NCBI GenBank assembly: GCA_019239775.1
Contig: JAFAZN010000363.1
Location: 16,368 to 80,367, forward strand
Source: Chloroflexota bacterium
GTDB taxonomy: Bacteria > Chloroflexota > UBA6077 > CF-72
Direction: 5' to 3'
Length of the DNA: 64,000 bases
Below the pieces are notes generated by a model that searched no databases, had not been told where the DNA came from, and saw only the letters and a list, made by a program, of their open reading frames with translations. The translations under genes were made by a program, and so were the position numbers. Positions 1-64,000 of the stretch are shown piece after piece. The stretch's first letter is position 1. Each line of letters starts with the position of its first letter.

Positions 1-342
1 CTGCCAGACGAGCAGTGGTCCTTCGTGTACCAGAGCGCTGGGCACACGCCAGAAGAGTGGCTCAAACCCGACCTACTCGAAGTCTTGCCGCAGTTGGCCG
101 GCAGGGGCGTTCGCCAGGTCGTCGTGGCGCCCGTGCAGTTCCTGGCTGACCACCTCGAAACCCTGTACGACGTCGACGTCGCAGGACGCGAGCAAGCCTC
201 GCAGGCCGGCATCGACAGGTTCGTGCGGGTGGAGGCGCCGAACGCTGCGCCGGACTTCATCGAGGCGCTGGCAAGCGTCGTCCGCGGCGAACTCGCCGCA
301 TGGGACAGTAGCCCAGCGCGAGTGGCATGGCTGCGCGCGTGA
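1..342 (+). CDS. hemH: Ferrochelatase, C-terminal part (5' end outside window)
   Basis: The last 113 codons of a ferrochelatase-family enzyme, open to the left edge of the window. These enzymes insert Fe(II) into protoporphyrin IX or coproporphyrin III at the end of heme synthesis. The family signatures YQSAGHTPEEWLKP, VVVAPVQFLADHLETLYDVD and a C-terminal FIEAL segment are visible. The DHLETLYD block carries the conserved acidic residue of the active-site region. The stop at 340-342 lies inside hemC, which starts at 327, so the two are co-transcribed. Whether the substrate is proto- or coproporphyrin cannot be decided without the N-terminal half. Confidence 0.9.
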   Translation: MPDEQWSFVYQSAGHTPEEWLKPDLLEVLPQLAGRGVRQVVVAPVQFLADHLETLYDVDVAGREQASQAGIDRFVRVEAPNAAPDFIEALASVVRGELAAWDSSPARVAWLRA

Positions 343-1241
343 TCCGCATGGGAACGCGGCCAAGCCCGCTAGCCCGCGCGCAGGCAGAGCAGGTCGCGGC
401 CCTGTTGCGCGAGCGTGTCGAGGTCGAGATCGTCCCCATTGCGACCAGCGGTGACCACAGTCAGGGCAAGAACGAGACAGGTCCTGACTGGGGCGCGGGG
501 GTGTTCGTCAAAGAGCTCGAGGCGGCGCTCCTGCGCGAAGAAGTAGACCTCGCAGTGCACAGTCTGAAGGACGTCCCCCCGTTGATCACACCGGGTCTCG
601 TGCTGGCGGCCATTCCAGTGCGCGGGGACCCCGCCGACGTGCTCGTCACCTCGGATGGGCGTGGACTGGAGGCGCTGGCCGCTGGCGCACGAGTCGGCAC
701 CAGTAGCGCGCGGCGCTCGGCGTTTCTCCGCGCCGCGCGGCCTGATGTGCACTTCGTGCCGATACGCGGTAACGTCGAGACGCGGCTGCGCAAGTTGGCA
801 GACGGCGACTACGACGCGATCGTTCTCGCTCAGGCTGGCCTGCAACGTCTCGACCTGGAGGTCGCCTGCGTTGAGCTCGATCCGGAGCTCTTGCCGCCCG
901 CGCCCGGACAGGGCGCGCTCACGCTGGAGTGCCGCGCCGGCGATCGCGACACGATCGCGCTGGTAGAGCCGCTGCACGATCCAGCGACAGCCGCCGCGGT
1001 GCGTGCCGAACGTCACCTCATGGCAAATCTCGATGGCGGCTGCCGCCTTCCGGTCGGCGCCCTGGGCCGCCCACGGGCTGACGGCGGGCTGCACCTCCTG
1101 GGCGGGCTCGCGCGCGACGACGGCACCCTCAGCGTCGCCGACGCGCTCGGGCGGCTCGACGCACCTGAAGCCCTGGCAGACCAGCTCACCGAACGTCTGC
1201 GCATGCCGGGCGCCCCGCAACGACGAGTGATGTACGCATGA
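327..1241 (+). CDS. hemC: Porphobilinogen deaminase (hydroxymethylbilane synthase)
   Basis: 304 aa, normal length. It polymerises four porphobilinogen molecules to hydroxymethylbilane on a covalently held dipyrromethane cofactor. The N-terminal MGTRPSPLARAQAEQV, the VHSLKDVP block and the PAPGQGAL motif are all present. Cys239 in NLDGGCRLPVGA is the cofactor attachment residue. The ATG at 327 lies 16 nt inside hemH, and the stop overlaps the hemD start as ATGA. Translational coupling within the heme operon is therefore likely. Confidence 0.97.
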   Translation: MAARVIRMGTRPSPLARAQAEQVAALLRERVEVEIVPIATSGDHSQGKNETGPDWGAGVFVKELEAALLREEVDLAVHSLKDVPPLITPGLVLAAIPVRGDPADVLVTSDGRGLEALAAGARVGTSSARRSAFLRAARPDVHFVPIRGNVETRLRKLADGDYDAIVLAQAGLQRLDLEVACVELDPELLPPAPGQGALTLECRAGDRDTIALVEPLHDPATAAAVRAERHLMANLDGGCRLPVGALGRPRADGGLHLLGGLARDDGTLSVADALGRLDAPEALADQLTERLRMPGAPQRRVMYA

Positions 1242-1939
1242 CGCCGCTGCGCGTGCTGAACACGCGACCGCGCGAGCAAGCAGCAGAGCTGTCCGCATTG
1301 CTGCGCGTTGCTGGATTCGAAGCGGTCGAGGCATCCGCGATTGCCATCGAACGCGCCTGGTCAGCACACGATTTCGAAGCCACGTTGAGCGCTCTGGCCT
1401 CAGGCAGTTATGCGTGCGTGGTCCTGCAGAGTGCGAACGCCGCGTGTGGACTCGAGGAGCACCTCCCTAATGCGAGTGTGGTATGCGGCGCCTCGACCGC
1501 CCGTGCACTCGACCTGGACGCTGCCGTCACACTCGAGCGCTTCAGCGCAGCTGCTGCCCTCGAGGCCATGACGCCAGTCCTGCGTGCGGGCGACCGCGTA
1601 CTGGTCCCGCGCGCAGCCGAAGGCCGTGATGAGCTCGTCGATGGCCTCCGAGCCCTCGGTGTGGAGGTGGATGCGCCCGTGGCATACCGCACCGTCGCCA
1701 CTGTGGACGCAGCATCGCAATTGCGCCTTGGCGGCATCGACGTTGTGACGCTGTGCAGCCCATCTGCCGTTGCGCCGATCGCGGCCGCGGTACCACGCGA
1801 AGCGTTGGTGGTGTGTATCGGGGCCACGACCGCCGACGCCGCGCGAGCGCATGGTGTGCGCGTGGATGCCGTCGCCGACCAAACCAGCATGCGCAGCCTG
1901 GTCCATGCGATCGAACGACTGGCGGGCGCGCGCGTATGA
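1238..1939 (+). CDS. hemD: Uroporphyrinogen-III synthase
   Basis: 233 aa. It cyclises hydroxymethylbilane with inversion of ring D to give uroporphyrinogen III. Sequence conservation in this family is low, so the call rests on the start LRVLNTRPREQA, the segment VVTLCSPSAVAPI typical of the second domain, the right length, and its place between hemC and hemA. It starts in an ATGA overlap with hemC and ends in an ATGA overlap with hemA. Confidence 0.9.
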   Translation: MTPLRVLNTRPREQAAELSALLRVAGFEAVEASAIAIERAWSAHDFEATLSALASGSYACVVLQSANAACGLEEHLPNASVVCGASTARALDLDAAVTLERFSAAAALEAMTPVLRAGDRVLVPRAAEGRDELVDGLRALGVEVDAPVAYRTVATVDAASQLRLGGIDVVTLCSPSAVAPIAAAVPREALVVCIGATTADAARAHGVRVDAVADQTSMRSLVHAIERLAGARV

Positions 1940-3198
1940 GCGGGCGGCTGCTGGTCTTCGGCGTGAGTCATCACGCTGCGCCGCTGGAAGTGCGCGAGCG
2001 GCTCGCCATCGACGAGAGCATGTGGCGGGCTCACGCGCCGAGGCAGCCTGCGACCGTTCTCCTTTCCACCTGTAACCGCGTTGAGGTCTATGCCTGGATC
2101 GAAGGCCGCACCCAGTCGGCTCGTCGAACCCTGCTGCGCGCGTTGAGCCGCGCCACCGACGTGGACAGCACCGAACTCGAACAGTACGGTGTGTCGCGCT
2201 CGGGTCGTGAGGCGTTGCTGCACCTGGTGCGCGTGGCTTCGGGTCTTGACTCAATGCTCGTTGGCGAAGAGCAGATCCGTGGCCAGGTCCGCGAAGCGTT
2301 GCGGCTGGCCGAGGAGTCGGAGGACCTGCCGACCTCGTTACGCGGCGTCTTTCAGCGTGCGATCGAGTCGGCACGCCGCGTGCGCGGCTCGACTCGGCTT
2401 GGTAAGGCGCCATCGATCGCCGCGGCTGGCGTTGGCGTGGCGCGTCGCGCCCTGCCGACTGATGTCAGCGGCCAGTTAGCAGTGGTGCTGGGTGCCGGCG
2501 TAATGGCGCGCGCGGCTGCCGAGGCGCTCCTCGCCGCGGGCGCGCACGTACGCGTGCTGAACCGAACGGCGGAACACGCCATGCGCGTGATGCACCAGTT
2601 GCGTGGAGCGATCGAGATCGGCACTCTCGACGCCCTCCCCGAGGTGCTCGCCTCGGCGGCGCTTGTAGTTGGGGCGACCGCGGCCCGCTCCACCCTGGTG
2701 GACTACGCAGCCGTGGCTGCCGTGGTGCGGTCGCGCTGTGCGCCGCTCGTGCTCCTGGACATTGCCTTGCCGCGTGACGTCGACCCGAGAGTGCGCGAGC
2801 TCGGTGGTGTGTCGCTGATCGACCTGGATGATCTCGAACGCCTGTGTCCGGTTGATGCGCAGACCCGCTCAGTGGAGCGCGAGCGGGCTGAAGAGCTGGC
2901 GTGCCAGGAGGCGCAGCGCCTGGCCGATTGGCTGCGCACACGGGCGCAAGCGCCCGCGATCGCTGAGCTCCGTACGTATGCGGAGGCTGTTCGCCTGAGC
3001 GAGCTGCGGCGATCCGCGACGCGCCTGCGCGACCTTACGCCGGAGCAGATTGCCGCGGTCGAAGCTCTAACCACCAGCATCGTCAACAAGCTGATGCACG
3101 GCCCAACCGTGGCGCTGCGCGATGCCAGCGTCGAGCGCTCGCGCGCGCACATTCTGCGGGTGTTGCGCCCGCGCACCTCACGTGGAAGGAGCGCTTGA
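1936..3198 (+). CDS. hemA: Glutamyl-tRNA reductase
   Basis: 420 aa. It reduces the glutamate on Glu-tRNA to glutamate-1-semialdehyde with NADPH, the first committed step of the C5 route. Landmarks are GVSHHAAPLEVRERL, the catalytic Cys46 in LLSTCNRVEVY, LVGEEQIRGQVREAL, the Rossmann segment VVLGAGVMARAAAEAL and the C-terminal dimerisation helix. The frame stays open upstream to 1753, but the ATG at 1936, in an ATGA overlap with hemD, gives the family N-terminus. Downstream hemB and hemL complete the C5 pathway. Confidence 0.97.
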   Translation: MSGRLLVFGVSHHAAPLEVRERLAIDESMWRAHAPRQPATVLLSTCNRVEVYAWIEGRTQSARRTLLRALSRATDVDSTELEQYGVSRSGREALLHLVRVASGLDSMLVGEEQIRGQVREALRLAEESEDLPTSLRGVFQRAIESARRVRGSTRLGKAPSIAAAGVGVARRALPTDVSGQLAVVLGAGVMARAAAEALLAAGAHVRVLNRTAEHAMRVMHQLRGAIEIGTLDALPEVLASAALVVGATAARSTLVDYAAVAAVVRSRCAPLVLLDIALPRDVDPRVRELGGVSLIDLDDLERLCPVDAQTRSVERERAEELACQEAQRLADWLRTRAQAPAIAELRTYAEAVRLSELRRSATRLRDLTPEQIAAVEALTTSIVNKLMHGPTVALRDASVERSRAHILRVLRPRTSRGRSA

Positions 3199-3204
3199 CG
3201 AATC

Positions 3205-4272
3205 GTGGAACACACGACGCGTGCCCAGTTCCCACAGGCGCGACCGCGTCGACTGCGCCGTACCGAAAACCTTCGACGCATGGTGCGCGAGACGCATCTC
3301 CGCACGGACGGGTTCATCTACCCGGTCTTTGTCGTGCCTGGCACCGACGTGCACGAAGAGATCACCTCGATGCCTGGCGTGTACCACCAGTCAATCGACC
3401 GTGTAGTCGAGGATGCGCGCGAGGTTGCTGACCTCGGAATACCGGCGATGCTGCTGTTCGGCCTGCCGCCGTTCAAGGACGCCGAGGCTTCCCAGGCGAT
3501 GGCTGTCGATGGCATCGTGCAGCAGGCTTTACGCGCCATCAAGCGTGCCGCACCGTCGCTGGTACTGATTGCCGATACCTGTTTGTGCGAGTACACGAGC
3601 CATGGTCACTGCGGCGTGCTCGGCGCGGCGGGTCAAGAGGGCTTCATCGACAACGATCTCTCGCTCGAGCTGATGAGCCGCACGGCGGTGTCGCAGGCCG
3701 AAGCTGGCGCCGATATCGTGGCGCCCTCCGACATGCTGGATGGTCGAGTTGGCGCCATTCGCGCCGCGCTGGATGCGCGCGGCCTGCACGACACCCTCAT
3801 CATGTCGTACGCGGCCAAGTACGCCAGCGCGTTTTACGGTCCGTTCCGCGACGCAGCCGACTCAGCGCCGCAGTTTGGCGATCGCCGCGGCTATCAGATG
3901 GATCCGCCCAACGGCCGCGAGGCCGTGCGCGAGGTTGGCTACGACCTGGCCGAAGGTGCAGACATCGTGATGGTCAAACCAGCACTGCCATACCTCGACG
4001 TGGTGCACGCCGTGAAAACGGCGTACCCGGATGTGCCGCTGGCGGCCTACAACGTTAGCGGCGAGTACTCGATGCTCAAGGCAGCCGTTGCGAATGGCTG
4101 GCTGGATGAGCGGCGCGCCGTGATGGAAGCGCTTACCGGAATTGTGCGCGCTGGCGCGGACATGATCATCACGTATTACGCCAAGGACGTGGCCCGCTGG
4201 CTGCGCGACGACGACACGTCACACACCGCCACATCGAACGGCGCCTTTCGCGTCGGGCCATCTCACGCGTGA
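3205..4272 (+). CDS. hemB: Delta-aminolevulinic acid dehydratase (porphobilinogen synthase), zinc type
   Basis: 355 aa. It condenses two 5-aminolevulinate molecules to porphobilinogen. The metal site is the cysteine type: Cys126, Cys128 and Cys136 in [14 protein letters not shown] bind zinc. Schiff-base lysines are Lys205 ([17 protein letters not shown]) and Lys258 ([11 protein letters not shown]). The GTG at 3205 is the only start between the in-frame hemA stop and the conserved core; GGAAGGA at 3184-3190 can serve as ribosome binding site, though it is somewhat distant. The stop overlaps hemL as GTGA. Confidence 0.97.
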
Positions 4273-5609
4273 GCGTGCCGCGTGAGGGACTCGCCGCACG
4301 AACACAGAGGTCCGAGGCGCTCTTCGCCGAGGCGCAAAAGCACCTGCCGGGTGGCGTCGACTCCCCGGTAAGGGCTTTCCGCGGCGTGGGCGGCACGCCG
4401 CGCTTCATCGCCCGCGCCAAAGGCTCAGCGGTCTGGGATGAAGACGGCAATCATTATGTCGACTACCTGGCTTCGTGGGGCCCGCTGATCGCGGGCCATG
4501 CCCACCCGGGCGTGGTGGCCGCCATTCAGGAGGCCGCCACCCGCGGCACAAGCTATGGCGCGCCCACCCAGGCCGAGGTCGAGCTGGCGCAACTGGTCAA
4601 GCAAGCATTTCCGAGCATCGAGCTCGTACGGTTCGTCAGCTCGGGCACCGAAGCGACGATGACCGCACTGCGCCTGGCGCGCGCGTTTACCGGGCGCGAC
4701 CTCATCCTCAAGTTTGACGGGGGCTATCACGGCCATGCCGATGGCCTGCTGGTACAGGCTGGCTCAGGGCCGCTGACATTGGGTGCGCCTGATTCGCCGG
4801 GTGTGCCCGCGGTGGCCGCGGCTCAAACGCTGTCGGTGCCCTACAACGACGTGGTTGCGGCGCGCGATGCATTGGCCGCGCACCCGCGACAAGTCGCGGC
4901 GGTGATCGTCGAGCCGGTGGCGGGCAACATGGGGGTGATCCCGCCTGCGCCCGGGTTCCTCGAACACCTGCGCGAGCTCACGCGGGCGGATGGCGCGCTG
5001 TTGATCTTCGACGAGGTCATCACCGGCTTCCGCGTCGCGCTGGGCGGCGCGCAAGAACGTTTTCGCATCCGGCCCGATCTGACGTGCCTCGGCAAAATCG
5101 TTGGTGGCGGCTTGCCCGTAGGTGCCTACGGCGGACGCGCCGACATCATGCAGCAGATCTCGCCGCTCGGGCCCGTGTACCAGGCAGGCACTCTCTCAGG
5201 CAACCCGCTCGCCATGGCAGCAGGCCTTGCCACACTACGACTGCTGACAGAGCCTGGCGTCTACGACCATCTCGAACGGCTCAGCGCTCGCCTGACGGAT
5301 GGACTCGGCAACGCCGCGCTCAGTGCTGGAGTCGCATACACCACCAATCGTGTGGGCTCGATGTTCACGGGCTTCTTCTGCCCCGAACCTGTCACTGACT
5401 ACGCTTCGGCCAAAGCGGCCGATACCCGAAGATATGCGCGCTTCTTCCACGCGATGCTGGAGCACGGCGTCTACCTGGCGCCCTCGCAGTTCGAAGCGGG
5501 GTTCGTGTCGCTGGCGCACACCGAGGCCGATATCGATGCCACACTCGCCGCTGCCGCTGAGGCCTTTGGCGAAGTTACGAGTCGCGAGTCCCGCGTCGCG
5601 GGCGAGTAG
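4269..5609 (+). CDS. hemL: Glutamate-1-semialdehyde 2,1-aminomutase
   Basis: 446 aa, a class III PLP aminotransferase fold. It converts glutamate-1-semialdehyde to 5-aminolevulinate. The N-terminal [17 protein letters not shown] is diagnostic. [12 protein letters not shown] holds the PLP-binding Asp, and Lys276 in [17 protein letters not shown] forms the Schiff base. It starts with GTG overlapping the hemB stop and is the last gene of the heme operon. 71 bases separate it from the glutaredoxin-PDZ gene. Confidence 0.97.
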
Positions 5610-5680
5610 CTTCCGTCGTGCTGCAAAGAAAAGTTCGCCACCGTTCGACGGAGTCCGGTTAAACTCGTGACTCGAGAAAC

Positions 5681-6178
5681 GTGACTACAGAAGCCCCTGT
5701 AACGGTCTACACGACCCCCACTTGACCCTGGTGCTCGCGAGCGAAGGAGTTCCTTCGCAAAGAGGGCGTTCCGTTCGAGGTACGCGATGTGTCGGTCGAC
5801 GCCGATGCGGCGCGCGATATGGTGCAGCGCACTCGCCAGATGGGCGTGCCGGTCATTGCCGATGAGCAGGAAGCCATCGTTGGCTTCGACATGCCAAGGC
5901 TACAGCGCATGGCCGCGCGGCATCGACGCGGCGGTGGTCTTGGGCTGAAAGTCACCGATTTCAAGGACGGGCCTGGCGCGTATGTTGGCGGCGTGCGCGA
6001 GGACTCGCCTGGTGCGCGCGCGGGCGTCGAAGTTGGCGACGTGATCCTGGAGCTTTCAGGTCGAGCCGTCTCGGGCGTCGCGGATCTGGAGCAGATCGCG
6101 GCAAGACGGCCGCCAGGCCAGCCCACGAGCATGACCGTCCAGCGCAACGGCGAGACGCGCACGCTGATTCTGCGCTAG
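5681..6178 (+). CDS. Glutaredoxin-PDZ fusion, probable selenoprotein (in-frame TGA at codon 15)
   Basis: Reading from GTG 5681 gives 165 residues if the TGA at 5723-5725 (codon 15) is decoded. Residues 1-75 are a glutaredoxin: beta strand VTVYTTPT, then TGA-Pro-Trp-Cys18 where the family has Cys-Pro-Trp-Cys, then SRAKEFLRKEGVPFEVRDV, the cis-proline motif GVPVI (Pro57) and IVGF. Residues 86-165 are a PDZ domain (GLGLKV, DSPGARAGVEVGDVILEL). The TGA therefore sits exactly at the nucleophilic Cys. A perfect 7-bp hairpin begins 15 nt after it (separate entry). TGA is an ordinary stop for neighbouring genes, so the code is not reassigned. An upstream in-frame TAA at 5660 limits the start to GTG 5681. 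The alternative is a nonsense-mutated Cys glutaredoxin, or translation of only a fragment from 5789. I favour selenocysteine. No selA, selB, selC or selD is visible in the window. Confidence 0.75.
5741..5758 (+). promoter_or_regulatory. Bacterial SECIS-like hairpin
   Basis: GCGAAGG (5741-5747), loop AGTT (5748-5751), CCTTCGC (5752-5758): a perfect 7-bp stem with a 4-nt loop, inside the coding sequence just after the in-frame TGA. The loop begins after 22 intervening nt, and G is its second base. The published bacterial SECIS model, as I recall it, asks for a small apical loop with G among its first two bases, about 16-37 nt after UGA, and this fits. A short lower stem, ctc 5734-5736 with gag 5762-5764, is also possible. 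Confidence 0.7.
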
Positions 6179-6189
6179 CCCGCCCCGCG

Positions 6190-6228
6190 CCGCGCACCAC
6201 GGTTCGTGCTCGACCGTGTAGTGCGCGG
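6190..6228 (+). terminator. Strong hairpin after the glutaredoxin-PDZ gene
   Basis: CCGCGCACCACGG (6190-6202) pairs with CCGTG-ta-GTGCGCGG (6214-6228): 13 base pairs with a 2-nt bulge and an 11-nt loop, starting 11 nt after the stop codon. There is no T-run, so it may be a factor-dependent terminator or an mRNA 3'-end stabiliser rather than a classical intrinsic terminator. Confidence 0.5.
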
Positions 6229-6471
6229 TAGCTTCGCCTGCACCGGCTGCGCTTCGCGCGCCCACGGACCTTCGGAGAGTTTGAGACCGTTGTGGGCCAC
6301 CACCATGGGGCGTGGACGTGTCGAGGGCTTCGACCCTGTCGGTGTTGCCACCAGGGCGCGAATGCTGGTCCCCAACGGTTCACCCGCGGGCGAGCCGCGC
6401 CGGCGAGGTGAAGGTAAAGAGCGCGACTCGCATGTCGGTACAAATCTCGCCGGGAGGCGAAAAGTTGGCTC
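6229..6471. other. Intergenic region without a supported gene
   Basis: About 240 bases between the hairpin after the glutaredoxin-PDZ gene and the marR promoter. Open frames cross it on both strands, but they show no family motif, have no convincing ribosome binding site and run on into marR. I see no tRNA, repeat or further hairpin of note. Confidence 0.5.
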
Positions 6472-6500
6472 TTGCACAACCTTTCGTGCAGGTGTATATT
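6472..6500 (+). promoter_or_regulatory. marR operon promoter with overlapping palindromic operator
   Basis: TTGCAC (6472-6477), 17-nt spacer, TATATT (6495-6500): a near-consensus sigma-70-type promoter with start expected near 6507. TGCAC-N8-GTGCA (6473-6490) is an inverted repeat covering the -35 and half of the spacer, exactly where an autorepressing MarR dimer would block RNA polymerase. The sequence is seen; the operator role is inference. Confidence 0.65.
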
Positions 6501-6537
6501 TCGCTTCAACCAAACTATTTACGCTGCCCGAAGGACC

Positions 6538-7011
6538 ATGGACGAAGAACGCATCCAACGCATACATCGCATCCTCTCCTGCTCCGAGGCGCTCGTGCAT
6601 GGCTTCAATCCCAGTCGCGATCGCGCCTGGCTGCGGCTGGATCTCACCATGCCGCAGCTCAAAGCACTGATTTACGTCACCAAGAACCAGAACTCGACGA
6701 GCGGCCAGATCGCCGCGAGCCTGGGTGTTGGCCTCTCCACCATTACCGGCATCGTTGATCGGCTGGCCGAACAAAGCCTGGTCACTCGCCGCGAGGATCC
6801 GCGCGATCGACGCGTCACGCGCGTGCTGCCGACTCCGACTGGCGCCGAGCTGGTCGACGAGCTGATCCAGTACCGCAACGAGGTGGTGACCGCGATCCTG
6901 TCGCAGCTCGACCCCGACCAACTGCAAGTGGTGGAGTCCGCCTTTCAGTATCTCCTCGACGCCGCCGCCAAGCTCGACCGCGAGCGCAATCACGCAGGAG
7001 CCGTGGCATGA
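6538..7011 (+). CDS. MarR family transcriptional regulator of the efflux operon
   Basis: 157 aa winged-helix regulator. LTMPQLKALIYV, TSGQIAASLGVGLSTITGIVDRL (recognition helix) and the wing VTRREDPRDRRVTRVLPT are typical of MarR. The reading frame is open further upstream, but ATG 6538 is the start that suits the promoter at 6472-6500 and the family N-terminus; GAAGGA lies just before it, unusually close. The stop overlaps the next start as ATGA, so it is translationally coupled to the efflux genes. It probably represses its own operon and is released by a small-molecule ligand. Confidence 0.92.
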   Translation: MDEERIQRIHRILSCSEALVHGFNPSRDRAWLRLDLTMPQLKALIYVTKNQNSTSGQIAASLGVGLSTITGIVDRLAEQSLVTRREDPRDRRVTRVLPTPTGAELVDELIQYRNEVVTAILSQLDPDQLQVVESAFQYLLDAAAKLDRERNHAGAVA

Positions 7012-9434
7012 CTCATCTCAAACTCATCGGTGCAACCACAGCTGTGCTCATTTTCGTAGCTGGCTGCGGCCCTATCGCCGTGCCCGGCAGCTCCAGTGGG
7101 TCGCAGGCGCAGGCCATCAGCGTGCCGGCCGCGACGGCGCAGCATGGGGACATTCAGCAAACCCTGACCTATAGCGGTGACGTCCGCGCCAAGGACCAGA
7201 TCACCGTGTTGCCGAAGGCATCGGGTCGCGTACAACAGGTGCTCGTCGACATCGGCTCTTCCGTGCACGCGGGCGACGTGGTAGCGGAGCTGGAGCAAGA
7301 CTCGCCCGAAATCGCCGTCCTGCAGGCACGCGCCAATCTGGCCGCGGCGCAGGCAAAGTTGGCAACCATCCAGGCTGGCGCCAAGCCAGACGACGTGGCC
7401 GCCGCACAAGAGGCCGTGGCGCAACAGCAGGCGCGCCTCGACTCAATGTTGGCCGGTGGGCGCCAGGAAGACGTTGCCGCCGCCCAGGCCGCCGTGGCCG
7501 CGCAATCCGCCAAGCTGAACTTAATGCTCAGCGGTGGTCGCGCCGAAACGGTCGCGCAGGCTCAAGCGGCCGTCGACGCGGCACAGCAGAAGCTCGCGTT
7601 GCTTCAAAAAGGTGCGACTGACGATGTGCGCCAGGCAGCCGCCAGCGCGGTGAGTGCCGACATGGCCCAGGTCACCGCGACGGAAGCCTCGTATGCCGCG
7701 TTGGGCGGTACCTCAGCAGCAGACCTGGAGCAACTACAAGCCCAGGTTGATGCGCTCCAGGCCCAGGTGAACGCCGGGCAAACGGCGGTGAGCTCAGCCG
7801 ATGCGGCTCTCCAAAACCAGGTCGGCTCCAGTGCGGCTGACGTGCAGGCGGCGCAAACAGCGTACGACCAGGCCCAGGCGCAGCTCACGGCTGCTCAGGC
7901 GGCGTTGAACCAGGCTCAGAATCCGACGCAACTCTCAATCGCCCAGGCGCAAGCAGCCCTCACGGCTGCGCAAGCGCAGGAGGCCGGCGCCGAATCGAAC
8001 CAGACGGCGCTGGAGCAGAAGGCCGCGGGTTTGTGCGCGCCCTTGATCAGTCCAATCACCGGTCAGGCGTACCAGCAGCCGAACAGTACCGCGTGCGGTG
8101 TGGCCAAGAGTGCGGCTGATGAAGCGGTGCAGGCTGGCAATGCCGCAATCGACGCCGCCCAGGGCCAGCTCGACCAGCTTCGCCGCGGCGGTGCCCCGGC
8201 CACGCTGGCGGCAACCCAGGCGCAGGCCACCAGCGCTCAGGCACTGGTCAAAGCCACCAAGGCGCGGCTCGATGCGCTCACCAACGGTGGTGTGCAGGCA
8301 CAGCGTGCGCAGCTTCAGGCCGCGCACGATCAGGCCGTCAGCCAACTCACCCAGGCACAGGACAATTTGAGTGTCGCGCAGGCACGCGTGCAGGCCGCGC
8401 AAAACGGCACGCTCGATGCTCAGCGCAAAGCCGCGCAGGCACAGGTCGACGCCTCCCGTGAGAAGTTGAAGGCGGACCAGGCGCACCTGGACCAGATCTC
8501 AGCCGGCCCCCAGGACGAGGACGTGCAGGCGGCCCAGGACGCGGTCACCCAGGCGCAGCAACAGCTGGCGCTCGCAACACAACCTGCCACGACGCAGGAC
8601 ATCGAGGCGCAGCGCGCTCTCGTCAACCAGGCACAGGAGCAGCTGCAGAAGGCGCAGCAGCCCTACACCGACTACGACATCCAGCAGCAACAACACATGG
8701 TCGCGCAGGCTGAAGCGCAGCTGCGCGGCCGCCAGAATCCGTATACCGACCAGGACGTTCAAGCGGCGCAGGCCGGTGTCGATCAGGCGCAGGCTGCGCT
8801 CGAGCTTGCACAGCTGGGCGTGCGCGAGACGCAGGTCGTCGCACCAGTAGACGGCATCGTGTTCGATCGGCAGGTTTCGCCGGGCGCACTCGTTGGACCG
8901 ACCTCGCCGATCATCACCTTGATCCCACCAGCCCTCGAAGTCGCAATCAACGTCGACGAGGCGCAGCTGGGCAACGTGACGCAGGGGCAGCAGGTGTCGC
9001 TGCAGGTACCGGCCTATCCGGATCAGACCTTCAACGGCACCGTCACGGCGGTTGCCCCCGGCATCGATCAGAAAACGCGCACCGCAAGCGTGCGCATCCA
9101 ACCGCAAGACGATGCGGGTAAGCTGAAGCCGGGCATGCTGGCCCAGGTCAACATCATCACCGCGACGCGCAGTGATGTGCTGCTGGTGCCGCGTGAAGCA
9201 ATCGTCGGCACGCCCAGCACCAACGCACCGGCCACACTGGTCACGCTGGATGGTGGGCATGCCGCGCGAGTAACAGTTCAGCTCGGGCTGATTGGCGACC
9301 GAACGGTCCAGGTCAGCAGCGGTCTGAATGACGGCCAGGTGGTGGCCGTTGGCAATGCAAACGGGTTGAACACAGGTGACGCGGTCGTCCCGCAGCTGCG
9401 GCCGACGCTCGCCTCGACGGTGGGAGTCCAGTAA
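7008..9434 (+). CDS. HlyD/RND-type efflux adaptor lipoprotein with very long coiled-coil hairpin
   Basis: 808 aa, about twice the usual adaptor length. A lipoprotein signal peptide ends at lipobox Cys20 (FVAGC). Residues about 45-105 are the first half of the barrel-sandwich (lipoyl-like) domain (KASGRVQQVLVDIGSSVHAG). Residues 110-600 are Ala/Gln-rich alpha-helical coiled coil with near-repeats of about 35 residues; examples are the units around 120-205 (GGRQEDVAAAQAAVAAQ) and around 500-600 (NPYTDQDVQAAQAGVDQA). Residues 606-660 complete the lipoyl domain (VVAPVDGIVFDRQVSPGALV), followed by beta-barrel and membrane-proximal domains. The middle of the hairpin carries Cys343 and Cys363 in a Pro/Gly/Gln-rich turn, probably a disulfide-closed tip. 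It is presumably the adaptor for the pump encoded at 10324-11928. Confidence 0.88.
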   Translation: MTHLKLIGATTAVLIFVAGCGPIAVPGSSSGSQAQAISVPAATAQHGDIQQTLTYSGDVRAKDQITVLPKASGRVQQVLVDIGSSVHAGDVVAELEQDSPEIAVLQARANLAAAQAKLATIQAGAKPDDVAAAQEAVAQQQARLDSMLAGGRQEDVAAAQAAVAAQSAKLNLMLSGGRAETVAQAQAAVDAAQQKLALLQKGATDDVRQAAASAVSADMAQVTATEASYAALGGTSAADLEQLQAQVDALQAQVNAGQTAVSSADAALQNQVGSSAADVQAAQTAYDQAQAQLTAAQAALNQAQNPTQLSIAQAQAALTAAQAQEAGAESNQTALEQKAAGLCAPLISPITGQAYQQPNSTACGVAKSAADEAVQAGNAAIDAAQGQLDQLRRGGAPATLAATQAQATSAQALVKATKARLDALTNGGVQAQRAQLQAAHDQAVSQLTQAQDNLSVAQARVQAAQNGTLDAQRKAAQAQVDASREKLKADQAHLDQISAGPQDEDVQAAQDAVTQAQQQLALATQPATTQDIEAQRALVNQAQEQLQKAQQPYTDYDIQQQQHMVAQAEAQLRGRQNPYTDQDVQAAQAGVDQAQAALELAQLGVRETQVVAPVDGIVFDRQVSPGALVGPTSPIITLIPPALEVAINVDEAQLGNVTQGQQVSLQVPAYPDQTFNGTVTAVAPGIDQKTRTASVRIQPQDDAGKLKPGMLAQVNIITATRSDVLLVPREAIVGTPSTNAPATLVTLDGGHAARVTVQLGLIGDRTVQVSSGLNDGQVVAVGNANGLNTGDAVVPQLRPTLASTVGVQ

Positions 9435-10310
9435 ATGAGCGTGCAAGTACAGGGGCCGCAGCAGCGGCCCGTTGCTGAACCAAATCTTGACGGTCATGGC
9501 CGTCCGGCCAGCATCGAAACCGATGCGCCAGTCGCGCCGAGCCGTCCAACTGGACCAGGGCCCGCACCCGCGGCCGCGGCCGTCGAGGTGCCGCCGCCCA
9601 CGCCGCGGCGACGACCTGCGTTCCTCAGTCGGCGGGTACTGCTGCCTGTTCTGGCCCTCATCGTAATTGTCGTCGGCCTGTTCGGCTTCAACGCCTGGCG
9701 TGACAGCGCGCTCTACGTCTCGACTGACAATGCTCAACTCAGCGGCCAGCCAGTTCAGGTTGGCGCGATGAACGCTGGGAAGGTTGACGCGATCATGCCT
9801 GGCATTGGCGCGGCCGTGCACAAGGGCGATGTGATCGCTCAAGTGGCGCTGCCGTCCCAGGTCGGCGTCGGCCAGGGCGGTCAGCCCAAGATGGGCTTCC
9901 TTGGCGCAGGCGATACCCACGTCGACGTGACGGCGCCGGTCGACGGCATCGTCATCGCCGAGCCAGTGGCTGTCGGTGCGACGGTTGCCGCTGGGCAGCC
10001 GATCGTGTCGGTCGTCGATCCTTCAGCGCTCTATGTGAACGCGAATATCGAAGAGACCAACATCGCCCGCGTTCGGGTCGGCCAACCAGTCACGGTCCAT
10101 GTCGATGCCCTCGGAGCGGACATTCCCGGCAAAGTCGAAGCCGTGACCCCTGCGACGGCAGGCACGTTTTCGATCCTACCGAGCTCGAATACCTCGGGCA
10201 ACTTCACCAAGGTCACCCAGTTGGTCCCCGTACGTATCTCTGTGAACCTGGGGAATCAACCCATGCTCGTGGGCGCCAACGTGGAAGTGAAAATCCGTGT
10301 TGGTGACTAG
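9435..10310 (+). CDS. EmrA-like membrane-fusion (HlyD family) protein without coiled-coil hairpin
   Basis: 291 aa. A Pro-rich cytoplasmic N-terminus of about 60 residues precedes a single membrane segment (about 63-85). The EmrA-type signature LYVSTDNAQLSGQPVQVG and the lipoyl half-motif VTAPVDGIVIAEPVAVGA follow, then a beta-barrel domain (LYVNANIEETNIARV). Between the two lipoyl halves only a short Gly-rich linker is present where EmrA has its alpha-helical hairpin. It directly follows the giant adaptor and precedes the pump by 13 bases, so the operon supplies one adaptor with an extreme hairpin and one with none. Confidence 0.88.
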   Translation: MSVQVQGPQQRPVAEPNLDGHGRPASIETDAPVAPSRPTGPGPAPAAAAVEVPPPTPRRRPAFLSRRVLLPVLALIVIVVGLFGFNAWRDSALYVSTDNAQLSGQPVQVGAMNAGKVDAIMPGIGAAVHKGDVIAQVALPSQVGVGQGGQPKMGFLGAGDTHVDVTAPVDGIVIAEPVAVGATVAAGQPIVSVVDPSALYVNANIEETNIARVRVGQPVTVHVDALGADIPGKVEAVTPATAGTFSILPSSNTSGNFTKVTQLVPVRISVNLGNQPMLVGANVEVKIRVGD

Positions 10311-10323
10311 GACCTGAAGCCCG

Positions 10324-11928
10324 ATGGCTGCTGCCAATCCGCCGATGGGCGCGGTCGCCCTGCCAGCGCTGCCGCGCTTCGGACTGCTTCGCGGCCTCGA
10401 CTACCAGTGGCAGGTGCTCATCTGCGCCGTGGTCGGCACCTTCATGGTGATGCTCGACCAGACGGTGGTGAATATCGCGCTGCCCAAGATCACGACCGTC
10501 TTTGGCGTCGGTGTGCACGAGACGCAGCTGGTCGTCACCAGCTACATGCTGGCGCTGGCAGTGATCATGCCTGCGACCGGGTACCTGAGCGACACCTTCG
10601 GCACCAAGCGGCTGTACTTGATCACGATGGCCCTGTTCACAGGCGGAAGCCTGCTGTGCGGGCTGGCCTGGAACAACACCAGTCTGGTCGCGTTTCGCGT
10701 GATTCAGGGCCTGGGTGGCGGCATGATGTCGCCGCTGGGCATGACCATGCTGTTCCAGGTGGTCCCACCGCAGCGGCGGAACACGTTCATGGGCTTCTTT
10801 GGCCTACCGCTGATGCTCGCTCCGGTGCTTGGCCCAACATTGGGTGGCTACCTGGTCGAGTACATCGACTGGCGCGTGATCTTCACCTTGAACGTACCGG
10901 TGGGCGTGCTGGGCCTGTTCCTCGGCCTCACGCTGCTGCGCGAGACTGAGCATGTTCCCGGACTGAAGTTCGACCTTCGCGGGTTCATGCTCTCGGCGGT
11001 TGGCTTCAGCGCGCTCCTACTCGGGTTCACCGATGCTGCGACTGATGGATGGACCGCTCCTGGCATCCTGGTGCGCTTCGGCATCGGCATCGTGGCGCTG
11101 GGCCTATGGGTCTGGGTTGAACTCACCGATGAGCACCCGCTGCTCGAGCTGCGGCTGTTCAAGATTCCGATCTTCACGTTCTCTGCCCTTGTGACGTTCG
11201 TGCTGACGGTGGGCATGTTCGGAGCCATGCTCGTGCTGCCGCTGTTCCTGCAGAATCTGCGCGGGCTTGGCGCGGCTGAGTCAGGCCTGATCCTGGTAAG
11301 TCAGGTGCTGCCGATGACCGTGGCGATGCCGCTGGTTGGGCGTCTGGTGGACAAGGTTGGCGCGCGCGCCGTGATTTTGACCGGCTTGCCGCTGCTCGCG
11401 ATCACCACGTGGCAGTTTGGGCTGTTGGACATGAACACGTCAGACATGACGATTCGTCTGTGGCTCGCCGCGCGTGGCTGCGCGATGGGGCTCGTGATGA
11501 TGCCGTCGATGACGGCGGGGCTGAATGCGGTGCCGCTGCCGTTGATGAGTCGAGCATCGTCGATGAGCAACGTGATGCGGCAGGTCTTTGGCGCCTTCGG
11601 CACCGCGATCATCGTGACGGTGCTGCAGGTGCGCCAGACGTTCCACTCGGCGATCCTGGCGCAGACGGTCACCCCAGACAACCTGCCGCTGCAACAACTG
11701 ATGAACTCAGCGCAGCAGTGGGGCGTGGCTCAGGGCCTCGATTCGGCCCAGTCCTCGGCAATGGGCGTGATGATGGCAGCGAAACAGGTGGCCCTGAGCG
11801 CCGCCGTCATGGGCTTCGACGACGTCTTCCGCCTGACCGCGGTCATCACCCTGCTGGCCGTGATCCCGGCTGTCTTCATGAAGACGACCCGCACCCCAAG
11901 CCGAGGCCCAACCATCATCGCCGACTGA
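10324..11928 (+). CDS. DHA2 (EmrB/QacA) family MFS multidrug transporter, 14 TM
   Basis: 534 aa proton-driven drug exporter. MLDQTVVNIALPKI in TM1, the loop motif GYLSDTFGTKRLYL (motif A) and LGPTLGGYLVEYIDWR (motif C) mark the 14-TM DHA2 family to which EmrB belongs. It is the energised inner component of the efflux system, encoded downstream of marR and two adaptors. The stop codon lies only 3 nt from the 3' end of the oppositely oriented tRNA-Arg gene. Confidence 0.93.
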   Translation: MAAANPPMGAVALPALPRFGLLRGLDYQWQVLICAVVGTFMVMLDQTVVNIALPKITTVFGVGVHETQLVVTSYMLALAVIMPATGYLSDTFGTKRLYLITMALFTGGSLLCGLAWNNTSLVAFRVIQGLGGGMMSPLGMTMLFQVVPPQRRNTFMGFFGLPLMLAPVLGPTLGGYLVEYIDWRVIFTLNVPVGVLGLFLGLTLLRETEHVPGLKFDLRGFMLSAVGFSALLLGFTDAATDGWTAPGILVRFGIGIVALGLWVWVELTDEHPLLELRLFKIPIFTFSALVTFVLTVGMFGAMLVLPLFLQNLRGLGAAESGLILVSQVLPMTVAMPLVGRLVDKVGARAVILTGLPLLAITTWQFGLLDMNTSDMTIRLWLAARGCAMGLVMMPSMTAGLNAVPLPLMSRASSMSNVMRQVFGAFGTAIIVTVLQVRQTFHSAILAQTVTPDNLPLQQLMNSAQQWGVAQGLDSAQSSAMGVMMAAKQVALSAAVMGFDDVFRLTAVITLLAVIPAVFMKTTRTPSRGPTIIAD

Positions 11929-11931
11929 AGG

Positions 11932-12004
11932 CGACCCCCGTGGGATTCGAACCCGCAACCTCTACCTCCGGAGGGTAGCGCTCTGTCCGTTGAGCTAGAG
12001 GGTC
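11932..12004 (-). tRNA. tRNA-Arg (anticodon CCG)
   Basis: 73-nt cloverleaf on the minus strand: acceptor GACCCTC / GGGGGTC with a G-U pair, D stem GCTC/GAGC, anticodon stem CTACC/GGTAG with loop CTCCGGA (anticodon CCG), T loop TTCGAAT, discriminator G. The T stem has one C-A mismatch. CCA is not encoded (CCT follows). It decodes CGG arginine codons. Confidence 0.93.
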
Positions 12005-12018
12005 GTGCGGGTGAGATT

Positions 12019-12606
12019 CTAGCGCGTGCTACGGGCGACGTGGAGCACGCGCTGGAGGACCGTCACCGTCGTGAGCAGGGTCAGCAAGACCAGGGCTAGC
12101 TCAAGGGCTAGCGGCGCTGCGGCGGCCAGGAGCAGGCCGAGGCCAAGAGTGATGATGCGCTCGGGGCGTTGGAACCAGCCTACGTCTTTGGCCTCCAGGC
12201 CGACGCCTTCGGCGCGGGCTCGGGAATACGAAACCATCAGCGAACCGACCAGGGCCAGGTACGCGAGGATCACGCCTACCTGGTTCGAAGTCCAGAGGTA
12301 ATACCAGAGCACTCCCAGGAAGACCGCCGCTTCGGCGTAGCGGTCGCACACAGAGTCCAGGAAGGCACCGAAGTTGCTCACGCGGTTTGTCGCGCGGGCA
12401 AGAGCGCCGTCGAGCGTATCGGTAGCGCTGAACGCAAACAGGCATAGGCCCGCCGCCAGGAACCAGCCCTGCGCCGCCAGCAGCCCAACGGACGCTGTGA
12501 GCAACGAGCCGACGACCGTCAGCGCGTTTGGTGTGAGACCGAGCCGGCCGAGAAACAGCGCCGGCCCAACAGCCAGCGTCCGAAAACGAACTTTGAGTTG
12601 TCGCAA
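12019..12606 (-). CDS. CDP-alcohol phosphatidyltransferase, probable phosphatidylinositol-phosphate synthase
   Basis: 195 aa with about six membrane segments. The full CDP-alcohol phosphotransferase signature is present: Asp63, Asp66, Gly67, Ala70, Arg71, Gly80, Asp84, Asp88 (start DTLDGALAR). The family transfers a phosphatidyl group from CDP-diacylglycerol to an alcohol. The gene is the last of a four-gene operon with a PimA-like mannosyltransferase and two acyltransferases, the partners of the mycobacterial PIP synthase. That context makes inositol phosphate the likely acceptor, but glycerol-3-phosphate cannot be excluded from the sequence alone. Confidence 0.8.
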   Translation of the reverse strand: MRQLKVRFRTLAVGPALFLGRLGLTPNALTVVGSLLTASVGLLAAQGWFLAAGLCLFAFSATDTLDGALARATNRVSNFGAFLDSVCDRYAEAAVFLGVLWYYLWTSNQVGVILAYLALVGSLMVSYSRARAEGVGLEAKDVGWFQRPERIITLGLGLLLAAAAPLALELALVLLTLLTTVTVLQRVLHVARSTR

Positions 12607-12619
12607 ACGTTCTTGTCAG

Positions 12620-13819
12620 TTAGACGCGCAGGAGGCCGGCCATGCGTCTCACGCGCGCGAAACGCACCCGCTGCGGCTCTGGCTCTTCCTCTCGGCGGGC
12701 AAGGACCTCCTGGTAATAGGAGAAGACCTGGGCAGCAACACGCGGCCAGTCGAAGCGCTGCGCCTTCTGCTGGCCTGCGCGCCGCATGCTGGCCCGCAGC
12801 TCGGTATTCGCCAGTAGACGTACCAGCGCATCCGCAATCGCCTCAGGCTTCTGGCGCTCCACCAGGAGGCCTTCAACTCCATTGGTCACCACGTCGCGAT
12901 ACCCCGGAATGTCTGAGGCCACAATCGGCGCGCCTGCCGCCATCGCCTCCAACAGCACGATGCCAAACGACTCTTGGCCGGTATTTGGAGCACAGAAGAC
13001 CGAGCACGCCTGGTAGTAGCGAGGCAGGTCCTCCGTCGCGACGTAGCCAGCAAACACGACGTCCTCGTCCGACCAACCCTGGCGCAGAGCGAAGCGTTTG
13101 TAACCCTCCAGCGGACGACCCCGGCCGACCACCACGAGGCGCGCATCAGGAACACGCTGCAAGACCGACGGCCAGGCGCGCAGGAGGTAGCGCAGTCCCT
13201 TGCGTTTTTCCAAACGACCGACGAACAGGACCGTCGGGCGCGAATCACCGAGCTCACCAAGAGGACTGAGAGGGGTGTTGAAGCGTGGAAAGTCGATCCC
13301 GTTAGGGATGATCTTGTAGTCGGCCGGAAAGTACTCGCCGACAAAGTCATGAGCCGCGGTCGAAACCGCGATGTGGCCGTGCAGCTTGCGGAAGAACGGC
13401 CTCAGGATCGGTTTGCCGTAGAAGTACGTGAGCGGCGTGTTGCGATACGCGTGAAACGTGCCGATGTTCGTGGTGTTCGAATGCCGCAGAACCGTGAGCG
13501 GCAACGCCGGCATCATCGGCTCGTGCAGATGCACCAGGTCGAACTGTTCCTCCGCCAAAAGCCGCTTGGCCTGGAGATACGACCGCAATGAGAGCGTGAT
13601 GCGCGCAACCGAGCCGTTGGCTGGAATCGACACCACGCGGCCGATCCGATGCACGGGCGCATCGACTGAGGCCACTGGCTCAGTTTCGTCGTCTGACGAC
13701 GGCGCAACGATGTGCACCTCGTTGCCCCGAGCCAGGAACTGCTCCGCGAGGTGGGAAACGTGCTCAGTGACGCCGCCGGGGTACGCGAAATCGTATGGGG
13801 AGACGAGCGCGAGTTTCAT
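12620..13819 (-). CDS. Glycosyltransferase family 4, PimA-like phosphatidylinositol mannosyltransferase
   Basis: 399 aa GT-B enzyme. The N-terminal VSPYDFAYPGGVTEHV, FDLVHLHEPMMPALPL and FHAYRNTPLTYFYGKPIL match the PimA subgroup. The nucleotide-sugar site is visible as VLFVGRLEKRKGLRYLL and GQESFGIVLLEAMAAG (EX7E motif). PimA transfers mannose from GDP-mannose to phosphatidylinositol at the cytoplasmic membrane face. It lies 13 nt upstream of the CDP-alcohol transferase and 15 nt after the acyltransferase, in an arrangement that recalls the actinobacterial PIM cluster. Confidence 0.85.
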   Translation of the reverse strand: MKLALVSPYDFAYPGGVTEHVSHLAEQFLARGNEVHIVAPSSDDETEPVASVDAPVHRIGRVVSIPANGSVARITLSLRSYLQAKRLLAEEQFDLVHLHEPMMPALPLTVLRHSNTTNIGTFHAYRNTPLTYFYGKPILRPFFRKLHGHIAVSTAAHDFVGEYFPADYKIIPNGIDFPRFNTPLSPLGELGDSRPTVLFVGRLEKRKGLRYLLRAWPSVLQRVPDARLVVVGRGRPLEGYKRFALRQGWSDEDVVFAGYVATEDLPRYYQACSVFCAPNTGQESFGIVLLEAMAAGAPIVASDIPGYRDVVTNGVEGLLVERQKPEAIADALVRLLANTELRASMRRAGQQKAQRFDWPRVAAQVFSYYQEVLARREEEPEPQRVRFARVRRMAGLLRV

Positions 13820-13834
13820 AGTCGTCTCACCCGG

Positions 13835-14761
13835 CTACGCTTCGGGCCAGCGCCGCTGGAAGACGGTCCATTGTTCTGGATGCTTGGCGACATAGTACTG
13901 CAGGCGTCCGGCCACAGCCTGAGTTAGACGCAGCACATCCGTCTTGGTGTCGCCGCTGCGTTCGATCTCCGGAAGCGGTTCGAACCACGCGTCGAACCGA
14001 CCTCCCTCCTTGCGGGCAGCCACCGCCGTGAGGATCGGCGCGCCGGTGCGCGACGAGAGCCAGCCAGCACCATCTGGAAAGCGTGTGGGTGCGTCGAAAA
14101 ACTGAATGATCGGGCCAGTGCCGCTCACTTCCCGATCGGTTACCAGGCCGACCAGCTCGTTGCGCCGCAGCGCTAACAGCAGCTCGCGTACTGCTGACGA
14201 GCCCGCGGGCAGTAAGCGCGTGCCGTGCACCTGGCGCTGCCGCGAAAAGAAGTCGAACACCTCGATTGGCTCGAACGGCTCGATGACGCCGGTGACCGGA
14301 TAGCCGAGCGCGGGCAGGACCTGGGCGACCAGGGCAACACTGCCGATGTGGGCGCCTGCGCAGATCACGCCGCGGCCGCCAGCGAGAGCCCGATCGAGGT
14401 GCTCGAGACCGTCAATGTCGACCAGGTCCAGCAGCTGCTGCCGCGTGAAGTGCGGAAGCGCGAGCGTGTCCCAGTAGTTCAGTGCGCCATGAAAGAACAC
14501 ACGCGCCACCTCACGGGTGGTGGGGTCGCGGCCCGTGACATGGCAGAGGTTGTCGCGCACAGCGGCACGAGCATCTGGACGGCTTGTATACCAGAGCGCG
14601 CCGACCAGCCGGCAGATGGGCTCGGCAAACCGGTCGCGCCCCAGCACGCTCGTAGCGGCGTCCGCCGCGCGTAGGCCGGCAAGGTACAGGCGAACGACTA
14701 GGGGAATGCGTCGGCGTTCAGGCCGCGCTCTTGCGGCCACATGTGTCGGAACATGAACCAT
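13835..14761 (-). CDS. LpxL/PatA-family lysophospholipid acyltransferase homologue lacking the catalytic acid
   Basis: 308 aa. It resembles its upstream neighbour (14698-15579) and the LpxL/HtrB/PatA acyltransferases over the whole length (for example GVICAGAHIGSVALVAQ and VTDREVSGTGPIIQFFD). The catalytic HX4D/E box reads His138-I-G-S-V-Ala143, so the acid that activates the histidine is replaced by alanine. It may be an inactive partner, or may use another residue. The only ATG (14761) gives a 64-nt overlap with the upstream gene; a shorter form is possible. Confidence 0.75.
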   Translation of the reverse strand: MVHVPTHVAARARPERRRIPLVVRLYLAGLRAADAATSVLGRDRFAEPICRLVGALWYTSRPDARAAVRDNLCHVTGRDPTTREVARVFFHGALNYWDTLALPHFTRQQLLDLVDIDGLEHLDRALAGGRGVICAGAHIGSVALVAQVLPALGYPVTGVIEPFEPIEVFDFFSRQRQVHGTRLLPAGSSAVRELLLALRRNELVGLVTDREVSGTGPIIQFFDAPTRFPDGAGWLSSRTGAPILTAVAARKEGGRFDAWFEPLPEIERSGDTKTDVLRLTQAVAGRLQYYVAKHPEQWTVFQRRWPEA

Positions 14762-15579
14762 TGGTCGGGGTACCGACGAATAATGCCCTCCAACCAGCTC
14801 ATGATGCCTTGCATCATCACCGACACGTCGTCGCCGCGCTCGCCAACGATCGGCGGCCCGATGTGCGCGACGTAGCCGTTTCCTCGGGGATCACGCACGA
14901 GCGCGGCCGGCACGACGGGGGAACCGGTGCGCAAAGCCAGCGTGGCGGCGCCGCCGGGGACCCGTGTACCGCGACCGAAAAACGTGACCGGGACGCCGTC
15001 TGCCTCCATCGGGCGATCCACCAGGACAGCAAGGCCCTCCTGCTTGCGCAGTGCGGCGAGCATTTCACGCGGCCCGTTTTCGATGGGTATGGCTTTGACG
15101 CCAGCGGCGATGCGCGTGCGCTGGACGCGCTCGTTCCACCGCTCGGGCTTGAGCGTTTCGACTAGCGCGCTTACCGGCCGACCGCGCGCGGCGAAGGCGG
15201 CGCCGGCCATATCCCAGTTGCCGATGTGGCCGGTCGCGAACACCACGCCTTTGCCAACGCGGTAGGCCGCATCCACGTGCTCCCATCCCTCGACGCGGAC
15301 GTTGTGCACAAACTCCGAGGTATCGAGATGGGGCAGTCGCACCAGGTCGATCATGTAGCGCGCGTAATTGGCGAACGCCGCGCGCGTGAGACGCGCAGCC
15401 TCACGCGGATCGGCCTGTGGCCCAAGCACCTGATGCATGTTGTCGGTGGCGCGACGCAGGTAACCGCGTGCAAACAGCGCCAGCGCGATCGGCGTGCACC
15501 AACCGACCAGCCGATAGGCAATACTCACCGGGACAAAACGCATCAGGACGGTCCCCATCACGTGGACCCAGTAGATCAT
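14698..15579 (-). CDS. PatA-like phosphatidylinositol mannoside acyltransferase
   Basis: 293 aa, LpxL/HtrB/PatA family, with a membrane-associated N-terminal segment. The catalytic box is intact: His118 to Asp123 in ATGHIGNWDMAG. Substrate-loop motifs RPMEADGVPVTFFGRG and PGGAATLALRTGSPVVP are present. It is the first gene of the four-gene lipid operon and is transcribed divergently from prfB across about 60 bp. PatA in mycobacteria acylates the mannose of PIM; that role here is inferred from the PimA-like and PIP-synthase-like neighbours. Confidence 0.82.
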   Translation of the reverse strand: MIYWVHVMGTVLMRFVPVSIAYRLVGWCTPIALALFARGYLRRATDNMHQVLGPQADPREAARLTRAAFANYARYMIDLVRLPHLDTSEFVHNVRVEGWEHVDAAYRVGKGVVFATGHIGNWDMAGAAFAARGRPVSALVETLKPERWNERVQRTRIAAGVKAIPIENGPREMLAALRKQEGLAVLVDRPMEADGVPVTFFGRGTRVPGGAATLALRTGSPVVPAALVRDPRGNGYVAHIGPPIVGERGDDVSVMMQGIMSWLEGIIRRYPDQWFMFRHMWPQERGLNADAFP

Positions 15580-15611
15580 TCGTGGCGCACGTTATTCGGT
15601 TACACCGCCGT

Positions 15612-15623
15612 GCGACAAGTCGC
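15612..15623. promoter_or_regulatory. Short perfect palindrome in the divergent prfB / lipid-operon promoter region
   Basis: GCGAC-AA-GTCGC is a 12-nt inverted repeat in the 61-bp gap between the divergently transcribed acyltransferase and prfB. Its position suggests a regulator site or part of a promoter; no specific regulator is recognised. Confidence 0.3.
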
Positions 15624-15640
15624 TTTGTTACACTTGGCGC

Positions 15641-16760
15641 GTGCCTGCGGAAGAACTGATTGCTTCGCTTCAGGGGCTTCACAGTCGTATTTCCACGTTG
15701 CTGGTGCGTCTTTGACGCGACTGGCAAACAGGCACGTCTGAACGAGCTCGATCAACAGGCTGCATCGCCAGATCTCTGGACGGATCAAACGAGCGCACAA
15801 CAGGTCATGCGCGAGCTGGCAACGCTGCGTGAGGAGCTCGATCCGTGGCTCGCGGTGGAACGTCGCACGAAAGACACGTTGGAGTTGGTAGAGCTCGCTG
15901 CCCTCGAAGAGGATCAGGGGATTCTCGATGAGGCACAGCGTGACGCGGACGCGCTCGCCAAAGAAGTCGACGAGCTCGAATTCAAGCTCCGCCTGAATGG
16001 GCCCTACGATCGTTCAGACGCGATCATGACGATCACTGTCGGACTGGGCGGCGTGGACGCCCAGGATTGGGTGCAGATGCTGATGCGGATGTACCTGCGT
16101 TGGGGCGAACGTCGCAAGTTCCAGACTGAAGTTTTGGACCTGGCGGAAGGTGAAGAGGCCGGCTACAAATCGGTGACGATCACGCTGCGCGGGCAGTACG
16201 CCTACGGCTATCTGAAAGGGGAGCGCGGCAACCATCGACTGGTGCGGTTGTCGCCATTCGATCAGGCGCATCGGCGCCAGACCTCGTTTGCCCGAGTCGA
16301 AGTCATGCCGGACGTCGGCGAGGCCGCGCCCATCGAGATCCGCGACGAGGACGTGGAATTCGAGGCGTATCGCTCGGGGGGTCCGGGCGGACAGAACGTC
16401 AACAAGGTCAGCACCGCCGTCCGACTCCGCCACAAGCCGACGGGCATCGTCGTCACGGCGCAAACGGAACGCTCGCAACTGCAGAACCGCGAGAACGCGA
16501 TGCGGTTGCTCAAGAGTCGCCTGGTCGAAATGGAGCTGGAAAAGCGCGAAGGTGAGCTTGCGCAGCTGCGCGGCGAGCATATCGACGCAAGCTTCGGGAC
16601 CCAGATCCGCAGCTATGTGCTGCACCCCTACACCATGGTCAAGGACCTGCGGACCGAGTTCGAGACGAGCGACGTGAACGGCGTGCTCGACGGCGACCTC
16701 GACGGGTTTATCGAGGCCTACCTGGCCTGGAGCGTGGGACGTGCCGCCGAAGCAGCGTGA
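15641..16760 (+). CDS. prfB: Peptide chain release factor 2 with programmed +1 frameshift
   Basis: Read from GTG 15641: 24 codons end in CTT TGA C at 15710-15716, the classical prfB slippery site. A +1 shift (skip T15713) joins to GAC and continues for 348 residues, giving 372 aa in all: join 15641..15712, 15714..16760. RF2 terminates at UGA and UAA. The codon-recognition SPF is in [12 protein letters not shown] and the catalytic GGQ in [17 protein letters not shown] just upstream of the shift site may act as the stimulatory Shine-Dalgarno. RF2 autoregulates through this UGA. An ATG-started frame from 15660 is open but gives a nonsense N-terminus. hisH overlaps its 3' end by 20 nt. Confidence 0.96.
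15710..15716 (+). promoter_or_regulatory. prfB +1 frameshift site
   Basis: CTTTGAC: Leu codon CTT in the P site, in-frame TGA stop, then C, the weakest UGA context. When RF2 is scarce, the ribosome slips from CUU to UUU and reads GAC. This is the conserved autoregulatory element of bacterial prfB. Confidence 0.95.
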
Positions 16761-17400
16761 AATTGTTGTGGTCGATTATGACGCAGGCAATCTGCGTAGC
16801 GTTCAGCGGGCGCTGGAAGCTATGGGCCAACACGTACGCGTGACGCCGGATCCGCGTGAAGTGCACCGCGCTGAAGCGCTCGTGCTGCCCGGCGTTGGCT
16901 CGGCCCAGGACTGCATGCGGAAGCTCGAAGAGCGCGACCTGATTGCGCCGCTGCGGGAGTATGCCGCGTCGGGAAAGCCGTTCCTCGGCGTCTGCGTAGG
17001 CCTTCAACTGCTGTACGACGGATCGGAAGAAGGCGGTGGCGTCGAGTGCCTGGGCATCCTACACGGCACCGTTCGCCGCTTTCCGGCAGAGGCTGGCCTC
17101 AAGGTGCCGCAGATCGGTTGGAACTCGATTACGCTGCGGCGCGAGCACCCACTGCTCGACGGCGTGCCTGATCGGACGTACTTCTACTTCGTCCACTCTT
17201 ACTACGCCGACCCCGCTGACGCCGAAACGATAGTTGCGACGGCCGAGTACGGACTGGACTTTGCAGCCATCGTTGCGCAGGACAACGTCGTCGCGACGCA
17301 GTTCCATCCCGAGAAGAGCGCGGATCTCGGCCTGCGGCTGTATGCCAACTTCGGCCGCATCGCGGCAGGCAACGATGTTTACGCCTATTCCCGCGATTGA
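16741..17400 (+). CDS. hisH: Imidazole glycerol phosphate synthase, glutaminase subunit
   Basis: 219 aa class I glutamine amidotransferase that supplies ammonia to HisF. The catalytic triad is visible: Cys85 in [17 protein letters not shown], His189 and Glu191 in ATQFHPEKS. It starts with GTG 16741 inside the prfB 3' end and overlaps hisA by 26 nt. First of the his genes in order hisH-hisA-hisF-hisIE. Confidence 0.96.
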
Positions 17401-18088
17401 CATACGCGGTGGGCGCTGCGTGCGCCTGGTCCAGGGTGACTTCGGGCGCGAGACGCGCTACGCGGACGACCCCGCGGAGATGGCGCGGCACTGGCAATCC
17501 CTCGGCGCGCAGCGCTTGCACGTGGTGGACCTGGACGGCGCCCGTAACGGCGTGCGTGCTAACGCGGCCGTCATCGCCAAGCTTCTGCGAGGGATGGCCA
17601 TCCCGGTGCAGGTTGGCGGTGGTGTGCGTTCGCTGGAGACGGCGCGCGCGCTGCTGGAGGAGGGTGCAGATCGCGTGATCATCGGAACGCGCGCGGCAGA
17701 GGATCCCGATGCACTTTCTGAATGGGTTGCTGCAATCGGCTCCGAACGTGTGGTCGTCGGCGTGGATGCGCGGGATGGTCGCGTGGCGACCCACGGCTGG
17801 ACGACCGCGACGGACCATCATGTGCTTGACTTCTGTCAACAGTTGTGCGAACTCGGTGTCAAACGGGTGGTTTATACAGATGTGGGGCGGGATGGTGTCC
17901 TTGGCGGACCGGACATACTGACCACGCAGGCGCTGGCCAAATACGTCGCGGTGATCGGCAGCGGTGGCGTGTCGAGCGTGGAGCACCTGCGCGCGCTGGC
18001 TAACGCAGGCGCCGAGGGCGCGATCATCGGCACCGCGCTCTACCAGGGGCGACTCAAACTTGAAGATGCGTTGGAAGTGGCATGCTGA
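17375..18088 (+). CDS. hisA: ProFAR isomerase (phosphoribosylformimino-AICAR-P isomerase)
   Basis: 237 aa (beta-alpha)8 barrel that performs the Amadori rearrangement of ProFAR to PRFAR. The start [13 protein letters not shown] with catalytic Asp9, the phosphate-binding VQVGGGVRS and SGGVSSVEHL half-barrel repeats are clear, as is the second acidic residue in YTDVGRDG. The frame is open upstream to 17234, but ATG 17375 gives the family N-terminus. It overlaps hisH and hisF, which suggests coupling. Confidence 0.95.
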   Translation: MFTPIPAIDIRGGRCVRLVQGDFGRETRYADDPAEMARHWQSLGAQRLHVVDLDGARNGVRANAAVIAKLLRGMAIPVQVGGGVRSLETARALLEEGADRVIIGTRAAEDPDALSEWVAAIGSERVVVGVDARDGRVATHGWTTATDHHVLDFCQQLCELGVKRVVYTDVGRDGVLGGPDILTTQALAKYVAVIGSGGVSSVEHLRALANAGAEGAIIGTALYQGRLKLEDALEVAC

Positions 18089-18846
18089 CCCGGCGCATCA
18101 TCCCGTGCTTGGACGTCGCCGACGGCAAGGTCATCCGCGGAGTCAAGTTTTCCGCCGACCGTGTCGTCGGAGACCCCGTTGAGCTAGCCGCGGAGTACAA
18201 CCGCCAGGGTGCCGACGAGCTCGTCTTCTACGACATCACGGCCTCTGCCGAGAATCGTGGCTTGATCGTGGACGTGCTGCACCGAACGGCTGGCGAGGTG
18301 TTCATTCCGTTGACCGTGGGAGGTGGCGTGCGCACCAGCGACCAGATGCGCGACCTCTTGCGCGCCGGCGCAGACAAGATCAGCATCAACACCCAGGCAG
18401 TGCTGAATCCTGACCTGATCGCCGAGGGCGCCGATCGGTTTGGCTCGCAGTGCATCGTGCTTTCGATGGACGTGCTGTGGAACGCGGAACGCGCGTTTTA
18501 CGAAGTCGTCACCCATGGCGGCCGCAACCGCACTGGCATGGATGCTCTGGACTGGGCGCATCGCGGGGTCCAACTCGGGGCCGGCGAGTTGGTAGTCAAC
18601 AGCATCGACGCCGATGGCACGCACGAGGGTTACGAGCTGCGCTTGACACGGTCGATTGCCGACGCAGTCTCCGTCCCGGTCGTTGCCAGCGGTGGCGCCG
18701 GCAGTCCCCAGCACATGTACGAGGTGCTGAGCGAAGGTCACGCCGACGCTGCGCTAGCGGCGGGCATCTTCCACTTTGGTGAGTTCACCGTGGCGGACGC
18801 GAAGCGCTACCTTGCCGATCGCGGCGTGGCGGTCAGACCTGCATGA
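18082..18846 (+). CDS. hisF: Imidazole glycerol phosphate synthase, cyclase subunit
   Basis: 254 aa barrel partner of HisH. It uses ammonia and PRFAR to make imidazole glycerol phosphate and AICAR. MLTRRIIPCLDVADGKVIRG (catalytic Asp11), FIPLTVGGGVRTSDQM and VPVVASGGAGSPQHM are hallmarks. It overlaps hisA by 7 nt and hisI by 4 nt. Confidence 0.97.
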   Translation: MLTRRIIPCLDVADGKVIRGVKFSADRVVGDPVELAAEYNRQGADELVFYDITASAENRGLIVDVLHRTAGEVFIPLTVGGGVRTSDQMRDLLRAGADKISINTQAVLNPDLIAEGADRFGSQCIVLSMDVLWNAERAFYEVVTHGGRNRTGMDALDWAHRGVQLGAGELVVNSIDADGTHEGYELRLTRSIADAVSVPVVASGGAGSPQHMYEVLSEGHADAALAAGIFHFGEFTVADAKRYLADRGVAVRPA

Positions 18847-19463
18847 ATATCGCCGACTTGAACTATTCGATGGGCGGCCTGTTGCCCGTGGTCGTGCAGC
18901 ACCACGTTTCGGGGCAGGTGCTCATGGTGGGCTTTGCCAACGCCGAGGCAGTGCGCAAGACTATCGAGACTCGGCACGCCTGGTTCTTCAGCCGCAGCCG
19001 CCAACGCCTGTGGGAAAAAGGCGAATCCAGCGGCAACTTCCTCGATCTCCACGGCGTTCGTGTGGACTGCGACGCGGACGCATTGATCTATCTGTGCGAG
19101 CCGCACGGCCCGACGTGCCATACAGGCGCGCCGAGTTGCTTCTTCAACACGGTAGACGACGTTCCCGTGGCGGAGACCAGCGGTGAGGCGGCAGCGCACC
19201 TCTTCACCACGATCCTGGAACGACAGCGCGCGGGTGACCCAAACACGTCCTACGTGGCCAAACTCCTGCACGATGGGGTGGACCGGGTCGCGCAAAAAGT
19301 GGGTGAAGAGGCTGTTGAGACGGTCATCGCGGCGAAGAACGCCGATCGTGAGGAAGTTGCCCGCGAGGTTGCTGACCTCTGGTTCCACTCGTTCATCCTG
19401 CTCGCGCAGCAGGGCATGACGCCCGAGGATGTCTGGCAGGTGCTGCAGCTAAGAAGGCGGTAG
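18843..19463 (+). CDS. hisI: Bifunctional phosphoribosyl-AMP cyclohydrolase / phosphoribosyl-ATP pyrophosphatase
   Basis: 206 aa HisIE fusion. Residues 1-105 are the HisI cyclohydrolase, with metal ligands in the DCDADALIYLCEPHGPTCHT region. Residues 115-206 are the HisE helical NTP-pyrophosphohydrolase (KVGEEAVETVIAAKN). The two catalyse consecutive early steps of histidine synthesis. It closes the hisHAFI set and overlaps the convergent DUF1385 gene by 15 nt. hisG, hisD, hisB and hisC are not in the window. Confidence 0.95.
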   Translation: MNIADLNYSMGGLLPVVVQHHVSGQVLMVGFANAEAVRKTIETRHAWFFSRSRQRLWEKGESSGNFLDLHGVRVDCDADALIYLCEPHGPTCHTGAPSCFFNTVDDVPVAETSGEAAAHLFTTILERQRAGDPNTSYVAKLLHDGVDRVAQKVGEEAVETVIAAKNADREEVAREVADLWFHSFILLAQQGMTPEDVWQVLQLRRR

Positions 19464-20483
19464 CAGCGGAGGTATCGGCGCGGGCAGGTCGTCCAGGGTG
19501 ACCTCGCTGAAGTCGTCAGTCGACAGCGGCCGCTGATCGCCTTCTTTTTGAAGGAGCTCGGTCATCGAAGCGATGGCAACTTCCATCTGCGACTCGTCCG
19601 GATAGCGCGTGGTGAGAGCCTGCAGCAGCAGCCCGGGCGCAACGATAATTTTCATGAACGCGCTATCCGGGTACTTGCCGCCAAGGCGCAGCAGCTCGTA
19701 CGCGATGCCAGCAATAACGGGGATCAGCAGGATGCGCGAGAGTACGCGTATCCACCAGTCCGGCGTGCCGAGAATCGCAAACAACACGATCGAGATCGCC
19801 ACGACTTCGAGCAAGAAAGCCGTGCCGCACCGCGGATGCGCCGGCGAGTATTTGCCGACGTGCGGTGGATCGAGCGGGTCGTTGTGCTCCCAGGCGTGAA
19901 TGGTCATGTGCTCGGCGCCGTGATATGCGTAGACTCGCTTGACGTCGGGCATGGTGCCAATCAAAGCCACGTAGCCGACGAGCAGGAAAAGACGAATCAC
20001 GCCTTCGGAGAGGTTGCTCCAGATCGAGCTCGAACCGCCCAGCACACGCTCGGCCAGACCTACCACGGCAAGAGGTGTGACAAAGAACACGCCAATGCCA
20101 AATGCAAGGGCAACAACGACCGTCGTCCACGCGAGTGGCTTGCTCAAGCTCGCGCCCTGCGATTGGCCGTCGCTTTCCTCGGGTTCCGCCGCCATTTGCA
20201 CGTCGGCTGAGAACATCAACGCCTGCATGCCTAAACCGAGTGCATCCCAGAGCATGGTCATGCCGCGCACGAGCGGGATTTTCTGGATGATGCCGCCGTA
20301 CAGGTGCTTCGGCAGCGGGCGCGAGGTGACGATGATGTTCTTGTCGGGAGCCCGCACCGCGACCGACATATACGTTCGGCCGCGCATCATCACCCCCTCC
20401 AGAACGGCCTGACCGCCGTACGAGATCTTCGGCGTCCGCTTCTGCGTGTTGCCGGATGCCTCGACGGCGGCCTGTGCATTCAT
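19449..20483 (-). CDS. DUF1385 (YqhQ-like) membrane protein
   Basis: 344 aa. The conserved N-terminal ISYGGQAVLEGVMMRG and the central YAYHGAEHMTIHAWE with conserved histidines identify DUF1385, a membrane family of unknown biochemical role. About four to five hydrophobic segments lie between residues 125 and 265. The gene lies just downstream of rpmE, an association I recall from other bacteria. It converges on hisI with a 15-nt overlap. Confidence 0.88.
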   Translation of the reverse strand: MNAQAAVEASGNTQKRTPKISYGGQAVLEGVMMRGRTYMSVAVRAPDKNIIVTSRPLPKHLYGGIIQKIPLVRGMTMLWDALGLGMQALMFSADVQMAAEPEESDGQSQGASLSKPLAWTTVVVALAFGIGVFFVTPLAVVGLAERVLGGSSSIWSNLSEGVIRLFLLVGYVALIGTMPDVKRVYAYHGAEHMTIHAWEHNDPLDPPHVGKYSPAHPRCGTAFLLEVVAISIVLFAILGTPDWWIRVLSRILLIPVIAGIAYELLRLGGKYPDSAFMKIIVAPGLLLQALTTRYPDESQMEVAIASMTELLQKEGDQRPLSTDDFSEVTLDDLPAPIPPLLPPS

Positions 20484-20505
20484 ATGGGAGTGCGAAAAGG
20501 GTCGA

Positions 20506-20715
20506 CTAGCGCTTCTTGGCCTGCTGCAGACGCCGCTGGAAGCGCTCTACCTGCCCAGCCGTATCAACCAGGCGTTGCTCGCCAGTGAAGAACGGGTGGC
20601 AGGCCGAACAAACGTCGACGTGCAGACGCTCCTTGGTCGATCGGGTCTGCCAGGAATTGCCACAGCCACAGGTGACCGTGGCCTCTTTGTATTCGGGATG
20701 GATGCCAGCTTTCAT
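20506..20715 (-). CDS. rpmE: Ribosomal protein bL31, zinc-binding form
   Basis: 69 aa. The N-terminal [19 protein letters not shown] and the four cysteines Cys16, Cys18, Cys36 and Cys39 identify the zinc-containing (C+) form of L31, which bridges the large and small subunits. It lies 16 nt downstream of rpmA, transcribed in the same direction. Confidence 0.96.
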
Positions 20716-20731
20716 GTGATGCTTCGATTTC

Positions 20732-20989
20732 TCACGCGACCGCGTAAACGCTGATGCGCTTGCGCTCCTTCGTTGCTTGCTCGAACCGTACTTGTCCGTC
20801 GATTAAGGCGAACAGTGTGTGGTCGCGGCCTATTCCTACGTTGCGACCCGGCTTTACTACGGTGCCTCGCTGGCGCATCAGCACCGAGCCTGCACGCACA
20901 ACGTCGCCGTCGCCGCGTTTGACGCCGAGCCGCTGGCCTGGACTGTCGCGGCCATTGCGCGAGCTACCGACCCCTTTCTTGTGTGCCAT
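20732..20989 (-). CDS. rpmA: Ribosomal protein bL27
   Basis: 85 aa. The start [18 protein letters not shown] is the conserved bL27 N-terminus that reaches the peptidyl-transferase centre. The reading frame is open 13 codons further upstream, but ATG 20989 gives this N-terminus. There is no N-terminal cleavage extension of the Firmicutes type. It is 7 nt after rplU, the usual rplU-rpmA pair. Confidence 0.96.
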
Positions 20990-20996
20990 TGGTGTT

Positions 20997-21341
20997 CTAT
21001 GCCTCCGATGGGGCGGACTGCCCGTCAAGCACGATGTCCGTGATGCGTACTCGGGTCAGCGACTGGCGGTGACCGGTCTTGCGGCGATAACGGACCTTCG
21101 ACTTGTAGCGAAAGACGATGATCTTCTCGCCGCGCGCGTGCTCGACCACCTCAGCTCGAACCACGGCGCCATCCACGCCGGGTGCGCCGACCCGCGTTTG
21201 ACCTTCGCCGTTATCGGCGACCAGGAGCACTCGCCCAAGGTCGAGTACATCGCCCGGCTCACCATGGAGCCGTTCAACCGCAATGGTGTCGCCAGTTTTG
21301 ACGCGGTACTGCTTTCCGCCGGTTTCGACAATGGCGTACAT
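20997..21341 (-). CDS. rplU: Ribosomal protein bL21
   Basis: 114 aa. [38 protein letters not shown] and the C-terminal RVRITDI identify bL21. GGAGAA provides the ribosome binding site. A TATACT -10 element at 21430-21435 and a short leader hairpin precede it; rpmA and rpmE follow on the same transcript. Confidence 0.96.
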
Positions 21342-21375
21342 CGTTCAGTTCTCCGACCCCGGGTGATTGTTTCGA

Positions 21376-21395
21376 CGGCGTACAAGAAGACGCCG
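21376..21395 (-). promoter_or_regulatory. rplU leader hairpin
   Basis: CGGCGT (21376-21381) and ACGCCG (21390-21395) form a 6-bp stem with an 8-nt loop, in the 5' leader about 35-55 nt before the rplU start. Several ribosomal operons are autoregulated through leader structures; whether this small hairpin does so is unknown. Confidence 0.35.
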
Positions 21396-21429
21396 CGGGC
21401 ACTGCTACGCACAGCCACGCGGCTTGGAG

Positions 21430-21435
21430 AGTATA
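21430..21435 (-). promoter_or_regulatory. rplU promoter -10 element
   Basis: TATACT on the minus strand, 88 nt before the rplU start, in the 203-bp gap between scpB and rplU. No good -35 is seen. The same hexamer precedes rpsF, rpsR, nusA and the EF-G-like gene. Confidence 0.45.
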
Positions 21436-21544
21436 CACATTCACTTCGCCACGGGCTCTCGTGCGCGCAGATCAAGGCACTATCGGCTGGGGGCCCTCGA
21501 ACCTTGGGCGGAGGAGACCTCCCGTATCGGACGGACCCTGTCTC

Positions 21545-22135
21545 TTACGCGGGCTCCGGCTCGGGCAATGTTGGCAGCTCTTCGATGGAGCGCAAACCCA
21601 GGTACTGCAGGCAGTCGGGCGTGATGGCCAGCAGTGCGGGGCGACCGGCCGTTTCACGTCGGCCAACTTCGGCGACGAGGCTGCGTCCGAGCAACGTAGC
21701 CACAGCACTATCGGAGTTGACGCCACGAACGGCGTCGATCTCACCGCGAGTGGCTGGACCGCGGTACGCGATCACGGCGAGCGCTTCGAGCGCGGCGCGC
21801 GACAAACGCACCGGTGGCGGGGCGCCGAGATAGCGTTCGATGACTGGCGTCGAACTGGGCGCGGTGGTCAGCTGCAAACGGTCCGGGCCGCGCTGTAGCG
21901 CCAGGCCCAGCGGCGGCTCCTGGTCGAGTACCTCGCACACACGCTCGAGGTGCTCGGGTTCGATCTCGAGCAGGCGCGCGGCGTCGTCTGGAGTGAGCGG
22001 CCCGGCAGCCGCGAACAGCAGTGCGACGAGGTGGCCAGCCAGCTCGGCATCGGTGATTTCACCTGGGTGCAGCAACACCAGAGTCGAGCCCTCATCGGAC
22101 CGCGGGCGGCTGCGCGCACTCTCAATCCTGGACAC
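21545..22135 (-). CDS. scpB: Segregation and condensation protein B
   Basis: About 196 aa. ScpB forms the SMC-ScpA-ScpB condensin that organises the replicated origin. The tandem winged-helix core is visible: ITDAELAGHLVALLFAAAGPL, LSRAALEALAVIAYRGPATRGEI, VNSDSAVATLLGRSLV and GRPALLAIT. I chose GTG 22135, which overlaps the upstream gene by 14 nt; an ATG at 22171 would overlap by 50 nt and add a Cys-rich N-terminus unlike the family. scpA is not in the window. Confidence 0.88.
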   Translation of the reverse strand: MSRIESARSRPRSDEGSTLVLLHPGEITDAELAGHLVALLFAAAGPLTPDDAARLLEIEPEHLERVCEVLDQEPPLGLALQRGPDRLQLTTAPSSTPVIERYLGAPPPVRLSRAALEALAVIAYRGPATRGEIDAVRGVNSDSAVATLLGRSLVAEVGRRETAGRPALLAITPDCLQYLGLRSIEELPTLPEPEPA

Positions 22136-24512
22136 GTGTTCTAAGTATAGGCCGCCACAGCAACAGTGCAATTATGACAACCATGCCGGCGAGGCTCAGT
22201 AGCGCACCGCGTTTGAAGCTGGGCGAATCGAAGTAGATTTCAACGTCGTGCTGGCCAGCGGCCAGTGGCACTCCGCGCAAGAGGCCATCCGCGTGCTGCA
22301 GCGGAACGTCCGCGCCATCGACACGTGCGCGCCAGCCCGGGTACCAGGCTTCGCGCTGCAGCAAAAAGCCCGGTTGCGTCAACGTGATGTGCGCCTTCCA
22401 GTGTTCGGGTTCCGCCACGTCGGGTGTCACGGCAAGCGGTGCAGCACCTGGTGTCGAGGAGGAGGAGGAGGAGGAGGAGCCTTCCACCACGACCTCACGG
22501 TTCGGGTCAAAGTCCGGCGAGCCCATCCGCGCAAGTGCAGCCTGCTCGTCGCCCACGCGAGTCGTGCCGAAGACCACCAGGGACAGAGGCACCGTCTCGG
22601 GCCGCACGAGCAGGTGTAGATCGCCGAAGTCAACGGTCTGGAGACCTTGGGGTACGGGTGTCGCCGCGTTCGTGACGAGGTATCGCACCCCCAAGAGGTC
22701 GAGTAGCCGGTTGGACGGCACCCGGTCCAGACGCGTCAAGAGCACGCCGTCGGGACGTGGGGATTCGACGACCAGCCCACTGAGATCCAGCCAACGCAGC
22801 AGCGGCAAGACGCCGCCGTCGTACCCGTCGGCGGTGTTCAGTCCGAATTGCAGCGGGACGTTCGGTGTCAGCGTGTCGTGCCACTTCTGGGCCACCAGGA
22901 CCTGGTCGACCAGGGATGAGGGCAGGCCGGAAAGTTCATCGCGCACGGCAGGTTCAGCGGCGGGCACATACTCGGGGCGAGCCAGGCTCAATAGGCGCTC
23001 CTGGGCGGTCACGTTGTGCGCGCGAAACCAGTCCACGGTCTGGCCGTCCGTGAATGCAGCCGGTGGTGCCTGCCGCGCCGGGGATGCATTCGCCGCGGCC
23101 CACACCTCGCCGCCGGTGAGCACGAGCAGCAGACTTACCGCCAGGGTCCGTCTGCCAAGATGCGGCAGCGCGCCGATCAGGACAGTGACGCCCGCAAGCG
23201 CGACGAACATCGCAGGCGTTCGCCGTGACGCGAAGGATTCGCCGCTGAACTCCTGCCAAGTAAGCGCGACCACCAGGAGCAGGACGAGCACGGCGATACG
23301 CACCCAGAGCCAGCGCGAGCGCAGAAACACCTGTGCGCCGCGGCCGACCCAGTCTGCGCCAACCCCCGCCAGGATGGCGGCGCCGAATTCCCAGAGCAGC
23401 AGCCAGCGCGCCGGAACACGGAAGGTATCGAAACCTGGGACAGCGCTGAATGCGAACGCGTACAGGCCTGTGTTCTCGCCGAGAGCCAGGAACAATCCAA
23501 GGAGCGCCAGGACTGCGCCAAACGCAACCGGGCGAGCCGAACCACGCAGCACAGCAAGGAGGGCGAGCGTGACCGAGCTCGCACCCACGTAACCCAGGTA
23601 TTCCGTGTACGGGACAGTGATCCAGTACGGCGGCAGCAGCGCTCGGACGGCCAAGTAGGACGGCAGCGACCCGGCGACGGCGTCAGACCAGTTGATGCCG
23701 TCACCGCGGATTGAGAGCGGGGCGAGCTCCAGGGTTGGCAGCAGCTGCGCAGCGGCGAGAGCTGCCCCAAGGGTGCACATAGCCACGCCACCTGCCGCGC
23801 AGGCGATCAGCCAGCGGCTGCGCCAGGGGGCAACAACGAGCCCGAAGATGCCCAGCACGATCAGCGTCATGTACGTCTCTTGCGGATGGCCGGCCAGCAG
23901 CTGCAGGCCCAGGGCCAGCGCCCCCAGCGCGAGCCATTTCAGCGCGCGGGTGACGACAAAGCGGTGGTACGCCAGGAGCACGGCAGGCAGCCATGCCGCG
24001 GCGCTGATCTGATTGAGGTGACCAACCTGGCCGACCGCGAAGCCGCCGAACGCGTACGCGATGCCAGCAATAGCAGCGGCCATTGGCAGCGTGCCGAACG
24101 CGTGCCGCACCAGTAAGTACGTGAAGTACGCCGCCAGAAACGTATGTAGGATCAGCTGGACGGTGTAGACGGTGTGAACTGGCCCGAGCAGGAACAGCCA
24201 CGACGGCGGGTATAGGACCGCCGTCTGGGGATTCGCCAGGAACGGCGCGCCCAGGAAGAGTTGCGGGTCCCACAATGGGATACGGCCCGCCAGCAGTGAC
24301 TGCGCGAGGAACACGCGCTGCGGGTAGAAGTAGACGAACGCGTCGTAATCGACCAGGGCGCGGCCGAGGAAGACCAGCGGGTAATAGAACGCCAGTGCCG
24401 CGACCGCGAGACCCAGCGCAGCCGACATGTCGGGCGCGATCGGCCAGGTCAGGCCGGCGAACCGTCGCCAGCGCGCGGGGGCGACGTGAGGTGCTGTCGC
24501 CGTAGCGCTCAC
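22122..24512 (-). CDS. YfhO-family polytopic membrane protein
   Basis: About 796 aa with roughly a dozen membrane segments, then a C-terminal extracytoplasmic beta-rich domain and a final TM helix. ALVDYDAFVYFYPQRVFLAQSL, PNPQTAVLYPPSWLF-like text and GGFAVGQVGHLNQISAAAWLP are typical of YfhO, a GT-C-like family linked to glycosylation of cell-envelope polymers. The start GTG 24512 overlaps the stop of the GT2 gene as GTGA. A (GAG)8 repeat at 22456-22479 encodes eight serines. Confidence 0.85.
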   Translation of the reverse strand: MSATATAPHVAPARWRRFAGLTWPIAPDMSAALGLAVAALAFYYPLVFLGRALVDYDAFVYFYPQRVFLAQSLLAGRIPLWDPQLFLGAPFLANPQTAVLYPPSWLFLLGPVHTVYTVQLILHTFLAAYFTYLLVRHAFGTLPMAAAIAGIAYAFGGFAVGQVGHLNQISAAAWLPAVLLAYHRFVVTRALKWLALGALALGLQLLAGHPQETYMTLIVLGIFGLVVAPWRSRWLIACAAGGVAMCTLGAALAAAQLLPTLELAPLSIRGDGINWSDAVAGSLPSYLAVRALLPPYWITVPYTEYLGYVGASSVTLALLAVLRGSARPVAFGAVLALLGLFLALGENTGLYAFAFSAVPGFDTFRVPARWLLLWEFGAAILAGVGADWVGRGAQVFLRSRWLWVRIAVLVLLLVVALTWQEFSGESFASRRTPAMFVALAGVTVLIGALPHLGRRTLAVSLLLVLTGGEVWAAANASPARQAPPAAFTDGQTVDWFRAHNVTAQERLLSLARPEYVPAAEPAVRDELSGLPSSLVDQVLVAQKWHDTLTPNVPLQFGLNTADGYDGGVLPLLRWLDLSGLVVESPRPDGVLLTRLDRVPSNRLLDLLGVRYLVTNAATPVPQGLQTVDFGDLHLLVRPETVPLSLVVFGTTRVGDEQAALARMGSPDFDPNREVVVEGSSSSSSSSTPGAAPLAVTPDVAEPEHWKAHITLTQPGFLLQREAWYPGWRARVDGADVPLQHADGLLRGVPLAAGQHDVEIYFDSPSFKRGALLSLAGMVVIIALLLWRPILRTRVQD
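22456..22479. repeat. Trinucleotide repeat (GAG)8
   Basis: Eight perfect GAG units on the plus strand, coding for eight consecutive serines of the YfhO-like protein on the minus strand. It lies in a linker of the C-terminal domain. Change in unit number would keep the frame. Confidence 0.9.
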
Positions 24513-25246
24513 GCGGGGATGAAGCGGTAACGCAGAAGCGTCTTCAGCACGACGAATCCGTCGTGCCACGAGATTTTCTTACCTTCGGCGAACTCGCGGC
24601 CTGCATACGAGATTGGCACTTCGTAGATACGATTGCCCATCTTCAAGATGCGGGCAGTGATTTCTGGATCGAAACCCCAGCGCGGCTCGCGAAGCTTCAG
24701 CTGCCGCGCAATATCGATGGTGAAGACTTTGTAACAGGTCTCCATGTCGGTCAGGGTCGTGTCGAAAAGCACGTTGCACAGCAGAGTGAGGAACTGATTG
24801 CCCAGCGAGTGCCAGAAATACATCGCGCGGTGCTCACCGATGAAGCGGGAGCCATACACCACACGTGCCTTACCGGTTTGAATTGGCCGTAGCAGCACGG
24901 GGTAATCCGCGGGATCGTATTCGAGGTCGGCGTCCTGAATGATGACGACGTCGCCAGAGGCGCACTTCAGGCCGTCCTGCACGGAGGCGCCTTTGCCACC
25001 ATTACGCGGGCGCAATCGCAGAACGATGTCGCCACGCTCAGAAGCGCGCTTTTGCAGGAGCTCGCGGGTGCCGTCGGTCGAACAGTCATCGACCACGATG
25101 ACCTCTTTCTCGACGGGGACGGCGTGAACGCGGTCGATCAGCTCATTGATCGTGCCGCGCTCATTGAAGCACGGGACGACGACCGAAGCGCGGAGCGTGA
25201 TTGGCGTGAGTGCATACAGCGGAAGTGCGCTGGGCGTCTCGCTCAC
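24509..25246 (-). CDS. Glycosyltransferase family 2, DPM1-like polyprenyl-phosphate sugar synthase
   Basis: 245 aa GT-A enzyme without membrane anchor. VVVPCFNERGTINELIDRV, VIVVDDCSTDGTREL and the metal-binding QDADLEYDPADYP identify it. GSRFIGEHRAMYFWHSLGNQ and TDMETCYKVF match dolichol/polyprenol-phosphate mannose or glucose synthases. It would load a polyprenyl phosphate with a sugar that GT-C enzymes (the YfhO-like and GT39-like neighbours) then use outside. The frame is open to 25420, but GTG 25246 in a GTGA overlap with the preceding gene gives the family N-terminus. Confidence 0.87.
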   Translation of the reverse strand: MSETPSALPLYALTPITLRASVVVPCFNERGTINELIDRVHAVPVEKEVIVVDDCSTDGTRELLQKRASERGDIVLRLRPRNGGKGASVQDGLKCASGDVVIIQDADLEYDPADYPVLLRPIQTGKARVVYGSRFIGEHRAMYFWHSLGNQFLTLLCNVLFDTTLTDMETCYKVFTIDIARQLKLREPRWGFDPEITARILKMGNRIYEVPISYAGREFAEGKKISWHDGFVVLKTLLRYRFIPA

Positions 25247-26685
25247 TGGGCTCCGGGCAAAAACAATCGGTAAGTGGCGCCGTTGACCTGCACGCTGCGG
25301 TCCAGGAAGTAGAACTGGCCGATCGCGGCCAGCACAGGCTCCGGGTACAGCTCGGCGTCCAGAATGACAATAGCGTATCGATGGTCGCGCAGGTCGTTCA
25401 CCATGGGCGTGGGGTCCCAAAGGCCGGATTCGTACAGGTTGCGGAGGTGCGTTGCGTTGCCGACCAACGGCTTGCCGGCGACCACCGCGAAGCTCGGATC
25501 CTCTGAGAGCGCAGGACCGCGCAAGCCGCGTACCTCCGACGCGATCAGCTGGCCGGCCGCGACGTCATCCAAGCTCGGCGCCCGCCCCAGGAAGGCACTC
25601 TGCGGACCGCGGTCTGGCAGCCACGGCACGACGCTGCTGAGCGCTGCATGCGAGAGAAGCAGGGCCTGCATGAGGAGCGCGGCGCCAATGCCAAGTCGCA
25701 GCTGCAGCGAGGGCGCACTGTCGAGGAAGCGACCGATCCAGATGGCCGCAAGCACGCACATCGCGGCGATCGCGCCAAGGAAATAGGACTCTCCGGCGCC
25801 CCACTTCGCCACGCCAAGCGCCGAAACGCCGGCGGTGATCACGTAGAGTGCCCATGGCGACCATTGGCGCTTGAGCAGCATGGCCGCACACTGCCAGATT
25901 GCGAGCGCCAACAGCACACAGTGCAGCACGGAGAAGTTCGACGCGTATGCGGCAAGCTGGTTGGCGTCGAACGGATTGGCGTTACCCGCCACCACGTTGA
26001 GCCAGAAGGCGCCGTGCGTGAAGAGCATGAGCGCACCCAACCCGACCGCTCCCACAGCGCCAACCGCTGCAAGCAGCGACGCACCACTGCGTGGCTGACG
26101 CAACGTCACTGACGCCGCGGCCGCCACGACCACGTCGATCGCGGTCGGCTTGGTGAAGAGTGCGGCCGCCAGTACGAGACCTGCAAGCAGAATGCGCCGC
26201 CGTGTGAGCTGTGCGTCCAGGAGCGACAACGCCACAACCGCGCCGAGCAGTTCGAGACTGTTCACCCGGGCCAGCGGCGTTGTATGGAAAACATAGGGCG
26301 ATGCGAGGAAGAAACCGCCCGCCAGAAGGCCCGCCACGTGTCGGTGGGTCGAGCGATATGCGGCGGCTCCGAGAACCGCCGCCGTCGCTAGCGCGCTCAG
26401 GGTCGAGACGATTCGCGCCCCGGTAAGTCCCGGTCCGAGCCACGCCATCGGAATCGAAACGAGGTAGCTCCACAGGGGCGGATAATTGGAGGAGTAATAA
26501 GGAAAGCTGGCGTTGCTCGTATACGGCAGCTGACCAAGGTTGATCAGCCAGCCGCTCCAGGCGTCATAGCCTTCGCCCTGGTCCAGGTCGAAAGGAAAGG
26601 TGACAAGCTGCGCCGCGAACTGCACGAACGCCACGGCGTAGACCGCGAGCAGCAGGAGCGCGGGCCAGAGCTCTGGCGTCAGCAC
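25243..26685 (-). CDS. GT39/GT-C-type polytopic glycosyltransferase
   Basis: About 480 aa with 10-11 membrane segments. The acidic motif in the first external loop (FDLDQGEGYDAWSGWLI) and SSNYPPLWSYLVSIPMAWLG are typical of dolichyl-phosphate-sugar-dependent GT-C enzymes. It sits directly upstream of the DPM1-like gene. I place the start at GTG 26685, after the upstream stop at 26726; the frame itself is open to 26913. The sugar and acceptor are unknown. Confidence 0.8.
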   Translation of the reverse strand: MLTPELWPALLLLAVYAVAFVQFAAQLVTFPFDLDQGEGYDAWSGWLINLGQLPYTSNASFPYYSSNYPPLWSYLVSIPMAWLGPGLTGARIVSTLSALATAAVLGAAAYRSTHRHVAGLLAGGFFLASPYVFHTTPLARVNSLELLGAVVALSLLDAQLTRRRILLAGLVLAAALFTKPTAIDVVVAAAASVTLRQPRSGASLLAAVGAVGAVGLGALMLFTHGAFWLNVVAGNANPFDANQLAAYASNFSVLHCVLLALAIWQCAAMLLKRQWSPWALYVITAGVSALGVAKWGAGESYFLGAIAAMCVLAAIWIGRFLDSAPSLQLRLGIGAALLMQALLLSHAALSSVVPWLPDRGPQSAFLGRAPSLDDVAAGQLIASEVRGLRGPALSEDPSFAVVAGKPLVGNATHLRNLYESGLWDPTPMVNDLRDHRYAIVILDAELYPEPVLAAIGQFYFLDRSVQVNGATYRLFLPGAQ

Positions 26686-26725
26686 CGAGGCGCGTAGGGA
26701 CGTGAGGCGCCCGGATTGGATGCGG

Positions 26726-27193
26726 CTAGCGTGCTGCAAGCGGTCGCCTCCAGCGACGAACGTCGAAGGCGAGCAGTGCCCCGACGGCAGCGAGGGCGGT
26801 GATGAACGCGATGGCCACAGGTGCGCCGAGAAGATCGAGCAGGAACCCAGTGAACCACTGGCCAACAAGGCCTGTCGATTGGCCGAGGAGGTGTTCAGCG
26901 GGCAGCAGCGCAATTGTGATCAGGCCGAGACCGGCGAGACGCCGCCGCGGCAACGCAACGCCTGGCCGCGTCCGGCGTGCGTACCCGAGCGCGGCGGCAA
27001 GCGCACAGCCCAGGGGAAGCACGAACGTGGCCTGACCCAGTAACGCGTCCATCACATCGTGCAGCGGAACGAGCACGCGGCCTTCGGCAGGAAAGAACAC
27101 GATCACCGACAGGACCGCTGCGCCGAGGATCGCGATGGCGCCAAGCGTTTCAGCTCGGCGGTCCGCCTCAGGCGAAAACGTGTGCGACATCAC
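26726..27193 (-). CDS. Four-TM membrane protein resembling the FtsK N-terminal domain
   Basis: 155 aa with four hydrophobic segments (about 18-36, 52-72, 86-103 and 122-143) and short charged loops. The layout and segments such as LGAPVAIAFITALAAVGALLAF resemble the 4TM anchor of FtsK/SpoIIIE, but there is no motor domain here or next to it. It starts 7 nt after the uracil-DNA glycosylase and precedes the GT39-like gene. Function unknown; the FtsK likeness is by eye. Confidence 0.65.
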   Translation of the reverse strand: MMSHTFSPEADRRAETLGAIAILGAAVLSVIVFFPAEGRVLVPLHDVMDALLGQATFVLPLGCALAAALGYARRTRPGVALPRRRLAGLGLITIALLPAEHLLGQSTGLVGQWFTGFLLDLLGAPVAIAFITALAAVGALLAFDVRRWRRPLAAR

Positions 27194-27199
27194 TTCGGT

Positions 27200-27841
27200 T
27201 CAGAAGAGCGGCAGTTGGTCCAACTGCTTCGGAGCAGGCTCGGCGGCGACGGCTGCCAGTGCCAGCACTTCGCGTTTGCGGCGTTCCTGCTCCAGCAACA
27301 CGGGAACCTTCGCGAAATCTTCCTGGTAGATGCGCCGCATCTCGGGCGTTGGCGTTCGCAAAATTGCAGCTGGGTGGTACATCGCCAAACAGGTGATGCC
27401 GTTCCATTCGCGTGTGCGTCCGTGCAGGTCGCGCATCGGACCCTGGCCGACGAAGCGTGCCATTGAGTAACGACCGAGCGTAACGATGAGTTTCGGCTGC
27501 AGCACCGCGATCTGCCGCTGCGTGAACGCGTCGCACGCCTGGAGCTCGTCGGGCAGCGGATCGCGGTTGCCTGGCGGCCGGCACCGCACCACGTTGGTGA
27601 TGAACACGTCCTGGCGTCGCATGCCAATAGTTCGAAGCATCTCGGTCAGTAACTGGCCGGCTGCGCCAACGAACGGTCGACCCTGCTGGTCTTCGTGAAA
27701 GCCCGGGCCTTCGCCGATGAACATGACTTCCGCGGTCGGACTACCTTCGCCAGGTACGCCGACGGTGCGGGTCTGGCACAGCTTGCACATCTGGCAGGCA
27801 CGCACATCGGCGCCAATCTGCTCGAGTGTCTCGGCCATCAT
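27200..27841 (-). CDS. Family 4 uracil-DNA glycosylase (4Fe-4S)
   Basis: 213 aa from ATG 27841. It removes uracil from DNA. The iron-sulfur ligands are Cys16 and Cys19 (RACQMCKLCQTR), Cys87 and Cys103. The catalytic motif region GEGPGFHEDQQGRPFVG and the C-terminal MYHPAAIL are conserved. The frame is open to 27973, but ATG 27841 gives the normal N-terminus and a 28-bp divergent gap to the CoA transferase. It is the first gene of the minus-strand run. Confidence 0.93.
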   Translation of the reverse strand: MMAETLEQIGADVRACQMCKLCQTRTVGVPGEGSPTAEVMFIGEGPGFHEDQQGRPFVGAAGQLLTEMLRTIGMRRQDVFITNVVRCRPPGNRDPLPDELQACDAFTQRQIAVLQPKLIVTLGRYSMARFVGQGPMRDLHGRTREWNGITCLAMYHPAAILRTPTPEMRRIYQEDFAKVPVLLEQERRKREVLALAAVAAEPAPKQLDQLPLF

Positions 27842-27869
27842 TCCCGCCGCAAGGTTACCCTGGTCGCCT

Positions 27870-29060
27870 ATGGCTGGCCCGCTCTCCGGCATCCGCGTTA
27901 TCGACCTGACCCGCGCCCTGGCGGGTCCGTACTGCACCCTGCTGCTCGGCGACATGGGAGCCGACGTGATCAAGATCGAGCTGCCGGGCAGCGGCGACGA
28001 AACACGCCAGTGGGGCCCACCGTTTGTGGCGGGCGAAAGTAGCTACTTCATGAGCGTGAACCGCAACAAGCGCAGCGTCACGCTTGACCTCAAGTCAACA
28101 GCAGGCGTGGAAGCCCTGAGGCGGTTGACGCAGTCCTCGGACGTGTTAGTGGAGAACTTCCGTCCGGGGACGATGGACCGTCTCGGTCTGGGGTGGGACA
28201 GAGCGCGCGAGTTGAACAGCTCGCTGGTGTATTGCGCGATCTCGGGCTTTGGGCAGGATGGCCCCCGAGCGAAGCAACCCGCCTACGACGGCATCCTGCA
28301 GGGCATGGGCGGCGTGCAGTTCCTCACGGGCGAACCGGACGGCGGTCCTACGCGGGTAGGGGTGCCGATTGCCGATATTTCGGCAGGGATGTTCGGTGCG
28401 TATGCAGTGGCCAGCGCCCTGACATGGCGCGAACGCGATCCGCAACGCCGCGGACAATTCATCGACACGTCAATGCTGGGCGGCCAGGTCGCACTGCTGT
28501 CCTACCAGGCGGGCCGTTACTTTGCCACGGGCTCGGCGCCGACTCGCATTGGCAACCGCCACGCCAGCATCGCGCCCTACGAGATGTTCCGTACCTCGGA
28601 CGGCTATGTGAACGTGGCGGCGGCGAACGAGCCGATGTGGCAGCGCTTTTGTAAGGCGCTTGACCTCCAAGGTCTTTTTAGCGATCCACGCTTCGGCACG
28701 AATCCGGACCGTGTCACCAACCGTGCGGAGCTGAGCGCTCTGATCGAGGAGCGCCTGTCCAGCCTGACCCAGTCGGAGGTCATCTCTCGCCTCGAGGCCG
28801 CTGAGGTCCCGGTTGGACCCGTGTACGACCTTGCGCAGGTCTTCAGCGATGCGCAGTCCGAGCACCTGCGCATGACGCAGCCGACGCCGCACCCCAAGGT
28901 GCCCGACCTCCGAACAACGGGCTTTCCCTGGCGGATGTCCGAAACCAACCCCGAGGTGCGCTGCCCGCCTCCACTGCTGGGGCAGCACACGACCGAGGTC
29001 TTGCGCGAGATCGGCTACACCGACTCGGAAATCGCCTCGCTGACTGCTGGCGCCGACTGA
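27870..29060 (+). CDS. CaiB/BaiF-type (class III) CoA transferase
   Basis: 396 aa. LSGIRVIDLTRALAGPYCTLLLGDMGADVIKIE is the hallmark N-terminus, and the catalytic aspartate region follows (here YDGILQGMGGVQFLTGEPDG). These enzymes move CoA between carboxylic acids. I chose ATG 27870 over earlier in-frame starts because it begins the conserved core. The 3' end overlaps the convergent PFOR beta gene by 46 nt. Substrates are unknown. Confidence 0.93.
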   Translation: MAGPLSGIRVIDLTRALAGPYCTLLLGDMGADVIKIELPGSGDETRQWGPPFVAGESSYFMSVNRNKRSVTLDLKSTAGVEALRRLTQSSDVLVENFRPGTMDRLGLGWDRARELNSSLVYCAISGFGQDGPRAKQPAYDGILQGMGGVQFLTGEPDGGPTRVGVPIADISAGMFGAYAVASALTWRERDPQRRGQFIDTSMLGGQVALLSYQAGRYFATGSAPTRIGNRHASIAPYEMFRTSDGYVNVAAANEPMWQRFCKALDLQGLFSDPRFGTNPDRVTNRAELSALIEERLSSLTQSEVISRLEAAEVPVGPVYDLAQVFSDAQSEHLRMTQPTPHPKVPDLRTTGFPWRMSETNPEVRCPPPLLGQHTTEVLREIGYTDSEIASLTAGAD

Positions 29061-30085
29061 GTCGGCATGTTCAGCGGCGTCCCCGCTTCAATCCCAAACG
29101 AAACCACGCCCGGGATAAGCCAGTTGGTCCACTGCTCGTCCACGCGGCGCTGAAACAGGTCGTAGTCCTCATCCTTGAAGTGAGCGAAGCGGCCCTGTTG
29201 AGCGAGGTATTCCCGCACCGGCTTGCGTTTGGCGCGCCCTGAGGCAATCGCGCGAGTGGTCCCGTTGAGCTTGACGACGTGATCCTCCATCTCCCAGAGC
29301 GACCAGATCCCGGTCTCGACCGCGAGCTTGCCGAGCTCGTGCGACAACTGGGGATCGTAGTGCCAGCCCTTGGGACAGGGATCGAGCACGTGGATGAAAG
29401 CCGGCCCGCCTGAGGCCAGGCCCTTGCGGACCTTGTTCATGAAGTCGACGCCATAGGCCGCGTCGGCCGTGGCGATATACGCGGCGTCGGGGTGTCCAGC
29501 GACCAGCGCGCCGGGCGTGTTCTTCTTCCAGCGCGTGTGCATGATGCGGCGTTGCTTGCCGGTCGGTGAAAAGGTCGTGACCGCGCCGTAGGGCGTCGAG
29601 CCCGAAAGCTGGATATCCGTGTTGGCATACGACTCGTTGTCGTAAAGGATCACCAGGAAGCGGTACTCGGCGTGCGTCAGCGCCGCCGAGATGGCCGAGA
29701 GCCCCATGTCCGCGCCGCCACCGTCACCGCAGAACGCGATGACGTTGATGGGCTCATCCTTCAGCTTGCCTTTGCGCATGAGCACCTTGAGGCCGGCCGA
29801 GGCGCCGAGCGCCGCGGAACCCGCCGCACCAAGCTGCGTGTGCATCCACGGCACGACCCAGGGCGTTGTGTAGTAGCTAGTGTTGGCGACGTACATGCAG
29901 CCGGTCGAGCCCAGCACAATCGTGCGCGGCCCGGCGGCCTTGGCGATGTAGCGCATCACCAGCGCGCTCTCGCAACCCTGACAAGTACGGTGTCCCGAGA
30001 CGAAGTACTCGGTGTACGGGACCTGCTTGACGGTCTTGATCGAGCTCAGATCCACATCTGGTGGACGATCGACAGCGATAGTCAT
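29015..30085 (-). CDS. porB: Pyruvate/2-oxoacid:ferredoxin oxidoreductase, beta (TPP-binding) subunit
   Basis: 356 aa. It binds thiamine diphosphate (FCGDGGGADMGLSAISAAL, then LVILYDNESYANTDIQ) and carries cysteine ligands for an iron-sulfur cluster (HRTCQGCESALVMRY). The holoenzyme oxidises a 2-oxoacid plus CoA to acyl-CoA and CO2 while reducing ferredoxin. It is last in the operon gamma-delta, alpha, beta and starts 6 nt after alpha. Confidence 0.92.
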   Translation of the reverse strand: MTIAVDRPPDVDLSSIKTVKQVPYTEYFVSGHRTCQGCESALVMRYIAKAAGPRTIVLGSTGCMYVANTSYYTTPWVVPWMHTQLGAAGSAALGASAGLKVLMRKGKLKDEPINVIAFCGDGGGADMGLSAISAALTHAEYRFLVILYDNESYANTDIQLSGSTPYGAVTTFSPTGKQRRIMHTRWKKNTPGALVAGHPDAAYIATADAAYGVDFMNKVRKGLASGGPAFIHVLDPCPKGWHYDPQLSHELGKLAVETGIWSLWEMEDHVVKLNGTTRAIASGRAKRKPVREYLAQQGRFAHFKDEDYDLFQRRVDEQWTNWLIPGVVSFGIEAGTPLNMPTQSAPAVSEAISESV

Positions 30086-30091
30086 TAGCGA

Positions 30092-31330
30092 TTACTCCCG
30101 AACCCCGATCCAATGCACATTGGTCTTCAACTCGCCTGCATCGGCTTTCTGCAATAGCGTAAACATTTCCTGGCCATCCGCGGCCGTGAACTCGCGGCCG
30201 CCGAGGCCGCCGATGATGTTGATCATGGCCGGGCGCCTGGGACTGTCGTAGAAAGCCGCCCGGAACTCTGTAAAAAGCACACCCCCGTGGTGCGGCGAAC
30301 CGAAGCTGTAGTCACGATCGATGATGCCGACAGCCTTGAAGCCGCTCAGTCGCTCAATGACCTCCTCGGCTGGGAACGGCCGGAACCACTTCAGCCGAGC
30401 GAAGCCAACCTTGTGGCCTTGCTCGCGCAGGCGCCGCACGATAACGCGACCTGGCATGGCAATCGTGCCCTGGCCGACGAGCACATAATCGGCGTCGTCG
30501 GTCATGTACGTCTCCATGAACGGCTCTTTCTGGCGGCCAGTCAGCTCGTAGTACTCGCGGTAGGCGTCGCGGATCACTTCAGGTGCGCGGCGCATCGCGG
30601 CATCGTTCTGCTTGCGAATCTCGGTCAGCCAGTCCTGGTCGACCTGCGGCGCGATGGTGATCGGGTTGTCCGGGTGAAACAGACGGTCGCCGAGGTCGTA
30701 CGCCGGCAGGAATTTGTCCACCATTTCGCGCGGCGGCACCTTGACCAGGTGCTGCGAGTGCGTCAGGAACGCACCATCGGTGCTCACCGCGCACGGCAAC
30801 ATCACGCGCGGATCTTCGGCCACCTTGTAAGCGATCAGCGCCGCATCCAGGGCTTCCTGGCCGGTTTCGACCCAGGTCATGAGCCAACCGAGATCGCGGA
30901 CGGCGAGGGCGTCGTTGTGCTCGACGCCGAATGCCCCTGGATCATCCAGCGCACGGTTGCCAACGTTAGCCACGACCGGAAGGCGCAGACCGGCCGTCAC
31001 AGCGATGGCTTCAAAGGCGTAGAACCAACCCACACCCGAGCTGCCCACGAAGGCACGTGCGCCTACGGCACTGGCGTGCTTGACCAGCTCGAACTGAGAG
31101 TGCTCGCCCTCGGCGACGATGTACTCGCAGTCCATCTCGCCGTTGGCGATCATCGTCGCGACGGCTTGCATGACCGCGTCGTAGGGCCGAATTGGATACG
31201 CGGCAACGATGTCGACGTCCGCGAGCCGTAGTGCGTGCGCGATGGCTTCCGAGCCTGTGACCAGGAGCTCTTGCTCGCCCTCCAACTTGGGCGCCGATGC
31301 CGCCGCTCCAGGTTGTGTCGCAATGGCCAT
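30092..31330 (-). CDS. porA: Pyruvate/2-oxoacid:ferredoxin oxidoreductase, alpha subunit
   Basis: 412 aa. It holds the pyrimidine-binding and transketolase-C domains of the PFOR heteromer (GSEAIAHALRLADVDIVAAYPI, EYIVAEGEHSQFELV, SSGVGWFYAFEAIAV, VGQGTIAMPGRVIVRRLREQG, IIDRDYSFGSPHHGGVLF). It sits 3 nt after the gamma-delta gene and 6 nt before beta. The oxoacid specificity (pyruvate or another) is inferred from the family only. Confidence 0.92.
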   Translation of the reverse strand: MAIATQPGAAASAPKLEGEQELLVTGSEAIAHALRLADVDIVAAYPIRPYDAVMQAVATMIANGEMDCEYIVAEGEHSQFELVKHASAVGARAFVGSSGVGWFYAFEAIAVTAGLRLPVVANVGNRALDDPGAFGVEHNDALAVRDLGWLMTWVETGQEALDAALIAYKVAEDPRVMLPCAVSTDGAFLTHSQHLVKVPPREMVDKFLPAYDLGDRLFHPDNPITIAPQVDQDWLTEIRKQNDAAMRRAPEVIRDAYREYYELTGRQKEPFMETYMTDDADYVLVGQGTIAMPGRVIVRRLREQGHKVGFARLKWFRPFPAEEVIERLSGFKAVGIIDRDYSFGSPHHGGVLFTEFRAAFYDSPRRPAMINIIGGLGGREFTAADGQEMFTLLQKADAGELKTNVHWIGVRE

Positions 31331-31333
31331 GGC

Positions 31334-32527
31334 TTACTCCTCACCTCCGGCCACCGTCACTGGCCACTTTCTCTCCTGGACATCGTGTACAGCGGCAGTT
31401 TTCTTGGCCTTTTCCACCAACTCCGGGTGGAGCGGAACACCATGTTTCTGGAGGAACGCGCGGTAGGCCTCAGGGTCCGCCTTGTAGACCGCGTACAGAC
31501 TGTCGTTATCGTCGAACGCCAGCTCGTTGACCATCACGATGCAGTCCGGTACCGGACAGACTTCTTCGCAGATCGAGCAGCCGATGCACGCCTCGTACAC
31601 CACCTCGTAGGTACCTTCAGGCGTTACCTCGAAGCACTCGTCCGGGCATTGCAGCCAGCACTGCGTGCACTTGATGCAGGTGTCGAAATTGACGAGTGGG
31701 CGCCGCGTGCGGGTGCTCCACTTTTTGTAGAGCGGATTGCGCGTGCCAACCTGCTGTGCCTCGACGATGATGCCCTCGCGCATCTGGGTCCAGCCGGGCT
31801 TCTGGTACTCCTCGAACGAGGTGCTGCTGCCCTCGCCAGCATTCACGGGGCGTATCTTGAGCTGGTCGTAGTTGGCCTTGACGGCGTTGACTCGGGCCTC
31901 GTCCTTGGTGCGCTCTCGCACCAGAGTCAATACCGTGTCCAGCGAGACGACCTGGGGTGCCACGCGTGCCACAGCGGCGAGGCAGTTCCAGTCCGTGTTG
32001 TCGTCGTTGTCGACCCACAGCCCGGCGAAGCTCGCCGAACCCTCCGGTGCGAACACGCCCGCGTGCACCGGGCTCGGCACCACGACCAGGGTGTAGTCGT
32101 AGGGTTTGGTCTTTATCGCCTTGAGCAGCTCCTCGGGTTCCTTGTCCGAGGTGACCAGGAGAAAACCACCTGGCACCACCAGCTTGTTGATGGGCTGCAC
32201 GCCGTACCAGGCCCAGGACTCAACGCCCTTGCTCATGGTGTCGTCGACCACGATCGAAATTTCGACGCGCTCGGGTTCGTAGCGAGCCAGGGAAGACTCC
32301 AGCTCGACCTCATCGGTGGCTACTACGGCGAAGTTTTTGGATGGGATACCGTTGCGCTCGGGCGAATCGCCGTAACGCGCAAAGGCTGTGCCGACTTTGC
32401 CTTCACGACGCGCGCCCAGGACGACGCCGCGCGAAATACGATTGGCGAGCCGCTTCTGGAAAATGCCGCGGTACACGACCTCGACAGACCAGGAGGCTGG
32501 CGCGGACGCCGAGCCGTTTGGGTGCAT
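31334..32527 (-). CDS. 2-oxoacid:ferredoxin oxidoreductase, fused gamma and delta subunits
   Basis: 397 aa. Residues about 10-215 are the gamma subunit (VVYRGIFQKRLANRISRGVVLG). Residues about 285-345 are a ferredoxin-like delta domain with two 4Fe-4S motifs (CIKCTQCWLQCP and CIGCSICEEVCPVPDC). In many organisms gamma and delta are separate. ATG 32527 has GGGAGGTG 5 nt upstream and is preferred to the in-frame ATG at 32599. First gene of the PFOR operon, divergent from the enoyl-CoA hydratases. Confidence 0.9.
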   Translation of the reverse strand: MHPNGSASAPASWSVEVVYRGIFQKRLANRISRGVVLGARREGKVGTAFARYGDSPERNGIPSKNFAVVATDEVELESSLARYEPERVEISIVVDDTMSKGVESWAWYGVQPINKLVVPGGFLLVTSDKEPEELLKAIKTKPYDYTLVVVPSPVHAGVFAPEGSASFAGLWVDNDDNTDWNCLAAVARVAPQVVSLDTVLTLVRERTKDEARVNAVKANYDQLKIRPVNAGEGSSTSFEEYQKPGWTQMREGIIVEAQQVGTRNPLYKKWSTRTRRPLVNFDTCIKCTQCWLQCPDECFEVTPEGTYEVVYEACIGCSICEEVCPVPDCIVMVNELAFDDNDSLYAVYKADPEAYRAFLQKHGVPLHPELVEKAKKTAAVHDVQERKWPVTVAGGEE

Positions 32528-32559
32528 AGCCTGCACCTCCCTCACTTTAAGTGGCTGGA

Positions 32560-32570
32560 TGGTCTGACCA
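32560..32570. promoter_or_regulatory. FadR/GntR-type operator palindrome
   Basis: TGGTC-T-GACCA, a perfect 11-nt odd palindrome, lies in the 106-bp divergent region between the PFOR operon and the enoyl-CoA hydratases. TGGTCnGACCA is the core of the E. coli FadR consensus. A FadR-subfamily regulator is encoded at 34220-34930. The match is seen; the regulator-operator pairing is inference. Confidence 0.65.
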
Positions 32571-32633
32571 ATTTTCGGCATCCGCTCAAGGGCTGTCAAG
32601 CGACGTACCCTTGGAAGCTGGAGTCTGGTTTAG

Positions 32634-33410
32634 ATGGCCGAATACGAGTATGTGCTGTCGAGCATCGATGGTGCCGTCGGCATTGTGACGTTGAACCGAC
32701 CAAAGCAGCTCAATGCGCTGGCGGGACCGATGATGCGCGAGCTGGTGGATGCGCTCGAAGGACTCGATGCCAATCAGGATGTACGTGCGATCGTCATCAC
32801 CGGCGGGCCAACCGTGTTTGCGGCGGGAGCGGACATCAAGGACATGTCCGACGCCACTCCGGTCGACATGTTGCTGCGCAACAACATCGGCCTGTGGGAC
32901 CGACTAAAGAAGGTGAGCAAGCCGTTGATCGCCGCCGTCGCGGGCTACGCATTGGGCGGTGGCTGCGAGCTGGCGATGCTTTGCGACATCATCGTCGCGG
33001 CCGAAAATGCGCGGTTTGGCCAACCCGAGATCAACATCGGCTTGATGCCAGGCGCGGGCGGCACGCAGCGTTTGACGCGCTCGATCGGCAAGTTCCTGGC
33101 GGCGGACATGATCCTCACGGGGCGGATGCTGTCCGCTGAGGAGGCCCTTCAGCATGGACTCGCGGCGCGCGTGGTGCCGCACGAGCTGATCGTGGACGAG
33201 GCTGTGCGGCTGGGCAAACAGTTAGCGAAACAGCCACCGGTGGCGCTGCGGCTCGCCAAGGAAGCGATCACGCGTGCCTTCGAAGGTCGTGTCGACGACG
33301 GCATCGAGTTCGAACGCAAGACGTTCTATCTGCTGTTTGCAACCCAGGATGCGCACGAGGGCATGCAGGCGTTCATCGAGCGGCGCCAGCCGACCTACCA
33401 GGGTCGCTGA
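32634..33410 (+). CDS. Enoyl-CoA hydratase
   Basis: 258 aa crotonase fold. Both catalytic glutamates are present: Glu112 in YALGGGCELAMLCD and Glu132 in FGQPEINIGLMPGAGG. The oxyanion-hole segment is FAAGADIKDM. It hydrates 2-enoyl-CoA in beta-oxidation-like pathways. The next gene starts in its stop codon (TGATG). It is transcribed away from the PFOR operon and shares its FadR-type operator region. Confidence 0.93.
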   Translation: MAEYEYVLSSIDGAVGIVTLNRPKQLNALAGPMMRELVDALEGLDANQDVRAIVITGGPTVFAAGADIKDMSDATPVDMLLRNNIGLWDRLKKVSKPLIAAVAGYALGGGCELAMLCDIIVAAENARFGQPEINIGLMPGAGGTQRLTRSIGKFLAADMILTGRMLSAEEALQHGLAARVVPHELIVDEAVRLGKQLAKQPPVALRLAKEAITRAFEGRVDDGIEFERKTFYLLFATQDAHEGMQAFIERRQPTYQGR

Positions 33411-34180
33411 TGCCGATAGCGGTGCAGGGCCCTATCGAGGGCGTGCAGACCATCACGCTGAATCAGCCAGACAAGCTCAATGCGCTCTCGGCCGAGATGC
33501 TGCGCGAGCTCAGCCAGGCCGTTCGCGCGGCTGAACGCGACGATGCAGTTCGCGCCGTGGTGCTGACTGGGGCTGGAAGCGGCTTCTGCTCGGGCGCGGA
33601 CATCAGCGAGTTCAGCACGGAACTGGAAGCGGGTGAGCACCTGCGTTCGACGTTCAATCCGCTGATCACGCGCTTGCACACTCTCGAGAAGCCGGTCCTC
33701 GCCGCGATAAACGGCGTTGCGGCTGGTGCTGGACTGAGCCTCGCGCTCGCGTGCGACCTGCGCTTTGCGGCTTCGTCGGCGCGTCTGGTCGTGGCGTTTA
33801 TCCGTATCGGCCTGGTCCCTGACGCGGGTCTGACTTACTTCCTTCCGCGTCTCATCGGACCGGCGAAAACCCTGGAGCTCGCCTGGACCGGCGATCCGAT
33901 TGGCGCGACCGAAGCCTACGAGTTGGGCTTGCTGAACAAGGTCGTGCCTGACGACCAGGTGGTCTCGCACGCGCAAGAGCTCGCGAGCCGCTTGGCCACT
34001 GCACCGCGAAAAGCCGTCGCACTCGTCAAACGCGCGGTGAACCAGGCTCACGAGCTACCAATCGAGCGCGTGCTGGAGATGGAGGCCGCCTACCAGACCA
34101 TTGCCTCGCGCGATGCCAACTTCGCCGAAGGCCTGGCCGCGTTTCGCGAAAAGCGCCCGCCGCGCTTCAACGATAAGTAA
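33410..34180 (+). CDS. Enoyl-CoA hydratase/isomerase family protein, PaaG-like
   Basis: 256 aa crotonase. The oxyanion segment SGFCSGADISEFS is present. At the first catalytic position (GVAAGAGLSLALACD) there is Ser rather than Glu, while Asp138 occurs in IRIGLVPDAGLTY. A single Asp is the pattern of PaaG-type isomerases, so isomerase rather than hydratase activity is likely. It overlaps the upstream hydratase by one base. Confidence 0.88.
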   Translation: MPIAVQGPIEGVQTITLNQPDKLNALSAEMLRELSQAVRAAERDDAVRAVVLTGAGSGFCSGADISEFSTELEAGEHLRSTFNPLITRLHTLEKPVLAAINGVAAGAGLSLALACDLRFAASSARLVVAFIRIGLVPDAGLTYFLPRLIGPAKTLELAWTGDPIGATEAYELGLLNKVVPDDQVVSHAQELASRLATAPRKAVALVKRAVNQAHELPIERVLEMEAAYQTIASRDANFAEGLAAFREKRPPRFNDK

Positions 34181-34219
34181 CTTCAGGGGTCCAGGATCCC
34201 TCCTGGTTCTCGTTTACTG

Positions 34220-34930
34220 CTACTTGGCGGCTTCGGTTTCGAGCGCGCGCAGGATGCCGTCCCGCACGAGTGTGATGTGCTCGAGCGAGGCGTCGTACGC
34301 CGCCTGCGGATCGTGCGCCTTGATCGCGCTGAGGATCGCCTCGTGTCCGCGCAGGCTGAGCTGCGGCCGATCGGGCACATGCAGATAGCTCTGGCGTGAC
34401 TCGCGCAGCAGGTCCAGGATGAGGTTGTGCAGCCGTAGCAGGATGTGGTTATCGGCGGCTTGCGCCAGCGTGTAGTGGAACGCGGTGTCCTCGTCCACAA
34501 ACGGGCGGCCTTCCAGAATGCAGTGGCGCTGGCGTTCCAACAACGATTCGAGCTGCGCAATGTGCTCCGCACTTGCGCGCTGAGCCGCACCGCGCGCGAT
34601 CCCTGGCTCGATCAGCTCGCGCACCTCGAGCACCTCTGCCAGCTCCTGCCGCCCGCGCAGAATCGCCGCCGCCAAGGGCGGTACCAGCGCCTCGGTATCA
34701 GCGGTGCGCACGAATGTGCCACCACCCTGACGGCTGTCGATGACGCCTTGCATCTCTAGCGCGCGCAGGGCTTCGCGAACCGACGTACGTGATACACGGA
34801 AGCGTTCGGCAAGCTCGCGTTCGGGTGGGATCTGGTCGCCTGGCGCCCAGCGACCTTCGCGAATCAGTGCGCGAATCTGCTCGACGATGCGCTCGTAGAT
34901 CCGACTTCGCTTGACGGGTTCGATCAGCAC
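34220..34930 (-). CDS. GntR family (FadR/FCD subfamily) transcriptional regulator
   Basis: 236 aa from GTG 34930. The N-terminal winged helix (RIYERIVEQIRALIREG, PPERELAERFRVSRTSVREAL, GGGTFV) is joined to an all-helical FCD ligand domain (EVRELIEPGIA, DEDTAFHYTLAQAADN, GHEAILSAIKAHD). FCD members usually sense organic acids or acyl-CoAs. It is convergent with the enoyl-CoA hydratases and a plausible reader of the TGGTCTGACCA site at 32560. ATG 35014 and TTG 34957 are alternative in-frame starts, but they add non-conserved residues. Confidence 0.9.
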   Translation of the reverse strand: MLIEPVKRSRIYERIVEQIRALIREGRWAPGDQIPPERELAERFRVSRTSVREALRALEMQGVIDSRQGGGTFVRTADTEALVPPLAAAILRGRQELAEVLEVRELIEPGIARGAAQRASAEHIAQLESLLERQRHCILEGRPFVDEDTAFHYTLAQAADNHILLRLHNLILDLLRESRQSYLHVPDRPQLSLRGHEAILSAIKAHDPQAAYDASLEHITLVRDGILRALETEAAK

Positions 34931-35039
34931 GTCAGCCGAAGTATCTTGCGCTGTCAAAGCCTGGTGTTGCCTCGAGTGCCTGCCCGGAAATCGGCACAAG
35001 CATAACGCAGCCACGGTAGACTGCCCGAGCTAGCCGACC

Positions 35040-35651
35040 ATGGGATTCAACTTCTTGCGGCGTCAGTTGAATGAGCGCGAACGCGCCGTCGCGGAGCGTC
35101 TTCCGCCAGGTCAGTACCTCACCGAGAAGTGGCCCGTATTGCACTACGGGAGTGTGCCGAAGGTGGATCTCGCGACCTGGACATTCACGCTGGACGGTCT
35201 CGTCGTCGAGCCGCGCACGCTGACCTACGACCACGTGAAAGCGCTGCCCCGCAAAACGGTGGCATCGGACGTCCACTGCGTAACGCGGTGGTCCCTCTTA
35301 GACAGCACCTGGGAGGGCGTGCCTGTTTCAGAAGTGATGAAGCTGGTTGAGCTCAAGCCCGAGGCAACCCACGTGATGGTGCACGGTGAACATGGCTACA
35401 CCACCAACCTGAGCCTCGACGACTTCTTGCGGGACGAAAACATGCTCGTCGATACACGCAACGGTGAGCCGATTCCGGCCGAGCACGGTTGGCCGCTGCG
35501 GCTATTCGTGCCGCACCTGTACTTCTGGAAAAGCGCCAAGTGGGTTCGCGGCTTCGAGTTCATGGCGGGCGACCGCCCGGGCTTCTGGGAGCAGTACGGC
35601 TACCACATGCGCGGCGACCCCTGGGCCGAGGAGCGCTACGGCTGGCAATAG
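35040..35651 (+). CDS. Sulfite-oxidase-like molybdopterin oxidoreductase
   Basis: 203 aa single-domain member of the sulfite oxidase/YedY-like superfamily. The molybdenum ligand is Cys80 in [26 protein letters not shown] and the Pro/Trp-rich [23 protein letters not shown] follow. No signal peptide and no heme domain are present. It is divergent from the FadR-like regulator. The substrate is unknown. Confidence 0.9.
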
Positions 35652-35660
35652 GCCCAGGGG

Positions 35661-35717
35661 TATACTGCCCCATTCCTTTCTGCCCCCAGTTCGCGGGGCT
35701 ACGAAGCCATAGGAAGG
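35661..35717 (+). promoter_or_regulatory. rpsF promoter -10 and structured leader hiding the ribosome binding site
   Basis: TATACT (35661-35666) is the likely -10. The leader can fold as CCTTTC (35675-35680) with GGAAGG (35712-35717), enclosing GCCCC (35682-35686) with GGGGC (35695-35699). The outer 3' strand is the ribosome binding site of rpsF. The 3' side has a 12-nt bulge. The same fold with compensating changes precedes rpsR. An S6:S18-binding leader is known from many bacteria; identity with it is inference. Confidence 0.6.
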
Positions 35718-35726
35718 GACTTCCAA

Positions 35727-36062
35727 TTGCGCGACTATGAGTTAATGGTCGTACTCGACCCGAATCTAGACGACACCGCTATCGAGGCGCTGAACACGCG
35801 TATCCAGAACATGGTCACCCAACGCGGGGGCACCCTCGAAAAGGTGGACAACTGGGGACGCCGGCGCCTGGCCTACCCCATTGGCCGATTTCGCGATGGC
35901 GTGTACATTCTGAGCCGATTTCAACTACCGCCTAACGCGGCGGCCGAAATTGAGCGCGCTTTGAAATTGACCGAGAGCGTGATTCGACACCTACTCGTGC
36001 GCGCCGAAGGGTTGCCGACTGCCGCCACGGCGGTGGCCACCGCGACGGCCGCTCGCGAATAG
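35727..36062 (+). CDS. rpsF: Ribosomal protein bS6
   Basis: 111 aa, TTG start with AGGAAGGGA 7 nt before it. [29 protein letters not shown] and [13 protein letters not shown] identify S6, which binds S18 in the platform of the 30S subunit. A short Ala/Thr-rich tail replaces the acidic tail of E. coli S6. It is followed by ssb and rpsR, the classical order. Confidence 0.96.
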
Positions 36063-36098
36063 CGAATACAAAATCAGTCAGGGAGGCCCGGAAGCGTC

Positions 36099-36548
36099 AT
36101 GGCCGGTCTGTGCAAGGTGATCGTCATTGGCAATCTGGGTCGCGATCCCGAGAAGCGGTACACGCAGGACGGTCGGCCGGTCACGCGCTTCAGTGTGGCG
36201 GCCACAACACGACGTCGCGAGCGCGATGGTGAATGGGCGGATCACACCGAATGGTTCAGTGTGACGGTGTTTGGCCGTCAGGCTGAAACACTCGCCGAGC
36301 GCGTCACCAAAGGCACACGTATTTATGTTGAGGGTCGCCTCGAGTCGCGTCAGTACGAGACCCAGACCGGACAAAAGGGGTTTTCACTAGACGTCGTGGC
36401 AAACGAAGTGATCCCGCTCGACACACGCCAACGTGACGGTGACTTCTCCAGTGCGGGCGAGTTCGAAGCGGCTGCTCCAGCACCGACCTTCGCCTCACGT
36501 GGCGCGCCGAAGGAGGAAGCGGCCGACCTGGAGGACCTGCCGTTCTAG
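36099..36548 (+). CDS. ssb: Single-stranded DNA-binding protein
   Basis: 149 aa. The OB fold (LCKVIVIGNLGRDPEKRYTQ, WFSVTVFGRQAETLAERV, GTRIYVEGRLESRQYE) is followed by a flexible linker and the acidic tip DLEDLPF, which binds partner proteins. It lies between rpsF and rpsR as in many bacteria. Confidence 0.96.
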   Translation: MAGLCKVIVIGNLGRDPEKRYTQDGRPVTRFSVAATTRRRERDGEWADHTEWFSVTVFGRQAETLAERVTKGTRIYVEGRLESRQYETQTGQKGFSLDVVANEVIPLDTRQRDGDFSSAGEFEAAAPAPTFASRGAPKEEAADLEDLPF

Positions 36549-36557
36549 TTCCAACGG

Positions 36558-36616
36558 TATACTCTGCCGACCTTTCTGCTCCTGTCTCTGACCTGGAGCT
36601 GCAACCCAGAGAAAGG
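36558..36616 (+). promoter_or_regulatory. Second promoter -10 and structured leader before rpsR
   Basis: TATACT (36558-36563), then CCTTTCT (36571-36577) pairing with AGAAAGG (36610-36616), enclosing GCTCC (36578-36582) with GGAGC (36595-36599). This mirrors the rpsF leader: GCCCC/GGGGC becomes GCTCC/GGAGC and CCTTTC/GGAAGG becomes CCTTTC/GAAAGG, so pairing is kept while sequence changes. The outer strand again covers the purine-rich ribosome binding region. Confidence 0.6.
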
Positions 36617-36630
36617 ACCTGCTCAACCTT

Positions 36631-37188
36631 ATGGTGATGACCACTCCAGCGGCGCCTGCGACAACTGGTGCGCCGAGCACATCCGGCCTTCGTTCGGGGT
36701 CTGGGCCAGCGCGCCGCCGCCCTGGCGAGTTCAGCGGCGGTGGCCGCAAGTTCACTCCGCGTCGCAAGGTCTGCCAGTTTTGCGTCGACAAGATCAAAGA
36801 GGTGGACTACAAGGACCTTGGCCGCCTGCGCCGATTCTTGTCAGAACGCGGCAAGATCGAGCCGCGACGCAAGACAGGCACATGCGCTGCCCACCAACGC
36901 TCGCTGAACGTCGCGCTGAAGCGTGCGCGCCAACTCGCTCTGCTGCCCTTCACAGCCGAACACATCCGTGTAACAGGCGTGGTGGTCCGCGAGCCTGGCA
37001 CGCCGCCATTCCGCGGTGCCCGGCCACGGCCGCCTGAGATCGACGGCGCCGAGCCGACAACGGACGGCACAGCTGAAGCCAGCGACGCCACGGCGCCAGC
37101 TAGTGCTGCTATTCCTGCACCGGAGCCAGCGCCTGAGTCGCCTGAACCCGCCCCCGTCGCCGTAGCCGAGGAAACAGCCACTACCTAG
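36631..37188 (+). CDS. rpsR: Ribosomal protein bS18 with long N- and C-terminal extensions
   Basis: 185 aa, more than twice the usual size of about 75-85. The S18 core is residues about 38-112: [18 protein letters not shown] with Cys48 and Cys51, [18 protein letters not shown] and [19 protein letters not shown]. An N-terminal Gly/Ser/Pro-rich segment of about 37 residues and a C-terminal Pro/Ala/Glu/Thr-rich tail of about 70 residues are added. The tail looks disordered and acidic. Start choice among ATG 36631 and ATG 36637 is open. Confidence 0.94.
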
Positions 37189-37190
37189 TC

Positions 37191-38465
37191 GTGTTTCCTG
37201 ATCCACCGACGGTTCGCAACAGCCCGCCGTCGAGCACACGGCGGGTGCGCGGCGCCCGTGAGAGCAAGAGCGCCACGGTGCGCGCCGCGGCCGCTGCTCC
37301 GAGCCGGCGACAACAATCGCGATGGCGGCGCGAGCAGCACCAGCAGCGCCTGCTTTACATCGCCGTCGCGGCGCTGGTGGTGGTCGTGGCGCTGATCTTC
37401 GCCGGCGGTCTGCTCTACGACAACGTGTACCGCGCGAACCAGGTTGTGGCGCAGGTGGGGCCCGACTCGATTACTGCCACGCAGTTGCTCGATGAGATTC
37501 GGCCACAGTCGCAGGCGCTGGATGCCCAGGCGAAGCAATTTGGTGGAGCGTCCGATCAGCAGGTCTCCGACTATCTCACTCAGCAGAAGCGCAGCATGCC
37601 AGACCAGGTGCTCAACGACCTGATCGACGTGCACCTCATTCAGCAGGAGGCCGCTCGCCGCGGAATCAGCGTGACGCCGGCCGAGGTAGACGACAAGGAA
37701 CGTGAGACCGTCGCGCAGTTTCAGGCTTCCCAAAATCCCGCGCCCACCGAGGAGCCAACCGCGACGCCTGAGGCAAGCCCCACCAGCGAAGGCGGCGCTG
37801 CTTTGACGTCGTTGACCCCGGCCGTCCCCACCGCGGTGCCGACGGTCGCACCCGCGACGACACCGACGCCTGTGCCGACGCTCGAGGAATCAGCCTACGG
37901 TTCCGCGGTCCAGCAATTCCTCGACAAGAACAGCCTCAGCGAAGCCGATCTGCGCACGCAGCTCGAGCGCAGTTTATTGCAGGACAAGGTGCAGGCCGCG
38001 GTGGGTCAGGATCAGGTCCCCGATACGCAGCCGCAGGTGCACGCGCGGCAGATTGTCGTCGCCACCTCTGACCAGGCCAACGATCTGCTCGGACAGTTGC
38101 AGAATGGCGCCGACTTCGCGGCACTAGCTTCGGCGAACTCGACCGATACGGCCACCAAGGCCAATGGCGGCGACATGGGCTGGTTTGCAAAAGGCATGCA
38201 GTCGTCCAAACCGATCGAGGACGCCGCCTTCAGCTTGCAGCCAGGCCAGTTGAGCAGCGTGATCCAGGACTCGGCCGGCTACCACATTGTCCAGGTGATC
38301 GAGACGGACCCCGCCCGCGCGGTGCCAGCCGACCAGCTCACGAGCCTGCGCCAGAAAGCATTCAGCGACTGGCTCACCGGCCAACGCAGTAGCCAGAACG
38401 TGAAGATCTCGTTGGATCAGTCAGAAAAGGACTGGATCCTGGGACGACTCGGCGTCCGCCCCTAG
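37191..38465 (+). CDS. Membrane-anchored PpiC-type peptidyl-prolyl cis-trans isomerase
   Basis: 424 aa, GTG start 2 nt after rpsR. A basic cytoplasmic N-terminus is followed by one TM segment (about 54-76) and an extracytoplasmic SurA/PrsA-like chaperone domain. A Pro/Thr-rich insert (about residues 180-225) splits the helical domain. Residues about 285-380 are the parvulin domain (HARQIVVATSDQANDLLGQL, NGGDMGWFAKG, IQDSAGYHIVQV). It probably folds secreted proteins. A strong hairpin overlaps its stop codon. Confidence 0.9.
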   Translation: MFPDPPTVRNSPPSSTRRVRGARESKSATVRAAAAAPSRRQQSRWRREQHQQRLLYIAVAALVVVVALIFAGGLLYDNVYRANQVVAQVGPDSITATQLLDEIRPQSQALDAQAKQFGGASDQQVSDYLTQQKRSMPDQVLNDLIDVHLIQQEAARRGISVTPAEVDDKERETVAQFQASQNPAPTEEPTATPEASPTSEGGAALTSLTPAVPTAVPTVAPATTPTPVPTLEESAYGSAVQQFLDKNSLSEADLRTQLERSLLQDKVQAAVGQDQVPDTQPQVHARQIVVATSDQANDLLGQLQNGADFAALASANSTDTATKANGGDMGWFAKGMQSSKPIEDAAFSLQPGQLSSVIQDSAGYHIVQVIETDPARAVPADQLTSLRQKAFSDWLTGQRSSQNVKISLDQSEKDWILGRLGVRP

Positions 38466-38518
38466 AAGTTCGGCCGACAAGCCCCTTTGCTTCCCGAGCC
38501 GCAGTCGGCTGAACTTCT
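38464..38518 (+). terminator. 15-bp hairpin at the end of the PpiC gene
   Basis: AGAAGTTCGGCCGAC (38464-38478) pairs with GTCGGCTGAACTTCT (38504-38518), 15 bp with one G-T pair and a 25-nt loop. It begins inside the TAG stop. No T-run follows, so it is a terminator without U-tract or a 3'-end stabiliser. Confidence 0.55.
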
Positions 38519-38534
38519 GTGACAGATTTGCGCG

Positions 38535-38588
38535 AGGAACGCGGCAAGCCACACCGGACCTTGTCAGCGGGCGGTCGGCCGCGTTCCT
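38535..38588 (-). terminator. 11-bp hairpin at the end of the convergent small gene
   Basis: AGGAACGCGGC (38535-38545) pairs perfectly with GCCGCGTTCCT (38578-38588), with a 32-nt loop. It lies against the stop of the minus-strand gene ending at 38587. Together with the hairpin at 38464 it separates the two convergent units. Confidence 0.5.
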
Positions 38589-38955
38589 AGCGCCAGTGGA
38601 TGAGCACCATCCCCAGCATCTGGCTGAGGAGGCACAGCACGATCAGCACGGCGAGGACCGCGGCGAGTCGGCTCGGGCGCGTGGGAATGGGTTCGTGCGC
38701 CAGCGGCCGGCGCTGGCGTGCCACGCGCGGCGCATCAACTCCGCCTTCAAGCAGGCGTAACTGCGGAAGCTCCTCGCGATCCAGCGTTCTGTCCCGCGGA
38801 TCGCTGCAGGATCGCGATAGCACGTAGGGAAGCAGCTCGTCCCCATCGGCCAGCAGCGCGCTCAGCCGCGCCTGGCGAACCTTGACCGCCAACGGCTGGC
38901 GTTGGGCTGCCAGCAGCGTGGCACGAAGTGCTGCGAGCTCCTCGTTTTCCATCAC
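38587..38955 (-). CDS. Small hypothetical protein with C-terminal membrane anchor
   Basis: 122 aa; starts GTG 38955 or ATG 38952. The N-terminal ENEELAALRATLLAAQ is helical and charged. The middle is Arg/Pro-rich. The C-terminus is one strong TM segment (LAAVLAVLIVLCLLSQMLGMVLI) followed by HWR, so a tail-anchored topology is likely. I do not recognise the family. Confidence 0.6.
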   Translation of the reverse strand: MMENEELAALRATLLAAQRQPLAVKVRQARLSALLADGDELLPYVLSRSCSDPRDRTLDREELPQLRLLEGGVDAPRVARQRRPLAHEPIPTRPSRLAAVLAVLIVLCLLSQMLGMVLIHWR

Positions 38956-39036
38956 ACAACCCGCCGCTCTTGAGTGTAGGCAATGACTCAGACTGCTTCA
39001 AAGAGGTCACAGGCATTCCGGCTACACTCAGCAGCC

Positions 39037-39522
39037 ATGACGGCCGAGGAACTCATCGCCCGGGTGGAGCGCACAGTCGAAAAGCTCCTGGACGAGGTGG
39101 AAACACTCCCGCGAGACGTGCTGTATCGCGAGCCGAGCCAGGGGGAATGGCCAGTGATGAGCACGCTCGCGCATCTCGCCGAGCTACTGCCGTTCTGGGC
39201 GCATGAGGCAGCCGACCTGGCGGCATCACCAGGCAAGCAAGTTGGTCGCACCCATGAAGACCCCGACCGCCTGGGTGCTATTGAGCAACACCGGAACGAT
39301 TCGCTTGGTGCCACGGTGCCACGCATCCGCACCGCACTGAACCAGTGCGTTGCCACGTTGCGCGCCATTCCCGAGGAAGGATGGCGCGCAGCGGGCCCGC
39401 ACGTACGTGGCGGCCAGGTCACAGCCGCTGAACTGGTCGAGCGTTTCGTGGTGCGTCACGCCGAAGACCACGCGTCGCAGATCCATGCAACGCTCGAGGT
39501 GCTCAGGACGGCGAAGACCTAA
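39037..39522 (+). CDS. DinB-family four-helix protein
   Basis: 161 aa from ATG 39037. DinB-like metal-binding four-helix bundles are recognised by spaced histidines; here HLAELLPFWAHEA and VVRHAEDHASQIHATLEVL fit. Related proteins include thiol-dependent transferases (bacillithiol or mycothiol type), but substrate cannot be assigned. The frame is open to 38983; ATG 39037 begins the conserved first helix. It converges on the flavin reductase with a 4-nt overlap. Confidence 0.78.
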   Translation: MTAEELIARVERTVEKLLDEVETLPRDVLYREPSQGEWPVMSTLAHLAELLPFWAHEAADLAASPGKQVGRTHEDPDRLGAIEQHRNDSLGATVPRIRTALNQCVATLRAIPEEGWRAAGPHVRGGQVTAAELVERFVVRHAEDHASQIHATLEVLRTAKT

Positions 39523-39998
39523 TCGTGCCAGGTCCCGTAGGTACGCCTGAAGTACATCAGCGGGTGGGTTCCAGGGGCGGGTGGCGAACCGTCCGTGACC
39601 TCGGCGAGGAAGATCAGGTGATCGCCCGCGTCGAGCTCCTGTGAGATGTTGCACACGGCATGTGCGATGGTGTCGGTATGCAGCCAGGGCATACCGTTGC
39701 TGGCGGGGCGCCAGGATACATTCTGAAACTTGTCTGGCTCTTTCGACGCGAACATATTTGCGAGGTCGCCCCGACCCGCTGACAGATAGTTGACGACGAA
39801 CTTCTTTGAGTGACGCAGCGCGGGCAGCGTGTTGCTGTTCTTGTCGACGCAGACCAGCATCAGCGGCGGTGTGGCCGAGACGCTGCAGAGCGCGTTGGAC
39901 GTCAGCCCCCGCGGCTCGTTCTGCTCGTCCATGGCAGTGACAATGCCGACACCCGTCGGAAATGCGCCCATGATGGCAAAGAAGGTCGCACGATCCAT
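39519..39998 (-). CDS. Flavin reductase domain protein
   Basis: 159 aa split-barrel flavin reductase (HpaC/ActVB-like). The N-terminal MGAFPTGVGIVTAMD, GLTSNALCSVSATPPLMLVCV and the C-terminal GDHLIFLAEVTDG plus PLMYFRRTYG are characteristic. It supplies reduced FMN/FAD to a monooxygenase or acts as a general reductase; no oxygenase gene is adjacent. AGGAGG lies upstream of the ATG. Confidence 0.88.
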   Translation of the reverse strand: MDRATFFAIMGAFPTGVGIVTAMDEQNEPRGLTSNALCSVSATPPLMLVCVDKNSNTLPALRHSKKFVVNYLSAGRGDLANMFASKEPDKFQNVSWRPASNGMPWLHTDTIAHAVCNISQELDAGDHLIFLAEVTDGSPPAPGTHPLMYFRRTYGTWHD

Positions 39999-40024
39999 CC
40001 GGCTTGATCAGCCTCCTGTAGTAC

Positions 40025-41341
40025 TTGGCTGAAACGGTAACACGCTCTAACGAGATCCTGGGCGCGCGAGAGCGGCTCGAGTTCGAGACGCTCCTGCAGT
40101 GGCTGCGGCTGAGCTTCCTGTTGACACCGCTTCTGGTGCTTGCGTCGTCGGGACCGTCCGCCGCAGGTTACGCAGCATCGATTGCCGTGGCCGTCGCAGC
40201 GTCGTTTGCGTGGGTGGCCCTGCTGCTGCGATTCAGGCCCCGACTTTTGCTGCGCATCCAGCTGTTTCTGCGCGCACTGGACTGCCTGCTGGTCTACATG
40301 ATCCTTGTCAGCTACCACGCCTTTCTGCACGACGCGTACTACGACTCGGTGTATTTGCTGTTCGTCGTGGCAGCCGCGGCGACGCATGGTCGGCGCGGCG
40401 CCTGGACGTTGTCGGCGTTTGCCGGCCTCGCCGTGCTCGTAAGTCGGCTGCAGCTGATCGCGACCAACGCGATCGTTTATGCGCCGCGCCACCTCACCGA
40501 CGCGGCCTTTTACACGCTGCTCTTTCTGATCACCTCGAGCGCGGTGGCCTTTTTGATGACGCGCACAGCAGAGGTGGTCGCGCAGCGTGAGCGCGCGCTG
40601 AGCGCGCAAATCGCCTCTCGCAACGTGGAGCTCGAACGAACCGCGCAGGAGCTGGCGCGATCCGTCCAGCTGCGCGACGGCATGCTCGCTGGCGTTACGC
40701 ACGACCTGCGCACGCCGGTGACGGTGATCAAACTGCAGGCGCAGATGTTGCGGCGCAGAGTGGACGAGCGACTGGCGGGGAGCGTCGACCAGATCGATCG
40801 CGCCGCGACACGTATGGCGCGCTGGATCGATGAGCTGCTCGAAGTTGCCACCGTCCGGACGCCGGACGACCTCGAGCTGACGGTCAAACACGCGGACCTC
40901 GTGGCCGTGCTGCGCGACGTCGTCGACGAGCAGCAGCAGAGCACCCATCGGCATAGCTTCCAATTCGACGTAGCACCCGAATCGATCACTGGTGTCTTTG
41001 ACGTGCCGCGGCTGGAGCGGGTACTCCACAACCTGGTCGGCAACGCGATCAAATACAGCCCGCGCGGCGGCTGCATTTCGGTCTCGGTGCACCAGAATGA
41101 CGGCTGGGCCTCAATTCAGGTCCGCGATCCCGGCGTGGGCATTCCCGCCGAGGACCTCCCGCACATTTTCGAGCCATTCCGACGGGGCACGAACGTGGTC
41201 GGCCACATCAGTGGCACGGGGATCGGCCTGGCCAATGCACAGCGGATCGTCCAGCGCCATGGCGGCACCCTCTCGGCCGAGAGCGTGGCCGGCAGGGGCA
41301 GCACGTTCACGGTCCGCATCCCGCTAGAACCCCCCACCTAG
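40025..41341 (+). CDS. Sensor histidine kinase (orphan)
   Basis: 438 aa, TTG start. The N-terminal part has about six TM segments (residues 28-185) without a large external domain. A coiled linker leads to the HisKA domain with His226 in GVTHDLRTPVT and the HATPase domain (N box VLHNLVGNAIKYSPRG, G1 VRDPGVGIP, G2 GTGIGLANAQRIV). No response regulator gene is adjacent. The next gene downstream is a Flp pilin. Confidence 0.92.
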   Translation: MAETVTRSNEILGARERLEFETLLQWLRLSFLLTPLLVLASSGPSAAGYAASIAVAVAASFAWVALLLRFRPRLLLRIQLFLRALDCLLVYMILVSYHAFLHDAYYDSVYLLFVVAAAATHGRRGAWTLSAFAGLAVLVSRLQLIATNAIVYAPRHLTDAAFYTLLFLITSSAVAFLMTRTAEVVAQRERALSAQIASRNVELERTAQELARSVQLRDGMLAGVTHDLRTPVTVIKLQAQMLRRRVDERLAGSVDQIDRAATRMARWIDELLEVATVRTPDDLELTVKHADLVAVLRDVVDEQQQSTHRHSFQFDVAPESITGVFDVPRLERVLHNLVGNAIKYSPRGGCISVSVHQNDGWASIQVRDPGVGIPAEDLPHIFEPFRRGTNVVGHISGTGIGLANAQRIVQRHGGTLSAESVAGRGSTFTVRIPLEPPT

Positions 41342-41362
41342 GGGACCCTAAATCGCCCCTAG
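41338..41362 (+). terminator. Hairpin at the end of the histidine kinase gene
   Basis: CTAGGGG (41338-41344) pairs with CCCCTAG (41356-41362), 7 bp with an 11-nt loop, overlapping the TAG stop. There is no T-run. It may end kinase transcription or structure the 5' leader of the pilin that follows. Confidence 0.4.
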
Positions 41363-41412
41363 AAGGCCGGGTCCTTTGAGGGCCGACGTGCGTATTTCCT
41401 CAGAGGCAACCC

Positions 41413-41583
41413 ATGCAGGTGGATCGAACGCATCATGATCGAGGGCAGGGGCTCGTGGAGTTCGGGCTGTTGCTCGCGCTGGTCGCCGTGGTGGCGATCT
41501 TCGGATTGCTGATATTCGGAAACACCGTGAGCTCCATGATGTCGACGCTGTCACACACGGTTTCAGCCAACATCGCACCCTAG
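41413..41583 (+). CDS. Flp-type (class IVb) small pilin
   Basis: 56 aa. After a 10-residue charged leader the prepilin motif GQGLVEFGLLLALVAVV appears: Gly before the cleavage site and Glu at +5, then a hydrophobic helix. This is the Flp/Fap pilin pattern. It is followed directly by an intrinsic terminator. No tad secretion genes are nearby. A close paralogue lies in opposite orientation at 41745-41897. Confidence 0.82.
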   Translation: MQVDRTHHDRGQGLVEFGLLLALVAVVAIFGLLIFGNTVSSMMSTLSHTVSANIAP

Positions 41584-41606
41584 CAGCTCGTCCAGCAAAC
41601 ATTTCG

Positions 41607-41640
41607 GGCCCGCATTGTCTTCGGACGGTGCGGGCCTTTC
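41607..41640 (+). terminator. Intrinsic terminator of the plus-strand pilin
   Basis: GGCCCGCA (41607-41614) pairs with TGCGGGCC (41629-41636), followed by TTTCTGT. It lies 24 nt after the pilin stop. Part of its loop and right arm (41617-41635) recurs inverted at 41691-41709. Confidence 0.8.
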
Positions 41641-41709
41641 TGTGTCCTGTTGCAACCGGCCGCGGAGAACTGCGGTTTAAATGCAAAAGCGCCCGCACCG
41701 TCCGAAGAC
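41617..41709. repeat. 19-bp inverted repeat shared by two convergent terminators
   Basis: GTCTTCGGACGGTGCGGGC at 41617-41635 is exactly the reverse complement of 41691-41709, with 55 nt between. Each copy is part of the terminator of one of the two pilin genes, as if pilin and terminator were duplicated by inversion. Confidence 0.9.
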
Positions 41710-41720
41710 GATACGGGCGC
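41685..41720 (-). terminator. Intrinsic terminator of the minus-strand pilin
   Basis: On the minus strand GCGCCCG (41720-41714) pairs with CGGGCGC (41695-41689), followed by TTTT (41688-41685). It lies 24 nt after the stop of the minus-strand pilin. Confidence 0.8.
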
Positions 41721-41744
41721 CTATAGCTCGTTAGTCGACCGGTC

Positions 41745-41897
41745 TTAGACCGAGCCGCCCAGCTTGCTGAGCAGGCTGCTCACCGCTGGTCCGAAGATGA
41801 CGAGACCCGCGATAGCCAGGACGGCGACGAGGGCAATGATCAGGCCGTATTCGACCAGGCCCTGCGCCCGGTCCCGAGTCTGCTGCAACAGCTGCAT
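41745..41897 (-). CDS. Flp-type (class IVb) small pilin
   Basis: 50 aa. The leader MQLLQQTRDRA is followed by QGLVEYGLIIALVAVLAI, with Gly before and Glu five residues after the predicted cleavage site, then GLVIFGPAVSSLLSKLGG. It is clearly paralogous to the plus-strand pilin at 41413 (QGLVEFGLLLALVAVVAI). GGAGA precedes the ATG. The two face each other and their terminators share a 19-bp inverted repeat. Confidence 0.85.
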   Translation of the reverse strand: MQLLQQTRDRAQGLVEYGLIIALVAVLAIAGLVIFGPAVSSLLSKLGGSV

Positions 41898-42038
41898 GTC
41901 GAAAGCATCTCCTCAGAAGCTTTATCTCAACTCTGGCCCCGCAGTGCGCGGGCCTATGTCCAGAATCGACCCGCTTATAAGCGGTCCTTACCCCCCATTT
42001 GGGGGACTGACGTCCTGAAAGGGCATGACTTTGGTCCT

Positions 42039-43427
42039 GTGATGATGCGTTCAAGTGTTTCTGCCTGGTTGACCTTGTTTTCACTCAGCCTCGGCTACGG
42101 AGTAGTTCAACTCGACGTCACCATCGTCAACGTGGCTCTGAACAGCATCGCCGCGAGCTACGGCGGAGCTGTCTCAGGTCTGCAATGGATCGTGAGCGCC
42201 TACACGCTGACGTTCGCGGCCGTAATCCTGACGGCCGGCGCCCTCGGCGACCGCATCGGCGCGCGGCGCATGTTCATGGCTGGTTTCGCTGTGTTTGGCG
42301 TTGCGTCTCTGGCATGCGCGCTGGCGCCCTCGTTAGGCGTGCTCATTGGCGCACGCTCGGTTCAGGGCCTGGCGGCCGCCATCCTGGTGCCGAACTCGTT
42401 GGCGCTGGTTAATCACACGTTCCCCGACGCTCGGGCGCGCGGGCGCGCCGTTGGAATATGGCTTGCTGGCGCGAGCCTGGCTCTCACGGCTGGTCCGGTG
42501 GTTGGCGGCGTGCTGATCGCATGGGTGGGCTGGCGCAGCATCTTTCTGGTCAACGTGCCGCTTTCCGTCATCGCTTTGTTGTTGGCGTGGCGGTATGCGC
42601 GCGAAACACCTGCCGATCTGCGACATGGTCTGGATCTGATTGGTCAGTTCACGGCAGTGGTTGCCCTGGGTAGTCTGGCAGCGGCACTGATTGGCGGCGG
42701 CGCACTTGGCTGGCGTGATCCGCTCGTGCTTGGCGGGTTCGTGCTCAGTGCGATCGCCGCGGCGCTGTTCGTTGGTATCGAGCAGCGCAGTCGCGACCCG
42801 ATGCTGCCGCTCCAGCTGTTCCGCCGCCCGATGTTCAGCGTGACGGCGGCGAATGGCCTGCTCGTCAACATCACGTTTTATGGGCTGATCTTCGTGCTCA
42901 GCCTGTACTTCCAGCAGGTTGATCAGTGGTCGCCACTCTCGACTGGGCTGGCGTTTTTTCCAATGATGGCGATGGTGCTGCCGGCCAACCTGATTGCACC
43001 GCGCATCGCCGAGCGACTCGGCGCGGTGCCAACCATCGTTCTTGGTCAGGCGATTGCGCTAGTTGGTTTTCTGGCGCTGCTGGACCTACAGCCGGGCACC
43101 CCGTACTTGATGATCGGCCCGCAGATGCTAGCGATCGGCTTCGGACTGGGCCTCTTGGTCCCGCCGCTCACGTCGTCGCTGCTAGGCAGCGCGGATAAGC
43201 AGCACTCGGGCATCGCCTCAGGTGTGCTGAACTCGATGCGTCAAACCGGCAGCGTGATCGGCGTGGCCCTGTTCGGCTCCCTGATCGCCGCCACCAACGG
43301 CTTCGTCCCCGGTGCCCGCACCTCACTAGAAATCTCCGCTGGCATCCTGGTGCTCGGCATCCTGACCGTCCTGAGTGCCGGGGAGGGGATTCGAACCCCT
43401 ATGCCCTTTTGGGGCCGCGGATTTTAA
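42039..43427 (+). CDS. DHA2-family MFS transporter, 3' end antisense to tRNA-Leu
   Basis: 462 aa, 14-TM drug-exporter type: QLDVTIVNVALNSIAASYG in TM1, GALGDRIGARRMFMAG (motif A) and AGPVVGGVLIAWVGWRSIF (motif C). Starts GTG 42039, ATG 42042 and ATG 42045 are in frame. The last 17 codons (43376-43427) run antisense through the tRNA-Leu gene, so the C-terminal residues EGIRTPMPFWGRGF are tRNA complement rather than family sequence. No earlier stop exists. Confidence 0.9.
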   Translation: MMMRSSVSAWLTLFSLSLGYGVVQLDVTIVNVALNSIAASYGGAVSGLQWIVSAYTLTFAAVILTAGALGDRIGARRMFMAGFAVFGVASLACALAPSLGVLIGARSVQGLAAAILVPNSLALVNHTFPDARARGRAVGIWLAGASLALTAGPVVGGVLIAWVGWRSIFLVNVPLSVIALLLAWRYARETPADLRHGLDLIGQFTAVVALGSLAAALIGGGALGWRDPLVLGGFVLSAIAAALFVGIEQRSRDPMLPLQLFRRPMFSVTAANGLLVNITFYGLIFVLSLYFQQVDQWSPLSTGLAFFPMMAMVLPANLIAPRIAERLGAVPTIVLGQAIALVGFLALLDLQPGTPYLMIGPQMLAIGFGLGLLVPPLTSSLLGSADKQHSGIASGVLNSMRQTGSVIGVALFGSLIAATNGFVPGARTSLEISAGILVLGILTVLSAGEGIRTPMPFWGRGF

Positions 43428-43461
43428 GTCCGCCGCGTCTGTCCAGTTTCGCCACCCCGGC
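43376..43461 (-). tRNA. tRNA-Leu (anticodon TAA)
   Basis: 86 nt with long variable arm on the minus strand: acceptor GCCGGGG / CCCCGGC, anticodon loop CTTAAAA (TAA), long variable region of the class II type, T loop TTCGAAT, discriminator A. CCA is not encoded. It overlaps the end of the MFS gene on the opposite strand. Confidence 0.95.
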
Positions 43462-43464
43462 GGG

Positions 43465-44703
43465 TCAGGCAACAGTGGGTGTGAGTATAGGTCTCGGCAC
43501 GCGCACGAAGCGCAGCAGCAGCACTAGCGCGAGCACGATAGTGATGGCGAGCATCGCGAAGATGCCGCGGTAGCCGAAGCGCGGGAGAAAAACCTCGGCG
43601 GCCACCACCACGGACAATGGAATTGCGACCGACTCGGCGGCCGCTTTCAGTCCCGCGAAAACGCCCGTTTTTTCGGGAGGAATCAGCGCGGTCAGCAGCG
43701 GCCAGCTGACCGCGGTGGCGGCGCCGTTGCCGACGCCGGCCACCAGCACAACCGCCGTGGTCTGCGGCAGGTCTATCACCACCACGCCAGCGATCGCGCT
43801 CACGGCCAACAGCGACCAGCCGATGGCCATCACGCTGCGCGTGCCGATATGGTCCGCGAGGCGGCCGAACACGATCGCTCCAACCGCGGTGACCACCAGC
43901 AGCGCGGCCGAGAGACCGAAGGCGACCTGGTTGGTCTGGTGGATGTCCTCCACGACGAACAGAACCAGGTACGGCAGGATCGCGTTCAGGCCAAACTGGT
44001 AGACGAACAACGTGCCGAGATACCGCACCGCTTGGCGGTGCTCCAGCACCGCATCGACGTACGCACGCAGCGGTACGTGCTCACGCTCAGACACGGTCAC
44101 AGGCTCGCGAACGCCGACGACGGTCACGCCGAAACTCACTAACAGCACGGCAGCAACGATGACGTACGTCCACAGGGGTACGGCGGCGCCCGAGGCAGTC
44201 GCGAGATAGATCACGAGCAAGAACGCCACTGAGCTCACCAGCTGCACGCCTGTGCTCAGCCCCGACAGCCAACCACGATGCTCGAGCGGCACGATGTCGG
44301 CGAGCAACGCCGTGTACGGGTCAACCGCAACATTGAAGAAAATAGAAAACAGAAAGATCACGATTGCGAGCGGCAACAAACTCGAGACGAACGCGCCCGC
44401 GATGAAAAACACCGCCGAAAGCGGAATGCCAACCAACATGAACGGACGTCGGCGCCCCACGGGCGTCCAAACGCGGTCGGATAGCGCCCCAATTGTTGGC
44501 TGAATAACGGCGCCTTCAATGCTGCGCGTACTGGACAGCAAACCGATCAAGAGATCAGGCGCCCCGAACGACTTCAGAATGGGCGGGAGAACAAAGTTGT
44601 TGAATGCGTAAAAGGCGCCCGTGCCCACCGACGCGGACGCATAGAGCAGCGACAACGTCCGCGATGGCCCCGAAGTGCGATCCTTAGAGTCTCCTTCGAT
44701 CAC
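43465..44703 (-). CDS. MFS transporter, GPH/sugar-like
   Basis: About 412 aa (GTG 44703; GTG 44727 is also in frame) with 12 TM segments. FNNFVLPPILKSFGAP, GALSDRVWTPVGRRRPFMLVG and FFNVAVDPYTALLADIVP resemble the GPH/sucrose-type carrier branch, where the loop motif DRVWTPVGRRRP is diagnostic. The substrate is unknown. It starts about 48 bp from the divergent GT39-like gene and ends 4 nt from tRNA-Leu. Confidence 0.8.
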   Translation of the reverse strand: MIEGDSKDRTSGPSRTLSLLYASASVGTGAFYAFNNFVLPPILKSFGAPDLLIGLLSSTRSIEGAVIQPTIGALSDRVWTPVGRRRPFMLVGIPLSAVFFIAGAFVSSLLPLAIVIFLFSIFFNVAVDPYTALLADIVPLEHRGWLSGLSTGVQLVSSVAFLLVIYLATASGAAVPLWTYVIVAAVLLVSFGVTVVGVREPVTVSEREHVPLRAYVDAVLEHRQAVRYLGTLFVYQFGLNAILPYLVLFVVEDIHQTNQVAFGLSAALLVVTAVGAIVFGRLADHIGTRSVMAIGWSLLAVSAIAGVVVIDLPQTTAVVLVAGVGNGAATAVSWPLLTALIPPEKTGVFAGLKAAAESVAIPLSVVVAAEVFLPRFGYRGIFAMLAITIVLALVLLLRFVRVPRPILTPTVA

Positions 44704-44751
44704 GTGCTGCTCTTGTGATCGGAGCACAGGTCACAATCACGTTTACGCATT

Positions 44752-45999
44752 GTGCCCCGGCGTCCGTTGATCGTCACGAGCATCTTTGGGCTAGCACTGC
44801 TTGCGCGGTTGCTGATCCTGGCATTTCGCTCGGATGATCTCCAAACCTGGGAGTACGAGACGCTGGCGGGAAATATTGCCAGCGGCAACGGCTATGTGAT
44901 CACGCGGTTCGGCCACGATGTGCTGGCCTTTGGTGACGGCAACTTGTATTCGTTCCTGGCAGGTGCCGTCTACGCCGCGATCGGCCACATTCCATTGGCA
45001 CTTGCAGTACTTCAGGCGGTAATCGCCTCACTTGCGGCTCCGGTGCTGTACGTCATTGCCGAGCGGCCATTTGGATGGCAGCGCGCGTCGCTTGGCGCGG
45101 TACTGGCTGCACTTCATCCAGGGTTGCTTGCGTACACCTTGAAGTTGCATCCGCTCGGGCTCGACGTCTTGCTGCTCTCGTTGCTCACGTATTGGAGCTT
45201 GCAGCGGCAGTGGACGAAACGCGGCAGCCTCATGGCCGGGCTCACGCTGGGGCTCAATCTCATGAGCCGGCCGACCTACTTCTTCGCAGGCGTCGGTACC
45301 TGGTCGCTGCGTTGGATCAACCGGCGGGCAAATGGACGGTACCTGGCCGCGGCAGTTGCGATCGCGGTTGTCGTCGGGATGCCGTGGGTTGTTCGGAACT
45401 GGGCGCGCCTTGGTGAACCGCTGCTCATTTCGACCAGTTTCGAGGACGTGTGGAAGGGCAATAACGCCGCGGCCACAGGTTCGGGATTCGTCGCCCCTGG
45501 CATAACGGTGTTCGACGTCGCCTCACCCACGCTACGCGCGCGCATCTTCCAGTCCGACGAGCTCCAGGTCAACAACATGTTCGCCGAAGAGACGTTGGAG
45601 TTCATCCAGCAGTCGCCCGACCAGTTCGCAAGTCTTGTCGTGCGCAAGTTCTTCTATTTCTGGTGGCTGCCGCAACAGGCAGGCGTGCTGTACCCCAGCA
45701 CCTGGCTAGCGGCGTACCAGGTCTACGCGCTGGTAATCTTCGCATTCGCGGCGATTGGCGCGGCGGGGATTTTGCGCAACGGTACGTCGGATGAACGCAA
45801 CCTGCTGTCGATGATCGTCTCGGTCGGGCTGCTGCTGGCGGTGGCGCACGCGCTGGCGTATGTCGAGGGAAGGCACCGCTGGGGCATCGAGCCGCTGGTC
45901 CTGCTGATCACGGCTCGCGGGGTCATGACGGTCCTTAGCTCGCTTCGAGGCGCGAGTTGGCGTCAATGGCGCGAATTACGTCGAGCGAGCGAGACGTAG
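44752..45999 (+). CDS. GT39/ArnT-like membrane glycosyltransferase
   Basis: 415 aa, GTG start, about ten TM segments. The first external loop has the acidic residues and aromatic context (DLQTWEYETLAGNIASGNGY) of GT-C enzymes that use polyprenyl-phosphate sugars, and GLTLGLNLMSRPTYFF is a typical inner motif. A soluble loop (about 225-300) precedes the last TM segments. Its donor might be made by the DPM1-like enzyme at 24509-25246. Confidence 0.8.
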   Translation: MPRRPLIVTSIFGLALLARLLILAFRSDDLQTWEYETLAGNIASGNGYVITRFGHDVLAFGDGNLYSFLAGAVYAAIGHIPLALAVLQAVIASLAAPVLYVIAERPFGWQRASLGAVLAALHPGLLAYTLKLHPLGLDVLLLSLLTYWSLQRQWTKRGSLMAGLTLGLNLMSRPTYFFAGVGTWSLRWINRRANGRYLAAAVAIAVVVGMPWVVRNWARLGEPLLISTSFEDVWKGNNAAATGSGFVAPGITVFDVASPTLRARIFQSDELQVNNMFAEETLEFIQQSPDQFASLVVRKFFYFWWLPQQAGVLYPSTWLAAYQVYALVIFAFAAIGAAGILRNGTSDERNLLSMIVSVGLLLAVAHALAYVEGRHRWGIEPLVLLITARGVMTVLSSLRGASWRQWRELRRASET

Positions 46000-46076
46000 C
46001 TGAGCACGATCACCGTGATGAGCAGCGCAGAATAGAACAAGCTCAGCCCGAGATCGACGGCCCCCAACGCCGGCAC
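45963..46076 (-). CDS. Possible 37-aa single-TM small protein downstream of cbiA
   Basis: From GTG 46076 (7 nt after the cbiA stop) the frame reads 37 residues with one hydrophobic helix (LGLSLFYSALLITVIVLSYV) followed by ARR, giving a positive-inside C-terminus. It overlaps the convergent GT39-like gene by 37 nt. No family is recognised and the gene is short, so this is tentative. Confidence 0.3.
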   Translation of the reverse strand: MPALGAVDLGLSLFYSALLITVIVLSYVSLARRNSRH

Positions 46077-46082
46077 GACGGG

Positions 46083-47441
46083 TCAGCGTAGCACGCGGTC
46101 GCAGGCGGTGACGAAGCTCCTGGCTAGAGCGGGCGTGCCTGCGAAGTTCAAGTGGATGTAGGACGCCAAGGTGGAACCAATGCAAAAGCCTTCCAAGGCA
46201 TCGCTGTCTGACAGGCGGTACGCGGCGACCTGGGCAGTCGGCGCGTTGGCTACAGACCAGTGGAATTCGTGGCCGCGCACTCGCATGCCTTTCGGCATGA
46301 GTGGCGAAGAACGCAGCGACTCGACCTCCCGATAACCGATCGTCAGGGTTCGGCGCTGCATTCGCGAAGCCGCGGGCAGCACCCCAAACATCGGCAGGGT
46401 CTCACCTTCAAACGTGGTCAACGTCTGGCCCAGCGCCATCAGGCCGCCGCATTCGGCATAGAGCGGCATCTCGCGCGCGACATGCCCGCGAATGGCAGTG
46501 CGCATGGGCTGGTTGGCGGCCAGCTCGCGGGCGTAGAGCTCAGGAAATCCGCCACCGATGTAAACGCCTCGCGCATCTGACGGCAGCGCCACATCATCCA
46601 GCGGCGAAAACGGAACGACCTCAGCGCCGCAGTCGCGCAGCAGATCGATGGTGTCCTGGTAGTAGAAGCCGAAAGCGCGATCCTGCGCCACAGCGATGCG
46701 CGGCGCGCCATTGGCAACCGGCTGCGATTGCACCGCATTGGTGGTCAGGTCTGGCGCCTCATGCGCGATCCGCCACAGCGCCTCGAGATCGAACCGCTCA
46801 TCGACTAGGGCCGCAAGACGCTCCAGCGCACGCGTTGACATGGCGTGTTCGGACGCGGGCACGAGGCCAAGGTGGCGTTCTGGAACCGCAACTTCGGGAT
46901 CCATGGGCAGGCTGCCAAGAACCGGCAGCCCGGTTGCAGCGCGGATCGCATCAGCGGTCGCCTGCAGATGGCCGGCGCTGCCAACTCGATTCAGAATCAC
47001 GCCTCGCAGATCCACGCCGGGCTGCATAGCGCAGCAACCCAGAACCAGCGCCGCCGCCGTGCCGCTCATGGCCGCGACGTCTAACACCAGAATGACCGGG
47101 CACTGGAGCGTGCGCGCCAACTCGGCGGTGCTGCCCTGTTGGGTGGCGCCGATCCCGTCGTAGAGCCCCATGACGCCTTCGATCACCGCCAGGTCGGCTT
47201 CACGCATGCCACGCGCGAAGACGCCGCGTAAGGCGGCGTCGTCAAGCAGCCAGACGTCGAGATTGCGCGAGGGTCGGCCCGCCGCGAGTGCATGCAAACT
47301 GGGATCGATGTAGTCCGGGCCCGCTTTGAATGGCGCAGGACGGCGCCCGCGGGTCCTGAGCGCGGCGAGCAGCCCGAGTGTGACGGTCGTTTTGCCGACG
47401 GAACTGTGCGTGCCTGCCAGAAGGAGCCGCGCGCTCACCAT
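46083..47441 (-). CDS. cbiA: Cobyrinate a,c-diamide synthase
   Basis: 452 aa. It amidates cobyrinate side chains with glutamine and ATP. The N-terminal dethiobiotin-synthetase-like ATP site is AGTHSSVGKTTVTLGLL (Lys17), then GPDYIDPSLHALAAGRPSRN and EGVMGLYDG. The C-terminal glutaminase half has the nucleophile Cys in YAECGGLMALG and VRGHEFHWS. It is the only corrinoid gene in the window, so it may serve salvage, or its partners lie elsewhere. Confidence 0.93.
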   Translation of the reverse strand: MVSARLLLAGTHSSVGKTTVTLGLLAALRTRGRRPAPFKAGPDYIDPSLHALAAGRPSRNLDVWLLDDAALRGVFARGMREADLAVIEGVMGLYDGIGATQQGSTAELARTLQCPVILVLDVAAMSGTAAALVLGCCAMQPGVDLRGVILNRVGSAGHLQATADAIRAATGLPVLGSLPMDPEVAVPERHLGLVPASEHAMSTRALERLAALVDERFDLEALWRIAHEAPDLTTNAVQSQPVANGAPRIAVAQDRAFGFYYQDTIDLLRDCGAEVVPFSPLDDVALPSDARGVYIGGGFPELYARELAANQPMRTAIRGHVAREMPLYAECGGLMALGQTLTTFEGETLPMFGVLPAASRMQRRTLTIGYREVESLRSSPLMPKGMRVRGHEFHWSVANAPTAQVAAYRLSDSDALEGFCIGSTLASYIHLNFAGTPALARSFVTACDRVLR

Positions 47442-47456
47442 CTCGAACTTACATGT

Positions 47457-48797
47457 TCACGCGAGGGCTACGAGGTTGCGTTGGCGCAAGATCCGCCACA
47501 CCCGCGTGGCAGTCCAGCCCTGGTCCATCTGCGGCGGCTGCTCGAGCCGGCGTGGCTGGCCGTCCGCGAAAGTCTCCACCACGGTCTCGTTGACGCGTAT
47601 GACCCCATCCAGATCGCCGCGCAGGAACTCGGGGAAGGCGCCAATTTCCCTGCAGGCCGAAAGGATGCGGTCCTCGAGATCCGTGGCCGCGCGAGCGGCG
47701 CCGTGCCGTCGTAAGCCATCGGCGATGACGCCCGTGTCCATTGGCCAGGACGAGCCGTTGTGGTACCCGCCTGGGCTGAAGCGCGCGGCGGTGGTGGACT
47801 TGGTGCGAATACCAGCGCAGCTGAGCAGATCTGCCTCGAGAAGTCGCTCGATGAGCACCCTCCGAAGTACGGAAACGTCGTCACCATCCAGAAGCCGAGT
47901 CGCCAGCAGGTGGCCCGGGTCAGAGCCAACTACGCGCGCCGCAATCGCGTCACCGGGACGTTCAAACGTCAGCGCAAGTGCGAATGTCCGCAAGTCGGCC
48001 TGCCAGAATGCGGCAAGCACGCTTTCGCGCAGCTGCCGCGCACGGCTGCGCAGCCACTCGTTCCCCAGCAGGTCGGCGCCGATCAATAACGCGTCGTACG
48101 CATAACCCTGTACCGCAACTGGGGCAAATGGCCGGCTGGCATCGAACAGCGTGCCATCCGCCTGGTAGTAGGCGTCGTACGAGTCTTCCCACACCTGGTT
48201 GGCGATGCCGTTCGGGTTGGCCCGCCGTACCCAGAGGAAACCACCTGCCTCAAGACTATCCAAACGGCCGATGATCCACGCCACCGCGGATGCAAGACTG
48301 TCGCGCAGGGTAATCGAATTCGATGCGCGGTCGGTCAGTGGCACGTCGAGCACATCGGGCCCGCAGCGTTCACAGTACGCACCGAGGAGGTTCACCCATT
48401 GCGGCGTGGCGTCCACGCTGCCGTAGTAGGGAAAGCTCCAATCGGTCTGGGCCAGCCGTAGCGCGTGTGGATCATCGGGGACTCGGGACTCATGCAGGAT
48501 TCGGCCGGGTTCCTCTTCCGAACGCGAGTTGAGAACGACACCTTGCAAACTGGCCAGTTCCACCAGGGTGCTGCGCGCAACGGCTGGAAAGTCGTCCAGC
48601 AGGTCCAGGGCCATCCGCAGCGCGTCGCGTCCGAACAGGCAATGGAACAGGCTTTCCGTTCCAGCGGAGGCCAGTAATGGACCGTTCGTTCCGAGGTCCG
48701 CCAGTCGCTCGACCCCGCCAATCTCGCAGAGCACCCCTACCAGACGATCCAGGCGGATGCCCTCGACAGTGACAGCGGGGATGGGAGCGATGAACAT
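47457..48797 (-). CDS. Amylo-alpha-1,6-glucosidase-like (glycogen debranching type) glycoside hydrolase
   Basis: 446 aa (alpha/alpha)6-barrel enzyme. FHCLFGRDALRMALDLL, LAQTDWSFPYYGSVDATPQW and the catalytic-region GGYHNGSSWPMDTGVIADG are characteristic of the GH15/GH63-like debranching group. The N-terminal beta domain of many relatives is missing or very short. It is divergent from a GT4 enzyme. The exact substrate is unknown. Confidence 0.82.
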   Translation of the reverse strand: MFIAPIPAVTVEGIRLDRLVGVLCEIGGVERLADLGTNGPLLASAGTESLFHCLFGRDALRMALDLLDDFPAVARSTLVELASLQGVVLNSRSEEEPGRILHESRVPDDPHALRLAQTDWSFPYYGSVDATPQWVNLLGAYCERCGPDVLDVPLTDRASNSITLRDSLASAVAWIIGRLDSLEAGGFLWVRRANPNGIANQVWEDSYDAYYQADGTLFDASRPFAPVAVQGYAYDALLIGADLLGNEWLRSRARQLRESVLAAFWQADLRTFALALTFERPGDAIAARVVGSDPGHLLATRLLDGDDVSVLRRVLIERLLEADLLSCAGIRTKSTTAARFSPGGYHNGSSWPMDTGVIADGLRRHGAARAATDLEDRILSACREIGAFPEFLRGDLDGVIRVNETVVETFADGQPRRLEQPPQMDQGWTATRVWRILRQRNLVALA

Positions 48798-48923
48798 AAG
48801 AGTCGGGCACGCCGCCTGCGAACTAGGGAGTCGTTAGCTTATGTATCGCCGGACTCGAACTCGTGCCGCCAGTCGCGGTCGCGAGAGGGTCCGGTCGGGA
48901 AGTAGAGAGAGAAAGCGACCCCA

Positions 48924-50078
48924 ATGCGTATAGCCCAACTCGCGCCACCGCTGGAGGCAGTGCCACCCGCACGCTACGGCGGGACTGAACGCGTCATTCA
49001 CACCTTGACGGAGGAGCTCGTACGCCGCGGACATGAAGTCACGCTGTTTGCCTCAGGCGACTCGCACACGTCCGCACGCTTGGTGCCTACGTGTGAGCAG
49101 GCCGTCTGGCATCGCCAGCCTGCGCGGGACGTCATGCCCGTCTGGTCCGTGGTCGTGGGAAAGCTGCAGCGGCAGCTCCATGAGTTCGACGTGGTGCACA
49201 GCCATATCGATCACCTTGGCTTCGCGGTCGCGCGGCAGTCGCACGTTCCCGTCGTCACCACGCTGCACGGTCGATTGGATATCCAGGAAGTACGCGAAGT
49301 GCTCTGCGAGTTTGCTGATGTGCCGCTTGTCTCGATCAGCAATGCGCAACGGCGGCCGGTCGACTGGGCAAACTTTGTGGCAACTGTGCATCACGGGATC
49401 CAGTTGGATGATTTTCACTTTAACCCCCACAGCGGTGACTATCTCGCCTTCCTGGGGCGCGTTTCGCCCGACAAAGGCCTGGACACCGCTATCCGCGTGG
49501 CGCGACGTGCGGGCATGCCGCTAAAGGTGGCTGCGCGCATGCCACTGGCCACGGCACATGACGTCAACGCGCGAGGCGACGCCGTGTACTGGACTGATGT
49601 AGTCCGTCCGCTGTTGGGGCCAGACGTTGAGCTGGTGGGGGAGATTGGCGGCTCGGAAAAGGACGAGTTCCTCGGCAACGCGGCCGCCTTGCTGTTTCCA
49701 ATTCGCTGGCCAGAGCCGTTTGGACTGGTCATGGTGGAAGCGCTGGCATGCGGCACACCGGTGCTGGCCCTGCACAACGGCAGCGTTCCCGAGGTGGTTC
49801 GTGACGGTCTTACGGGCTTTGTCGTGGATAACGAAGACGAACTGGCGGCGAGTATCGATCGACTGTGGACCATCGATCGCAACGTTTGCCGCCAGGATGC
49901 GGAGAGTCGCTTCTCGCCGACCGCGATGGCCACGGCCTACGAGCAGGTGTACGCAGACTTGCTCGAGCGCCCGGCGCTCAAGGTCGTAGACCTGAATCCT
50001 GTGCCTCGTATCGCGGCGGACCGCTCCGCGGAGACACGCGCGGTCGAAAACGGCACGGCAGTCGGCGCGCGTACCTAA
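48924..50078 (+). CDS. Glycosyltransferase family 4
   Basis: 384 aa GT-B enzyme. The N-terminal IAQLAPPLEAVPPARYGGTERV, FDVVHSHIDHLGFAV, the Rossmann start LAFLGRVSPDKGLDTAI and the donor-site motif PEPFGLVMVEALACGTPVLAL (EX7E variant) are clear. It is divergent from the debranching-type enzyme, so a role in storage or compatible-solute glucans is possible. A short CGGCC/GGCCG hairpin lies just after the stop. Confidence 0.88.
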   Translation: MRIAQLAPPLEAVPPARYGGTERVIHTLTEELVRRGHEVTLFASGDSHTSARLVPTCEQAVWHRQPARDVMPVWSVVVGKLQRQLHEFDVVHSHIDHLGFAVARQSHVPVVTTLHGRLDIQEVREVLCEFADVPLVSISNAQRRPVDWANFVATVHHGIQLDDFHFNPHSGDYLAFLGRVSPDKGLDTAIRVARRAGMPLKVAARMPLATAHDVNARGDAVYWTDVVRPLLGPDVELVGEIGGSEKDEFLGNAAALLFPIRWPEPFGLVMVEALACGTPVLALHNGSVPEVVRDGLTGFVVDNEDELAASIDRLWTIDRNVCRQDAESRFSPTAMATAYEQVYADLLERPALKVVDLNPVPRIAADRSAETRAVENGTAVGART

Positions 50079-50276
50079 GCGGGCTTATCGTCAAGCGGCC
50101 TTCAGGCCGAGCAGGTCGTGACCGATACTGTCCAACTCAGAGCTGGATGGAACCCAGTATCTGCGCCCCGTTAACCAGCTCTTTGGCGACGTCGCCCGTG
50201 CCCGTTACCGCCGACATCACGCAGAGCGCGAACACCGCGGCCCCCTCCGAAGGGCCGCCTAACTCCCCAATTTAGG
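50079..50276. other. Gap between GT4 gene and tRNA-Cys
   Basis: About 200 bases. It holds the small hairpin after the GT4 gene and a perfect hairpin GCGGCCC (50237-50243) with GGGCCGC (50252-50258). A minus-strand frame of about 40 codons, with no ATG near its start, crosses it. I see no supported gene. Confidence 0.5.
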
Positions 50277-50347
50277 AGGCGACGGGCGGATTCGAACCGC
50301 CGATCGCGGTTTTGCAGACCACTGCCTTGCCACTTGGCTACGTCGCC
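50277..50347 (-). tRNA. tRNA-Cys (anticodon GCA)
   Basis: 71 nt on the minus strand: acceptor GGCGACG / CGTCGCC, D stem GCC/GGC, anticodon loop CTGCAAA (GCA), T stem GGCGG/CCGCC with TTCGAAT, and discriminator T73, the identity base of tRNA-Cys. CCA is not encoded. It decodes TGC/TGT; Sec at TGA would need a separate selC tRNA. Confidence 0.96.
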
Positions 50348-50445
50348 TTAGGTTGTTAGATCCTGGCTGCTTTAGCCAGGACGCCGAATTGTAACTGAGG
50401 AAAGGGCTTGAGAGGCGTCGGGGGAATGTGTCATAGTTCGCCTCC

Positions 50446-50691
50446 GTGTCTGATCGCGCTACTCGCTACGGCATGATCTTGCTCGACGGGGGACCGTCGA
50501 TCCTACGGTCCCGCGGCGAGCCGATTGTTTTTCGTTCGCCAGAAGAGACTCTCGAGTATGCCCGCATCCACGGGATCCAACGCTGGATGGTGTACGGCGA
50601 TCGAGAGGGTTGGTGGCCGATGTATACGCAGTCTGGGCCGGTAAATCCGCCGCCGCCTCCGAAAGAGCGGGTCGACATCTCGCTCCACTAG
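50446..50691 (+). CDS. Small conserved-looking hypothetical protein
   Basis: 81 aa, GTG start. Its composition looks protein-like and soluble, with several aromatics (HGIQRWMVYGDREGWWPMY) and a C-terminal Pro run before KERVDISLH. I do not recognise a family. It stands alone between tRNA-Cys and the convergent threonine ammonia-lyase. Confidence 0.55.
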   Translation: MSDRATRYGMILLDGGPSILRSRGEPIVFRSPEETLEYARIHGIQRWMVYGDREGWWPMYTQSGPVNPPPPPKERVDISLH

Positions 50692-50698
50692 ACGGAAA

Positions 50699-51952
50699 TC
50701 AGTGCCGGAACGGCTCGATTTGTTCCGCCACGTAGCCGTTCGCGCGCAGAGCGGTGATGACCGCTTCGCCGTGAGCGCGGTCGCGCACTTCAAGTGTGAG
50801 CGAGAGGTCCACCACGTTCACCGAATGGGAGGAGCCAATACGGTGGTGGACCACCTCGAAAATGTTGGCGCCCTCCTCGGCGATCACCGTTGAGAGACCA
50901 ACCAGGGCGCCGGGGCGGTCAGTCAGCTCAGTTCGCAGGCGCAAGTGGCGGCCTGAGGCGCCCAGACCGAACTGCAGCAGGCGATCCATCATGTTCGGAT
51001 CGACGTTTCCTCCGCTGATGACCGCGCAGCAGTTTTGATCCCGCACGGATACCGCGCCTGAGAGAATGGCCGCCAGCGCCACAGCACCCGCGGGTTCGGC
51101 GACCGTCTTCGCCCGTTCCATGAGCAGCACAACGGTCTCGGCGATCGATTCGTCGGTGACGGTGACCACGTCATCCACGTAGCGACGGATCAGCGGGAGC
51201 GTGTGCTCGCCCGGGGCGCGGGTGAGCAGGCCATCCGCGATCGTGGTCGGGTTCTGCAGCGGGGCGCTGTAGCGATTGTGGAAGGCAAGGGCGGTGGCAT
51301 TGGCGCCGCTTGCCTGTACGCCGTAGACGCGGATCGACGGCTTCAGCGACTTCGCAGCCACCGCGACGCCCGCGATGAGGCCGCCACCGCCAATTGGCAC
51401 CACGAGAGTCTCCAGGTCGGAGACGGAAGCGAGAATCTCGACGCCGACGGTGCCCTGGCCAGCCATGACCATCGCGTCATCAAACGGGTGGACGTACGTC
51501 AGGCCTTCTTCTTTTGCGATGCGCAGGGCTTCCGCATGCGCCTCATCGAACACGTCGCCGCACAGGATGACTCGGGCGCCATAACCTCGGGTCGCCGCGA
51601 CTTTGGCCAGTGGCGCCTGACTGGGCATGACGATAGTCGCGGGCACGCCGGCCATTTCGGCGGCTACCGCGACACCCTGGGCGTGGTTGCCTGCTGATGC
51701 GGCAATGACACCTCTCTCACGTGTCTCGGCGGGCAGGGTGAGGATGCGGTTCAGCGCGCCCCGGATCTTGTAGGACCCTGTGCGTTGAAGGTTCTCGTAC
51801 TTCAGCCAGACGTTGGCGCCACTGAGCTCCGAGAAGGTGCGCGAGTGCCAGCAGGGCGTCAGTTGGACACGGCCGGCGATACGCTCCGCGGCTGCGCGGA
51901 CGTCCTCGAGCGTGACTTCCGCCGTATCTGACGCAGTGATTGAGGTCGTTAT
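50699..51952 (-). CDS. ilvA: Threonine ammonia-lyase with ACT domain, apparent ATA start
   Basis: 417 aa if started at ATA 51952. PLP-dependent deamination of threonine to 2-oxobutyrate: Schiff-base Lys62 in RTGSYKIRGALN, IAASAGNHAQGVA, phosphate loop PIGGGGLIAGVA, then a C-terminal ACT domain (LTDRPGALVGLSTVIAEEGANIFEV). No ATG, GTG or TTG exists between the upstream gene's stop and residue about 100. ATA overlaps that stop as ATAA, like the ATGA overlaps elsewhere. The alternative is a start inside the upstream gene (ATG 52066, GTG 52042), overlapping by about 100 nt. Confidence 0.88.
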   Translation of the reverse strand: MTTSITASDTAEVTLEDVRAAAERIAGRVQLTPCWHSRTFSELSGANVWLKYENLQRTGSYKIRGALNRILTLPAETRERGVIAASAGNHAQGVAVAAEMAGVPATIVMPSQAPLAKVAATRGYGARVILCGDVFDEAHAEALRIAKEEGLTYVHPFDDAMVMAGQGTVGVEILASVSDLETLVVPIGGGGLIAGVAVAAKSLKPSIRVYGVQASGANATALAFHNRYSAPLQNPTTIADGLLTRAPGEHTLPLIRRYVDDVVTVTDESIAETVVLLMERAKTVAEPAGAVALAAILSGAVSVRDQNCCAVISGGNVDPNMMDRLLQFGLGASGRHLRLRTELTDRPGALVGLSTVIAEEGANIFEVVHHRIGSSHSVNVVDLSLTLEVRDRAHGEAVITALRANGYVAEQIEPFRH

Positions 51953-52470
51953 GACGCGGCAGCCGGCTCGGTTTGCCGCAATCCGTAGTGCGTATCGTGC
52001 TGCACCAGGCGCTCGACCATGTCGGACGGCAGCAGCAGCCACTGACAGCCACCGCCGGGGCACCATTCGGCGAGCTGCTCGCGCACCTGGTCCAACGTCA
52101 TCGGCGCGTTGGCGTTGGCCAGAAAGATGCGAAAGATCGCCTCGAGCGTTGGCATATCGCGATGGATGTAGTTCTTGGCGCGACCACAGTGCTCACGGAT
52201 GCACTTCAGCGGATCGCTACCATACGTTGATTGGCGCACTTCGAAGCGCATGCGGCCGGTCGCTTTGTCGAAGACCGGTACGCGTTCTTCGACTTCCTGG
52301 CCTATCCGAGCGCGGCACGTATCGCACATGCGCGCACGAACAACGTCTTCAAAGGACAGGTTGTTCTCCTCGAACCAGGACGGGTCGGCATGGTAATAGC
52401 GGCCGCTGTCGCCACCGTCGTTAGGGCCGCCAGTATCTGCCAGACTCCGCGTTGTATCGATCACAATCAA
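51949..52470 (-). CDS. Cys-rich hypothetical protein, probable metal binder
   Basis: 173 aa; TTG 52470 has GGAGG a few nt upstream (GTG 52464 is an alternative). Three paired-cysteine motifs are seen: RMCDTCRARIG, KCIREHCGRAKNYI and EWCPGGGCQW, the pattern of a zinc or iron-sulfur protein. The middle helix segment (PTLEAIFRIFLANANAPMTLDQV) could be a small winged helix. I do not recognise the family. It ends in an ATAA overlap with the threonine ammonia-lyase. Confidence 0.75.
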   Translation of the reverse strand: MIVIDTTRSLADTGGPNDGGDSGRYYHADPSWFEENNLSFEDVVRARMCDTCRARIGQEVEERVPVFDKATGRMRFEVRQSTYGSDPLKCIREHCGRAKNYIHRDMPTLEAIFRIFLANANAPMTLDQVREQLAEWCPGGGCQWLLLPSDMVERLVQHDTHYGLRQTEPAAAS

Positions 52471-52485
52471 AGGTCCCTCCGGGAG

Positions 52486-52509
52486 TCAAAGGGACTGACG
52501 TCCCTTTGA
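52486..52509 (-). terminator. Perfect 10-bp hairpin after yebC
   Basis: TCAAAGGGAC (52486-52495), loop TGAC, GTCCCTTTGA (52500-52509). It lies 14 nt after the yebC stop and 16 nt before the start of the Cys-rich gene, whose ribosome binding site follows at once. It may terminate yebC transcription or modulate translation downstream. No T-run. Confidence 0.5.
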
Positions 52510-52523
52510 AATCCCTGCTTTAG

Positions 52524-53279
52524 TCAACCGGCGGCCGCTTGGGCCAATACTTCGTCGGAAATGTGCACGTTCGTGTATACGCGAGTGACGTCGTCGAGGT
52601 CTTCTAAGCGTTCCACCAACCGCATGACGGCGGTGGTTTGATCGTTCGGAAGATCGAGCTGCGTCTTGGGCACCATCGCGACTTCCGCGCTGGCCACGCT
52701 GGCGCCGCTGGCTTCGAGCGCTCGACGCACCTCGTCAACCTGGGTCGGCTCGGTCAGGATCTCCACGTCCTGCCCATCCACGCTGAAGTCGTCCGCGCCC
52801 GCGTCGATGGCTTTGAGCGCCAGCTCTTCGGGATCAGCCTTGTCTTTGGCTTGCGCCAGGATGATCCCGCGCGACTCGAAGTTCCAGGCCACCGAGCCGG
52901 CCTCGCCCAATGACCCGCCACCGCGAGTCAATGTCGCGCGTACTTCGGCCACCGTCCGATTTCGATTGTCGGTGGTCGCCTCGATCAGCAGCGCGGCGCC
53001 GCCTGCACCGTATGCCTCGTACGTAACCTCCTCCAGCGCCGAGCCTTCGCCGCCGCCAACGCCTCGCTGAATCGCACGCTGGATTGTGTCCATTGGCATA
53101 TTTGCCTCACGCGCACGGTCCACAGCCATCCGCAAGCGAGCGTTGCCGTCAGGATCACCGCCGCCTTCGCGCGCCGCGATGGTCAGCTCGCGACCGAGTT
53201 TGGTGAACAGTTGGCCACGTTTGACATCATTCGCGCCCTTCGCGCGCTTGATCTGGGCCCACTTGCTATGACCGGACAC
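52524..53279 (-). CDS. yebC: YebC/PmpR-family translation or transcription factor
   Basis: 251 aa, GTG start with AAGGAGG upstream. MSGHSKWAQIKRAKGANDVKRG, RMAVDRAREANMPMDTIQRAI and YEAYGAGGAALLIEATTDNRNRT are the family hallmarks. Members act on DNA in some species; recent work links the family to translation of difficult peptide sequences. Downstream of the rhomboid gene, same direction. Confidence 0.94.
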   Translation of the reverse strand: MSGHSKWAQIKRAKGANDVKRGQLFTKLGRELTIAAREGGGDPDGNARLRMAVDRAREANMPMDTIQRAIQRGVGGGEGSALEEVTYEAYGAGGAALLIEATTDNRNRTVAEVRATLTRGGGSLGEAGSVAWNFESRGIILAQAKDKADPEELALKAIDAGADDFSVDGQDVEILTEPTQVDEVRRALEASGASVASAEVAMVPKTQLDLPNDQTTAVMRLVERLEDLDDVTRVYTNVHISDEVLAQAAAG

Positions 53280-53390
53280 CTGAAGACTCGCCTCCTTGGC
53301 ACAGCCACGCGCGCACGGGCGCGCTGCTCCGACGCATTGCGCCCTGCGTAGGTGTCGAAGTCTAACATTATGAACTCGCGCGAACTTGCG

Positions 53391-54098
53391 TTAGTACGCG
53401 AGCGACGGTTCGGCAGCGCGCGGGCGCATCAACTGAATCAGGATCAAGCCTGCAATGAAACCGCCGATGTGCGCCCAGACTGCCACGCCACCAGAGGTAT
53501 CGGTCGGCGCACCAAGTGACGTCACGCCCGAGACGAACTGGGTGATGAACCAGAACACGATCAAGAACGCGGCGGCGATACGCGGGACAAGGATCAGCGG
53601 ACCAATAAAGATGAGCGTGCGTACCTGTGCGTTTGGGAACAGGCGCAGGTAGGCCGCGAGGACACCCGCGATGGCGCCGCTGGCGCCAATGCTGGGAGTG
53701 TCGCTTCCCGCGTTGGCAATGATGTGGGTGATGCCCGCGATGATGCCGCAGAGAAAGTAAAAGATCAGGAACTTGAGATGGCCGAGGCGATCTTCGACGT
53801 TGTCGCCGAAGATGAACAGGTACAGCATGTTGCTGGCGATGTGCAGCAAGCCGCCATGCAGGAACATGCTGGTGATCAGCGTCAAATAGACGATGCCGAA
53901 CGGCGGTGGCGGGCCAATCAGCAGGCCCCGCGTGTATTCGACGGGCACGACGCCCGCGGCCGCGAAGAGACTGTTGAGTTGCTGCTCGGATCCGAGGACT
54001 AGCTCGAACAAGAAGGCGATGATGTTGACCGCGAGGATGGTCAGCATGACCCAGGGGAACGTTCGACGCGGGCCTGGATAGTCCTTCAGGGGGATCAT
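53391..54098 (-). CDS. Rhomboid family intramembrane serine protease
   Basis: 235 aa with 6-7 TM segments. The catalytic dyad is Ser140 in SIGASGAIAGV and His211 in VWAHIGGFIAG; HGGLLHIASNMLYLFIFGDN (His81, His86, Asn90) forms the oxyanion region, and EDRLG follows in the L1/TM2 area. It cleaves membrane proteins inside the bilayer; substrates are unknown. It is divergent from the EF-G-like gene across only 30 bp. Confidence 0.94.
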   Translation of the reverse strand: MIPLKDYPGPRRTFPWVMLTILAVNIIAFLFELVLGSEQQLNSLFAAAGVVPVEYTRGLLIGPPPPFGIVYLTLITSMFLHGGLLHIASNMLYLFIFGDNVEDRLGHLKFLIFYFLCGIIAGITHIIANAGSDTPSIGASGAIAGVLAAYLRLFPNAQVRTLIFIGPLILVPRIAAAFLIVFWFITQFVSGVTSLGAPTDTSGGVAVWAHIGGFIAGLILIQLMRPRAAEPSLAY

Positions 54099-54112
54099 GC
54101 GTCGGGCGTTCG

Positions 54113-54118
54113 TATACT
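54113..54118 (+). promoter_or_regulatory. -10 element of the EF-G-like gene
   Basis: TATACT ends 10 nt before ATG 54129, which predicts a transcript with only a few leader bases or none. No -35 of note. Confidence 0.4.
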
Positions 54119-54128
54119 AATTGGTCCA

Positions 54129-56174
54129 ATGAAGGAATACGCACCCGCGCAGCTTCGTAATGTCGGTTTGTTCTCGCACGGCGGCGCGGGAAAGACGACG
54201 CTGAGCGAGGCGCTGTTGTTTCGCGCGGGGGCCATCACGCGCATGGGCTCGATCGAAGACGGCAACACCACCACCGACTTCGATCCCGATGAACTTCGAC
54301 GGCAAATGTCCGTCAGCCTGGCGGTGGCGCCGCTGGAGTGGGAGGGCCACAAGGTCAACTTGCTCGACACGCCGGGCTACGCCGATTTCTACGGTGAGGT
54401 GGCCGAGGCTGCGCGCGTCTGCGATGGAGCGACGATCGTCATTGACGGTGTCGCGGGGCCGCAGGTCGGTACGGACGCGGTATGGAGGCGAACCAGCAGA
54501 CTGCCGCGACTGATCGTGGTGAACAAGCTGGACCGCGAGAACGCGGACTACCGCGCCTCGCTCGACAGTCTGCGCGAACGGTACGGCAAGGGCGTCGTGC
54601 CGCTCACCTTCCCCATCGGTAAGGCCGATCAGCTGAGTGGCGTGGTCGACCTGCTCGAAGGGCAGGCATTCATGGCTGGTAAGCAAGGTGGTGAAGCGAC
54701 ACCCGCGGCGGAGCAAGGCACCGTCGATCAGTTGCGTGAGATGCTTGTGGAGAGCGCTTGCGAGCTCGACGACGATCTCATCAACAAGTACCTCGAAGGT
54801 GAGGAAATCTCTCCCGAGGAGTTGGTCAAAGCCGTTCGCCAGGGAGTTCGCGAACAAAAGCTGTTTCCCGTCCTGGCGTCCGCGGGATCACGCTCCATCG
54901 GGCTCGAGTCGCTGATGAACGCGATCGTGCAGCTACTGCCTGCGCCGACCGAAGTCGAGGTCTTGCGCGAGGATGGCTCCGAACTCGAAATTGGCGACAA
55001 GCTCGCGGCGCTGGTCTTCAAAACGGTCTCCGACCCAAATATCGGCCGCTTGAGCTATGTGCGGGTGTACTCGGGAACGTTGACCGCCGACAGCCACGTC
55101 TGGAACACGCACAAGAGCAAGGACGAGCGCATCGGGCAGGTCTTCCACATCCGAGGTAAGAGCCAGGAGCCCACGCAACGGCTCGTCACAGGCGACATTG
55201 GCGTCATCCCGAAATTGGCGGAGACGGTAACCGGGGACACCCTTTCTACGAAGGACGCGGGAATTGCGCTCGCAGGGTTTGACTATCCGCCCGCGGCGTA
55301 CTTCGCTTCAGTGCACCCGAAGTCGCGCAACGACGTGGACAAGCTCTCCACAGCGATGGCTCGGTTGCTCGAAGAGGATCCCAGTTTGCAGATGCATCGG
55401 GAGACCTCGACGAACGAGGTGATCCTGTCGGGGCTGGGTGATTCGCACCTGGAAGTCGCCGTACAGCGGCTACAGCGCAAGTTTGGCGTCAATGTCACGC
55501 TGGATGTGCCAAAAGTGGCTTATCGAGAGACGATCACCAGCAAGGGCACCGCCGAAGGTCGGCATGTGCGGCAGTCGGGTGGCCACGGGCAGTACGGCGT
55601 GGTGAATCTCGAGATCGAGCCCACCTCACGCGGTGAGGGCTTCGAGTTTGTGGACAAGATCGTCGGCGGTGTGGTGCCGAGGCAGTTCATCCCGGCAGTA
55701 GAAAAAGGCATTCGGGAGACGCTGGATCAAGGCGTTATTGCGGGTTACCCGGTTGTCGACGTACGAGCGGCCCTGGTGTTCGGTAAATACCACCCGGTTG
55801 ATTCGTCTGAAGCGGCCTTCAAGACAGCGGGCGCAGTGGGCTTCAAGGCTGCGTTCAGTCAGGCAAACCCGGTGCTGCTCGAGCCGGTCATGCGCGTGGA
55901 GGTCACGGTGCCCAGTGAATTCGCCGGCGACATCATGGGCGACCTCAATACGCGGCGCGCGCATATTCACGGGATGACGCCGGATGGGCCGAACACCGTC
56001 ATCGAGGCGTCGGTGCCACAGTCAGAAATGCTGCGCTACGCCACCGATCTGCGATCGATGACGCAAGGGCGTGGAACGTACGCCATGCAGGTGTCGCACT
56101 ATGACCCTGTGCCGTCGCATCTGCAGGCGAAAATCGTCGAGGAGCGAAAGAAGGAGACGGACGGGGAGCACTAG
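54129..56174 (+). CDS. Elongation factor G-like GTPase (EF-G2 type)
   Basis: 681 aa. It has all five EF-G domains: G1 SHGGAGKTTLSEAL (Lys22), G3 LLDTPGYADF, G4 VVNKLDRENADYR, domain II around 290-380, and domains III-V with the domain IV segment GQYGVVNLEIEPTSRGEGFEF. G1 lacks the HIDHGKTT form of canonical EF-G, which is typical of FusA2/EF-G2 paralogues. Its role in translation is uncertain for this group. The canonical fusA is presumably elsewhere. Confidence 0.88.
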   Translation: MKEYAPAQLRNVGLFSHGGAGKTTLSEALLFRAGAITRMGSIEDGNTTTDFDPDELRRQMSVSLAVAPLEWEGHKVNLLDTPGYADFYGEVAEAARVCDGATIVIDGVAGPQVGTDAVWRRTSRLPRLIVVNKLDRENADYRASLDSLRERYGKGVVPLTFPIGKADQLSGVVDLLEGQAFMAGKQGGEATPAAEQGTVDQLREMLVESACELDDDLINKYLEGEEISPEELVKAVRQGVREQKLFPVLASAGSRSIGLESLMNAIVQLLPAPTEVEVLREDGSELEIGDKLAALVFKTVSDPNIGRLSYVRVYSGTLTADSHVWNTHKSKDERIGQVFHIRGKSQEPTQRLVTGDIGVIPKLAETVTGDTLSTKDAGIALAGFDYPPAAYFASVHPKSRNDVDKLSTAMARLLEEDPSLQMHRETSTNEVILSGLGDSHLEVAVQRLQRKFGVNVTLDVPKVAYRETITSKGTAEGRHVRQSGGHGQYGVVNLEIEPTSRGEGFEFVDKIVGGVVPRQFIPAVEKGIRETLDQGVIAGYPVVDVRAALVFGKYHPVDSSEAAFKTAGAVGFKAAFSQANPVLLEPVMRVEVTVPSEFAGDIMGDLNTRRAHIHGMTPDGPNTVIEASVPQSEMLRYATDLRSMTQGRGTYAMQVSHYDPVPSHLQAKIVEERKKETDGEH

Positions 56175-56914
56175 TCGGCGCGGCGGACGAAGTAGACGCG
56201 AGCTGGGCCGTGGCGGTGCGGCAGCTCCTGGTCCAGCGCAACCCGCGGAGGGTCTTGCTCCACGCTGACCACGGTCTCGTGCACTGCACCATCCTGGTGC
56301 ACCTGCGCCTCATAGGCGACGCTTGCGCGCGGAACAGCACGCAACGGGTCGACGAGGAGATAGTCCCCGCGCACTTCGCCCGGAACGCTGTAGACCCGCC
56401 CGAGCAGGTCGGCCGCGCCGCGGATGGCACCGGCTGCCAGCAGTGTGCGGATGGCGGTGCTGCTGACCACCTGGCCTTCCAGAACCAACGGCGCAACCAT
56501 ATGCAAGCCCCAGCCGCTTGCGGCGCCAAGCTCGGCAAGCACCGCGATGGTGCCTTTGCGACCGCGGCCAAGAGCAAAGTCGGCACCGACCCAGAGCTCC
56601 GCGATTGGCTGACGCTCTGTGACCAGGCGCATGAACTCCTCTGGCTCGAGCCGCGCCAGGTCACGCGTGAACGGACAGATCCAGACCGAGTCGATGCCTG
56701 ACTGCTCAAGGATCTCCTTGCGCTCTTCGGCAGTTGACAGGTACGTCAGTTTGCGCTCGGGTACCAGCACCTGCTCGGGATGTGGGTCGAAGGTGATCGC
56801 GAAGCTGCCCAGCCCGAGTGCGCGCGCGCGGGAGACGACTTGATCGATGAGCTTGTGATGTCCGAGGTGGACGCCGTCAAAGTTGCCGATGGTGACGATG
56901 GCAGGCGGAGTCAT
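56171..56914 (-). CDS. ribF: RibF homologue with FAD synthetase domain only
   Basis: 247 aa; ATG 56914 overlaps the truB stop as ATGA. Residues 1-180 form the FMN adenylyltransferase domain: VTIGNFDGVHLGHHKLI, ITFDPHPEQVL, LWVGADFALGRGRKG and VVSSTAIRTLLAAG. The riboflavin kinase domain that normally follows (about 130 residues with the GFPTAN motif) is absent; after LLGRVYSVPGEVRGDYLLVD only some 60 divergent residues remain. No frameshift restores it. FMN synthesis would then need a separate riboflavin kinase. It is the last gene of the nusA operon. Confidence 0.88.
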   Translation of the reverse strand: MTPPAIVTIGNFDGVHLGHHKLIDQVVSRARALGLGSFAITFDPHPEQVLVPERKLTYLSTAEERKEILEQSGIDSVWICPFTRDLARLEPEEFMRLVTERQPIAELWVGADFALGRGRKGTIAVLAELGAASGWGLHMVAPLVLEGQVVSSTAIRTLLAAGAIRGAADLLGRVYSVPGEVRGDYLLVDPLRAVPRASVAYEAQVHQDGAVHETVVSVEQDPPRVALDQELPHRHGPARVYFVRRAD

Positions 56915-57753
56915 AGGGCGATTCGGGGTCGGAGCACGTCGGCCTGCGCGGTTCCCAGGCCGATGAGCCGACCGAGTGGATCGTAGACCCACACGCTCGT
57001 GGCGCGCAGATTCTCTGCCTGCAGCGCCTGACCATTCGCAAATCTTCGTGCGCCATCTTCCTCGAGCGTGACCTTTGGCGCATCAGGTAGGGCGATGCTT
57101 GCGGGCAGCAGTGCCTCGGTAACACCGCGTGTGGCGAGGTCATCGAGGGTGATCGCGTCTGCGAGGGTGAAAGGGCCGACGCGCGTGCGCAGCAGTGAGG
57201 CCATGTAGCCGACCGTGCTCAGCGCCAGGGCGATATCGCGGGCGAGAGCACGGATATAGGTGCCCTTGCTGCACGTGGCTTCGAGCGTGAGTACGGATTC
57301 GGTGTAGTTCATGAGGTGGAGGTCGTCGATGGTGACGAGGCGCGGAGCCAGGTCGACCTCGGCGCCACGGCGCGCCAGGGCGTAGGCGCGTTGGCCGCCG
57401 ACCTTGAGGGCCGAATACTTCGGCGGTGTCTGAAGCACGTCACCGCGGAACTGGGCAAGGACTTGCTGCAACAGTGGCTCCGACAGAGGTGGGACCTCGG
57501 CGCGAGAGGTGATGGCCCCTTCAGCATCGTCGGATTCGGTGGCGACCCCGAGCTGGACCGTCGCCACGTAGGTCTTGCGGCCCGATTGGACGTAGTCGGC
57601 GAGGCGCGTGGCGCGACCAAGTAAGACGGGCAGGACGCCTTCGGCCAGTGGGTCCAATGTGCCAGCGTGGCCAACTCGTTTCTGGCTCGCCAGACGACGG
57701 ACGCGGGCCACCACGTCGTGGGAGGTCCACGCCTTTGGTTTGTTGATATTCAG
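56911..57753 (-). CDS. truB: tRNA pseudouridine-55 synthase, apparent CTG (or ATT) start
   Basis: 280 aa from CTG 57753. It makes pseudouridine 55 in the T loop of tRNAs. The N-terminal LNINKPKAWTSHDVVARVRR is family sequence upstream of the first ordinary start (GTG 57714). Asp33 in GHAGTLDPLAEGVL is catalytic; RRGAEVDLAPR and CSKGTYIRALARDI follow. Between the in-frame stop within rbfA and residue 14 there is no ATG, GTG or TTG; CTG 57753 and ATT 57756 are the likely starts. Confidence 0.93.
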   Translation of the reverse strand: MNINKPKAWTSHDVVARVRRLASQKRVGHAGTLDPLAEGVLPVLLGRATRLADYVQSGRKTYVATVQLGVATESDDAEGAITSRAEVPPLSEPLLQQVLAQFRGDVLQTPPKYSALKVGGQRAYALARRGAEVDLAPRLVTIDDLHLMNYTESVLTLEATCSKGTYIRALARDIALALSTVGYMASLLRTRVGPFTLADAITLDDLATRGVTEALLPASIALPDAPKVTLEEDGARRFANGQALQAENLRATSVWVYDPLGRLIGLGTAQADVLRPRIAL

Positions 57754-57766
57754 AATGCCAGTGAGC

Positions 57767-58138
57767 TCAGGAGTCGCGATGCTCGCGCTCCTCTTCGATC
57801 GTGCGCATCAGGCGCATGATGCGGTCGCCGCGCTCCAGTGATGGGTCGAAAACAAATTCGAGGTGAGGCGTATGGCGAAGGTCCAGCCGTTCCTTCAGGT
57901 TGTGGTGCAGAAAGCCAGACGCGCGCTTCAGATGCGTGCGCGCGGCGTCGATGGTCGCCTCGTCGCCGTAGACGCTGAAGTACACCTTCGCGTTGCGCAG
58001 GTCTGGCGAAGTCTCCACGTCAGTGATCGAGATCATGTTGTCGTGGAGGGTTGCGTCTTTGACTTCCCGCGTCAGGAGGTCGGCGATCTCCTGACGCAAG
58101 AGGTGGTTTATTCGCTCAATGCGGCGTGACGGTGACAC
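57767..58138 (-). CDS. rbfA: Ribosome-binding factor A
   Basis: 123 aa, GTG start. Small KH-like protein that assists 16S rRNA 5'-end maturation. SRRIERINHLLRQEIADLL, the conserved ITDVETSPDLRNAKVYFSV and LRHTPHLEFVFDPSLERG are typical. It lies between infB and truB as in most bacteria. Confidence 0.95.
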   Translation of the reverse strand: MSPSRRIERINHLLRQEIADLLTREVKDATLHDNMISITDVETSPDLRNAKVYFSVYGDEATIDAARTHLKRASGFLHHNLKERLDLRHTPHLEFVFDPSLERGDRIMRLMRTIEEEREHRDS

Positions 58139-58155
58139 GGCGACCGCTCACCCGA

Positions 58156-60081
58156 TTAGACGCGTTCGGTGGTGAACATCTCCATCGTGTCGCCCTCGCC
58201 GATATCGTCCCAGCCGTCGAGCAGGATGCCGCACTCGAAGCCTTCGCGGACCTCGTTCACGTCGTCTCGCTCGCGCCGTAGCGACGCGATGTTGCCTTCC
58301 CACACCTGCTGGTTGCCGCGCAAGAAGCGGACGCGATCACGCCGATGAATGACGCCATCGGCGACGATGCAGCCCGCAATCGTGCGGCGGCCCGCCTTGA
58401 ATGTCGCGCGGACTCGAGCGTGCCCATGCACCACTTCCTCGTACCGAGGTTCGAGCATCCCAGTCAGCATCTGCTCGACCTCTTCGACGAGCGTATAGAT
58501 GACGCTGTACTCGCGGATGCTTACGCCTTGAAGCTCGGCCGCTCGTTTGGCGTCGGCTTCGGTCTTCACATTGAAGGCAATGATCATCGCCTTTGATGCA
58601 TCGGCGAGGTTGACGTCGTTGACGTTGACGTTGCCAAGGCCAGAATGGATGACTTTGGCACGTGTTTCGGTCTGATCGCCCAACTTCTCGAGGGAGTTGA
58701 CGATTGGTTCGACACTGCCCTGAACGTCAGCTTTGACGATCAGGTTCAGCTCTTTGATGGCACCCGATCGGATCCGCGCGAAGACTGCCTCGATCGACAG
58801 CTCGCTCTCACCATCGCGCTGGCCTGCGCTGATCGCGGCTTCCACCATGGCGCGCGCCGCGCGCTCGTCGGCCACGACCATGAAGCGATCACCCGCGGCC
58901 GGCACACCGCTGAGACCAAGCACCTCGACCGGGAATGAGGGCGGAGCATCTTTGACGCGTTGACCTCGGTCGTTGAAGAGCGCCTTCAATCGGCCCTGCA
59001 CCGAACCGGCCACAACGAGGTCACCCACATGAAGTGTCCCGCGCTGTACCAACAAGGTCGCGACGGCGCCGCGAGACTTGTCCATCTTGGCCTCGATCAC
59101 GGCACCAACCGCGAGCCGATCGGGGTTGGCCCTCGGCTCGACTTCTGCTTCGGCGACCAGCTGGATCGTTTCGAGCAGTGTGCTGATGCCTTCTTGCGTA
59201 CGTGCGGAAACGGGGATCGCCTCGATATTGCCGCCGTACTCGGTGACAACCACGCCGAGGTCGGCAAGCTCTTGCTTCACCCGATCCGGATTGGCCGAGA
59301 CCATGTCGATCTTGTTGATAGCCACGATGATCGGCACACCCGCGGCGCGAGCGTGGTCGATGGCTTCCCGCGTCTGAGGCATGACCCCGTCGTCCGCGGC
59401 AACCACGATAACGGCGATATCGGTGACCTGCGCACCACGCGCACGCATCGCGGTGAACGCTTCGTGGCCAGGCGTGTCAAGGAACGTGATCAGGCTGCCG
59501 TTGACCTCGACCTGGTAGGCGCCGATGTGCTGTGTAATGCCGCCTGCTTCACCGGCCGCGACTCGCGTATCGCGGATTGCGTCGAGGAGGCTGGTCTTGC
59601 CGTGATCGACGTGGCCCATGATGGTCACCACAGGCGGCCGTGGCTTGAGCGTGGCCGGATCCTCTTCTTCGGCACGCGGGGTAACGGGTGCAACGGCTTC
59701 TTGCGCTGGCTCGGCCGTTGGCGTCGCTGTGGTCGTGGGAGCGGGTGCGGCAACCGCTGTCCTCTGCTCGCGCACCTCGAAGCCCAGGTCTGAGGCGATC
59801 ACCGCGGCGGTGTCGTAGTCCAGCGCCTGATTGATGGTTGCCACGGTGCCGTTGGTGAACAGCGTCTTGATGACCTGAGTCACAGGCACGCCAAGAATGC
59901 CCGCCAGGTCGGCCACGCTCACGACTGAAGGCAGCTCAATTGGGCCGGATTCGGCTGCCCGTGTAGCGATGGCCGTCGCGGCCTCGGCGCGCCGCTCGAA
60001 AGCCTCGAGCTGGCCGCGGCGGCCGCCGCGGGATTGGCCCGGGCGATTTGCGGGTCGCGATCGTTGCCCTGGTCTTGGCAT
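58156..60081 (-). CDS. infB: Translation initiation factor IF-2
   Basis: 641 aa from ATG 60081. A short basic N-terminus and an IF2_N-type segment ([20 protein letters not shown]) precede the GTPase domain: G1 [15 protein letters not shown]3 DTPGHEAF, G4 INKIDM. The EF-Tu-like domain II and C-terminal fMet-tRNA-binding domains follow. GTG 60126 upstream would overlap ylxR and is less likely. Confidence 0.96.
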
Positions 60082-60091
60082 GCTTGTGCTC

Positions 60092-60373
60092 CTATTCGCC
60101 CCGCTGGATCTGGTGGGCGTACTCACTTAGCGTCTGGAAGTTTTCCACTGGAATCGTCTCGATTTTCAGTGCGCGGGACAGTACACCACGCTTGAGGCCT
60201 GCATCCCAACATTCATGGGTTGCGCACAGGTACGCTCCTCGACCGGAGCGTTTGCCAGAGAGATCGATGGTAACGCTGCCGTCCGGCGCACGGACGACGC
60301 GAACGAGCTGGCGTTTCGCGTTCGTCTGGCGGCACGCCACGCACGTGCGTTGCGGGACCTTCTGGCGGATCAG
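60092..60373 (-). CDS. ylxR: YlxR (DUF448) RNA-binding protein, apparent CTG start
   Basis: 93 aa if started at CTG 60373, which overlaps the nusA stop as CTGA. The N-terminal QRTCVACRQ with its two cysteines, [17 protein letters not shown] and [15 protein letters not shown] identify YlxR, a small RNA-binding protein of the nusA-infB operon. The first ordinary start (GTG 60340) would cut through the conserved RTCVACR motif and lose its first Cys. Confidence 0.88.
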
Positions 60374-61488
60374 CCGCGCGCCCCGCCGACCGGCTCAGTC
60401 TGCTCCGAGGCAGCGGCCGCTGCCGCAGCGACGTCGCTCTTGATGTCGATGCGCCACCCGGTCAGTTTGGCGGCCAGTCGCGCGTTCTGGCCTTCTTTGC
60501 CGATTGCCAGCGAAAGCTGGCGCTCGGGCACGATGACTTTCGCGGTGCGGCTTGCCTCGTCGATGGTCACGTGGCTGACCTGTGCCGGGCTCAGCGCGTT
60601 GGCAACGTATTGCGACGCGTCTTCGTTCCACTCGACGACGTCGATCTTCTCGCCGTTCAGCTCGTTCACGATGTTCTGGATGCGGACACCCCGTACTCCG
60701 ACGCACGAGCCGACCGGATCGATGCCCTCTTGCCTTGCGGAAACCGCCACCTTGGAGCGGAAGCCCGCCTCACGGGCAATGGCCTTGATCTCCACTGCGC
60801 CTGAGAAGATCTCGGGCACCTCCTGCTCGAACAGCCGGCGCAGCATGAGCCGATGCGCGCGCGAGACAATGATTTGCGGTCCGCGCGGCGTGTCGCGCAC
60901 CTCGGCCACATACACGCGCAGGCGCTGGCCCTGGTAGTAGCGCTCGGTCGGCACCTGCTCGGTACGCGGCATCACCGCCTCGGCGCGATCGATCTCAATG
61001 ATGACGGTGCCAGCCTCGATGCGCTGGATCACGCCATGCACGATTTCGCCCTCGCGCTCGGCAAACTGGTTGAAGACCAGCCTGCGTTCCGCATCCCGCA
61101 GCTTCTGCATGACCACCTGCTTGGCGGTCTGCGCAGCGATGCGGCCGAACTGCGGCGGCGTGACGTCCTCGTAGATCTGATCACCCGGCTGGGCGTTGGG
61201 GAACAGCGGCTGGCGATCCGGACCTTTGAGCGTACGCGCCTGCTCGAGGATGATCAGATTTGAATCGTCCTCGACGTCATCAGGGATGTCCTCGACGACG
61301 GTAAGCCAGTGGTACACGTGCGGGTCGCCGGTGTCGTTGTCGATCTCGGCGGTGATCAGCCGGCTATCCTCTTCGTGCTGTTTGTAGGCGGAGACCAGCG
61401 CCTGCTGGATGGCTTCCATGACCATCTCGCGAGGGACGCCTTTTTCGGCGGCGAGTTGGGTGATGGCAGTCACGAATTCACTTTTCAT
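60370..61488 (-). CDS. nusA: Transcription termination/antitermination factor NusA
   Basis: 372 aa. The order is N-terminal RNA-polymerase-binding domain (residues 1-125), S1 domain (about 130-200, [14 protein letters not shown]) and two KH domains (about 230-350, [41 protein letters not shown]). There are no C-terminal acidic repeats. rimP, which usually precedes nusA, is absent here. The operon continues ylxR-infB-rbfA-truB-ribF. Confidence 0.96.
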
Positions 61489-61551
61489 GCTGGCACGCCC
61501 TCCGCACTAACGCTTTATCAAATCTCTCTGTCTAACTCTTCACCCTACAAC

Positions 61552-61575
61552 AAAAAGAGTGGGGGCTACCCACTC
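61552..61575 (-). terminator. Intrinsic terminator in the nusA leader (possible attenuator)
   Basis: On the minus strand GAGTGGG (61575-61569) pairs with CCCACTC (61563-61557), with a 5-nt loop, followed by TTTTT (61556-61552). It lies between the predicted nusA promoter (61623-61631) and the nusA start, so it would attenuate the operon. If that promoter is false, it simply ends ispG transcription. Confidence 0.75.
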
Positions 61576-61592
61576 CAAAAGCGTAGCGTCTG

Positions 61593-61617
61593 GCGACGGC
61601 TCAACCTCGCCGTGCCT
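61593..61617 (-). promoter_or_regulatory. Upstream leader hairpin of nusA
   Basis: On the minus strand GGC-ACGGC pairs with GCCGT-c-GCC around an 8-nt loop (61593-61617). It precedes the terminator hairpin in the same leader. No alternative pairing with the terminator is obvious to me. Confidence 0.4.
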
Positions 61618-61622
61618 TGACG

Positions 61623-61631
61623 AGTATATCA
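61623..61631 (-). promoter_or_regulatory. nusA promoter, extended -10
   Basis: TGATATACT on the minus strand: TATACT preceded by TGn, an extended -10 that can work without a good -35. Transcription would start near 61616, about 128 nt before nusA. Confidence 0.5.
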
Positions 61632-61672
61632 CAGAGAACTGACGAATTTTGAGGAGTTTTGGGCCTCAGCAG

Positions 61673-63319
61673 CTACTCGGAGTCGATCCACTTTCCATGG
61701 CTGCGAATGAGGTCGACCAGCCGTTCGTCGGCTTCGGCCTCGGGAACACCCTTTTCGACGACTTCTTTGCCGACGTAGAGATTGACGTGTCCAGGTGAAC
61801 CACCCACGTAGCCGAAATCGGCATCGGCCATTTCGCCTGGGCCGTTCACGACGCAACCCATGATCGCGATCTTCACGCCTTTGAGGTGTTTGGTGCGCGA
61901 GGCGATGCGCTCTGTGGTGGACTGCAGGTCAAACAGTGTGCGACCGCAACTCGGGCACGAGACGAACTCAGTCTTGGTGATGCGCACACCGGCGGCCTGC
62001 AAGATGCCGAAGAGCAGTCGGCTACGCGACTCTTCGTCCAGCGAGGAGGTGGTGAGGCCCACGCTGTCGCCTATCCCGTCGCAGAGAAGCGAGCCGAGCA
62101 CCGTGGACGTCCGGAGGAGCACCTCTTCGGGATCGCCGTCGACCGACAGCTCCAGGTGCAGGGGCGTGCTGCCTGAGGTAGCGGCCAGGCCGCGGTAGGC
62201 GCGGACCGCGTCGTACCACGGAACCGGCGCGTCGAGGCGGGCCAGGTCATCCAGCGAAGGCCGTTCACCGACTAGGGCTTCCTCGGGCGGGTCAACGACC
62301 GCGACCGGCTCTGATCCACCGACGGAGAGGACTCCAAGTGAGACTGGCATAGTCAGGCGGCGGGCATACGAGTAGGGGTCCACACGTTCGTCATGTTGAG
62401 GAAAGGATTCAGCGAAGTGGAGGCCGAGGTTGTACGGAGCCACCAGGCGCTGGGCTACGGGTACTTCCGCTTCGGGTTCTTCGGTGAGTGAGACCCGGAC
62501 AGTGTCGCCCAGGCCATCGTCGAGCAGTGCGCCGATACCCACCGCCGACTTGATGCGCCCGTCCTCGCCTAGGCCGGCCTCGGTCACCCCCAGGTGCAGC
62601 GGATACGGGTCCATACCTTCTTCGTCCATGCGCGCGACGAGCAGGCGATAGGCCTGGATCATCACCTTGGGGTTCGAGGCCTTCATCGATAGGACGATCT
62701 CGTGGTAGTCGTGCTTTCGGGCAATGCGCACGAACTCCAGGGCCGACTCGACCATGCCCGCCGGAGTATCGCCGTAGCGGTTCATGATGCGGTCGGACAA
62801 CGAGCCGTGGTTCGAGCCGATGCGCATGGCCACGCCACGCTCCTTGCACTTGACCACCAGGGGGGCGAAGCGCTCTTCAATGCGTTCGATCTCGGCGGCG
62901 TAATCCTCGTCGGAATACTCGCGCACCCGGAAAAACTTCTGGTCCGCGAAGTTGCCAGGATTGACACGGACCTTCTCCACGTGCTCGGCGGCTTCCATCG
63001 CCGCCGCCGGGCTGAAATGGATGTCCGCCACCAGGGGCACGTTGATGCCCTTGCCGCGCAGGCGTCGCTTGATCTCGCCAATCGCCTTTGCGTCCGCGGT
63101 TGTCGGCGCCGTAATGCGCACGATCTCGCAGCCAGCCTCCACCAGCCGGATCGTCTGGGCCAAGGTGCCCTCCACATCCTGCGTGCGGGTCGTGGTCATC
63201 GACTGAACCCGGATGGGCTGGTTGCCGCCGACGGCAACGGCGCCAATCTGCACCTCGCGTGACTTGCGGCGCGTATACGCGAAGCGGCTCGCGGTATAGA
63301 GCGGAGTAGCTAGAAGCAT
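61673..63319 (-). CDS. ispG: 4-hydroxy-3-methylbut-2-enyl-diphosphate synthase, long form
   Basis: 548 aa, against about 370 for the E. coli type. It makes HMBPP from MEcPP in the MEP isoprenoid pathway. The TIM barrel (VGGNQPIRVQSMTTT, VPLVADIHFSPAAAM, VRVNPGNFADQKFF) is followed by an extra domain of some 150-170 residues, like the three-domain form known from Chlamydia, Bacteroidetes and plants. The C-terminal 4Fe-4S domain has Cys455, Cys458 (SCPSCGR) and Cys489 (GCVVNGPGE). rseP lies just upstream, the usual partner. Confidence 0.94.
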   Translation of the reverse strand: MLLATPLYTASRFAYTRRKSREVQIGAVAVGGNQPIRVQSMTTTRTQDVEGTLAQTIRLVEAGCEIVRITAPTTADAKAIGEIKRRLRGKGINVPLVADIHFSPAAAMEAAEHVEKVRVNPGNFADQKFFRVREYSDEDYAAEIERIEERFAPLVVKCKERGVAMRIGSNHGSLSDRIMNRYGDTPAGMVESALEFVRIARKHDYHEIVLSMKASNPKVMIQAYRLLVARMDEEGMDPYPLHLGVTEAGLGEDGRIKSAVGIGALLDDGLGDTVRVSLTEEPEAEVPVAQRLVAPYNLGLHFAESFPQHDERVDPYSYARRLTMPVSLGVLSVGGSEPVAVVDPPEEALVGERPSLDDLARLDAPVPWYDAVRAYRGLAATSGSTPLHLELSVDGDPEEVLLRTSTVLGSLLCDGIGDSVGLTTSSLDEESRSRLLFGILQAAGVRITKTEFVSCPSCGRTLFDLQSTTERIASRTKHLKGVKIAIMGCVVNGPGEMADADFGYVGGSPGHVNLYVGKEVVEKGVPEAEADERLVDLIRSHGKWIDSE

Positions 63320-63377
63320 CCTTGTGGCAACAGTATCGGCCGGAAGTCCGCTTGGCGACAGACGCCCCGCCGAAGTG

Positions 63378-64000
63378 TTAAGGACCAGCCCAGTTTATTG
63401 CTGGTAGGGGCGAGATCAGATCGTTGAACGAGATGATGACCATGAGGGTCAGAAGCACCACGATGCCCACAAAGTGGTAGGCGGCTTCACGTTCGGGCGG
63501 GATGCGCCGTCCGCGGATCCACTCGAGGATGACGAAGAACAAGCGCCCGCCATCCAGGGCTGGAATCGGCAGCATGTTCGCGATGGACAAGCCTGCGCTG
63601 AAGAGGCCGGTCAAGAAGAACAGCGGATACCAGAAGCCAGTGTCGGCCACGTAACTCACGGTTGCGGACGTTTCCTGTGCCATGCCCACGAGACCAACGA
63701 GGCGGGCGTCGCTTGGTGCGATCGTGCCTTCGAGCAGCATCTTGGGGACGCTCAGAGTGAGACCGATCACGCGAACGGTCTGCAGAAAGCCTTGCTGAAC
63801 GGCGGCCAATGGGTTGAGGTGGATCAGGCCGCCTGAGATGACGATGCCGATGGCACCCTGGCCGTCGGGCGGGTTGCTGCGGGGCGTGAGCGTGGTCGAA
63901 AGCGTCTGGTCCGCGCGACGGTACTGGATGTCAATTGGCTGATCGAGGTGTGATTGGGTCAGGTCTCGGAAGGACTGGACCGTGACCTGTTGGCCGTCGA
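63378..64000 (-). CDS. rseP: RseP-type site-2 metalloprotease (RIP), C-terminal part, 5' end outside window
   Basis: About 206 residues, open to the right edge. It begins in the PDZ domain (GQQVTVQSFRDL, DIQYRRADQ), then the C-terminal membrane part with the conserved NMLPIPALDGGRLFFVILEWIRG, whose LDG motif supplies the second zinc-ligand region. The HExxH motif lies outside the window. It cleaves anti-sigma factors or signal peptides within the membrane and sits upstream of ispG as in many genomes. Confidence 0.9.
   Translation of the reverse strand, partial: DGQQVTVQSFRDLTQSHLDQPIDIQYRRADQTLSTTLTPRSNPPDGQGAIGIVISGGLIHLNPLAAVQQGFLQTVRVIGLTLSVPKMLLEGTIAPSDARLVGLVGMAQETSATVSYVADTGFWYPLFFLTGLFSAGLSIANMLPIPALDGGRLFFVILEWIRGRRIPPEREAAYHFVGIVVLLTLMVIISFNDLISPLPAINWAGP

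Follow-up and report, generated by a model that had tools for sequence, protein, structure and literature searches.

A predicted selenoprotein of Chloroflexota in which a glutaredoxin is fused to an HtrA-like PDZ domain

The window considered here, a stretch of 64,000 nucleotides from a draft Chloroflexota genome, contains a gene whose in-frame UGA at codon 15 is, with high confidence, decoded as selenocysteine (Sec). Judged by sequence comparison, the product would be a 165-residue and probably cytosolic selenoprotein, in which a glutaredoxin (Grx) with a U-P-W-C active site is followed by an HtrA-like PDZ domain. The original prediction of a probable new selenoprotein, a glutaredoxin, is therefore supported as regards selenium and has to be amended as regards the protein, since this is a glutaredoxin-PDZ fusion and not a plain glutaredoxin. 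Neither the PDZ domain nor the SECIS-like hairpin at 5741-5758 had been described at that stage. The features of the locus are as follows.

4269..5609, + strand: upstream neighbour, a class-III aminotransferase read as HemL, at the end of a hemC-D-A-B-L run and 71 bp before the Grx-PDZ start
5681..6178, + strand: predicted Sec-glutaredoxin-PDZ gene, with GTG start, TAG stop, 165 codons and one internal TGA
5699..5860, + strand: glutaredoxin domain, Pfam match over residues 7-60 (PF00462, E 7.1e-17), with the fold extending to about residue 81 in the AlphaFold model
5723..5725, + strand: in-frame TGA, predicted selenocysteine 15 and nucleophile of U-P-W-C (TGA in 31 aligned Grx-PDZ loci, Cys codon in 9)
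5732..5734, + strand: TGC, predicted resolving Cys18 (invariant, 51/51 aligned sequences)
5741..5758, + strand: predicted bacterial SECIS hairpin GCGAAGG-AGUU-CCUUCGC (7 bp, loop AGUU, 22 nt from the UGA, -10.4 kcal/mol)
5789..6178, + strand: truncated 129-aa ORF, active site missing (ORF list; public protein set entry P0007)
5924..6166, + strand: HtrA-like PDZ domain, residues 82-162 (PF13180/PF00595/PF17820; Foldseek)

The frame from GTG 5681 to the TAG at 6178 reads VTTEAPVTVYTTPT-TGA-PWCSRAKEFLRK... and is open apart from the TGA at 5723-5725. GTG 5681 is the sole ATG, GTG or TTG codon between the upstream in-frame stop and this TGA. Reading of the frame and the Pfam match together confirm the glutaredoxin frame first proposed, with TGA in the place of the CPxC nucleophile: when Cys is substituted for the TGA, the Glutaredoxin profile PF00462 matches residues 7-60 at 61.8 bits (cut-off 22.9) and, in the same frame, PDZ_2 matches residues 85-162 at 49.6 bits (cut-off 27), with the PDZ profiles PF13180, PF00595 and PF17820 all above cut-off. 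Gene calling from 5789, as had been foreseen, loses the active site, and it is this 129-aa form that both the ORF list and the public protein set contain.

The search for relatives covered 400 genomes drawn from Chloroflexota and gave 86 matches at E 1e-15 or better, in 82 genomes; codon and domains were read for all 86. Both glutaredoxin and PDZ are encoded by 40 matches from 39 genomes, with TGA at codon 15 in 31 and TGC or TGT in nine, so that homologues of both kinds to be looked for under the original prediction do exist. The remaining 46 matches are glutaredoxins without PDZ, 45 of them with Cys and one with TGA. Sec thus goes with the PDZ fusion, TGA being found in 31/40 fused compared with 1/46 unfused matches (Fisher P 3e-14, a value that ignores kinship among loci). 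The nearest named relative, L054, comes from a Chloroflexota metagenome assembly and is 84% identical over the protein. An alignment of 51 sequences was assembled from the 31 Sec loci, seven Cys loci and 13 of the 14 full-length Cys proteins of a first protein search, the same 13 entering alignment A4 and the tree. The aligned locus set is without L052 and L053 (match over the PDZ part only), L123 (Grx only) and the Cys loci L102 and L109, the last two being included in the count of nine Cys Grx-PDZ loci. Both domains are matched in Pfam at E 0.001 in 51/51 aligned sequences, and the Cys three residues past the TGA or Cys codon is kept in every one.

Among the 31 Sec loci, pairwise diversity at first, second and third codon positions is 0.18/0.21/0.62 over the eight codons before the TGA and 0.24/0.31/0.52 over the 16 codons after it. 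The low first- and second-position diversity on both sides indicates protein coding on both sides, which bears out the claim that coding sequence continues across the TGA. These data weigh against the explanation that the gene is a pseudogene in decay, or the TGA a sequencing or assembly error, with only the truncated PDZ protein from 5789 being made. The public protein set does hold the truncated form and the assembly is a draft metagenome, but TGA stands at the same codon in 31 distinct Chloroflexota loci, in the window's genome and 30 others, seven of them single-contig; sequencing error is therefore untenable for the pattern. In close relatives the gene is intact and carries an in-frame TGA or TGC/TGT, with neither frameshift nor degradation. 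Together with the invariant Cys18 and a hairpin under synonymous constraint, described below, this makes a pseudogene or an error extremely improbable, and decoding of the UGA as Sec remains the preferred reading.

Genome G287 has two copies, a Sec-type gene (L110) and a Cys-type paralogue (L109, G287:C3:253374-257892). The paralogue has an in-frame TAG in the interdomain linker, which could reflect either decay or recoding. UAG was considered as an alternative Sec codon and rejected: both matches with one TAG are Cys forms; in L100 the TAG lies just ahead of the start, and in L109 it falls in the linker between the domains.

The published model of the bacterial SECIS element specifies a loop of 3-9 nt, a stem of 4-16 bp and a G in the first two loop positions, with a spacing of 16-37 nt and an MFE <= -7.5 (PMC13188914, Fig 2 legend). 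The window hairpin falls within every limit set out in that legend, its G being second in the loop. A strict, perfect-stem form of the legend's model accepts 21 of the 31 Sec loci and rejects 10, and among seven Cys loci it accepts one, by way of a different hairpin. L026 has a stem mismatch. Two registers offset by a single base are used, and in one or the other each of the 31 Sec loci forms at least seven of the eight pairs: register A, with the AGUU loop, in seven loci of the window's clade, and register B, GCGAAAGA-GUU-UCUUUCGC and variants, in 24. The SECIS stem is thus shifted by one base between clades (AGUU in L024-L030, GUU in L032-L116), with the peptide unmoved. The stand-alone Sec-glutaredoxin without PDZ, L098 (G025:C126), has a hairpin of the same type with 7/8 pairs.

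Hairpin statistics were computed for the 31 Sec loci and seven of the nine Cys loci. In the better register, Sec loci form a mean of 7.74 of 8 pairs, compared with 5.76 under synonymous re-coding, and Cys loci form 4.57, compared with 4.62; the two further Cys loci (L102 and L109) have 5 and 4 pairs. Covariation was assessed in the 24 register-B Sec loci, a set without the seven register-A loci of the window's clade. None of 500 shuffles attained the proportion of paired cells in this set (96.4%), its 20 cells altered on both strands of the stem or its covariation score of 0.267; slid versions of the helix pair 68.2% at most, and the helix predicted by RNAalifold is identical. Double-sided change is seen at three pairs in the 24 loci (for example, GTG/TCA vs GCG/TCG, and GAG/TTT vs GGG/TTC), a count not above shuffles (reached by 88/500), nor are the six further pair types (493/500). 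Rfam gave no credible match at the hairpin site, only one chance sRNA match, and as a whole the 73 nt that follow the TGA show no exceptional stability (z -0.82). In the seven Cys loci 44.6% of cells pair. As far as the sequences indicate, the predicted hairpin is lost in the Cys forms.

A search for the Sec machinery had been set as a check, with its absence as a ground for giving up the selenoprotein reading; all four components are present in the window's genome, a 7.2 Mb draft in 507 contigs that is 91% complete with 5.09% contamination. Profile searches detected selA (551 bits, cut-off 267.9) and the adjoining selB (344 bits, cut-off 242.25) on contig C101, selD (375 bits, cut-off 125) on contig C231, and a tRNA-Sec with anticodon TCA (66.7 bits, gathering score 47) on contig C11. 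In this draft the sel genes sit on contigs other than the window's; the G+C content of the sel loci, 65-66%, is close to the 64% of the window. The selD gene (L012, G000:C231:24153-28082) encodes a predicted selenoprotein itself, with an in-frame TGA in the motif HGAGUACK.

Across the phylum, selB scores above cut-off in 27/31 genomes that carry the TGA form and in 279/369 others (P 0.19), an enrichment that is not significant because 306/400 sampled Chloroflexota genomes have selB anyway. Presence of the Sec machinery is consistent with Sec decoding, and it is not a discriminating test at this scale. The carriers without selB are the drafts G017, G022, G029 and G041 (57-88% complete), of which the last three have selA. 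In G017, an 88% complete draft whose locus L034 has the TGA form and the hairpin, neither selA nor selB was found, which could be due either to an assembly gap or to a genome losing Sec decoding.

The presence of this machinery also bears on whether a suppressor or a reassigned code might insert a different residue at the TGA, namely Trp, Gly or Cys. Readthrough of some kind is required on either view, and the Cys homologues show that Cys works at this position. However, TGA is the ordinary stop of hemC, hemD, hemA and hemB, just as first reported, and of the MarR and MFS genes in the window; moreover, the hairpin accompanies TGA and not Cys codons. With Sec machinery at hand in the same genome, we consider insertion of a different amino acid highly unlikely.

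UGA-Sec decoding is leaky, and both the window and the database relatives have candidate start codons past the TGA. Both points could be counted for a two-product arrangement, in which a short leader ends at the UGA, the PDZ protein is started separately and the UGA serves as a selenium- or redox-sensing attenuator. Against this, the same residues form one uninterrupted active site in the nine Cys Grx-PDZ loci, and the TGA does not interrupt the conservation of the strand and the CPxC motif. Such an attenuator is accordingly given very little credence, although the truncated protein may arise as a minor by-product; a single Sec-containing protein is the reading followed below.

In the AlphaFold model (mean pLDDT 92) both domains are confidently predicted, and a pTM of 0.62 suggests that their relative placement may be flexible. 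The best Foldseek matches of the PDZ domain are HtrA-family proteases, including MucD, DegQ and DegS. In a test for HtrA S1-C proteases, no trypsin-like protease domain occurs among the Pfam matches of the Grx-PDZ protein. About six residues precede the first glutaredoxin strand in the model, which leaves no room for a signal peptide, and the protein is probably cytosolic.

A mechanism can be proposed on this basis. SelB would bind the predicted hairpin, whose loop lies 22 nt downstream, and would bring Sec-tRNA(UCA) to the UGA; at low selenium, or where SelB binds weakly, translation would end at codon 15. In the full-length protein, Sec15, as a selenolate, would be the nucleophile that attacks an oxidised group of a client, such as a disulfide, and the resulting selenenylsulfide would be resolved by Cys18. 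By binding C-termini or exposed strands of particular partners, the PDZ domain could keep the redox domain at their side. As to the source of electrons, a thioredoxin reductase is present in the window's genome (357.8 bits, cut-off 343.45), and the two gamma-glutamylcysteine ligase families searched there, PF04107 and PF04262, gave no match; glutathione would therefore be the less likely reductant, and thioredoxin reductase or a different thiol the more likely one.

The gene neighbourhood says little about the client. Downstream of the Grx-PDZ gene, window positions 6472-11928 hold a MarR regulator, two HlyD-type adaptors and an MFS transporter, an efflux-like cluster in which one of the adaptors is 808 aa long and rich in Ala and Gln. 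Judged by eye, one congener, L054, retains the hem-Grx-MarR order, with similar ORF beginnings downstream; the same inspection of ORF beginnings did not reveal it in L127, L124-L126, L128, L111 or the short flanks of others. Partner and pathway are thus guesses, since no neighbour shared beyond one congener was recognised.

The exchange between Sec and Cys has been frequent. On a tree of 58 sequences, made up of the 51 Grx-PDZ sequences and seven stand-alone glutaredoxins, 11 Sec/Cys changes are needed, and at least eight of them are forced by well supported branches. Two Cys sequences, P0002 (81% identity) and P0003 (78%), stand beside the window protein on the tree. We infer that the Sec form was early and then repeatedly lost, on a 58-sequence tree that leaves the direction of each change unsettled.

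Public databases give a different picture of the family. In the first protein search, 106 of the best 120 of 589 entries begin downstream of the codon and the other 14 are full length, all with Cys; in a second search, with a distant member as query, 99 of the best 120 of 248 are truncated and 21 are full length with Cys. Across both searches, 205 of the 240 listed relatives start past the codon, and Cys is present in all 35 that are full length. The truncated entries listed include many named 'S1-C subfamily serine protease', presumably because of the HtrA-like PDZ, as well as 'PDZ domain-containing protein', and Dehalogenimonas is represented among them. Entry P0122 bears the name of a glutaredoxin-like protein from Dehalogenimonas sp. 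WBC-2, and the corresponding locus (L043, genome G055) has TGA; P0153 is named for D. formicexedens, a cultured isolate, and its locus (L115, genome G262) likewise has TGA. Since Dehalogenimonas genomes carry the TGA form, the prediction is testable in culture or in existing proteomes. For D. alkenigignens, the available text of the genome paper names Sec machinery, selenophosphate synthase and formate dehydrogenase, and the word 'glutaredoxin' does not occur in that text (PMC4918011).

Taken together, these observations lead us to propose, as a view whose chances we put at about even, a family of PDZ-guided selenoredoxins spread in Chloroflexota. In such a family, the HtrA-like PDZ domain would steer a Sec-glutaredoxin to the C-termini of chosen cytosolic proteins, Sec would go with the PDZ fusion, and an early Sec would probably have been swapped repeatedly for Cys while the hairpin decayed; databases would be hiding hundreds of members as headless 'serine proteases'. 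Automatic annotation loses the active site of this enzyme, and a two-domain architecture would be added to the known selenoproteome. The phylum itself emerges as a large and little-read selenium user, with selB in 306/400 genomes compared with the three selenoproteins counted in Chloroflexota by a 2006 survey, according to its Table 2 (PMC1794560). Why selenium is retained in an enzyme can be studied here as a natural experiment, in the repeated Sec-Cys switches with their gained or lost hairpins and in the association of Sec with the PDZ fusion.

Several known systems resemble parts of this protein. To the HtrA family (DegP, DegS, DegQ and MucD) it is related by the sequence and fold of its PDZ domain, which matches a DegP-like chain at E 2e-14; it differs in being without a protease domain and without room for a signal peptide. 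The closest solved glutaredoxin chains are 7c10_A (E 1.6e-12) and 7c12_A (E 4.2e-11), which we take to come from the clostridium with a studied Sec-glutaredoxin. These chains are single-domain proteins of 84 aa, in contrast to the window protein with its C-terminal PDZ and its place in Chloroflexota.

Sec-containing glutaredoxin (Grx, PF00462, UxxC), which shares the glutaredoxin fold and the U-x-x-C motif with the Grx-PDZ protein, is listed as experimentally verified in Table 1 of a review (PMC13188914). The novelty originally claimed consequently does not extend to the idea of a Sec-glutaredoxin, and it holds for the Grx-PDZ architecture and its place in Chloroflexota. According to the text available, the new families described in the Sargasso Sea study included Sec-glutaredoxin (PMC1088965), and a further count of Sec-glutaredoxin or Grx-like UxxC sequences was made in ocean metagenomes (PMC2398784). 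A search of the accessible selenoprotein, glutaredoxin and Dehalogenimonas literature, with subscription papers and supplements outside its scope, found no report of a Grx-PDZ selenoprotein or of its spread in Chloroflexota.

It is nevertheless conceivable, if rather unlikely, that the protein belongs to a glutaredoxin-like selenoprotein family that has already been catalogued (UXX-star, ocean Grx-like or Trx7/PDZ), an explanation compatible with Sec decoding at codon 15. The ocean UxxC sequences, so far as described in the available text (PMC2398784), could include Grx-PDZ fragments, and Sec-Grx and Trx7/PDZ both appear in Table 1 of the review (PMC13188914). The best NCBIfam match among those listed is GlrX_YruB TIGR02196 (77.5 bits, below its cut-off of 88.55), and the second is Uxx-star NF041212 (57.2 bits, below its cut-off of 66); yet none of the best 25 of 40 matching NCBIfam models scores above its own cut-off. 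The likeness to the UXX-star models NF041212, NF041114 and NF041211 and to TIGR02196 lies in the glutaredoxin-like domain, for which the YruB type is the best match. These models, however, span 70-74 positions, contain no PDZ and all score below cut-off, and set against the UXX-star models the second active-site residue of Grx-PDZ is Cys in 51/51 aligned sequences. The Trx7/PDZ selenoprotein catalogued with CxxU (PMC13188914 Table 1; available text of PMC9312934) and modelled as NF041199 also combines a thioredoxin-fold and a PDZ domain in one predicted selenoprotein, but the window protein matches this model by its PDZ part alone, at 29.8 bits against a cut-off of 300. NF041199 is a 390-position model with a Thioredoxin_7 domain and Sec at the second site, CxxU, whereas the protein described here would place Sec at the first, as UPWC.
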